A stretch of 29,927 nt of DNA from a virus. The stretch covers positions 1 to 29,927 of the IMG/VR virus record IMGVR_UViG_3300020034_000056, one strand, 5' to 3'. This document shows, piece by piece, positions 1 to 29,927 of the stretch (position 1 is the stretch's first letter; each line of letters starts with the position of its first letter). A program made the translations under genes and the position numbers. The notes below the pieces were generated by a model. That model searched no databases, was not told the origin of the DNA, and was given only the letters and a program-made list of their open reading frames with translations.

Positions 1-889
1 CCAGGCCAGCAGAATTGCCCGCGCTGTTGTCCAGGCTGAATTGCAGCGTGCCGGTCTGTCCCACGCGTGACTGTGGGCCAGTGGAGCGGTTGCCCCATTC
101 ACAATCGATCCCAGCATCCGTCCGTACATCGGCGGTGACGTCCGTCCAGGTAATCGCCTGTGCAATCAATGCCAAGGTCGCATCAGACGGATAGTTGTTG
201 CTCCAAACCGTCAGGTACTGCAGCTTGGCATCAAGGAATTCTGACGCCCCCGCATTGGCCCCGATGTAGCCCGCCGTATGGGTCCCCGTGGACACCACCC
301 CAGATGCCGCCGTCGTGGCCAAGGTGGTGACCACGCCGGTCATGGAGATCTGGAGAATCTGTTTGGCCGCGCCAGTGTACCGACAGACGATAAACCTGGG
401 CGTGTCGGTCCAGGCCGTGAAGCTCGGAATGGTGTATTCCAGTTCCGCATAGGAGCCGCCGATGTTCGCGCCGAAGTACAGCTTGGGACCAGTCGCTTTG
501 AACCCAATCACCACACGCCCACCGGTGCCGCCGTTCTCCTGTCGGAAGATCGTCCAATCCACGGCTGGTGTCGACACCGGCAGGATGAAGAACCCGAAGG
601 CAAACGAGCTCGAGGGAATAAACCCCGAGAACCCCGGAATGCTGCACCACGCCCCTGACGCCCCCGCCCGCAGGAACGTCGTGGCGCAGCCATACTCCGG
701 CATCATGCCGATGTCACCCAGACTCGTGTTGTTGTTGGTGCCGTCGAACAACGTCCCCTGGAGAATTTCCTGGGCGATCTCTCCCCACGTATCCGCTAAC
801 GGATAGATGAGCCCCGCGCCGCTGTCATTCAACAGCTGCCGCATGCGGCCACCGAAGCACATCTCCACGACGACGGAGGGATTGGCCAC
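1..889 (-). CDS. LamG-like (concanavalin A-like) phage tail protein, cut by left window edge
   Basis: An open frame of about 296 codons runs from a GTG at 889 off the left edge, so only the N-terminal part is visible. The GTG shares one base with the tape measure stop codon (TAGTG), which makes this start more attractive than the in-frame ATG at 862; it gives an N-terminus VANPSVVVEM, the style of phage minor tail proteins. The middle is beta-rich with Gly, Thr and aromatic residues (about residues 65-240), as in laminin-G/concanavalin-like jelly rolls. It is followed by WTDVTADVRTDAGID and a segment RVGQTGTLQFSLDNS that I recognise from minor tail proteins encoded just after tape measure genes. 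The role is probably a distal tail or tail-tip component that may contact glycans. The fold assignment is by eye; the tail location is supported by gene order. Confidence 0.7.
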   Translation of the reverse strand, partial: MANPSVVVEMCFGGRMRQLLNDSGAGLIYPLADTWGEIAQEILQGTLFDGTNNNTSLGDIGMMPEYGCATTFLRAGASGAWCSIPGFSGFIPSSSFAFGFFILPVSTPAVDWTIFRQENGGTGGRVVIGFKATGPKLYFGANIGGSYAELEYTIPSFTAWTDTPRFIVCRYTGAAKQILQISMTGVVTTLATTAASGVVSTGTHTAGYIGANAGASEFLDAKLQYLTVWSNNYPSDATLALIAQAITWTDVTADVRTDAGIDCEWGNRSTGPQSRVGQTGTLQFSLDNSAGNSAGL

Positions 890-3800
890 TAGGACGCCTT
901 GCCAATCAGCGGGAAGAAGGCCGCCGCCCAGCGCGCATCCGAGCGGCGATTGTCGCGCGCTAATCGATCCAGCCGATCCTCAACGCCAGACAGATCGATG
1001 GTTGCAGCCGCGCTGCCAGATCCCCCAGCATTACCACTGCTCGGAAACTTGATCGTCCTGTTCGCGCCGGAGAACAACACGTCCTCTGGGCCTTTTTCAC
1101 CAGCCAGGAATTTCGTCGGACCAGACACACGATAGAACCCGCCGCGCGCTTGCTGCCCGCCATCGGCCGTACCGTCTCCAGTGCCGCCGCCTCCGCCGCC
1201 TTCTGGAACCGACGGCAGGCCATTGATCGCGCTACCGGCCTCTCCGAGCTTGTCGATGAAGTCGTTCAGCTTGTCGATCAGACGCTGAATCGCGGACTCG
1301 ATGGGCTCGGCGAAATTGATCATGCTGAGGTCTTTCAGCTTGTCGCCGTTGTCGTCGACCAATGCGCCGGAGTCGACGAACTTCTGCAGCATGTCGCGCA
1401 TGCTGGCTGGCACCGCCAGGCCCATATGGATCGCCTGGTCGACAACGCGCTGCACCTCCTTGGACATGCCACCGATGACCGCATTGAGATCACCCCCGTT
1501 GGTGGTCAGAAGGTTGAAATCATCAAGCAGCGTCTGGGCGGCATCTGACAATTTCGCGCCGAGGAACTTGGACCCAAGAGATTCGAGTTTGATGCCGTAC
1601 TTATTGGCCGCCTCCTCCATGGCCTTGAAATCCACGACGTTGGCATCGGTCAAGCCGAGCAACTTGGCCGCGTTCGCCTCGGTGATCGATCCCATCTTGG
1701 CGAGCTCCAACAACGTCGGCGCCATGGCCTCGGGTATCTCGCCAAACGCCGTCACGGCCTGCATCGCCAAATCTACGTAGGCATCAGCGGTCTTGCGCAG
1801 TGCCGCCTCATGACTCAGGCCAGCCGTCTCTAACGCCTTGGTGTCACCAACCAGTTGCTGTAATTCTTTGCCGAACAAGTCAGCCTGCTTGGTGCCTTCA
1901 AAGTCCTTCCACGTGACGTTGTATTTCTCAAACAGATCCTTCTGCGCCTGCAGCTTGGCCGTGATTTTCTCGAGGCCAGCGTTGAACTCATCAAGGTTGT
2001 GCGTGGAAAACAACTTGTCGAGCTCCTCACGCGAAGCCCCCGCATCTGTGGCCATCTTCCGGAACGCGTCCTGCTGCACACCCTTACTGCCATTGACGCC
2101 GGTGATCTGCTTGATCGCCGCATCGCGGCCCTTATTGAGTTGCTGCCCTTTCGAGTCCCCTCGGAAGATGCCGACAATGGCGCCCGCAATGCCGCCCACC
2201 CATCCACCGATGACCGGTACGATCTTGTTGCCGATAGCCTGCCCAGCCGCCGCGCCGCCACCAACGCGACTCAGGCGAGAACCAGAACTTGTGGCGCTGT
2301 CAACGGCTGCAATGCCGCCGATGATCCCGGCGGCTTTGTTCCCGATTCCACCCTCTTGGAATTGATTGCCGGCCTTGTTGGCGAGATCCATGGCGCCCAC
2401 AACGCGCGCCAGATCCTTCACGATCCCACCCCATGTGCCTTGGGAGATCGTGGCAAGCCGAGAGAATGCCTCAGCTAGGCTGTCGATGCCCTTCTCAAAG
2501 GAGGACAGCAACTTGACAGGAGGCGCCGAGATGCCAGTCGGCCCACCCGTGATGCCGGCCATGTTCTTGGCCTGCTGCTCGCTGCTTGGATTCAGCGCCT
2601 TGTTGAAATCATCAGCATCATCAAGCAGCTTCTGAAAGAGATCGTGGGTCTCCTTCATGTCCTTGATGCCAGAGGCCCAGAATTCCTTGTCGTCCAACTC
2701 CTGCTGTTTGTCGACCAGCTTGTCGATGGCGATCTCGACTGAGGCAAAGTCCTCTTGGAAATCCTCCAAGGCCTGATGCTGCTTTTTTAGCGCCGCCTCG
2801 TTGTCCTTGGTGGCCTTCGTGGACTCCTTCGTGCTACTGGTGTAGCGCTTGATGACGAGTTCGGCAATGCCGGTTTCATCGGCCAGTTTCTCCGTGCTGG
2901 TACCGAGTTTGGTCGCCGCGTCAATCTGCGCCTTCTGCTCTTTCGTCAGCTTGGCGACGGCATCGTCGGCTTTCTTCAGCGCCTCGACGTAATCGAGTAC
3001 AGCTTTCTTCGTAGACGCTGGAGGACCAATGAACGCCGGCTCCGCAATCTCCCCGCGGGCTCTCTTGCTGGCACGATCCAAGGCCCCAATCACGCCGCCT
3101 ATCCCAGCGTCCGTGGTTGCCCCTTGGCCCTGAAACATCTTGCCGATCTCTTCGGAGATAATCGCGAAGTTTCCCAGTACTTGACCGGTGCCCTTGGTGA
3201 TCTTGCCTACCATCCGATCCCATGCATCACCAGCCGCTGAGGCCGCACGGATCTGGGCATCGGACATCTTCGGCGCGGCTGCCGCCATGTCCGCATACCC
3301 GGCTGAGACCGTTGCCGCAATGCCCTCAAAGGACTTCCCGAACAACTCGACGCCCAGGCGATTCCGTTCCTGCACGTCCGTCATCTTGCCCAGCGCACCG
3401 ACGATGCTCTCAAACTGCGCTTCTGGTTTGGCGTTTCGCAATTGCGCGAACGAGAGCCCGAGCTCGTCCACAGCTTCCCTGACACTGCCGCTGCCGGTGG
3501 ACATCTTCACGCCCAACTTGAACGCCGCCGACGTCATGCTGTCCAGCGAGTCGCCCGATTGAATTGCGGCGTACTGCATCTGCTGCAAGGCCTGAGTGCC
3601 GATCCCGGTTTTCTGGGACAGGTCGACGATGTGACCGGCATCCTCGAGTGCCGCCTTGCCAAAGCTGATGAGAGCTCCAACGCCTTTCTGAATGAGATTG
3701 GCCGCACCGAACGCCGCCGTCATTTGGCCGAACGTGCTGGTGAGGGCCGCGCTGGCCTTCTGCGTCAGCGTGAGTTGCTGAGGCAATGGCTCGATGGCCT

Positions 3801-4137
3801 TGACCAGCTTCTGCAGCCGCTCAGGGACATCCATCCCCAACGCGCGCATCTTCTCCGCGGCTTCCTTGGCCAGATTACCTGCCCGCTGCATCTCTGAGCC
3901 AGTCAGCGCAAACGCCTTCCCGCTGTCTGCAGCGTCCTGCTCGAGTTTCTCGATGGCCGCCGATGCCAACAGCGCCTGCTGGATAATCTTCTGGCCTGAG
4001 AAGCTGTTGCCCATGCCGGTCAATTGCTTCTCGACCTTCGAGGTCTGCGTCTCGAACGAGCGAAACTTCACCACGGCGCCATCAATGGCGGAATTGAGCT
4101 TGGTGAAATCGGCGGCGAACGAAACGCTTACGCTCAC
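889..4137 (-). CDS. Tape measure protein
   Basis: At 1082 residues this is the longest gene here and lies directly after the frameshifted tail chaperone, the standard place for the tape measure that sets tail length. The sequence is largely helical, with many Ala/Lys/Glu/Gln-rich segments. A Gly/Ala-rich hydrophobic stretch (VPVIGGWVGGIAGAIVGIF, about residues 637-657) could be the membrane-active part used during DNA ejection. The C-terminus has a poly-Gly linker and a GPTKFLAGEKGPEDVLF-type motif common at the end of tape measures. The start is GTG at 4137, overlapping the frameshift-product stop by four bases (GTGA). By the rule of roughly 0.15 nm per residue the tail would be near 160 nm, which argues for a siphovirus-like particle. 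Confidence 0.95.
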   Translation of the reverse strand: MSVSVSFAADFTKLNSAIDGAVVKFRSFETQTSKVEKQLTGMGNSFSGQKIIQQALLASAAIEKLEQDAADSGKAFALTGSEMQRAGNLAKEAAEKMRALGMDVPERLQKLVKAIEPLPQQLTLTQKASAALTSTFGQMTAAFGAANLIQKGVGALISFGKAALEDAGHIVDLSQKTGIGTQALQQMQYAAIQSGDSLDSMTSAAFKLGVKMSTGSGSVREAVDELGLSFAQLRNAKPEAQFESIVGALGKMTDVQERNRLGVELFGKSFEGIAATVSAGYADMAAAAPKMSDAQIRAASAAGDAWDRMVGKITKGTGQVLGNFAIISEEIGKMFQGQGATTDAGIGGVIGALDRASKRARGEIAEPAFIGPPASTKKAVLDYVEALKKADDAVAKLTKEQKAQIDAATKLGTSTEKLADETGIAELVIKRYTSSTKESTKATKDNEAALKKQHQALEDFQEDFASVEIAIDKLVDKQQELDDKEFWASGIKDMKETHDLFQKLLDDADDFNKALNPSSEQQAKNMAGITGGPTGISAPPVKLLSSFEKGIDSLAEAFSRLATISQGTWGGIVKDLARVVGAMDLANKAGNQFQEGGIGNKAAGIIGGIAAVDSATSSGSRLSRVGGGAAAGQAIGNKIVPVIGGWVGGIAGAIVGIFRGDSKGQQLNKGRDAAIKQITGVNGSKGVQQDAFRKMATDAGASREELDKLFSTHNLDEFNAGLEKITAKLQAQKDLFEKYNVTWKDFEGTKQADLFGKELQQLVGDTKALETAGLSHEAALRKTADAYVDLAMQAVTAFGEIPEAMAPTLLELAKMGSITEANAAKLLGLTDANVVDFKAMEEAANKYGIKLESLGSKFLGAKLSDAAQTLLDDFNLLTTNGGDLNAVIGGMSKEVQRVVDQAIHMGLAVPASMRDMLQKFVDSGALVDDNGDKLKDLSMINFAEPIESAIQRLIDKLNDFIDKLGEAGSAINGLPSVPEGGGGGGTGDGTADGGQQARGGFYRVSGPTKFLAGEKGPEDVLFSGANRTIKFPSSGNAGGSGSAAATIDLSGVEDRLDRLARDNRRSDARWAAAFFPLIGKAS

Positions 4138-4654
4138 AACATCTGCCTCGGCATCAACGGAGAGTCCTTGTTCCCGAGCTCCTCAACCAACACCTCGTAG
4201 TAATCCACTGGCAGCGCCAGCAATTGATCGAGGCTCCAGTGCATCAATTGGCAGACGACGAGATCGCTAACAGCTCGATCTCGCCATGGCCCTTTTTTGC
4301 CTCGTCAGCCTCCGCTGCCGCCTTGGCCTTATGCGCGTCGATGGCCTCGTCGATCTCCTTGTAGGTTGCCGGGTCAATCGACTTCAGGGCGTCAAACGAG
4401 TACGCGACCGGCTTGTCTTTCGCGTCCGTGAATCCTGGGCCGCCCCAATCCACGATGTACGCCGCCACTTCGCCCATGCCCAACACGTCCATGTTCGGTG
4501 TCCGCGATCCGTCTTGATTGGTCCGGCCAATAACCGTGGCGATGGCCGCGCGCTCTTCCCCAACCGTCAGCGTCTTCTTGACTTCGAGCCAGTCACCATC
4601 AGACAGGGTCAGCCGGACGATGTCCGGCACCACAAACCGTTTCCGCTTCGCCAT
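4134..4654 (-). CDS. Tail assembly chaperone, long form made by -1 ribosomal frameshift (G-T type)
   Basis: The short-form frame carries A AAA AAG at codons 120-121. Slipping back one base there opens a frame of 52 further codons (GPWRDRAVSDLVVCQLMHWS, ending SPLMPRQML), giving a 173-residue product that stops four bases inside the tape measure start. The extension contains MHWSLDQLLALP followed by DYYEVLVEEL, typical of the T-domain of phage G-T chaperones, which bind the tape measure while the G part recruits tail tube subunits. Position between tail tube and tape measure is the canonical one. An alternative is independent reinitiation at the ATG at 4244 (TGATG overlap), giving a 36-residue peptide. 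The slippery site and open extension are seen directly; use of the site is inferred. Confidence 0.85.
4244..4654 (-). CDS. Tail assembly chaperone, short form (G-like)
   Basis: This 136-residue protein begins MAKRKRFVVPDIVRLTLSDG, with a beta-rich N-terminal part, and ends in a charged Ala/Glu/Lys-rich helix (about residues 100-125). The layout fits phage tail chaperones that coat the tape measure protein and guide tail tube polymerisation; they are not part of the mature virion. It lies downstream of the tail tube gene and immediately before the tape measure. The frame contains the frameshift heptamer near its end, so this product would be the abundant in-frame version and the 173-residue protein the minor one. 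The ATG start at 4654 lies seven bases after the stop of the preceding gene. Confidence 0.85.
   Translation of the reverse strand: MAKRKRFVVPDIVRLTLSDGDWLEVKKTLTVGEERAAIATVIGRTNQDGSRTPNMDVLGMGEVAAYIVDWGGPGFTDAKDKPVAYSFDALKSIDPATYKEIDEAIDAHKAKAAAEADEAKKGHGEIELLAISSSAN
4292..4298 (-). promoter_or_regulatory. -1 programmed frameshift slippery heptamer A AAA AAG
   Basis: On the minus strand the bases read gcA AAA AAG ggc with codon boundaries exactly as the X XXY YYZ rule requires (zero-frame Lys120-Lys121). This is the same heptamer as in bacterial dnaX and many insertion sequences. The -1 frame stays open for 52 codons beyond it and encodes a recognisable chaperone T-domain, which is the strongest support. 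I did not identify a definite downstream pseudoknot. Confidence 0.85.
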
Positions 4655-4661
4655 GTCCCGA

Positions 4662-4922
4662 TCACTCCATCGGCCCCACCGTCATCGTGACGGTCAGGCC
4701 GTCTCGCAGCAGATCACGAACCGGCCATCTCCACTGAGATGCGCCTGCGGGCACCACAACAACTAAGGGCTCCTGAGAGAGCCCAAATTCGTCGCAGTTC
4801 GTCATCTGGGCGGTAAACGTGCCCCCCTGGTCGGTTCTGGTGCAGGTCCACTTGACCAGCGATGCCACCGCCCGATACCCCCATCGAACCGTGGCCGCCT
4901 GGCCGGACAAGGACTTCACCAT
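4662..4922 (-). CDS. Small conserved phage tail-module protein, function unknown
   Basis: An 86-residue protein sits between the tail tube and tail chaperone genes. It is beta-rich, with alternating hydrophobic strands such as EPLVVVVPAGASQWRWPV, and ends in TVTMTVGPME. The RWPV...L...G..LT...GP-E pattern resembles a small conserved family I have seen in the same position of other siphovirus genomes, without an assigned role. No signal peptide, membrane segment or metal site is visible. The position suggests a tail assembly or tail tube accessory role; this is inference. The ATG start at 4922 lies 19 bases after the tail tube stop codon, so the gene belongs to the same transcription unit. Confidence 0.7.
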   Translation of the reverse strand: MVKSLSGQAATVRWGYRAVASLVKWTCTRTDQGGTFTAQMTNCDEFGLSQEPLVVVVPAGASQWRWPVRDLLRDGLTVTMTVGPME

Positions 4923-4941
4923 GCCGCCGGACTCCTACGCA

Positions 4942-5343
4942 CTAGATACCGACGCTGCCCCACGAACCCGCCGCCACAAACGAGCCGGAAATCGTGATCG
5001 CGCCGCTGACATTGACGTCCATCGACGTGTCGAGCCAGGCCACTCCGTAGTGATAGCTGGTGAGCTTGGCCGATGACGGGTACAGATAGAACTTGGCTCC
5101 GTCAGAGCTGGCCGCGCCAGTGAACGGCTTGGTTTCCGTGTCATCCCAGAACCCGGCAAACGTGCCCTGTAGATCTGGCAGGCCCTGCACGTACACCTTG
5201 TTCGCATCACCAAACGAGGTGACATCGATCTTGTCGGTGGCCTTGTTGAGCGTCCACGCGTTCAGGGCAATAACCGACGTCGCCGCGCCGGCCGCGGTGG
5301 TGGACATGTAGACGAGAGCATTTCTGCCTGGGTATCGGGCCAT
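4942..5343 (-). CDS. Major tail tube protein
   Basis: A 133-residue, Ser/Thr/Gly-rich, beta-structured protein. The segment ATDKIDVTSFGDANKVYVQG is the hallmark of phage tail tube subunits (about residues 35-54), followed by a DLQGTFAGFWDD strand and a C-terminal NVSGAITISGSFVAAG hairpin. It would polymerise into hexameric rings to form the tail lumen. The order tube, small protein, chaperone, tape measure is the expected one. The start ATG at 5343 has a purine-rich AGGA about ten bases upstream. The gene is separated from the upstream glycosyltransferase by 30 bases, one of the few gaps in this strongly overlapping operon, so it may have its own ribosome entry for high expression. Confidence 0.9.
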   Translation of the reverse strand: MARYPGRNALVYMSTTAAGAATSVIALNAWTLNKATDKIDVTSFGDANKVYVQGLPDLQGTFAGFWDDTETKPFTGAASSDGAKFYLYPSSAKLTSYHYGVAWLDTSMDVNVSGAITISGSFVAAGSWGSVGI

Positions 5344-5373
5344 GGTAACAACGTCCTAATCTATGTGTGACCG

Positions 5374-6456
5374 CTAAGCAGCGGCTGGCGTCTGTGCAAG
5401 ACGCGCAAGATCACCGAGCACCGTGGCAGCCCTACGCTCCCATGACGCCACAGCCACACAGGCTGGAAGTTGTGCGGCCACACGCATGCGCCCGGCGTCA
5501 TCCGCCAGCCACAGACGTATCAAGGCCGCTGCCTCGGTTGGCGTGCGGAAGGTCGGCACCAGTTCGCCAAACACCTCCGGCACTTCCTTCCGGTAATCAC
5601 TCAGATGAAACGCTCCGACCGCCGCGAGTTCATACGCGCGCGGACTCAACGACTCCCCGTACACCGCCGTGCGCCGGCCCTCTCGGCTCCGCGAATACCC
5701 GCGATACAGATTCAGCCCGATCTTGGCGTTGCGATACAGTTCCGCCGCGTACTCGTTGCCAATCTGCGCCCCACGCACACAGCCGGTGAGTTGCTTCTTG
5801 AGCCCCAGACCCTTCCATGTGCCATACAGGCCTACATCGATCCCGGTCCAATCAATGCTATTGAACCAGTCGATGCGTTCGGCAAACCCTGACCCCACAA
5901 ACACCACGTCATGGGCCGGCACGGTGTCAGGCACTGGCCCAGCAATCGCATGACGCTCCGGATGCCAACCGTGCGGGAGATACCCGCTATTCGGATTCAC
6001 CGCTTTGAACGCTGGCACGGACGCCCGCTCGTTCGTCCAGCAACCATCCACCATCGCGGCAATCTTCAACTCGGCCTCAAGGTCGTACGGACTCTCCGTG
6101 AAGAGCACTACCACCTTCAGCCCCGCCTGTTTCATCATCGCGATGACGGCGGGATGCATGAACATGGCGCTCACCACGAACACCACATGCACCTTGTGAC
6201 GCAGCGCCATTTCCAGCGCGCCCACGCTGGCCTGATACAGCACGTCGCCGTGTGACGGCTTCTCGAGGTCTGGCCGGCTCTTCTTTTGCTGACGCCAGCG
6301 CGCATACAGATGCTTGCTCTCAAGAGCAATCCGCTCATCCAGTCGGAAGTGCACCAGATCGACCTTGTGGTACTTCAGGCCGTAACTCAGGCCCGCCCAC
6401 ACATCCGCAGTCGACCAAGATGCGCCTGGGTGCGCGAGTAAAATACGGAGGTTCAT
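5374..6456 (-). CDS. GT-B glycosyltransferase, CgeB / Glycos_transf_1_2-like
   Basis: A 360-residue protein with a GT-B layout. The N-terminal half contains RILLAHPGASWSTADVW, HVVFVVSAMFMHPAVIA and KVVVLFTESPYDLEAE, a Rossmann-type strand series. The C-terminal half has a NSGYLPHGWHPERH linker, DVVFVGSGFAERIDW, and a donor-binding region YGESLSPRAYELAAVGAFHL then DYRKEVPEVFG, typical of the CgeB/Glyco_trans_1_2 family. It probably transfers an activated sugar, but acceptor and donor cannot be read. The start overlaps the preceding tiny zinc-ribbon gene (ATGA), making it the last gene of an insertion (GT2, radical SAM, zinc ribbon, this gene) in the tail module just before the tail tube. A role in glycosylating virion or host-surface material is inference. 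Confidence 0.85.
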   Translation of the reverse strand: MNLRILLAHPGASWSTADVWAGLSYGLKYHKVDLVHFRLDERIALESKHLYARWRQQKKSRPDLEKPSHGDVLYQASVGALEMALRHKVHVVFVVSAMFMHPAVIAMMKQAGLKVVVLFTESPYDLEAELKIAAMVDGCWTNERASVPAFKAVNPNSGYLPHGWHPERHAIAGPVPDTVPAHDVVFVGSGFAERIDWFNSIDWTGIDVGLYGTWKGLGLKKQLTGCVRGAQIGNEYAAELYRNAKIGLNLYRGYSRSREGRRTAVYGESLSPRAYELAAVGAFHLSDYRKEVPEVFGELVPTFRTPTEAAALIRLWLADDAGRMRVAAQLPACVAVASWERRAATVLGDLARLAQTPAAA

Positions 6457-6578
6457 TGCGGCCTATCCGGCTGCGTCCACTTCATCGGCCAGCTTGCCGG
6501 CGGCGAACAGAACACACAGCGGCCTTCGCCATCGGTATGCTCCGCGCGCACGAGACGACGACATTTGGTGCACGTCAT
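6453..6578 (-). CDS. Tiny zinc-ribbon protein (41 residues)
   Basis: The start ATG at 6578 overlaps the radical SAM stop (ATGA), and its own stop overlaps the glycosyltransferase start (ATGA), so it is locked between two enzymes. The peptide begins MTCTKCRRLVRAE and continues GEGRCVFCSPPASWP, giving a C-x2-C...C-x2-C pattern (residues 3, 6 and about 21, 24) that should bind one zinc ion. A longer in-frame version reaching 6773 lies inside the radical SAM gene in another frame and is rejected. The function is unknown; it could be a folding partner or adaptor for one of its neighbours. Confidence 0.7.
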   Translation of the reverse strand: MTCTKCRRLVRAEHTDGEGRCVFCSPPASWPMKWTQPDRPQ

Positions 6579-7648
6579 ACAAACGCCGCGTGCGCCACCG
6601 GCTGCGCAAGTTGGGCCAAAATCTCGTTCGACAGGTGCATGCGACACATCACCCGGCAGTCCGCGAAATCCGTCCACTGCCCTGGATGCTTCGCCCACAC
6701 CTGGGAGAAACTCTCCTTGGACAGATCGCCAATCTCTGAGCCTCTGACCCCTCGGCGCTGCTGGCAGACCCACACACGCCCGTCAGGCGTCACCGTGGTA
6801 GACAGCCTGATGCCTCGACATGCGTCGTACCCATGGCCAGACCAATCGCGGTACTTGATGAACCGTTCCACGTCGAGTTCCACATCGGTGTCATGGGACA
6901 CCGAGGCCAGCATCGGCAGGGCGGCCGTAATCCAGCCACGGTAATCCGTGGTCTTCGATGGCCGATCAGGGCTCGTATGAATGGCCGGCCGAAACGTGGC
7001 ATAGGTCGCACCAAGCGAACGCGCCAGCGTCAACATCTCCCGCGTGCGCTTCCAGTTGTCCTTGTGCAGCAGGAACGACACGCCCACCGCCGCATGCTTG
7101 GCCGCCACGAGATACCGGATGCCGTCACAGGCCTTCCGGAACCGTTCCGCCAGCACACCCTTCTCGGCCGCGTAGGTCTCCGCGTCAGGACAATCGAGGC
7201 TCACAACTACCCACGTCGCCAGAGACCCCAGCACCAAGGCACTCGGCTCATCCAGCAGTCCACCAAGGGTGTACATCCCCTGCTGCAGCGCCATGCTGTC
7301 GGCGTACCGCACCATGTCCAGCCACTGCGGATGCGTCGTCGGTTCTCCACCGCCGCTCCACACGATCGACTGCACGCCCGCGCTGGACATCTCACGCAAC
7401 GCACGCGTGACCACGGATGGATCGGCCAGATCGCCTCCGGAGTCGTAGGCCATCGGCAACTTCCGGTCCTTCACCATCCATGGCCCGCGCGTATGCGTGT
7501 GGGCGAAATGGCAATCCTGGCAGCCAAGGACGCAGCGGTTCGACAGATCCCATTCCACCGTCACTGGCGCTGGCTTGTGGCCGCGATTCCAGTCCACCAG
7601 GCGATCCATGTGGGCCAATGTTTTGGCCTGCGGGTTAATGAAGTTCAC
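6575..7648 (-). CDS. Radical SAM enzyme with SPASM-like C-terminus
   Basis: A 357-residue protein. The radical SAM cluster motif C-x3-C-x2-C is at residues 39, 43 and 46 (SNRCVLGCQDCHFAH), preceded by a strand VTVEWDLSNRC as usual. A GGGEP-type SAM-binding motif (WSGGGEPTTHP) follows. The C-terminal region has more cysteines (DACRGIRLS, VWVCQQ, DCRVMCRMH), as in SPASM domains that hold auxiliary iron-sulfur clusters. Such enzymes modify peptides, sugars or cofactors by radical chemistry. I chose GTG at 7648 because it overlaps the GT2 stop (GTGA), whereas the longer frame would overlap that gene by 61 bases. Neighbours are two glycosyltransferases, so the substrate may be a glycan, nucleotide sugar or virion protein; this is not readable. 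Confidence 0.9.
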   Translation of the reverse strand: MNFINPQAKTLAHMDRLVDWNRGHKPAPVTVEWDLSNRCVLGCQDCHFAHTHTRGPWMVKDRKLPMAYDSGGDLADPSVVTRALREMSSAGVQSIVWSGGGEPTTHPQWLDMVRYADSMALQQGMYTLGGLLDEPSALVLGSLATWVVVSLDCPDAETYAAEKGVLAERFRKACDGIRYLVAAKHAAVGVSFLLHKDNWKRTREMLTLARSLGATYATFRPAIHTSPDRPSKTTDYRGWITAALPMLASVSHDTDVELDVERFIKYRDWSGHGYDACRGIRLSTTVTPDGRVWVCQQRRGVRGSEIGDLSKESFSQVWAKHPGQWTDFADCRVMCRMHLSNEILAQLAQPVAHAAFV

Positions 7649-8196
7649 GCCGCCGCCTCGGCCCGCCCGTGGCTCACCGCCCCACACAGGAACAGCACAT
7701 CGCACACCGCCGCCTGATGACCAGCGTTGAACAACGCCTGCGCGTGGTCGAAGTCGCCCTCGTAGCGCGTGCCGTAATCCTTCGCGTGGACCTTCCAGAC
7801 GTCCGCGCGCGTGATGATGCAGCCCAAGTCAATGGCGCCTAGCCGCGGCGGCCACGGATCCCCAACCGGCAACATGCCGTGATGCCCTTTGATCACGTTG
7901 ACGATCACGACAGCCGGAGACCCATTCACATCGGCAAACGCCTTGACCTGCTCCACGACGGTCGGATCGGCCAGCACATCATCGTCAGCGAGGAAGTGCA
8001 CATACCGCCCATGAACGGCATCCGCGTAGTCATGAACCTTGGCGTACATGCCGCCAATGCCAAGCCCGACGTGATCGGGAATGACGATGTGCTCGATCTC
8101 TGACGCGATGGTCTGCCGACCCACGCTCTCGAGACAGGCCGCCAAGCCCTTCGGTCTGCGGAAAGTGGGCGTGTACAGCGTGATAAATGGCTTCAC
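7645..8196 (-). CDS. GT2-like (GT-A fold) glycosyltransferase
   Basis: A 183-residue protein beginning MKPFITLYTPTFRRPKGLAA, the classical N-terminal strand of family 2 glycosyltransferases with the nucleotide-binding T-x-x-R pattern. A DDD motif at residues 71-73 (VHFLADDDVL) matches the metal-binding DXD. The protein is shorter than typical GT2 enzymes (about 230-300 residues) but covers the nucleotide-binding core, and has an acceptor-side segment KDYGTRYEGDFDHAQALF. The GTG start at 8196 overlaps the preceding small gene (GTGA); a longer frame to 8271 lies inside that gene and was not used. It is first of the three enzymes in the tail-module modification cassette. Confidence 0.85.
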   Translation of the reverse strand: MKPFITLYTPTFRRPKGLAACLESVGRQTIASEIEHIVIPDHVGLGIGGMYAKVHDYADAVHGRYVHFLADDDVLADPTVVEQVKAFADVNGSPAVVIVNVIKGHHGMLPVGDPWPPRLGAIDLGCIITRADVWKVHAKDYGTRYEGDFDHAQALFNAGHQAAVCDVLFLCGAVSHGRAEAAA

Positions 8197-8363
8197 GACT
8201 GACCCCGAAACAGAGCGTTTGCGACAAGGGTCGGCTTGAAGCCTTTGCAGTCTCGGCACTGATACAAGCACACGTCTCCGTGGAAATACGGCTCGTACTC
8301 ATGCCGTCTCCCGCCCTCAGAGCAGGGCGTTCGCAGCTGCCGCCACCATGTGCGCAATCGCAT
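8193..8363 (-). CDS. Small cysteine-containing protein (56 residues), unknown function
   Basis: The start ATG at 8363 overlaps the preceding stop codon (TGATG). The peptide begins MRLRTWWRQLRTPCS and contains CLYQCRDCKGFKP near the C-terminus. With the Cys at residue 14 this makes a possible zinc-binding cluster. The sequence style (His-Glu-Tyr followed by C-x3-C-x2-C) resembles small phage proteins of unknown role. It is translationally coupled on both sides and lies directly before the GT2 gene. I cannot assign a function. Confidence 0.6.
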   Translation of the reverse strand: MRLRTWWRQLRTPCSEGGRRHEYEPYFHGDVCLYQCRDCKGFKPTLVANALFRGQS

Positions 8364-8545
8364 CACGCCTTCACCATCACTTTCGCTAGGAGCCATGGCA
8401 GAAAGAGCAGGTACACGTTGCCTTCCGGCAATCGCTCAACTCTCCAGGCTATCCAATGGTTCGCCCGCACCCGCGAACGCATGCTCAGACGCCAATCGCC
8501 ACGCTTCACCAGCGGCTGATACCAAGGCGTCGGCAGCAGAATCAT
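8363..8545 (-). CDS. Small basic protein (60 residues) in tail-terminator position
   Basis: Sixty residues, rich in Trp, Arg and Leu, with a hydrophobic stretch NVYLLFLPWLLAKVMVKA at the C-terminus. The start overlaps the gp10-like gene stop by four bases (ATGA), and its own stop overlaps the next ATG. In related phages the gene after the gp10-like protein normally encodes a tail terminator of about 110-140 residues. This protein is too short to be an ordinary one and shows no clear match. The C-terminal stretch could be a membrane segment or a buried strand. Its identity is unknown. Confidence 0.55.
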   Translation of the reverse strand: MILLPTPWYQPLVKRGDWRLSMRSRVRANHWIAWRVERLPEGNVYLLFLPWLLAKVMVKA

Positions 8546-8949
8546 TCGCCCACCTGAAATCCACGCCGCACCAGCAGTTCCCTGAACCGTCGAAACATCC
8601 GCGCGCGCCGCCGCTTGCCAATCTCCACGATGCCAGGATTCAGAGGCTCGCCATGGCCACGATTGGCCCCGGCTCGGTTCTTCCTGTCCTGCGTGCCGAA
8701 CGCGTTCAGATGGGCATGCGGTGCCGTGGCTTGAGCCAATCCCAGGAGAATCGTGCTCGAGGGATACGAGGTCTTCACACTGCGCCGCAGCTTGCCGGTC
8801 TTGAATCCGAACCGCTGCGACATCTCCACCGCCGCGCCCTCGGTCTCCTCGCGAATGATCCCCATGGCCTCAGTGCGAATGTCTTGGGGCGCATCCGTCA
8901 GCGTCTGGATCAGTTCGTCGAATCCGGTCATCGTGATACGCGCACTCAT
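8542..8949 (-). CDS. HK97 gp10-like head-tail/tail completion protein
   Basis: A 135-residue protein beginning MSARITMTGFDELIQTLTDA, with the helix LTDAPQDIRTEAMGIIREET and then KTGKLRRSVKT. The TG-L-R-S-V motif after a helical N-terminus is the signature of the HK97 gp10 family, which acts at the head-tail interface. A segment HLNAFGTQDR and a basic C-terminus (RARMFRRFRELLVRRGF) also fit. I chose the ATG at 8949, which overlaps the preceding stop (ATGA); the longer frame to 8970 would cut into the upstream gene. It follows the gp6-like and head-closure genes in the canonical order. Confidence 0.85.
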   Translation of the reverse strand: MSARITMTGFDELIQTLTDAPQDIRTEAMGIIREETEGAAVEMSQRFGFKTGKLRRSVKTSYPSSTILLGLAQATAPHAHLNAFGTQDRKNRAGANRGHGEPLNPGIVEIGKRRRARMFRRFRELLVRRGFQVGE

Positions 8950-9239
8950 GGCGTCAACACATCCGTGCAATACAGCGCGTGCGTCACATGTCGGTTGTCC
9001 ACATCCTGAAACCCGCGCACATACAGCGATTGCCCGCTGTCCAGCGTCAGGATCGTGTTCGTCGTCATCTGCGGGTGGTAATCCATCTCCACGAGGTACA
9101 CATTCCCCGATTCGTCAAACGCCCCAGGCGCCGAAGGCTTCACTTCCACCCACGCGTCCCCGGGCGTGAACGTCACCGGCGTGTTGTCGTTGACGATCTC
9201 CGACAACGTGACGTACGTGGTCCTCCTACCGGCTGGCAT
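8946..9239 (-). CDS. Phage head-tail joining / head-closure protein (SPP1 gp16-like)
   Basis: A 97-residue beta-barrel-like protein beginning MPAGRRTTYVTLSE. It has alternating strand segments (AWVEVKPSAPG, NVYLVEMDYHPQM, ILTLDSGQSLYVRGFQDVD) and ends near HALYCTDVL. The V-x-V-x-P then Y-x-V-x-M-x-Y and L-x-V-R-G-F-x-D-V-D pattern is that of the phage head-tail joining protein family. It should seal the connector after DNA packaging. Context agrees: gp6-like connector upstream (14-base overlap) and gp10-like protein downstream (ATGA overlap). Confidence 0.85.
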   Translation of the reverse strand: MPAGRRTTYVTLSEIVNDNTPVTFTPGDAWVEVKPSAPGAFDESGNVYLVEMDYHPQMTTNTILTLDSGQSLYVRGFQDVDNRHVTHALYCTDVLTP

Positions 9240-9849
9240 AGCAATCCGGCGGGATGTGCGACAGGCACCCCGCGCGATCCCAGCAGGCCTGCGCCGCGCG
9301 CGTCACGGCATCCATGTCCACCGCCGTATCCCGGGGACGCGGCATCGACGCTGCGAGTAACCGAATCCCCTGCTTGATGGTTTCCGGCACCAGATCCGGA
9401 GCCGTCCAGCCCACCACATACGTGATGACCACCGACAGTGACCGATCCGATTGCAGCGTCGGCCACGACTGCAGCGGCGCCCGGACGACTTGCCCAGGCG
9501 TACTCGTCGTATCCACGGCGTAGTACGTCGTCGCCAAGGTCGTCAGCACACCAGTTGAGTTGTAGTACTGCACCGCCACCGCTGTAGATGGACTGGCCAG
9601 CGCATCGTTCTGGAGTGGCGCCGCCATCGGCAATGAGACGACGTCCGGCCAGTACTCCAAATCCATCCGCCACGTCTGCGTCAGCAACCCGCGCGAGAGA
9701 TAGCTTTCCGCCGCCTCTCGCGCGGCCACGATGTAGCTGTACAGCAACGCGTCTTCCCGGTCATGCGTCACGCGAGCCTGCGCCTTGATCTCCGCGATGG
9801 AAATCGGTTCTTCCACTGGCCCGGTGACGATGTTCCAGGCGTACCTCAC
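9226..9849 (-). CDS. Head-tail connector protein (HK97 gp6-like)
   Basis: A 207-residue protein with the gp6 signature: an N-terminal PISIAEIKAQARVTHDREDA followed by LLYSYIVAAREAAESYLSRG, the two helices that form the connector ring under the portal. A beta-rich middle (about residues 60-150) carries VITYVVGWTAPDLVPETIKQ, the usual strand-then-helix that precedes the C-terminal helix. It would attach to the portal and form the adaptor ring. The GTG start at 9849 overlaps the upstream small gene (GTGA). The C-terminal tail with two cysteines (ACWDRAGCLSH) is longer than in typical members. Confidence 0.9.
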   Translation of the reverse strand: MRYAWNIVTGPVEEPISIAEIKAQARVTHDREDALLYSYIVAAREAAESYLSRGLLTQTWRMDLEYWPDVVSLPMAAPLQNDALASPSTAVAVQYYNSTGVLTTLATTYYAVDTTSTPGQVVRAPLQSWPTLQSDRSLSVVITYVVGWTAPDLVPETIKQGIRLLAASMPRPRDTAVDMDAVTRAAQACWDRAGCLSHIPPDCYASR

Positions 9850-10031
9850 GCCGCGCCCCTGCCCTCAGTCACCGCATGTTCTGGCGGATCCTGCTTCACA
9901 AGCACGGCATGGCCTTCCTTGATCCACTTCCGGAGCTCCGGCGTCAGCTTGGCTACTTCAATCGTTTGGCCAGGCTGAAACGGAAAGCCGGGAGTCAATG
10001 ACGGCGTGATCTCCACGAACCGAATCTTCAT
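9846..10031 (-). CDS. Small conserved phage protein (61 residues)
   Basis: The protein begins MKIRFVEITPSLTPGFPFQP and continues GQTIEVAKLTPELRKWIKEG. The pattern K-x-R-F then G-x-x-I-E-V-x-x-L-x-x-x-x-R-x-W-x-x-x-G is one I recognise from very small genes next to connector genes in other HK97-type phages, with no defined role. It is predicted soluble, a small beta-hairpin plus helix. Both ends overlap neighbours by four bases (ATGA upstream, GTGA downstream), so translation is coupled to the connector gene. The function is unknown; a minor head-tail or assembly role is possible. Confidence 0.75.
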   Translation of the reverse strand: MKIRFVEITPSLTPGFPFQPGQTIEVAKLTPELRKWIKEGHAVLVKQDPPEHAVTEGRGAA

Positions 10032-10150
10032 TTCTTCGGCACGTCCTGCGGAGGCGGCCCAGCCGGCGCGTCCGGAGACGGCTTCGGATGCGTGGTTGGG
10101 TTCGGAGAATCAGGCGTCGGCGGCTGATGCGTCGTCTTCGATTCACTCAT
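10028..10150 (-). CDS. Proline-rich small protein (40 residues)
   Basis: A short frame from ATG at 10150 to a stop that overlaps the next start by four bases (ATGA). The peptide begins MSESKTTHQPPTPDSPNPTT and is about one third proline, with no hydrophobic core, so it should be unstructured. A purine run (GGGGGGAT) lies five to eight bases before the ATG. The tight coupling and in-line position support it as a real gene, but a short low-complexity frame could also occur by chance. The function is unknown. Confidence 0.5.
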   Translation of the reverse strand: MSESKTTHQPPTPDSPNPTTHPKPSPDAPAGPPPQDVPKK

Positions 10151-10183
10151 GTCATATCCCCCCGTTCGCGAGTTGCGATTGAC

Positions 10184-10630
10184 CTAGGCAGTACCCTCGG
10201 CTACGTAGATGAACTGTTCGCCGGCCACGTTGGTCCCCTGCGTGACAGGCAGGCTCCGCGCCCCGCGCAGCACCGCGATGATTCCGCCGATGGTCGCATT
10301 CTGCGTGGCGCGCGAGACGACGCACTTGAGATACCGCTTCTGCGGTCTGACGACGGTCGCGTAGAACAGCTTGTCGTCATCGCCATCCGCGATGGTCTGG
10401 CTGCTGCCGATGATGTCGGAGAAGTCATCCGGTGACCCACCCGAATCATTCGATTGCTGCAGCTTCATGGACGTGACCGCATTGGTCACGATGGTGCCGA
10501 TCGGCACGATGAACGTGCACTCGTTGAACCCCTGCGTGTCCACCGCCGAACTCGTGATCGCCGTGGACGCCGCGGCGCCAAGCGTCGTGGTCGAAGCGAT
10601 CACGATCTTGCAATCATCACCAAATGGCAT
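10184..10630 (-). CDS. Putative virion protein downstream of major capsid gene (decoration-like)
   Basis: A 148-residue Ser/Thr/Ala/Gly-rich, beta-structured protein beginning MPFGDDCKIVIASTTTLGAA. The pattern VDTQGFNECTFIVPIG, then SMKLQQSNDSGG, then VVRPQKRYLKCVVSRAT and a C-terminal strand is one I know from conserved phage proteins encoded between the capsid and connector genes. These are usually annotated hypothetical and thought to be structural. The R-Y-L-K-C-V-V strand plus the T/A-rich end suggests a jelly-roll or Ig-like sandwich. It may decorate the capsid surface; that role is inferred from position only. Confidence 0.65.
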   Translation of the reverse strand: MPFGDDCKIVIASTTTLGAAASTAITSSAVDTQGFNECTFIVPIGTIVTNAVTSMKLQQSNDSGGSPDDFSDIIGSSQTIADGDDDKLFYATVVRPQKRYLKCVVSRATQNATIGGIIAVLRGARSLPVTQGTNVAGEQFIYVAEGTA

Positions 10631-10633
10631 GGC

Positions 10634-10921
10634 CTACTCCTTCGCCTTGGCCTTCGCGGCCGGATGTGTGATGTGCTTGGTGGAGAGCGGCTCAGGCTTT
10701 GCCACAGGCTCAACCACCGGCTCGGACCTCTCGACCGCCCGCACGCGCGAGGACACCGGCGCCACAGGCACAGGCGCATCGTCGGTCACGTGCACGCTGC
10801 CGCCATCGCCACCCAGCTCGCGAATCGCCGCCTGCACATCACTAATGGTCTTGGAGAGCACCTCGGCGCCCTCGACATCCACCACAATCTGTTCCCGCAC
10901 ATAGATATGGACTGTCTTCAT
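10634..10921 (-). CDS. Small phage protein, unknown function (95 residues)
   Basis: It begins MKTVHIYVREQIVVDVEG, a compact beta-rich start, then a helix AEVLSKTISDVQAAIRELGG and a second strand SVHVTDD. The remaining half is a Pro/Val/Lys/Glu-rich linker ending AAKAKAKE and is probably disordered. A Shine-Dalgarno-like TGAGGAA lies about eight bases before the ATG. It sits directly after the major capsid gene and before the decoration-like protein, so a head-associated role is possible, but no family is recognised. Confidence 0.65.
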   Translation of the reverse strand: MKTVHIYVREQIVVDVEGAEVLSKTISDVQAAIRELGGDGGSVHVTDDAPVPVAPVSSRVRAVERSEPVVEPVAKPEPLSTKHITHPAAKAKAKE

Positions 10922-10979
10922 GGCTCGTTCCTCAAATGAACACAGGCTGGAGCCGCACTCGCAGCCCCAGCCATCTGAT

Positions 10980-12365
10980 TTACGAACCCTGAATCATGTA
11001 CTTCACGGGATGCGTGCCCGCGTCGAGCAGGTCACCGTCATGACGCGAGAGCGCCAGGAACGCCACCTGACCAAGCAGGGCGAACAGTTCGTCCAGCCGG
11101 ACCACTGTCACGTCCTTGACGTCGCGGATGATGTACTTGTCCAACTGGCCGAAGAGGACCGACTTGGAGCCGGCGGCGATCGTCGCCATCGACTGGTTGA
11201 TCACGTAGGGATAGCCGAGGATGGTGTCCGGCGCCCCGACAGCCAGACCCGGCAGCCACAGCGGCGAGCCCACGGTGTCACCGGAGTACTGCAACACCTT
11301 CATCTTCTTCATGATCTTCAGCGCCGTGTCGTGCATCATCCAGCGGCTGTTCGTGCGGTAGGCCGGATCGATCGAGTGCTCGACGTCGATCAGGTTGTCG
11401 ACCGTGATGGTCGCGCTCGCCGCTGTGGTGATCGCGCTCGAGGTCGCCGCCGTCACGATGCCCTGCGGCTGCGAGCCTGAACCCGTCGTGAAGTGGTCGT
11501 TGGTGATGCGCGCGATACGGGTGCCCAGCGCGCCGCCGAGAAACTGATTGGCGTTGATGCTCGTGTCCTGCAGGAACTCGATCGAAGCCAGGATGTACTT
11601 GGAGCTGTACTTCCAGGCGTCCAGCACGAGCTGACCGAAGGTCATCTCCAGTTCGTTGCTGGTCGTGTTCTCCCCGATGATCTCGCCCTTGTTGGCCGTG
11701 TCGTTGGTGGTCGGAATCGGCAGCGGCCCGCCAGTGGACGTCCGGATCACCGTCGCCACCGAGCGCATCCCGCCGAAGGCCAAGAGCGCCACTTCCAGCG
11801 CGCGCATGGTCTCATCCGCCACCGTGTACCCGCCGGTTGTGGTCGAGGACTGGAGGCCGGTCAGGGCCGCCCGCTCTTCCGAGCGCTTCTCGTCCCACGC
11901 GCGGAGGTCTTCACGGCCCGCCCCAAACCCGTCACGGATCGGCGTAGTGGCCTTCAGCGGCGTGCTGGACAGATGGAAATTGAGCCGCTTGGACTCGACG
12001 TTGATGCCGCAGCGCTTCGCGTTGTCGCGCTGCTCTTGGGTCAGATCGGCTGTTGGCGCACCGGCAGTCATCCACGCGCGGAGCGCTTCGCCGCGATCCC
12101 GGTCGGTGACCGCGCCCATGCGCCCACCGCTGCCACGGTTGCTGTTCGGCTGTGTCGGTTCACTGCGTCGGCCCTGCGGTTCCGCAATGGCCGCCTCGAG
12201 CTCCGACTGCTTGGTCATCCGCTCGACTTGCTTGGTGATCTTGTCGATGTCGGCGTGGATCGTGTCGAACTTGGCTTCGTCTTCGGAGCGCATGTCCTGT
12301 TGGAGGAGTTGCGCGGCCTCGTTGGCCAGTTCGCCTTTTCGCTGGAGAAGTTCTTGTACGGTCAT
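10980..12365 (-). CDS. Major capsid protein, HK97 fold
   Basis: A 461-residue protein. Residues 1-60 (MTVQELLQRKGELANEAAQL onward) form a charged coiled coil, the scaffolding delta-domain that the prohead protease removes. The HK97-fold body follows, with TTTGGYTVADETMRALEVAL, the pattern GEIIGENTTSNELEMTFGQL, and KYSSKYILASIEFLQDTSIN, all characteristic of the E-loop, P-domain and spine helix. It ends in a strand-rich A-domain and GTHPVKYMIQGS. I chose the ATG at 12365, preceded by AAGGGA at a suitable distance, rather than the upstream frame start at 12419, which would add 18 residues of doubtful sequence. Unusually, the protease is not adjacent: a plus-strand cassette lies between them. 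Confidence 0.95.
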   Translation of the reverse strand: MTVQELLQRKGELANEAAQLLQQDMRSEDEAKFDTIHADIDKITKQVERMTKQSELEAAIAEPQGRRSEPTQPNSNRGSGGRMGAVTDRDRGEALRAWMTAGAPTADLTQEQRDNAKRCGINVESKRLNFHLSSTPLKATTPIRDGFGAGREDLRAWDEKRSEERAALTGLQSSTTTGGYTVADETMRALEVALLAFGGMRSVATVIRTSTGGPLPIPTTNDTANKGEIIGENTTSNELEMTFGQLVLDAWKYSSKYILASIEFLQDTSINANQFLGGALGTRIARITNDHFTTGSGSQPQGIVTAATSSAITTAASATITVDNLIDVEHSIDPAYRTNSRWMMHDTALKIMKKMKVLQYSGDTVGSPLWLPGLAVGAPDTILGYPYVINQSMATIAAGSKSVLFGQLDKYIIRDVKDVTVVRLDELFALLGQVAFLALSRHDGDLLDAGTHPVKYMIQGS

Positions 12366-12621
12366 CGGCTCATCCCTTGTGCCCGTGGGATGGCCGGAAA
12401 TGACAAAGGCGCAGCCCACAAAGCAAAACCGCGTTGGTTTGCTGAATGAGCCGCGCCCTAGTTAGCCGGGGCAGGCTGCATCAAATGTCGTCAACGGATG
12501 CGGAGGATAGCCTGCGACGCACCGCGTTGTTCTAGTTGAGTCTCTATTGTGCCGAGTCGTAAGAATTATTGCCGCGCATTACCTAGTAGGTATATACTTC
12601 TATTCGCATACCGGAGACTCA
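12366..12621. other. Divergent intergenic region between capsid gene and plus-strand cassette
   Basis: These 256 bases separate the minus-strand capsid gene from the first plus-strand gene. The left part holds the capsid gene's ribosome binding site. I found no convincing gene on either strand (the frame to 12449/12465 on the plus strand is a shadow of the capsid gene). The right end is AT-richer than its surroundings and carries a promoter-like sequence for the plus-strand genes. I see no strong terminator. Confidence 0.6.
12569..12598 (+). promoter_or_regulatory. Candidate sigma70-type promoter for the plus-strand cassette
   Basis: TTGCCG (12569-12574, four of six matches to TTGACA) is followed after 18 bases by TATACT (12593-12598, five of six matches to TATAAT) inside a locally AT-rich stretch. 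Transcription would start near 12605, giving a leader of about 17 bases before the ATG at 12622, which has GGAG upstream. The fit is reasonable but based on consensus only. Confidence 0.45.
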
Positions 12622-12765
12622 ATGGCGGCAAAGATTCGATTAGATGGATGGCGCTGCGAACGCTGCAGCCACGAATGGGTGCCTCGCCGACGCGTCGTTC
12701 CTGAGGTCTGCCCCAAGTGCAAGTCTCCGTATTGGAAGCGACCGAGAAAGAAGGCCAGAACTTAA
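12622..12765 (+). CDS. Small zinc-ribbon protein (47 residues)
   Basis: It begins MAAKIRLDGWRCERCSHEWV and has a second knuckle EVCPKCKSPYW. C-x2-C at residues 12 and 15 and C-x2-C at 30 and 33 give a standard four-cysteine zinc ribbon, followed by a basic C-terminus (KRPRKKART) that could bind nucleic acid. It resembles small zinc ribbons seen in many bacterial and phage genomes with unknown or regulatory roles. I chose the ATG at 12622, preceded by GGAGACTCA; a longer frame from 12547 would run through the promoter-like region. First gene of the plus-strand cassette; repeat array A starts directly after its stop codon. Confidence 0.75.
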   Translation: MAAKIRLDGWRCERCSHEWVPRRRVVPEVCPKCKSPYWKRPRKKART

Positions 12766-12845
12766 CCCGGCGCTGCGCAGCAAGGCGTGACGCGGCTCGT
12801 CTGGGCATGGCTGGGCATGGCGCGGCTGCACAACGCAAGACAAGG
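12766..12845 (+). repeat. Pentameric CNNGN array A (16 units)
   Basis: Starting at the base after the zinc-ribbon stop codon, the sequence divides into 16 exact 5-base units. All 16 begin with C, and 12 have G at the fourth position (for example CAAGG, CGTGA, CATGG, CTGGG, CATGG, CGCGG). The last two units are CAAGA and CAAGG; the final AAGG plus the following AG forms a Shine-Dalgarno sequence nine bases before the next ATG. There is no open frame. The other two positions vary freely, so ordinary tandem-repeat scanning could miss it. Confidence 0.85.
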
Positions 12846-12856
12846 AGTTTTCACAA

Positions 12857-13441
12857 ATGAGAGTAGCAACCGCAGAACTGGAAAGCATTTCCCCGTATTC
12901 ACAGAGCAAGGCGTACACGAAAGACGAATTCCCCATGCTAGGACGCGCCACCGGCACGTCAACCGAGAGCACGGCGGACTACGAGAAACGCACATGGCGT
13001 GAGCGGTGCCACTACGGCCCAGACGGTCACGTCGTGATGCCGCCAATGGCGTTCAAGAACTGCATCTCTGAGATCGCTAAGTACCTCAGCGTGCAAATTC
13101 CAGGCAAGGGCAAGAGCACGTACACGAAACACTTCGAGGCCGGCGTCATGGTCCTTGATGGCTTGCCACTGCCAGTCACGAAGGACACCATTTCAGGGGA
13201 ATGGCTGTTCGTCCCTGGCGACGGGCGCCGCGGCGGCGGCAAGCGGGTGTGGAAATGCTTTCCCGTCGTGCGTGAGTGGAAAGGCGATGTGACATTCCAT
13301 GTCATCGACGACGTCATCACGCAGGCAGTTTTCGAACAGCACCTCAAAGAAGCAGGCAACTTCATCGGGATCGGCCGGTTCCGTCCGCGCAACAATGGGT
13401 ACTACGGGCGGTTCAAGGTCAACAAGGTGAAGTGGGGCTGA
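12857..13441 (+). CDS. Unknown phage protein with RAMP/Cas7-like features (194 residues)
   Basis: It begins MRVATAELESISPYSQSKAY. A segment VVMPPMAFKNCISEIAKYLS (59-78) is followed by IPGKGKSTYT (81-90) and the strand AGVMVLDGLPLPV. A later strand pair (VWKCFPVVREW, VTFHVIDDVIT) leads to a helix and a Gly-rich C-terminal loop, FIGIGRFRPRNNGYYGRFKV (169-188). A first strand, the P-x-x-x-F-K-x-x-x-x-x-x helix, and a C-terminal G-x-G-x-F-R-P...G-x-Y-G-R-F loop recall the RAMP superfamily (Cas7/Cas5/Csm3-like RNA-binding folds). I also recognise it loosely as a conserved hypothetical phage protein. The RAMP link is inference from pattern only. A good Shine-Dalgarno (AAGGAG) is supplied by the end of array A; array B follows the stop codon. 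Confidence 0.8.
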   Translation: MRVATAELESISPYSQSKAYTKDEFPMLGRATGTSTESTADYEKRTWRERCHYGPDGHVVMPPMAFKNCISEIAKYLSVQIPGKGKSTYTKHFEAGVMVLDGLPLPVTKDTISGEWLFVPGDGRRGGGKRVWKCFPVVREWKGDVTFHVIDDVITQAVFEQHLKEAGNFIGIGRFRPRNNGYYGRFKVNKVKWG

Positions 13442-13443
13442 AT

Positions 13444-13558
13444 CGCGGCGGGGTAAGGCATGACGTGGCGAGGCCTGACGCAGCGAGTCAAGGCGCAGCT
13501 AGGCAGGTCACGACTCAGCTGGACCGGACTCGACAAGACACGGCATCACAAGACAAGG
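13444..13558 (+). repeat. Pentameric CNNGN array B (23 units)
   Basis: From two bases after the stop codon of the RAMP-like gene there are 23 consecutive 5-base units; 22 begin with C (one with T) and 19 have G at position four. Examples in order near the end: CTGGA, CCGGA, CTCGA, CAAGA, CACGG, CATCA, CAAGA, CAAGG. As in array A the last unit is CAAGG, and it provides the ribosome binding sequence (AAGGA, then TTTTT, then ATG) of the next gene. No coding frame is convincing through it. Confidence 0.85.
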
Positions 13559-13564
13559 ATTTTT

Positions 13565-14071
13565 ATGCAAGCAGAGAAGCGCGCGATTCCAGAACTATCC
13601 GTAGACACGCAGGTTCTTGAGCGCCTGCTGATGACCATCGACGTCGGAGGCGTCATCTCCTACCACATGATGACGGCCGCCATCGGACGCGACGTCCAAG
13701 CCGATGGACGCCACATTATGGACAGCGCGCGCGAGCGCGTGCGCCGTCTCAATCAGGCAGTCTTTGAACCTGTCACCGACGTCGGCCTGAAGCGCCTCGA
13801 TGACATCGGGATCATTGGGCTCGGCCCGATGACACGGCATCGTATCGAACGAATGGCCCGCAAGGGCCGCGCGAAGCTCGCCTGCGTACAGGACTTCGAT
13901 GCGCTCCCGAATGCGATGAAGATTGAGCACAATACGTCGATGGCCCAACTCGGCGCCGTGCAGCACTTCTCGTCAGAGCGCACGGCTAAGAAGTTGAGCA
14001 CCAACTTGACGACTCCACAAAAGGATATGCCCCTTCGTCAATGCCTCAAGGCGATGGAGGGATTGGTCTAA
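13565..14071 (+). CDS. Unknown phage protein, possible winged-helix DNA binder (168 residues)
   Basis: It begins MQAEKRAIPELSVDTQVLER. The segment LLMTIDVGGVISYHMMTAAI followed by GRDVQADGRHIMDSARERV (about residues 21-59) looks like a winged or helix-turn-helix unit: a short strand-turn GGVISY, a helix, then a longer basic recognition-like helix. The C-terminal half has basic helices (RHRIERMARKGRAK) and a Ser/Gln-rich end. I do not recognise a named family. The ATG at 13565 is preceded by AAGGATTTTT; the longer frame to 13460 would translate the repeat array and is rejected. Third and last gene of the plus-strand cassette; repeat array C starts three bases after its stop. Confidence 0.75.
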   Translation: MQAEKRAIPELSVDTQVLERLLMTIDVGGVISYHMMTAAIGRDVQADGRHIMDSARERVRRLNQAVFEPVTDVGLKRLDDIGIIGLGPMTRHRIERMARKGRAKLACVQDFDALPNAMKIEHNTSMAQLGAVQHFSSERTAKKLSTNLTTPQKDMPLRQCLKAMEGLV

Positions 14072-14074
14072 GCA

Positions 14075-14144
14075 CTTGACGCGTCAAGGCGCGTCATGGC
14101 AAGCCTAGGCGACGCGCGGCGGGTCACGGCAGGACAGGACAAGG
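14075..14144 (+). repeat. Pentameric CNNGN array C (14 units)
   Basis: Fourteen units, all beginning with C and 13 with G at position four (CTTGA, CGCGT, CAAGG, CGCGT, CATGG, and so on to CACGG, CAGGA, CAGGA, CAAGG). It starts three bases after the last cassette gene. Its first units form a perfect 14-bp palindrome (CTTGACGCGTCAAG, 14075-14088). It ends in CAAGG like the other arrays, but no plus-strand gene follows; instead GCACTACCGCA comes next, identical to the flank of array D. Confidence 0.85.
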
Positions 14145-14155
14145 GCACTACCGCA
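14138..14155 (+). repeat. 18-bp direct repeat, copy 1 (GACAAGGGCACTACCGCA)
   Basis: GACAAGGGCACTACCGCA occurs here and again, identical, at 14237-14254. It spans the end of a pentamer array plus 11 flanking bases. In the second copy the flank contains the stop codon of the minus-strand ribbon-helix-helix gene; here no gene ends at that point, so this copy looks like a duplicated or stranded gene end. Confidence 0.8.
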
Positions 14156-14168
14156 ATCATATTCTCTA

Positions 14169-14243
14169 CAGCGCCAGACTGCGCGCGGCAGGGCTCGCCT
14201 GGGCAAGACGCCTCGTGATGAGGCTAGACGACGCAAGACAAGG
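14169..14243 (+). repeat. Pentameric CNNGN array D (15 units)
   Basis: Fifteen units; 14 begin with C and 11 have G at position four (for instance CGCGG, CAGGG, CTCGC, CTGGG, CAAGA, CGTGA, CTAGA, CAAGA, CAAGG). It is separated from array C by only 24 bases that contain no gene, as if a gene between two arrays had been lost or an array duplicated. It ends three bases before the stop codon of the convergent ribbon-helix-helix gene and contains a small hairpin (GCCTC-GTGAT-GAGGC, 14210-14224) without a T-run. Confidence 0.8.
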
Positions 14244-14254
14244 GCACTACCGCA
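14237..14254 (+). repeat. 18-bp direct repeat, copy 2
   Basis: Second identical copy of GACAAGGGCACTACCGCA, 99 bases from the first. It includes the end of array D and the last codon and stop codon of the ribbon-helix-helix gene on the minus strand. Confidence 0.8.
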
Positions 14255-14456
14255 CAGAGACGGTCCGGTCGAACACCCGCCGCTCTGCGTAATCAGACAC
14301 GAATTCGTTGATGGCTTCGCGCACGATCGCCGCCATCGCGAGACCCGATTCGTCGGACATGCTCCGGAGTTGGGCTTTCTCGTCGTCGGTGAGATAGAAC
14401 CAGAGCTTGGCTGACGAGTTCTGGCCGGAAATGCGTGGGCGCCTACCTCTAGACAT
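14247..14456 (-). CDS. Ribbon-helix-helix (CopG/Arc-type) DNA-binding protein
   Basis: A 69-residue protein with a basic N-terminus (MSRGRRPRISGQNS), a strand SAKLWFYLTDDEKAQLRSMS, a Gly-turn (DESGLAMAAIV) and a second helix REAINEFVSDY. The strand-helix-turn-helix with A-x-I-V-R-E-A-I is the classic ribbon-helix-helix fold, which binds DNA as a dimer and usually represses nearby promoters. I chose the ATG at 14456 rather than the longer frame to 14540, which lies inside the neighbouring gene. It overlaps the upstream gene by eight bases. Sitting at the border of the plus-strand cassette, it is a candidate regulator of that cassette or of the head genes. Confidence 0.8.
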   Translation of the reverse strand: MSRGRRPRISGQNSSAKLWFYLTDDEKAQLRSMSDESGLAMAAIVREAINEFVSDYAERRVFDRTVSVR

Positions 14457-14643
14457 TCTCTGACTCCAGGCGGAACCACGCCTCAAGGAGTTGCGCCTCA
14501 GCTGACTTGCGCGCGGCGAATCCCTTCTCGATGGCCGCAAATTGCGCTTCTAGACGTGGAAGTGACGCGTCCAACGCGCGCAACTTGACGGTAGCCGCCA
14601 CTATAGCCTTGCTGAACTTATCGAAGTCATACACGTCAGCCAT
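14449..14643 (-). CDS. Small helical protein (64 residues), unknown function
   Basis: The start ATG at 14643 overlaps the protease stop codon (TGATG). It begins MADVYDFDKFSKAIVAATVK and is fully helical with heptad-like hydrophobic spacing (LRALDASLPRLEAQFAAIEK), probably a short coiled coil. It lies between protease and the ribbon-helix-helix gene. A scaffold-like or partner role is possible; there is no family match by eye. Confidence 0.6.
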   Translation of the reverse strand: MADVYDFDKFSKAIVAATVKLRALDASLPRLEAQFAAIEKGFAARKSAEAQLLEAWFRLESENV

Positions 14644-15233
14644 CACCCAGCCATCCGCTGCCGATGCAACCGCTTCAAATACTCCAGCCGCGACGGTTTC
14701 CGTTCAGCCTGAAACGCCTGCAATGACCGAACGGCGATCGACGTGTCCGGATAGGCCGGCATACTGACCACTGACACTTCGTGGACCCGCATATCAGAGA
14801 TGGTCCGCGTGACATTCCCGTCCGCATCCTCTTCCCATTCCGACCCGCCAGCCGCCACGCGGAACCCAAACGACATGCCGGTAATGTCCCGCCGCTCGAC
14901 TGACACCATCAGGTCATTGCCAACCGACGTGTCAGGCACATCGATCTCCACGCGAAATCCGCGCTTGTCCTTCTCGACGCGCAACGTCCCAGCCGTCAAC
15001 CGGCCGATGACCTTGCCGCTATCGTGGTCAAAAAACGCGCGCACATCGATGTTTTCCTTCAGCGTGCGGTTGACGGCATCCGGGGCAATTTGCTCTCTGA
15101 AGCCGCCCAGATCCTCGCTCCACTTGTTGAACACGATGGCATAGCCGCCCAGGCGCCGCTTGCGCGCATCCTCCACGCGCAGTTCGCCGTGTCCAGTGCG
15201 CCGCTCAAGCTGATTTTCGGTAGGTTCTGACAC
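14643..15233 (-). CDS. Prohead protease, HK97/S78 family
   Basis: A 196-residue serine protease that matures the capsid by cutting the delta-domain of the capsid protein. The typical N-terminus LGGYAIVFNKWSEDLGGFRE is followed by the catalytic-site region VRAFFDHDSGKVIGRL (His70) and ITGMSFGFRV (Ser121). Next comes MRVHEVSVVSMPAYPDTSIA, with Glu152 a candidate third member of the triad. All family hallmarks are present, so it should be active. The gene overlaps the portal end by 29 bases. The usual next gene, the capsid protein, is displaced by 2.3 kb because of the plus-strand cassette. Confidence 0.95.
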   Translation of the reverse strand: MSEPTENQLERRTGHGELRVEDARKRRLGGYAIVFNKWSEDLGGFREQIAPDAVNRTLKENIDVRAFFDHDSGKVIGRLTAGTLRVEKDKRGFRVEIDVPDTSVGNDLMVSVERRDITGMSFGFRVAAGGSEWEEDADGNVTRTISDMRVHEVSVVSMPAYPDTSIAVRSLQAFQAERKPSRLEYLKRLHRQRMAG

Positions 15234-17613
15234 TGCTGAACTCCTTCGTCTGCATCTGATCCGCTACCGCTGTCGGCCGCTGCGCCTCCCAGCGCGTCAG
15301 CAGCTTGTTCAGCTCGCCGTGGAACTCGTCCGGATCGACATCCGCCACCGCCAACAACTGTCGCTGCGACACTTCCACATGCTCAGCCACCAACGTTGCC
15401 GTCACGTCGACAGGGTCATCTGTCGACCCGCGCAACGCCAGCGAGGCCTGGATCGCCGGCTGAAGGATCTCGCAGCAAGCCTCTTCGTGCAGGCTATAGA
15501 ACGAACTCGCCCACGCGCGCAACTTCTCTGGTGTGGCCTGATTCCGCCGCGCCTTCTCCGTCTCCCGGCGAATCAGCCGACCCATGGCGTCGACCATCAA
15601 CGCACGCTGAGCAGTCACCAGCACGGTCAGCCTGGAGGCCTCTGCGTCACGCTCAGCGGTCAGTGTGGCCTCAGCCTGCGTACGTGCCTCCTCAGCCCGC
15701 GCGCGCGCCGCCATCGCCTCCAGGCCGGCTGCTGTGGCATCAGCAGCGACACGCTCCGCACTTGAGCGTTCAGCCTCGGCCGTCAACCGTGCCGCTACGG
15801 CATCAGCCACGGATTGGTCTGCCTGGGCCAACGCCAACACGCGCTCCACCTGCTCTGCAGCCAGTGCCACCTTGGCGCCGTCCAGCAACTCGATTGTGTG
15901 GGACAGTTCGGCCCTGACGGATTCGAGACCAGCCGACAGGCCGGCAATCACATCAGCCTGGTTGTCACGCTCTCCCGTCAACGTCACGATCTTGTCAGCG
16001 CGTTCGCTGGCTTTTGTTTCCCAGCCCGTCGCGTCAGCCAGCGCGCGGCCCAATTCCAACTGCAGACGCTCGTCCTCAACACGCAACCGCTCGGCCTCGG
16101 CTTGCCACTGCGTCACCTCTGCCCGCAGTCCAGTCATCAGATCGTTCCGCACGTCCAGCCCAGCCTCGGCTTCAGCCGCCCGCTGGATGGCCGTCGTGAG
16201 CTCAACCTGAAGATTGGCGATCCGCAGTTCTTGGGCGGCATCGCGCCGTCCTGAATGGTCGATCTCTTTCCGAAGTTCCTCTTCCAGTTCCGCGATTCGA
16301 TTGGCCGCGGCAGGATCTGGCTGCGGTGCCGGCGTTGGCGTCGTCTTCGCCTTGATATTGGCGTCGAGCACCTCGTTGACCCGATCCGCCGGCACCATGT
16401 TGAACGGCACGTAGGACACGTCCCCGCCGGCCAGCGGATTCATGTTCTCCAGCGCGCGGATCTCATTCGGCGTGATCGCGCCGATGTTGTACAGCTTCCC
16501 GTAGAAGTCCGCTCGGCCTGCCGCGTCTCCGCGCAACAGCCCTTCCACCACGTGCTCAATGACCTGCGTGTTGCGCTCAAGCGGGCTCACCAGCTTGAAC
16601 ATCAACTCCTGCTCCCACGCGCGTAACCAGTGAATCAGCGTGGTGGTGTAGTACTCGATCGCCTGCTGCTCAATGTTGCTGAACGTGGCCCGAGAAAGGT
16701 CGCCGATCTTGTGCGGCGGCACATTGAACCACCGCGCGATCTCCGTGATCTGAAACTGCCTGGTCTCGAGGAATTGCGCATCATTCGGCGGAATCCCCAG
16801 CCGGTCGTACTTCATCCCGCCCTGCACTAACAGGAACTTGTGCGCCCGCTCCACCCCTTCGTGCCTGGCGTTGACGCTGTCCTGCCAGTTCTTGACGGCC
16901 TTGTCCTCCATCTTCGTGGGATGCGAGAACACCCCGCCGAAGGACGCGCCGTTACCGAAGAACGTGCCGCCAAACTTCTCCGCCGCAATCCCCAGCGCAA
17001 TCGACTCACGCGCTTTGGCGATCACCGAATAACCCGTGGTCCCGTCGAATCCCAACCCAGGCACGTGCAGGATGTCCCGCGGCTGGAACACCACATCACC
17101 GCCGCCGGGATTCCTCACCCGATACATCAACCGCTGCTGTGAATCCCGAAACGGCTGGCAGGCATCAGGCGCCAGCGGCCAGAGGTACTTCGGCCGATCC
17201 GCCCCGTCGCGCTCAATCTCCGCAAACCCATTACCCCACGTCAGCGCATGCGCCTGCAGCGTTCTCCGGAACGCTACCGAGGTCATCTCAGGATTGGGCG
17301 TGTCGTGCAGAATCCGGTACAGCGAGTGGTCTTCGTATCGCTCCTTGCCGCCACCCTTCAACCGCTTATAGAGCACCAGCGGCAATGACCCGACATCCCC
17401 GGAGATCAACGACACCGCCGCCCAGACCGGCGCATAGTTCAACGCTGACTGTTCGGTGACGGCCACCCCAGCACTCGACGGCGCACCATTGCCAGCCAGC
17501 GCCGCCTCAATCGACTTCAACGAATACGGCCCGCGCGTGTAGGAGCGCAATTGCGCCCCAACCCTCGCCACCCACGACGGCCTCACCGGGCGGATCACTT
17601 CATATCGAGACAC
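15205..17613 (-). CDS. Portal protein (HK97 type) with long coiled-coil extension
   Basis: At 802 residues this is almost twice the usual length (400-450). Residues 1-430 form the HK97 portal core: NYAPVWAAVSLISGDVGSLP, HSLYRILHDTPNPEMTS, HALTWGNGFAEIERDGADRP, DILHVPGLGFDGTTGYSVI, and the crown motif EIARWFNVPPHKIGDL followed by ATFSNIEQQAIEYYTTTLI. Residues about 437-676 are an Ala/Glu/Arg-rich coiled coil (NRIAELEEELRKEID onward) without known parallel in typical portals. Residues 676-802 form a helical C-terminal domain (EKLRAWASSFYSLHEEACCE) that I recognise from other portal C-termini. A GTG start at 17613 has GGAGA nearby. The dodecameric ring would carry twelve extra coiled coils. Confidence 0.9.
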   Translation of the reverse strand: MSRYEVIRPVRPSWVARVGAQLRSYTRGPYSLKSIEAALAGNGAPSSAGVAVTEQSALNYAPVWAAVSLISGDVGSLPLVLYKRLKGGGKERYEDHSLYRILHDTPNPEMTSVAFRRTLQAHALTWGNGFAEIERDGADRPKYLWPLAPDACQPFRDSQQRLMYRVRNPGGGDVVFQPRDILHVPGLGFDGTTGYSVIAKARESIALGIAAEKFGGTFFGNGASFGGVFSHPTKMEDKAVKNWQDSVNARHEGVERAHKFLLVQGGMKYDRLGIPPNDAQFLETRQFQITEIARWFNVPPHKIGDLSRATFSNIEQQAIEYYTTTLIHWLRAWEQELMFKLVSPLERNTQVIEHVVEGLLRGDAAGRADFYGKLYNIGAITPNEIRALENMNPLAGGDVSYVPFNMVPADRVNEVLDANIKAKTTPTPAPQPDPAAANRIAELEEELRKEIDHSGRRDAAQELRIANLQVELTTAIQRAAEAEAGLDVRNDLMTGLRAEVTQWQAEAERLRVEDERLQLELGRALADATGWETKASERADKIVTLTGERDNQADVIAGLSAGLESVRAELSHTIELLDGAKVALAAEQVERVLALAQADQSVADAVAARLTAEAERSSAERVAADATAAGLEAMAARARAEEARTQAEATLTAERDAEASRLTVLVTAQRALMVDAMGRLIRRETEKARRNQATPEKLRAWASSFYSLHEEACCEILQPAIQASLALRGSTDDPVDVTATLVAEHVEVSQRQLLAVADVDPDEFHGELNKLLTRWEAQRPTAVADQMQTKEFSSVRTYRKSA

Positions 17614-17622
17614 TGGATCTCC

Positions 17623-19344
17623 CTATGCGACATGAACGACCCCGTCCCAGGCGTCCTGTGGCTCCGTCACAATCGCCCGCGAAATCGCGATCACCAAGGC
17701 GGCGATCCCGTCGATCTTTTCGCTCGACTTGTCCTTGTCCAGCCGGATCTCTTTGTTCCGACCTTCACGCACCACCGCATTACTCGCCATCCACGCCAGA
17801 ATCGGATCCCCGCCGTGACAGAGCACCCCTTCACTGACCCACGTCGACAGTGTCCGGATGGCCTCGTTCAGCGCGAACCCCTGTGGCACGTCCGTACACG
17901 TGATGTCCGCGCCCATCCAATGCAGCGCCAACGTGTGAGAAAACCGCTTGTCAAAGCCGAGATCGCGCACCCCGCTCTCCCGGCAGTCCTCCAGTACGGT
18001 GTCCTCAACCACGTCATCGTCAGTGGTGTCGCCCTCGGTGACTGTCAACAGGCCTGACTTCTCCCATTCGGCATACGGCCGATCGGGGAACTTTTCCATC
18101 GCCGCCCGCGGCAGCCAATACCGCATCCTGACCACCCGCCGCCCGTCCTTGAGCACGAACAGCCGCGCCCACGCGGACAGGTCGTCCGTCTGCCCAAGGT
18201 CCACTCCGCCAAAACACTCCGCGTCAATCAGATCGTCGTCTGACACCACCGCCGAACACGCCTGCCACTTCGCGTGGTCGAAGTAGCGGGTGATGGCATT
18301 CGTCCACACGCAGAAGTTCAGCCGCAGGACGGTATTGGTCTCGGCCGGCATATTCGTGGCGTTCAACACTTGCCGCCGAAGGTAGTCGTCCGTAATCGAC
18401 ACCCCGCGGTTCGGGTTCGCCTTGATCCAGCACGCCTCATCCGTCAGCGGGTCGTCACCCTCATCCAACGAGCACACAAACGCAAACCACTGCTCATCAG
18501 GCCGCACCCCCTCGAGCACGAACCTCGAATGCTCGTGATGCTGCCAGCAGATCGTGGTTCGGTCGAACCCGGAATTGGTGATCTCCACGAACATCGGCTG
18601 CTTCCGCCGCTTCGCACCCGCGCGAATCTTGATCGAAATCTGAGGAGACCCATGCTCGTGGAGCTCATCGAGCAGCGCCATGTGTGGCCGCGGTCCAGAC
18701 TTCGCCCCCGACTCCCTCGAGAACATCCGGAAGAACGACAGTGACTCCTCATGCGCAATGTTCCACACATGGACACCGCCAGAGAACGTCAACTCGTCCT
18801 CGAGGTCCGGCGAGGCCTTGACGATCCGCGCCGCGTCCCTGAACAGAATCTGCGCCTGGTCCTGATCGGCCGCCGCTGCATAAATCTCTGCCGCCCGCTC
18901 CCCATCCATCAGCAGCCCATACAACCCGATGCCGGCACACATCGGCGTCTTCCCGTTGCCCTTCCCGATCTCGATGAACGCCTCACGGAACCGCCGATAC
19001 CCCCTGGCATCCACCCACCCGAACAGGCTCCCAATAATGAACGCCTGCCACGGCTCCAGCAGGAACGGTTTGGCAAACCCATCGTCATCCAGCATGTCCG
19101 GCAGCTTCAGCACCGACTCAAAGAACACGATCGCGTGGTCCGCGCGCGCCTCATCAAACCGATAGCCCTTCAGTGTCTCCCGGTCCCGCAAATGCCGCTC
19201 GCACGCCAGGCGCACCAGTGGCCCCGCCACGATGACCCCAGCCACCACCTCGCGGGCGTACACATCCGCCCGGTGCGTGAAGCCAGACCAGCGGCTATTT
19301 GACGGCGCGGAGCTTCGTTTGCGCCTGGAGCCGTTCAAGGGCAC
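17623..19344 (-). CDS. Terminase large subunit (Terminase_1 / HK97 type)
   Basis: A 573-residue packaging ATPase-nuclease. Walker A is GKGNGKT at residues 127-133 (FIEIGKGNGKT), and Walker B is LLDELHE with Asp226 and Glu227. The nuclease domain has a first acidic residue in FGGVDLGQTDDLSAW (Asp382), a second in DLGFDKRFS (Asp465), and K-x-D-G-I-A-A near the end (about Asp552). LLEPWQAFIIGSLFGW is the standard adenine-binding region. Together these are complete, so the enzyme should be active in packaging. The GTG start at 19344 lies 50 bases inside the small terminase gene; no better start is apparent. Confidence 0.95.
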   Translation of the reverse strand: MPLNGSRRKRSSAPSNSRWSGFTHRADVYAREVVAGVIVAGPLVRLACERHLRDRETLKGYRFDEARADHAIVFFESVLKLPDMLDDDGFAKPFLLEPWQAFIIGSLFGWVDARGYRRFREAFIEIGKGNGKTPMCAGIGLYGLLMDGERAAEIYAAAADQDQAQILFRDAARIVKASPDLEDELTFSGGVHVWNIAHEESLSFFRMFSRESGAKSGPRPHMALLDELHEHGSPQISIKIRAGAKRRKQPMFVEITNSGFDRTTICWQHHEHSRFVLEGVRPDEQWFAFVCSLDEGDDPLTDEACWIKANPNRGVSITDDYLRRQVLNATNMPAETNTVLRLNFCVWTNAITRYFDHAKWQACSAVVSDDDLIDAECFGGVDLGQTDDLSAWARLFVLKDGRRVVRMRYWLPRAAMEKFPDRPYAEWEKSGLLTVTEGDTTDDDVVEDTVLEDCRESGVRDLGFDKRFSHTLALHWMGADITCTDVPQGFALNEAIRTLSTWVSEGVLCHGGDPILAWMASNAVVREGRNKEIRLDKDKSSEKIDGIAALVIAISRAIVTEPQDAWDGVVHVA

Positions 19345-19762
19345 TCTTCGGTTTCTCCTTCTCGTCCAGAATCAGCGGCTTGCCCATCGCCCGCAGGCTG
19401 AAGGCTGTCAATCCGCCCTCGACCTTCTGCAGAATCCCCCGGTGGTCAGGCCCGCCACACTTCTCCACGCTCGCCCGCAACCCCTGCTCGAGCACGATGT
19501 TCTTGCACAGCAACACGAACGCGTATTCGGTCACCTGACTCAACGTCCGCGCCTTGAACGCCCCAGGCGCCAGTTTCATCCAGACGTTGCGCTCGTCAGT
19601 GGTCAACTCATTGGGCGCGTCGAACTCCTCCACCTCAGGCAGTTTCGCGCCCGCTTGGAAGTAGTTGGGCTGCTGTGCATACGACTTCGTGCCATCCACG
19701 GCGTTTTGCACCGCGCTCTTCGGCTTTCGCCCCGCCCCTAACCGCGCGCCCCCTCGTCCCAT
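19295..19762 (-). CDS. Terminase small subunit (P27-like)
   Basis: A 155-residue protein starting MGRGGARLGAGRKPKSA, the basic N-terminus typical of P27-family small terminases. PNELTTDERNVWMKLAPGAF and a helical middle (SQVTEYAFVLLCKNIVLEQG) follow. The C-terminus is Lys-rich (KEKPKSALERLQAQTKLRAV). It recognises the packaging start site and recruits the large subunit. The gene overlaps the large terminase by 50 bases and follows an HNH gene, the usual order in HK97-type phages. Confidence 0.85.
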   Translation of the reverse strand: MGRGGARLGAGRKPKSAVQNAVDGTKSYAQQPNYFQAGAKLPEVEEFDAPNELTTDERNVWMKLAPGAFKARTLSQVTEYAFVLLCKNIVLEQGLRASVEKCGGPDHRGILQKVEGGLTAFSLRAMGKPLILDEKEKPKSALERLQAQTKLRAVK

Positions 19763-19881
19763 TGATTTCTCTGATTTCTGGCCTACTCAACCACCGCATT
19801 CAAACAGCCCTGAAAGGCCACGCGTCAGAAGTTCCTTTCCCATGCCGTTTCAGGCCTGTGTTCTCTAGAGGTTACAGCCGC
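19763..19881. other. Non-coding gap between HNH nuclease and small terminase
   Basis: The 119 bases hold no gene that I can support on either strand. In this phage group the packaging start site (cos) often lies near the small terminase and HNH genes, so the region is a candidate, but I could not identify a cos-like element. It has a weak inverted pair (CCTGAAA and TTTCAGG, 19809-19815 and 19848-19854) with a long loop. Confidence 0.35.
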
Positions 19882-20226
19882 CTACCCCATCGCAGTCCAT
19901 CGCTCGCGTGCCGTCTTCGCTCGATGACACTTCACACAGATCGCTTGAAGATTTGTCATCGCATCGGTTCCGCCATTCGCCTTGGCAATGATGTGGTCGA
20001 CGGTCGTGGCTGCCCATCCACACACCGCACAGACGAAGCAAGCGTCCCTGAGCACATGGGCCTTCAGGGCACGCCATGCGGCTCCGTACCCACGCTGGGT
20101 GGACGTTTGCCCCCTGTTGTGGGCAGCCCATCCTGCGCCCTTCTTGGCTGTGCAGTTGTGCCCTGCCCGTACCCGCGCATGGCAGCGCACGCACATACGC
20201 GGAGCCGCATCAGGCACAAGTGGCAC
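19882..20226 (-). CDS. HNH endonuclease (terminase-linked)
   Basis: A 114-residue protein with a zinc-bound HNH fold. Two C-x2-C pairs (Cys66/Cys69 in CFVCAVCGW; Cys97/Cys100 in ICVKCHRAK) frame the core TTVDHIIAKANGGT with Asp77-His78, Asn92 in NLQA, and His101. An N-terminal pair CVRCHARVRAGHNC adds further cysteines. RGYGAAWRALKAHVL is the helix typical of phage HNH proteins encoded before the terminase genes. Such HNH proteins assist packaging initiation and cos cleavage with the terminase. The start is probably GTG at 20226, with in-frame alternatives at codons 4 (GTG) and 11 (ATG). Confidence 0.9.
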   Translation of the reverse strand: MPLVPDAAPRMCVRCHARVRAGHNCTAKKGAGWAAHNRGQTSTQRGYGAAWRALKAHVLRDACFVCAVCGWAATTVDHIIAKANGGTDAMTNLQAICVKCHRAKTARERWTAMG

Positions 20227-20274
20227 ACCTCGGACGTGTAGGACCTGAACATGGGCGCAAAGGCGAGTTAGGCA

Positions 20275-20475
20275 CTACAGGTTGAACCTCACATTGATAC
20301 CAACCACCACGAATTGCTTCGTCGCGTCGCCATACGTGGTCACTTCCGAGAAGGCAATGTCCAGCCCGCATGGCATCACGCCATTCTCACGAGAGAACTT
20401 CTCAAACAAAGCATTGACCGATTCCGAAAGGTCGGCTTTCAATGCCACAACGGCATCCTGGAATGTGCCCACCAT
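20275..20475 (-). CDS. Small phage protein (66 residues), unknown function
   Basis: It begins MVGTFQDAVVALKADLSESV, a helix, followed by a beta-rich half with VTTYGDATKQFVVVGINVRF. The helix-then-strand layout with a GDA turn resembles small conserved proteins found next to phage terminase or replication genes. The function is unknown. I start at the ATG at 20475, with GGAG about ten bases upstream. Forty-eight bases separate it from the HNH gene. Confidence 0.65.
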   Translation of the reverse strand: MVGTFQDAVVALKADLSESVNALFEKFSRENGVMPCGLDIAFSEVTTYGDATKQFVVVGINVRFNL

Positions 20476-20523
20476 CACTACGTCTCCACCATGTGCATGA
20501 GTGCCATTTTCCCTAACGATTTC

Positions 20524-20901
20524 TCACGCACGATGCACCCCACGCGCGAGATCCACAGGGCCGTACGCCAACACGGTCTCGAACCCCGCCGTGGTGCGCT
20601 TGAGCTCGTAGTACGCCAACCCTGGAGTCAGTGATTCCGTATCTGTGTCCGATACACTTACCGTCGCCCGCTGGGCATTGACATCTGGGTCTGCGTCAAA
20701 TGCTCCCGCAATCACAATCCCCAACGTGGTGGTCTTGGTCACGATGGCAGCCAGGTCGGCATCGGACTTTCGGCGCTTGATCATGTAGGAGAGCGTGTAC
20801 CCGGCGATGTTGATGGCAGTATCTTCCTCAGCATTCTGGATGTGGAAGGCTCGCTCATAGTCGTTCCCCACAATGAGATGATCGGCTGTTTCCTTCGCCA
20901 T
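20524..20901 (-). CDS. BppU-like/Ig-like small virion protein
   Basis: A 125-residue protein with a beta-sandwich pattern: MAKETADHLIVGNDYERAFH, TLSYMIKRRKSDADLAAIVT, then RATVSVSDTDTESLTPGLAY and YELKRTTAGFETVLAYGPVD. The strand order with a substitution of the type T-S-x-L-x-P-G-x-Y-x-x-x-L is what I know from BppU N-terminal-like domains and small phage proteins of baseplates or fibres. It would be a tail-tip or fibre-network component. It is encoded directly after the fibre and W-rich protein genes, supporting a virion role. The fold assignment is by eye. Confidence 0.65.
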   Translation of the reverse strand: MAKETADHLIVGNDYERAFHIQNAEEDTAINIAGYTLSYMIKRRKSDADLAAIVTKTTTLGIVIAGAFDADPDVNAQRATVSVSDTDTESLTPGLAYYELKRTTAGFETVLAYGPVDLARGVHRA

Positions 20902-21072
20902 TTAGCTCACCGTCCCGACAATCTCCACGGAGAACTCATTGGTACCAACGATCGTGGCGCTGGCCACCACACCCTGCGTGACATCACCAAGATCCGCCCA
21001 GGAATCCGCCTGCCAGGACGTGTCGTGCCACGACTCCTCAGCCCAGACGCTGCCGATCGGTCCCGCCGGCAT
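20902..21072 (-). CDS. Small Trp-repeat tail-associated protein (56 residues)
   Basis: It begins MPAGPIGSVWAEESWHDTSW with Trp residues spaced five apart (W-A-E-E-S-W-H-D-T-S-W-Q-A-D-S-W), then a beta-rich end. Similar short proteins with W-x4 repeats occur next to fibre genes in other phages; their function is unknown, possibly packing onto a trimeric fibre. I place the start at ATG 21072, two bases after the fibre stop codon; a longer frame to 21108 overlaps the fibre gene. Confidence 0.65.
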   Translation of the reverse strand: MPAGPIGSVWAEESWHDTSWQADSWADLGDVTQGVVASATIVGTNEFSVEIVGTVS

Positions 21073-21073
21073 A

Positions 21074-23524
21074 TCAGGCCGGCCCCCATGGAGTCGCCAG
21101 GCCATCACCAGTCAACGTGGTTCCGTTGATTTTGGTGACATTGACACCAGCCGTGATGTGCGAATGCAGATCAGACGTCATGGCTGACAGCTGCGAATCG
21201 GTCGCCACGCGCTTGGGGACTCTCGACTGGAAATCTGATTGCAAATCGCTCAGAGACGAATACGCATCCGACAGCACGCCACTCATCACCCCAATGTCTG
21301 AATGGGCATCGCTCAACAGGCTGTAGATGTCGCTGGCCTGCGATTGCACCAGCAGCAAGCGGCTATTGCCCTGCAAGACTCGGCTATTGGCCTGAGCCGC
21401 GGCCGAATGCGCATCGGAGAGCATGCCCGACAATCCCAGAATGGCTGACCGGATGTCTGACAGGGTCGACGCATCGAGACCCACGCCTTGGGCCGCAATC
21501 GCGGCAACAACGGCCGAAGCAATATCGGACAGGGCGGAAGCGTCCAGACCCGTCGCCCCAGCCGTGATGGCGCTCCTCAGGTCGGAGAGGCTCGAGGCAT
21601 TCAGGCCCACCCCTGTCGTGGTCATGAAGCTGAGCAAATTCGACTCGACGTCAGACAATTTGCTCTGGGTGTCACTCACCATCGACTGCGTGACCAGAAT
21701 CCGGCTGTTCGCTTGTGCTGCCGCACTGTGGGCATCCGACAACATCCCCGACAGACCCAGGATGGCTGAGCGAATATCACTCATGGTGGACGCGTCCAGG
21801 CCTACCCCCTGAGCCGCGATCGCCGCCACCACCGCCGAGGCAATGTCGCTCAAGGCCGAGGCGTCCAGACCGGTGGCGCCTGCGGTGATCGCTGAACGCA
21901 GGTCCGACAGCGCCGAGGCGTTGAGCCCCACCCCGGTGGTCGTCAGGAAACTCAGTAAGTTGCTCTCGACGTCCGACAACTTCGATTGCAGATCCGACGT
22001 CATCGAGTTGCCCAACAACACACGGCTATTCGCCTGGGCGGCAGCCGAATGGGCATCCGACAACATGGCCGACAGCGACAAGACCGCAGACCGGATGTCG
22101 CTCATGGTCGACGCATCAAGCCCCACGCCTTGCGCGGCAATAGCGGCCACGACGGCTGAGGCGATGTCACTGAGCGCTGAGGCATCCAGACCCGTCGCGC
22201 CGGCCGTAATGGCACTTCTGAGATCGGAGAGGCTCGAGGCGTTGAGCTGTACACCCGTGGTGCCGATCACACTGAGCAGGTTGCTCTCCACGTCCGAGAG
22301 CTTGCTTTGCGTGTCGCTCACCATCGATTGCACCACCAGCACACGCGAATTCGCTTGGGCGGCGGCACTGTGCGCATCAGAGGCGAGGGATTGCCCCAGC
22401 AAGACTGCACTCTTGACGTCTGAGGCTAGATCCGACAATTGGCTGTTCGTGGCCACCAATTTGGGGACACGAGACTGGAAATCACTCTGGAGGTCGCTGA
22501 GATGCGAGCGGATGTCGGATAGGTAACTCTGGCCCACCAACACCCGCGAATCGACCCGTGCGCCAATCGCATTCGCCCACACCGCTGAGGCAATGTCCGA
22601 GATATTGGAGACTGTGACCGTCGTCACCCCGGCCGCCACCGCTGAGGCAATATCACTGATGTCTGAGGCGGACAGCGTGACCGTGATGGCTCCTACCGCT
22701 GACTTCACATCACTGGCGAGATCCGACAGTTGGGAGCTCGTCGCCACGAGCTTGGGCACCCGTGACTGGAAATCCGACTGCAGATCGCTGAGGTGCGACC
22801 GGATGTCCGAGAGGTAGCTTTGCCCGATCAGCACACGACTGTTCGTCTGGGCGATCAACGAATACAGGTCGCTGACGTCTGACACCATCAGGGCATACAC
22901 CGCAGAGGCGATGTCGCTGATGTTGGAAACAGAGATCGTCGCCGTCACCCCCGCCACGGCTGACTTGACGTCAGAGGCGAGGTCGGACAACTGCGAATTG
23001 GTGGCCACCAATTTGGGGACTCGACTCTGGAAGTCCGACTGCAGATCGCTGATGTGGGAGCGGATGTCTGACAGCACGCTCTGGGCAAGCAACACACGAC
23101 TGTTCGTCTGCACCGCCGCGCTGGCCGCATCAGAGGCCGCCGACTGCGTCAGCAACAGCCGAGACATCAGCGTGCTTTCGTCAATCACCCCTTCAGCGAC
23201 CAAGGTCTGATACGCCGCACCAGTCGCCGAGAGGCTGATGATGTACTGGTCGTACCACGCCGCCGAGGCATCTGACAGATCGGCTTTGGCGAGCGCAATC
23301 GTGTAGAGCCCCAGCACCGAGGCGCCCACATGCGTGATGTCGTTCGTGAGCGAGCCCGTACCACTGGTGACGAAGTTCGTGCCCGTCGCCCCGCGCAGCT
23401 TGCCATAGACCTTGATCTTGGTGGCCGCCGACAGCGCACTTTCTGGCGTGGCGAAGTCGGTCGCGTCGACCATCATCCACGTGAGATGGTTGTTGGTTCG
23501 ACCCTTGAATAAACGTTGGCTCAT
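21074..23524 (-). CDS. Tail fibre-like protein with 107-residue tandem repeats (816 residues)
   Basis: Residues 1-115 form an N-terminal beta domain (LTWMMVDATDFATPESALSA, IKVYGKLRGATGTNF, HVGASVLGLYTIAL, AAWYDQYIISL), a domain I recognise at the start of phage fibres. The rest is a Ser/Asp/Ala-rich rod with the recurring motif S-D-(I/L/A)-x-S. A first repeat type, SDIRSHLSDLQSDFQSRVPK, appears at about residues 152, 239, 336 and (partly) 759. A second type of exactly 107 residues is tandem: 382-488, 489-595, 596-702, with a partial fourth from 703. Such heptad-like Ser/Asp/Ala repeats suggest a trimeric coiled rod. The start overlaps the methyltransferase stop by four bases (ATGA). Confidence 0.85.
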   Translation of the reverse strand: MSQRLFKGRTNNHLTWMMVDATDFATPESALSAATKIKVYGKLRGATGTNFVTSGTGSLTNDITHVGASVLGLYTIALAKADLSDASAAWYDQYIISLSATGAAYQTLVAEGVIDESTLMSRLLLTQSAASDAASAAVQTNSRVLLAQSVLSDIRSHISDLQSDFQSRVPKLVATNSQLSDLASDVKSAVAGVTATISVSNISDIASAVYALMVSDVSDLYSLIAQTNSRVLIGQSYLSDIRSHLSDLQSDFQSRVPKLVATSSQLSDLASDVKSAVGAITVTLSASDISDIASAVAAGVTTVTVSNISDIASAVWANAIGARVDSRVLVGQSYLSDIRSHLSDLQSDFQSRVPKLVATNSQLSDLASDVKSAVLLGQSLASDAHSAAAQANSRVLVVQSMVSDTQSKLSDVESNLLSVIGTTGVQLNASSLSDLRSAITAGATGLDASALSDIASAVVAAIAAQGVGLDASTMSDIRSAVLSLSAMLSDAHSAAAQANSRVLLGNSMTSDLQSKLSDVESNLLSFLTTTGVGLNASALSDLRSAITAGATGLDASALSDIASAVVAAIAAQGVGLDASTMSDIRSAILGLSGMLSDAHSAAAQANSRILVTQSMVSDTQSKLSDVESNLLSFMTTTGVGLNASSLSDLRSAITAGATGLDASALSDIASAVVAAIAAQGVGLDASTLSDIRSAILGLSGMLSDAHSAAAQANSRVLQGNSRLLLVQSQASDIYSLLSDAHSDIGVMSGVLSDAYSSLSDLQSDFQSRVPKRVATDSQLSAMTSDLHSHITAGVNVTKINGTTLTGDGLATPWGPA
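21419..22381 (-). repeat. Three tandem 107-codon repeats inside the fibre gene
   Basis: Units run 22381-22061, 22060-21740 and 21739-21419 (321 bases each), each starting at SDAHSAAAQANSR. Their proteins are nearly identical, but the DNA differs by about one base in four in a stretch where the encoded residues are the same, including switches between TCN and AGY serine codons. Confidence 0.8.
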
Positions 23525-24135
23525 TTGGTCACCACAATCAGCCCTTCAGCGGTATATGGGTCGCCCCCGTACCAATGGAAGCACTCGATGCCGTAGCCGA
23601 CACGTTCAAGGAGCGTGCGAAGCGTCCGATAGCTGTAATACGCCACGTGGTCGATGTTGACGTTTTCCGTGCCCTGGTCGATATGCCGAAGGCCGATCTT
23701 GGTCAGCGCATTCGGCACCGTGATGATGACAGGCAGACTCGCATACTGACGCCGCAGCCTGGTCAGGAACCACTGCGGATTACCCAGATGCTCAAGCACC
23801 TCACCACAGAGAATGATTTCCGGGAACACCGAATCAGCCGGCAGATGCGCCTTGGACACGTCATCGAGGTCAAAACCGGCCACCTGCACACTGGATTCAC
23901 GGTCGACACCGAAGTAGTAACTGGCGACCTTCCGCACCTCGTCGTGCAGCTTCCCCGTGGCGCCGAATTCCAGCACTCGCTTCCCGCGTACGCGCTCGAG
24001 GACGAACTTGGCCCGGTCCACGACGGTGCTTTCCGGCACCTCGTGCATCATCTTGGCAACATACCCAGGATCGCGCACCTTCGGCGTTGGCCTAGCGAGT
24101 GATTCCCGAAGGTCGTCGATGGTGGCGTAGCTCAT
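23521..24135 (-). CDS. Class I SAM-dependent methyltransferase
   Basis: A 204-residue protein. Motif I is VLEFGATGKLHDEV (residues 54-67), the acidic residue after strand 2 is Asp78 in YYFGVDRESS, and the post-strand-4 motif is ILCGEVLEHLGNP (about 108-120). VIITVPNALTKIG is strand 5. This is the layout of small-molecule or glycan/protein O-methyltransferases (Methyltransf_11/23-like). Lys and Asp residues of a DNA methylase (DPPY/PCQ) are absent, so it is not a DNA methyltransferase. It is coupled to a glycosyltransferase upstream (ATGA) and to the fibre downstream (ATGA), so a methyl group on the fibre-linked sugar or fibre itself is an attractive but unproven target. Confidence 0.85.
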   Translation of the reverse strand: MSYATIDDLRESLARPTPKVRDPGYVAKMMHEVPESTVVDRAKFVLERVRGKRVLEFGATGKLHDEVRKVASYYFGVDRESSVQVAGFDLDDVSKAHLPADSVFPEIILCGEVLEHLGNPQWFLTRLRRQYASLPVIITVPNALTKIGLRHIDQGTENVNIDHVAYYSYRTLRTLLERVGYGIECFHWYGGDPYTAEGLIVVTK

Positions 24136-25100
24136 AGATAGCGCCCGTAGATGTGCTCGCACTCCGCAACCGTGTTCAGCACGTCGTGCTTCTTCTCTGC
24201 CCACGCCCGGTAGTTGATGACGTCGTAGTTTTCCCAGCACCGCACAATCGCCGACGCCAGCGAATCAGGACTCAGGTCCGCGTGCCACGGATACTCCTCA
24301 TCGGTGTACCCGGGTCCAATGAACGCCTTGCCGGCACCGAAAGCCTCGATGCTTCTGGCGTAGAGCGGGTACAGTCCTGACACCACAATATCCGCACGAT
24401 TGTAGAGATGATTGATGTCCGCATCAGGCACCGGACCACTCATCGTCCGCAGAAACGCCCACCACTTGTTGTGCGTGTGCAGCGCCTTGAACGTGGCGTA
24501 CATCTTCGGATCCGTGCAGTTGAACAGGTGTAACCGGGCCTTCGGATACTTCTGCCAGACCTGCTGCATCGCAACGCAGAGGTACAACGGGTTTCGTTGC
24601 CCGCGCCAATGCTCGACATAGAGCACCGCCGGATCGCCCGAGAGCTTGGACGTCGGATCCTTGTCGTCGTGCGGCTTCACCTCCACAGGCGTGAAGCGCT
24701 CGAGGTCGATCCCCTTCGGCACCACATACGTACGCTTGATGCTGTTCCAGACCGACCATTCCTCTTTGCGCATGGCGATGAACGCATCCACCTTGGGCGC
24801 CATGTCCACGATCGCCTTCATCGAGACACCATTCCCGACGCTGGACAATGGTTCGCCGTGCATCCAGAGGAATTTCGGCGTCGTCGTGAAGTAGCTACTC
24901 AAAGGCATCTGCGAATGCACGCACTCGACATCGGCCCCGAGCTCCTCGGACCCATAGAGCAAGGCCCCTGGCTGCCCCTCTGCGTCACTGGGTTCACGCA
25001 GGAACACCTGATGGCCACGCTTCATCTCCGCCTGCACGATCTCCAGTGTCGTGAACGCTAACCCGGATTTCTCTTTGCGCATCCAGTGACCGATCTTCAC
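24132..25100 (-). CDS. GT-B glycosyltransferase (GT4-like)
   Basis: A 322-residue protein. The N-terminal domain begins MKIGHWMRKEKSGLAFTTLE with KRGHQVFLREPSDA, then KFLWMHGEPLSSVGNGVS, and the linker motif YVVPKGIDLERFTPVEV, the V-x-P-x-G-x-D-x-x-x-F-x-P signature of GT4-type enzymes. The C-terminal domain has PAVLYVEHWRGQRNP and DINHLYNRADIVVSGLYPLY followed by ARSIEAFGAGKAFIG, the E-A-x-A-x-G-x-P donor-binding site. The GTG start at 25100 overlaps the preceding gene (GTGA). The sugar donor and acceptor are unknown. Confidence 0.9.
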   Translation of the reverse strand: MKIGHWMRKEKSGLAFTTLEIVQAEMKRGHQVFLREPSDAEGQPGALLYGSEELGADVECVHSQMPLSSYFTTTPKFLWMHGEPLSSVGNGVSMKAIVDMAPKVDAFIAMRKEEWSVWNSIKRTYVVPKGIDLERFTPVEVKPHDDKDPTSKLSGDPAVLYVEHWRGQRNPLYLCVAMQQVWQKYPKARLHLFNCTDPKMYATFKALHTHNKWWAFLRTMSGPVPDADINHLYNRADIVVSGLYPLYARSIEAFGAGKAFIGPGYTDEEYPWHADLSPDSLASAIVRCWENYDVINYRAWAEKKHDVLNTVAECEHIYGRYL

Positions 25101-25819
25101 GAGAGACCGCCCCGAATGTTCATGCCCACCTCGACACCCAACGGAAACGCCCGCGTGTTCTTTGTCGTTCGTCCACCTCCACCGCCACCCGCACCAGCCT
25201 TGAACACCACAAACGCGATAGCCGAGCCATCATTCGCACCAGTCGTAGACGTCCGCGTCGCACCCGTCACCACGCCGGTGTTCTCGCTATACCCGCCGAT
25301 GTCTCCGGCCCCATCGAGCAAATAGTTCTGCGCCATGGTCCCTGGTGTACCAATCGGCGCCGCCCAAGCCGTCACGCCAATCAGCAACAGGTCTTCCGTA
25401 CCCGAATCAATCGCGGCACCCGTCGTCCAGTTCGTGCCTCCGCCAAACACGATCTTGTTCTGCCCAGCGTCCGTTTCAGGCGTCGTCGTGTCGCAATTGA
25501 CCAGCCGGTCAATTTGGCCTAAGTCCACGTCGCGACCGCTCACCGGCGTGATCGTGTAGGTCGAGGGCTCACCCGCTGCTGACGCGATGACCTTGCGGAA
25601 AAAGCTGACGCCCATCGTATAGGCGTGTATCGGGTCGTAGGAACTGACGCTCCCGACATCCACAAACGAGTTCGAGCATGTCGGGAACACGAGATGTTGA
25701 TCGCCGGCCACGAACCAGTGATAGCGAATCACCAGCACTGACCCATCCACAACGCCACTCGGCTTCGTGACCGTGGTCGAGGCAATGGCCTGACTGGATC
25801 CGATGGTGCAGTTGGCCAC
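25097..25819 (-). CDS. Putative virion/tail-associated protein (240 residues)
   Basis: A Ser/Thr/Gly-rich, beta-structured protein beginning MANCTIGSSQAIASTTVTKP, followed by GVVDGSVLVIRYHWFVAGDQ. The pattern of G-D-x-L-x-x-x-x, repeated short strands, DLLLIGVTAWAAPIGTPG and SAIAFVVFKAGAGGGGGG is typical of jelly-roll phage proteins encoded with fibres. A poly-Gly hinge precedes a short C-terminal tail TRAFPLGVEVGMNIRGG. No enzyme motif is seen. Its place between the GH16 hydrolase and glycosyltransferase genes suggests a tail or capsid surface component. Start ATG at 25819, directly at the end of the GH16 gene (one-base overlap). Confidence 0.65.
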   Translation of the reverse strand: MANCTIGSSQAIASTTVTKPSGVVDGSVLVIRYHWFVAGDQHLVFPTCSNSFVDVGSVSSYDPIHAYTMGVSFFRKVIASAAGEPSTYTITPVSGRDVDLGQIDRLVNCDTTTPETDAGQNKIVFGGGTNWTTGAAIDSGTEDLLLIGVTAWAAPIGTPGTMAQNYLLDGAGDIGGYSENTGVVTGATRTSTTGANDGSAIAFVVFKAGAGGGGGGRTTKNTRAFPLGVEVGMNIRGGLS

Positions 25820-26589
25820 TACTGCGTCACCCGCACGTAATCCACCTGCATCGTCAGGGGGAATGTGGCGGAATCTGGTGCGCCACCAAACCCGCCCACG
25901 GCCATATTGAGGACGACATACATCGCGACGTTCGGCACATTCCCGCCACTCAGCGAACTGAGCGTCTGAAACCCACCCCCGTCTTCAGGATCCACCGACC
26001 AAATCATCGACCCCGCGGCCCATTGCAGCCGGTACACCATGTATCGCGATGTCGCGTTATAGGGCATGGCGACAATGCCAGGCCCGACATTCGCCGACCC
26101 AAAATGGACCTGATTGTTCACCGTGGTCCGTGACCCGTTCATGAACTCCGCGATGTCGACCTCACACCATCCGGCAACGGGCCAGTTATGGCTCGGCGTA
26201 TTCGCGGTAAACGGCTGGCTGGCTTGCCACTCAAAGCCCAGCATCCAGATACACGGCCACACACCAGTTCCACCAGGAATCTTCGCGCGGACCTCGACAG
26301 TCCCATAGAGGAATGGGGCCGTGGCTTGTTGAATTTGCCACGACGTGTAATGTTCAGTGACCGCGCCCTGCTCGGAGTCTCCACAACTGTGGTCCTCGAA
26401 CTTCGCCACGCCCGACAGGATGCTGCCAGCAATGCTGACGTTTGCCGGAATGACGCAGTTCAGCTCGCTGTTGACCTGATCGCTAATCCGGTCGAAGACA
26501 GTCCACTTCGCAGAATCGACAGACGACCCTGGAAAGTCATCGAACAAAATGACGTTGTCGCTCGATCCCTTGAACCAGTATTTCGCCAT
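25819..26589 (-). CDS. GH16 family glycoside hydrolase (possible depolymerase)
   Basis: A 256-residue beta-jelly-roll enzyme of the glycoside hydrolase 16 type. The catalytic motif E-V-D-I-A-E at residues 143-148 (GWCEVDIAEFMNG) supplies the nucleophile Glu143, Asp145 and acid/base Glu148. TVEVRAKIPGGTGVWPCIWM before it is the usual strand region, and the C-terminal MYVVLNMAVGGFGGAPD and MQVDYVRVTQ are the family's closing strands. Such enzymes cut beta-1,3/1,4-linked polysaccharides. No signal peptide is seen, so it is likely a virion component that depolymerises host surface polysaccharide. The start ATG lies next to the preceding stop codon with no spacer. Confidence 0.9.
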   Translation of the reverse strand: MAKYWFKGSSDNVILFDDFPGSSVDSAKWTVFDRISDQVNSELNCVIPANVSIAGSILSGVAKFEDHSCGDSEQGAVTEHYTSWQIQQATAPFLYGTVEVRAKIPGGTGVWPCIWMLGFEWQASQPFTANTPSHNWPVAGWCEVDIAEFMNGSRTTVNNQVHFGSANVGPGIVAMPYNATSRYMVYRLQWAAGSMIWSVDPEDGGGFQTLSSLSGGNVPNVAMYVVLNMAVGGFGGAPDSATFPLTMQVDYVRVTQ

Positions 26590-26760
26590 CTAGCCAGTGC
26601 GCCGCCACTGCACGTCTTCGCTGACCACCACTGGCGCCGGCTTCTCCCGTCGCCGCTCCGCGTCGTATTTGGCCTTTTTCGCCTGCTTCAACGCGGCCCA
26701 GATCATGCGGCAAAATGTCTTGTCAATCTTGGCGATGCGCTGGGCCTCGCGCGGCGTCAC
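26590..26760 (-). CDS. Small basic helical protein (56 residues), unknown function
   Basis: The GTG start at 26760 overlaps the preceding stop (GTGA); the stop codon abuts the GH16 start. The peptide begins MTPREAQRIAKIDKTFCRMI with a helix continuing WAALKQAKKAKYDAERRREK and a short tail. The coupling on both sides and a continuous amphipathic helix support it as real. The function is unknown. Confidence 0.6.
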   Translation of the reverse strand: MTPREAQRIAKIDKTFCRMIWAALKQAKKAKYDAERRREKPAPVVVSEDVQWRRTG

Positions 26761-27161
26761 GGCGTGCCGCTCTCCAATCGCACACGTTCAGCCGCCAACG
26801 GGGCCGCGGTCATCAGCACCCCCACAGCCGCACTGGGGGCCGCCTGGAGCACTGAACTCCCCACCGTCATGTACGTCACCACCCGCAGTTGATGCACGCC
26901 TGTGGTCAACGCCGGTAGGCGCACACGGCAGGTAAAGGGACTCGCCGTACCCACACACGTCACGCCCGCAAACGGCACCAGCGTGGCCGGCGGTGTGGCC
27001 GTGTCAATCAGCGGTGAGTAGCTGTAGGCTTGCGCCGAGGCGAGATCGGGCGCTCGCTGATCCCAGGCAATCAGCTCTGTTCCGATAATGGGGATGGGGG
27101 TTTGGGCGTACGCGGGCAGGCACACAAGGAGCGAAACGACCAGGGCGAGAACTGTTCGCAA
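26757..27161 (-). CDS. Secreted protein with signal peptide and Fn3/Ig-like body (134 residues)
   Basis: It begins MRTVLALVVSLLVCLPAYAQ, a clear Sec signal peptide with Arg in the n-region, a hydrophobic core and AYA-Q as a likely type I cleavage site at residues 19/20. The mature part (about 115 residues) has IAWDQRAPDLASAQAYSYSP, two cysteines in VTCVGTASPFTCRVRLP that could form a disulfide, and a VHQLRVVTYMTVG strand, resembling fibronectin type III or Ig sandwich domains. It is expected to be exported from the host cell. Exported phage proteins often act in superinfection exclusion or surface change; the role is not readable. First gene after the intergenic region with the 14-bp palindrome, so its promoter probably also drives the fibre operon. 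Confidence 0.75.
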   Translation of the reverse strand: MRTVLALVVSLLVCLPAYAQTPIPIIGTELIAWDQRAPDLASAQAYSYSPLIDTATPPATLVPFAGVTCVGTASPFTCRVRLPALTTGVHQLRVVTYMTVGSSVLQAAPSAAVGVLMTAAPLAAERVRLESGTP

Positions 27162-27238
27162 GCGGGCACCTCAAAGGCGAATGAAGGCAGCGGGCGCAAC
27201 CTTACCGTTGAGGATACAGATGTGACGGCTTAGATAGG

Positions 27239-27252
27239 TGCCATATATGGCA
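27239..27252. promoter_or_regulatory. 14-bp perfect palindrome TGCCATATATGGCA (candidate operator)
   Basis: This inverted repeat lies in the only sizeable intergenic gap of the right-hand part of the window, upstream of the secreted-protein gene. It overlaps a candidate -10 region on the minus strand. A symmetric site overlapping a -10 element is the usual arrangement for a dimeric repressor or activator. Confidence 0.45.
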
Positions 27253-27271
27253 GACTAGAAATAAATGTCAG
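27242..27271 (-). promoter_or_regulatory. Candidate promoter for the minus-strand host-interaction/late operon
   Basis: Read on the minus strand, CTGACA (27271-27266, five of six matches to TTGACA) is followed after 18 bases by TATATG (27247-27242, four of six matches). The leader to the ATG at 27161 would be about 75 bases. The -10 lies within the palindrome. Weak to moderate evidence by consensus only. Confidence 0.35.
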
Positions 27272-27459
27272 TCAGGCGGCCGATGCATCCAGTGCGTCGG
27301 TGTCCATGTGCCGTAGTCGAAATCTAGACCATCCTGATCAATCCACACGCCAAGCTCGTTCGGATACTGCTTTGCCACGTACACGATCCCGTCTTCCATG
27401 TGACAGATCAGCACCAGCACACCAACGGGGGCCGTCTCAATTGGCTGCCACTCACTCAT
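27268..27459 (-). CDS. DUF551-like small protein (63 residues)
   Basis: It begins MSEWQPIETAPVGVLVLICH and ends near TWTPTHWMHRPPD. The start S-E-W-Q-P-I-E-T-A-P and the end T-P-T-H-W-M-x-x-P-P are the signature of the DUF551 family, which is common in phages and of unknown function. I chose ATG at 27459, overlapping the preceding stop (ATGA); the longer frame to 27501 adds 14 residues inside the upstream gene. Confidence 0.85.
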   Translation of the reverse strand: MSEWQPIETAPVGVLVLICHMEDGIVYVAKQYPNELGVWIDQDGLDFDYGTWTPTHWMHRPPD

Positions 27460-27659
27460 GCCGCCTCCGTCCGCTCCACCGTGGTGTACTTCCCCTTGCA
27501 CCCGTCACATTGACGCTGCCGCTTCGTCCCCTGCGACCTCACCACCTTGCTGAACTTGGACCCACACATTGGACAGGGTGTCTTCTCCACGCTGATGCGA
27601 TCTCCAGCACTCTTGGCCAACAGCCGCTCGGCACGAGCGAGGGCGAGATCATCGGTCAT
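27456..27659 (-). CDS. Small zinc-ribbon protein (67 residues)
   Basis: Two C-x2-C knuckles, in TPCPMCGSKFSKVV (Cys29, Cys32) and QRQCDGCKGKYTTVER (about Cys51, Cys54), form a zinc ribbon like the one at the N-terminus of NrdR-type regulators or transposon-derived ribbons. An N-terminal helix MTDDLALARAERLLAKSAG precedes it. It may bind nucleic acid. It is coupled on both sides by ATGA overlaps. Confidence 0.75.
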   Translation of the reverse strand: MTDDLALARAERLLAKSAGDRISVEKTPCPMCGSKFSKVVRSQGTKRQRQCDGCKGKYTTVERTEAA

Positions 27660-27859
27660 CCCTCATCCCACAGCCTGCGCGCAAGGTCAAAGCCAATCAC
27701 CGCCAGCGTAATCGGACTCAACAACGCTAACCACGGCAGAAGAGTGATTCCCGCGACAGCCATGGCGAACACCCGGCCAACAGTCCGCCTGCGCGTCCAT
27801 CTGCGCGCCATCTCTAGTGGGCCGAATGCCGTAAACTCCACGATGTCTAACGTGCTCAT
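27656..27859 (-). CDS. Small membrane protein (67 residues), possible holin
   Basis: After a soluble N-terminus (MSTLDIVEFTAFGPLEMARR) and basic residues comes a long hydrophobic segment VFAMAVAGITLLPWLALLSP followed by ITLAVIGFDLARRL, enough for one or two membrane spans. Small membrane proteins of this kind in phages can be holins, but no endolysin gene is adjacent, so the assignment is open. Coupled on both sides (ATGA). Confidence 0.65.
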   Translation of the reverse strand: MSTLDIVEFTAFGPLEMARRWTRRRTVGRVFAMAVAGITLLPWLALLSPITLAVIGFDLARRLWDEG

Positions 27860-28575
27860 TCCCGTCCCTCCACGTCGCGTTCCGCCATCAACCGGGCCGC
27901 CTGCTCCACATGACGCGCGATCTCGTCTGATTGGCGCTGGATCGTGTCCAACAGAATCTGGCGATCCTCGCGGGCTTGATCACGGGCCTGTTCTGCCGCG
28001 TCTGCACGGGCCTGGGCGGCTTCTGCGCGATCCTTCGCCGCGTGCATGTCCAGTTCGTAATTGCCGACCATGTCGGCCAGCCCTTCAGCGTCTTCGGTGC
28101 AATAGGGGCAGGCGCACGACCCATCGTCAGCACGCACCTTGAACGCCCTGTGGATCTTTTCTCGGCTCGTAGCCTGCGCGTCGTCGCGTGCCTTCGTCAT
28201 CTCGGCTAATTGGGATTCAGCTTCCTCTGAACTGGTGCGGAGTTGATCACGTTCCCGTGTCACATCGGCAAGATGTCGTTCTAGGCCAGCTTTCCAACGC
28301 GTCATCGTGACCGACCGCTCGTGTAATCGGTTATTGATGTCGCACAACCCGACGATCCTGCCCGTCATCTCGGCTAGCTGCTGCCCAAGGGCCTGAATTC
28401 TGTCGTGGAGCTTCGGGACTGACTCGTTGAAACTGTCGACGACCTGTTCGTATTCTTCGCGTTGGGCGTCTACAGAGGCACAGTGGGCCCGTAATTCAGC
28501 GATGCCGCATTGACCGAAACAGGGTTCCACGCGCCTCTCCGTCTCCGTCTCCGTCTGCTCGTGTGCGTCGCTCAT
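27856..28575 (-). CDS. Coiled-coil protein (239 residues), unknown function
   Basis: It begins MSDAHEQTETETERRVEPCF and is mostly a charged coiled coil (ADVTRERDQLRTSSEEAESQ and AAQARADAAEQARDQAREDR). A C-x-C-x2-C segment in the middle (GSCACPYCTEDAEGL) and a C-x3-C near the N-terminus (CFGQCGIAE) may bind a metal. AGGAG lies seven bases before the ATG. Phage proteins of this kind with many coil segments occur in early regions; the role is unknown. The longer frame to 28623 was not used. Confidence 0.7.
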   Translation of the reverse strand: MSDAHEQTETETERRVEPCFGQCGIAELRAHCASVDAQREEYEQVVDSFNESVPKLHDRIQALGQQLAEMTGRIVGLCDINNRLHERSVTMTRWKAGLERHLADVTRERDQLRTSSEEAESQLAEMTKARDDAQATSREKIHRAFKVRADDGSCACPYCTEDAEGLADMVGNYELDMHAAKDRAEAAQARADAAEQARDQAREDRQILLDTIQRQSDEIARHVEQAARLMAERDVEGRE

Positions 28576-28639
28576 CGATAACTCCTGTCGTGTCAGTCTT
28601 TGCGCGAGGGACCCTCGAGCCAAAGAATCACCGATCTGC

Positions 28640-28990
28640 CTACCTGCTAACCGACTGTCCGAAGACGCGCACCGGCTTCCCTTCCGCTCGTGCCATGTCG
28701 ATCGTCAACTTCGTCCCGCGCGATGTGCCATCCCAGAACGCGACGACTTCATCTGCGGCCACGACGATCTGCCGATTACGCATCGCTCCAGCGCGCTTGC
28801 CGAACCGCGTCCAGTCAGGAAGGTGCAATTCGTAGGGCATCCCGAGCCGCCTTGCCTCTGACACTGCCACGTCATCAACCCCCCGCGCGCCTCCGCTGAC
28901 AATCACGGTGTCTCGCTCCTGCTCCCACACGAACTGGCGAACAGCAGCAAGGTCCGAATACTCACGCGACCCGACAACAGCGATCTTCAC
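28640..28990 (-). CDS. SLOG-superfamily nucleotide-binding protein (DprA/YspA-like)
   Basis: A 116-residue Rossmann-like protein starting MKIAVVGSREYSDLAAVRQF. The motif IVSGGARGVDDVAVSEARRL (about 30-49), then AGAMRNRQIVVAADEVVAFW and DGTSRGTKLTIDMARAEG are the hallmarks of the DprA/SLOG (YspA, DUF2493) group. These bind nucleotides or modified nucleotides and are common in phages and defence systems. The GTG start at 28990 has GGGAG eight bases upstream; the longer frame to 29026 lacks this. Confidence 0.85.
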   Translation of the reverse strand: MKIAVVGSREYSDLAAVRQFVWEQERDTVIVSGGARGVDDVAVSEARRLGMPYELHLPDWTRFGKRAGAMRNRQIVVAADEVVAFWDGTSRGTKLTIDMARAEGKPVRVFGQSVSR

Positions 28991-29033
28991 GGCTTGTTCT
29001 CCCAAGTACGATCCACTGTCCTTCACGGTATCC

Positions 29034-29213
29034 CTACGGTGACTCGGCGCAAGGACGCGACTCGCGCAGATCCAAAATCCGGATCATCTCTTCCCACGTC
29101 ACCTGTCCACAGACACACCGATCCTCAGGATCGGGATCGCTGAACAAGGTTCCTGCTGTGAGCGGCACCCCATAGGCCACCCAGGCGTGGCCGTCAGCGG
29201 TCTCGCAGGTCAT
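29034..29213 (-). CDS. Small cysteine-containing phage protein (59 residues)
   Basis: The ATG at 29213 directly follows the methyltransferase stop codon (TAAATG). It begins MTCETADGHAWVAYGVPLTA and contains RCVCGQVTWEEMIR. C-x-...-H and C-x-C residues could bind zinc. The layout (C-x-x-x-x-x-G-H-x-W then C-x-C) is one I have seen in small phage proteins of unknown role. Overlap with the next gene is absent; the gap is 43 bases. Confidence 0.65.
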   Translation of the reverse strand: MTCETADGHAWVAYGVPLTAGTLFSDPDPEDRCVCGQVTWEEMIRILDLRESRPCAESP

Positions 29214-29927
29214 TTACGCACCTTCCGCTTCGACGATGCGACGGCCGATCCACTCCGCGATCTGCGGGACGATGCTGTTCCCCAATCCTTTAATTCGGTC
29301 CATCCGGTTGGGTATCCCATGAGCCACTCGACCCACGTTGGGTTCAACTGCCCACCAACTTCCTCGGTCAAGGGTTGCCCCCTCGAAGATTCGCGCTTGG
29401 CCCGGGCCAGTCGTTCTGGTGTCCCTGGGCTGCGATAGTCCCGCGCGGTCGGCGTCGGCCAGCGTCGCACCGCCGTCGCCAAGCCATCGCCGCTCGTCGC
29501 GCTGGCGCCTTTGCGGTTGTAATTCCCGTTCACCGTGGGAGTGGGCCACAATCCAGACGCGATCTCTCTCGTGGTTGGCGCCAGCGGCTTCAGCTGGGAT
29601 GCAGTCCCACTCCGCGTCATACCCGCTCTCGGCCAGGTCGCCGAGAACCGTTCCCATCCCTCGAGCCAGGAGCGCTGCGACGTTCTCCACGAGGACGTAT
29701 CGGGGTCGTAGCTCGCGAATGAGTCGCAGGTATTCGGTCCACAGCCCGGATCGCTTGCCGGCCAATCCGCCTCCGGGCCCGGCGAAGCTGATGTCCTGGC
29801 AGGGGAATCCCCCACAGAGGACATCGACTTCCTCCAGCCAGAATCGGTCATGGGTGCCACATCCAATTCCCCATCCAACCTCTCGAACATCCTCGTATCG
29901 CTTCACCGCCGGCCAATGCTTCGCCAG
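29214..29927 (-). CDS. C5-cytosine DNA methyltransferase, N-terminus cut by right window edge
   Basis: The reading frame stays open to the right edge, where the visible part begins LAKHWPAVKRYEDVREV, the segment that follows motif I-III in C5 methyltransferases. The catalytic motif IV is CGGFPCQDIS with Cys at about residue 43 of the visible part, motif VI is YVLVENVAALL, motif VIII HERDRVWIVAHS, and motif X is GLGNSIVPQIAEWIGRRIVE. The AdoMet-binding motif I lies beyond the edge. The target-recognition region (about 80 residues) is short. Phages use such enzymes to avoid host restriction. A GTG at 29906 could be mistaken for the start, but the family sequence continues upstream of it. Confidence 0.9.
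   Translation of the reverse strand: MAKHWPAVKRYEDVREVGWGIGCGTHDRFWLEEVDVLCGGFPCQDISFAGPGGGLAGKRSGLWTEYLRLIRELRPRYVLVENVAALLARGMGTVLGDLAESGYDAEWDCIPAEAAGANHERDRVWIVAHSHGERELQPQRRQRDERRWLGDGGATLADADRAGLSQPRDTRTTGPGQARIFEGATLDRGSWWAVEPNVGRVAHGIPNRMDRIKGLGNSIVPQIAEWIGRRIVEAEGA

Follow-up and report, generated by a model that had tools for sequence, protein, structure and literature searches.

What is the purpose of four non-coding stretches of DNA which, around two genes of a phage, divide into units of exactly five bases? The question is raised by the window, that is, the whole 29,927-nucleotide stretch analysed here (IMG/VR record IMGVR_UViG_3300020034_000056). Elsewhere in the window, an 816-aa ORF (21074-23524, -) is composed of repeats within the protein, SDIASAV and QSYLSDIRSHLSDLQSDFQSRVPKLVAT among them, and probably encodes a fibre or coiled-coil protein, while glycosyltransferase-like and radical-SAM-like ORFs, named from their translations only, lie among phage structural genes (5374-8271, -).

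The point of reference is VIPR, first reported in a preprint of April 2026 (PMC13142463, doi 10.64898/2026.04.26.720920), a system in which phages encode a CRISPR-like, RNA-guided means of binding DNA. Its components are Vipr, which is an ancestral RAMP, the accessory gene vap, and vrRNAs that are formed from 9-16 YNNGG repeats followed by an invariable 3' tail (PMC13142463). The NN bases of the vrRNA bind double-stranded DNA with one target base skipped per unit, by which rival mobile elements are repressed, and some VIPR types use "a related consensus" instead of GGY (PMC13142463). The model phage is Escherichia phage SUSP1 (type II, record KT454805), which has one array upstream and three arrays downstream of vipr (PMC13142463).

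Anatomy of the pentanucleotide arrays

Array A (12766..12845, +), a predicted vrRNA gene with 16 units of the form CNNGN, directly precedes the vipr gene (12857..13441, +), and array B (13444..13558, +), with 23 units, directly follows it. The vap-like gene (13565..14071, +) comes next and is followed by array C (14075..14144, +) with 14 units and array D (14169..14243, +) with 15, which brings the total to 68. The original prediction had counted C at position 1 in 66 of the 68 units and G at position 4 in 55, and a recount gives exactly the same numbers. All four arrays close with CAAGG, the preceding unit being CAAGA in A, B and D and CAGGA in C. As had also been noted, the first three arrays start close to the preceding stop codon (A 0, B 2 and C 3 nt after it), and arrays A and B supply the ribosome-binding sites of vipr and the vap-like gene, respectively, by running into GGAG/GGA just before the ATG. 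The only tail-like element at the window arrays is the short sequence GCACTACCGCA behind array C (14145..14155, +), which recurs in identical form behind array D (14244..14254, +). Two small ORFs adjoin the arrays: one of about 47 aa (12622-12765, +), zinc-ribbon-like with two CxxC pairs, lies directly before array A and has a similar counterpart before the array of the related locus L001, and another (14247-14450, -), ribbon-helix-helix-like by its reading, is convergent with array D.

The fixed core of the unit is the triplet G-R-C, formed by positions 4 and 5 and the next position 1, which leaves positions 2 and 3 to the variable pair NN. Near-identical repeats of some 20-50 bp with unique spacers, as in CRISPR, were not found in the arrays, the fixed part being 3 nt per 5-nt unit; the reading of the arrays as non-coding and as neither CRISPR nor ordinary tandem repeats is upheld. 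Their scan scores are 35.5, 26, 24 and 19.5, while the fifth-best place in the window reaches 10; when the whole window was simulated 200 times with Markov models of orders 1 and 4, the maximum was 15. The shuffled sequences of equal composition against which the prediction was to be measured do not come near the observed count of C at position 1 and G at position 4, which is 121 of 136 compared with a mean of 57 and a maximum of 73 in 2,000 composition-preserving shuffles. Run over 1.35 Mb of other viral DNA, the array motif of the window gave 3 calls.

Vipr, its neighbour and the related loci

The 194-aa product of vipr matches phrog_4652, a family of unknown function, and no Pfam family was found for it in the family libraries. 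An AlphaFold2 model built on an alignment of 66 sequences has a pLDDT of 92.9 and a pTM of 0.86. The top PDB matches of this model in Foldseek (best E 4.7e-8) are Cas7 subunits of the type VII CRISPR complex, followed by subunits of the type III Csm (Csm3) and Cmr complexes, and VIA-align gives a Z of 11.7 over 155 residues against a Csm complex subunit. From the model and these matches it follows that Vipr, judged by its predicted fold, is a RAMP of the Cas7 kind.

No homologues of Vipr were detected by tblastn in phage or plasmid records; the SUSP1 protein is too distant for such a search and needed a profile. The Vipr profile of the window matches SUSP1 ALH47069.1 with an E of 1.5e-12, and the profile of the vap-like protein (168 aa) matches ALH47068.1, encoded by the gene adjoining vipr in SUSP1, with an E of 1.5e-8. 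For the vap-like protein itself, the family libraries returned just a sub-threshold match and a single-sequence structure model was not usable (pLDDT 34). A scan of SUSP1 finds four TNNGG arrays, one upstream and three downstream of vipr, in agreement with the published description. The window thus contains a homologue of the SUSP1 RAMP, a minimal locus of vipr with a vap gene, and pentanucleotide arrays of a triplet plus NN beside vipr, here with GRC as the triplet and conserved in relatives. Since the SUSP1 Vipr and its neighbour match the profiles of the window and the SUSP1 arrays are found as described in PMC13142463, the window is almost certainly a VIPR locus and a new member of this system; its type, which is inferred, is probably II.

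The relatives of vipr come from viral contigs (7 loci and 80 loci, with some contigs in both sets) and 4 bacterial genomes; the set includes loci that are almost duplicates of each other. Homologues of the vap-like gene are present in 81 of 89 loci. When no motif is assumed, the 160 nt flanking the gene on each side show an identity of 0.36-0.41 at lags of 5, 10, 15 and 20, other lags giving about 0.25; at more than 2 kb from the gene, and in unrelated viral contigs, lag-5 identity is 0.255. A flank with a lag-5 identity of at least 0.40 occurs in 61 of 88 loci compared with about 0.1% of background segments. The 5-base period therefore recurs beside the gene over 88 related loci and is gone farther away, and of 329 arrays, 328 are found no farther than 1.5 kb from vipr, which ties the arrays to this gene family. 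As the original prediction expected of related phages, the phase is retained while the other bases change.

When a cyclic five-state HMM is fitted locus by locus, three columns come out conserved and two variable. The dominant triplet is GGC in 42 loci, CGC in 11, GAC in 10, GGT in 4, AGT, GTC and CTC in 3 each, AAT in 2, and GTT, AGC and CAC in one each. Mapped onto the tree of Vipr proteins, the triplet changes 22 times, compared with 31.4 times for shuffled labels, and none of 200 shuffles is as low; the triplet thus goes with the protein phylogeny more closely than labels assigned at random. Among the relatives, AT-rich phages (L004, L005/L006 and L035) surround vipr with as many as 15 arrays in a row, whose AGT or AAT triplets are far from the GGY consensus, and L048 and L052 have seven successive CGC-NN arrays upstream of vipr. 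In L037 (4595-5946), the 3' flanks of the arrays have a common tail of about 35 nt (GGTTCTCATCAATGCTCCCACTACC...) which could be a conserved handle, and its GCxxCCCACTACC core resembles the GCACTACC tail of the window.

Function of the arrays and candidate targets

The arrays are very likely the vrRNA genes of a phage VIPR system, with Vipr-coated transcripts that would read DNA by means of the NN bases and repress rivals with the assistance of vap. In such a model, array A, vipr, array B, vap and arrays C and D would be read rightward, and Cas7-like Vipr subunits would assemble along the array transcript, one per 5-nt unit. Each subunit would grip the fixed G-R-C triplet and expose the variable dinucleotide, so that the row of dinucleotides could pair with double-stranded DNA as NN-x-NN-x, one target base being skipped per unit. 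Genes of competing phages, or of mobile elements of other kinds, would be repressed by this pairing, and the small vap protein would assist. The expression of vrRNAs, their binding by Vipr, the one-skip code and the repression are taken from PMC13142463, and it is by analogy with the work on SUSP1 that we infer expression, binding and targeting in the window phage, as well as the stoichiometry of one subunit per unit. The information-bearing part of the unit would be the two variable bases, and the substrate is most likely RNA. The suggested filament site of a protein comes close, in that a Cas7-like protein very probably lines up on the array, though most likely on RNA rather than on DNA.

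Other readings of the arrays must be considered as well. In one of them, the main purpose of Vipr binding to the arrays in the mRNA is regulation or protection of the operon itself, and the variable bases hold no target information here. Arrays A and B do pass straight into the ribosome-binding sites of vipr and vap, and the fixed triplet by itself would suffice for binding, yet this reading is improbable; the related SUSP1 system targets DNA via the NN bases (PMC13142463), arrays C and D lead into no gene on their strand, and some relatives have seven or more successive arrays. A role of the arrays as DNA sites for a filament-forming protein that binds double-stranded DNA, for example in recombination or replication, is very improbable. 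It would draw on the fixed C and G of the window, which are nearly identical on both strands and to which the original prediction had given meaning. This symmetry is incidental because relatives carry GAC, CGC, CTC or AAT triplets, and lineage triplets such as GAC and CTC have no strand symmetry; moreover, the protein linked to the arrays is a Cas7-type RAMP, an RNA-binding fold. For the recombination substrate named in the original prediction nothing was found in support.

Slighter still is the prospect of structured RNA linkers or ribozyme arrays, a reading which takes its cue from the hammerhead-interspersed arrays of some VIPR types (PMC13142463). Folding of the four arrays reveals no excess structure (z-scores +1.06, -1.03, -0.59 and +1.33), which leaves the proposed structured mRNA linker unsupported; Rfam searches of the window and of 17 related loci came back empty, and neither folding nor Rfam detects a structured 3' tail at the window arrays. 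An artefact of chance or low complexity was considered since the unit is short and degenerate. Nothing was found in its favour, the array scores are far outside the simulations, and the period, whose absence was looked for, is present beside the same gene in 88 loci, which makes this explanation negligible.

For targets, exact eight-unit one-skip patterns were scanned against IMG/VR viral contigs. With the pattern of array D, 36 stretches were obtained, and at least 24 of them lie in genes with the ArdC-like motif YSTA(F/L)HEL; the three D-matched genes that were checked have the Pfam domains ArdcN and MPTase-PolyVal. These matches lie on the antisense strand of the gene, the skipped base falling on the wobble position of its codons, and units 2-12 of the array fit the conserved motif: in the contigs L153, L157 and L160, of which the latter two are alike, 11 consecutive units match at 22 of 22 specified bases. 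The match extends to at most 11 of the 15 units, and none of the 36 stretches fully matched unit 1 or unit 13. A unit-reversed control of D gave 8 stretches, and 398 bacterial genomes contained no match to a 13-unit version of the D pattern with up to 3 mismatches allowed. The pattern from the first half of array B, serving as a control, gave 105 stretches which stem from a common KIVELADK-like codon motif, with extension at chance level, and so cautions against relying on the number of matches. The other scans (A 11, second half of B 7, C 15 stretches) extend at or near chance, and no convincing targets for arrays A, B and C emerged from the one-skip scans of IMG/VR viral contigs. When the skip rule was tested for 282 arrays against 1.35 Mb, no usable excess was seen other than at loci fetched by the window's own scans. 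Because of these controls the match is only suggestive, and ardC as the target of array D is a lead from sequence comparison rather than a result.

A further, tentative reading is that the many triplets read by the Vipr family (GGC, GAC, CGC, GTC, CTC, GGT, AGT, GTT, AAT and CAC) could, since the triplet goes with the protein tree, define mutually orthogonal guide systems and that the arrays in the operon of the window might double as 5' leaders with ribosome-binding sites. The translation of vipr and vap could then come under feedback from the maturation of guides or from the binding of Vipr.

Comparison with SUSP1 and with Class 1 CRISPR effectors

This kind of system has already been described (PMC13142463), and the contribution of this locus and the related ones lies in the range of triplets, in the layout of the operon and in one candidate target, although part of that range may already stand in the supplement of that paper. 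The VIPR architecture of a RAMP gene with 5-nt arrays was recovered independently from raw environmental sequence, some 80 loci with quantified triplet variants can be used to map how Vipr recognizes its guide, and the antirestriction gene ardC is a testable candidate target. The unusual parts are the diversity of triplets and the two arrays that run into ribosome-binding sites.

Both the window and SUSP1 represent phage-encoded systems with a homologous Vipr, an adjoining accessory gene and 5-nt units of a fixed triplet and a variable pair, with one array upstream of vipr and the others downstream. The SUSP1 arrays are mostly GGT, whereas those of the window are GRC with C as the Y. Unlike SUSP1, the window has an array between vipr and vap, its arrays A and B merge into ribosome-binding sites, and its only tail-like element is short and shows no fold; counted as units in the DNA, array B with 23 also exceeds the published 9-16 repeats, A, C and D having 16, 14 and 15. 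The Cas7 proteins of Class 1 CRISPR systems (type VII Cas7, Csm3) have the same fold over the whole Vipr protein, with a sequence identity of 6-19% in the listed matches. By contrast with these systems, the window is devoid of CRISPR repeats and spacers, and its 5-nt unit differs from the 6-nt step of Class 1 effectors, in which every sixth position is disrupted (PMC13142463).
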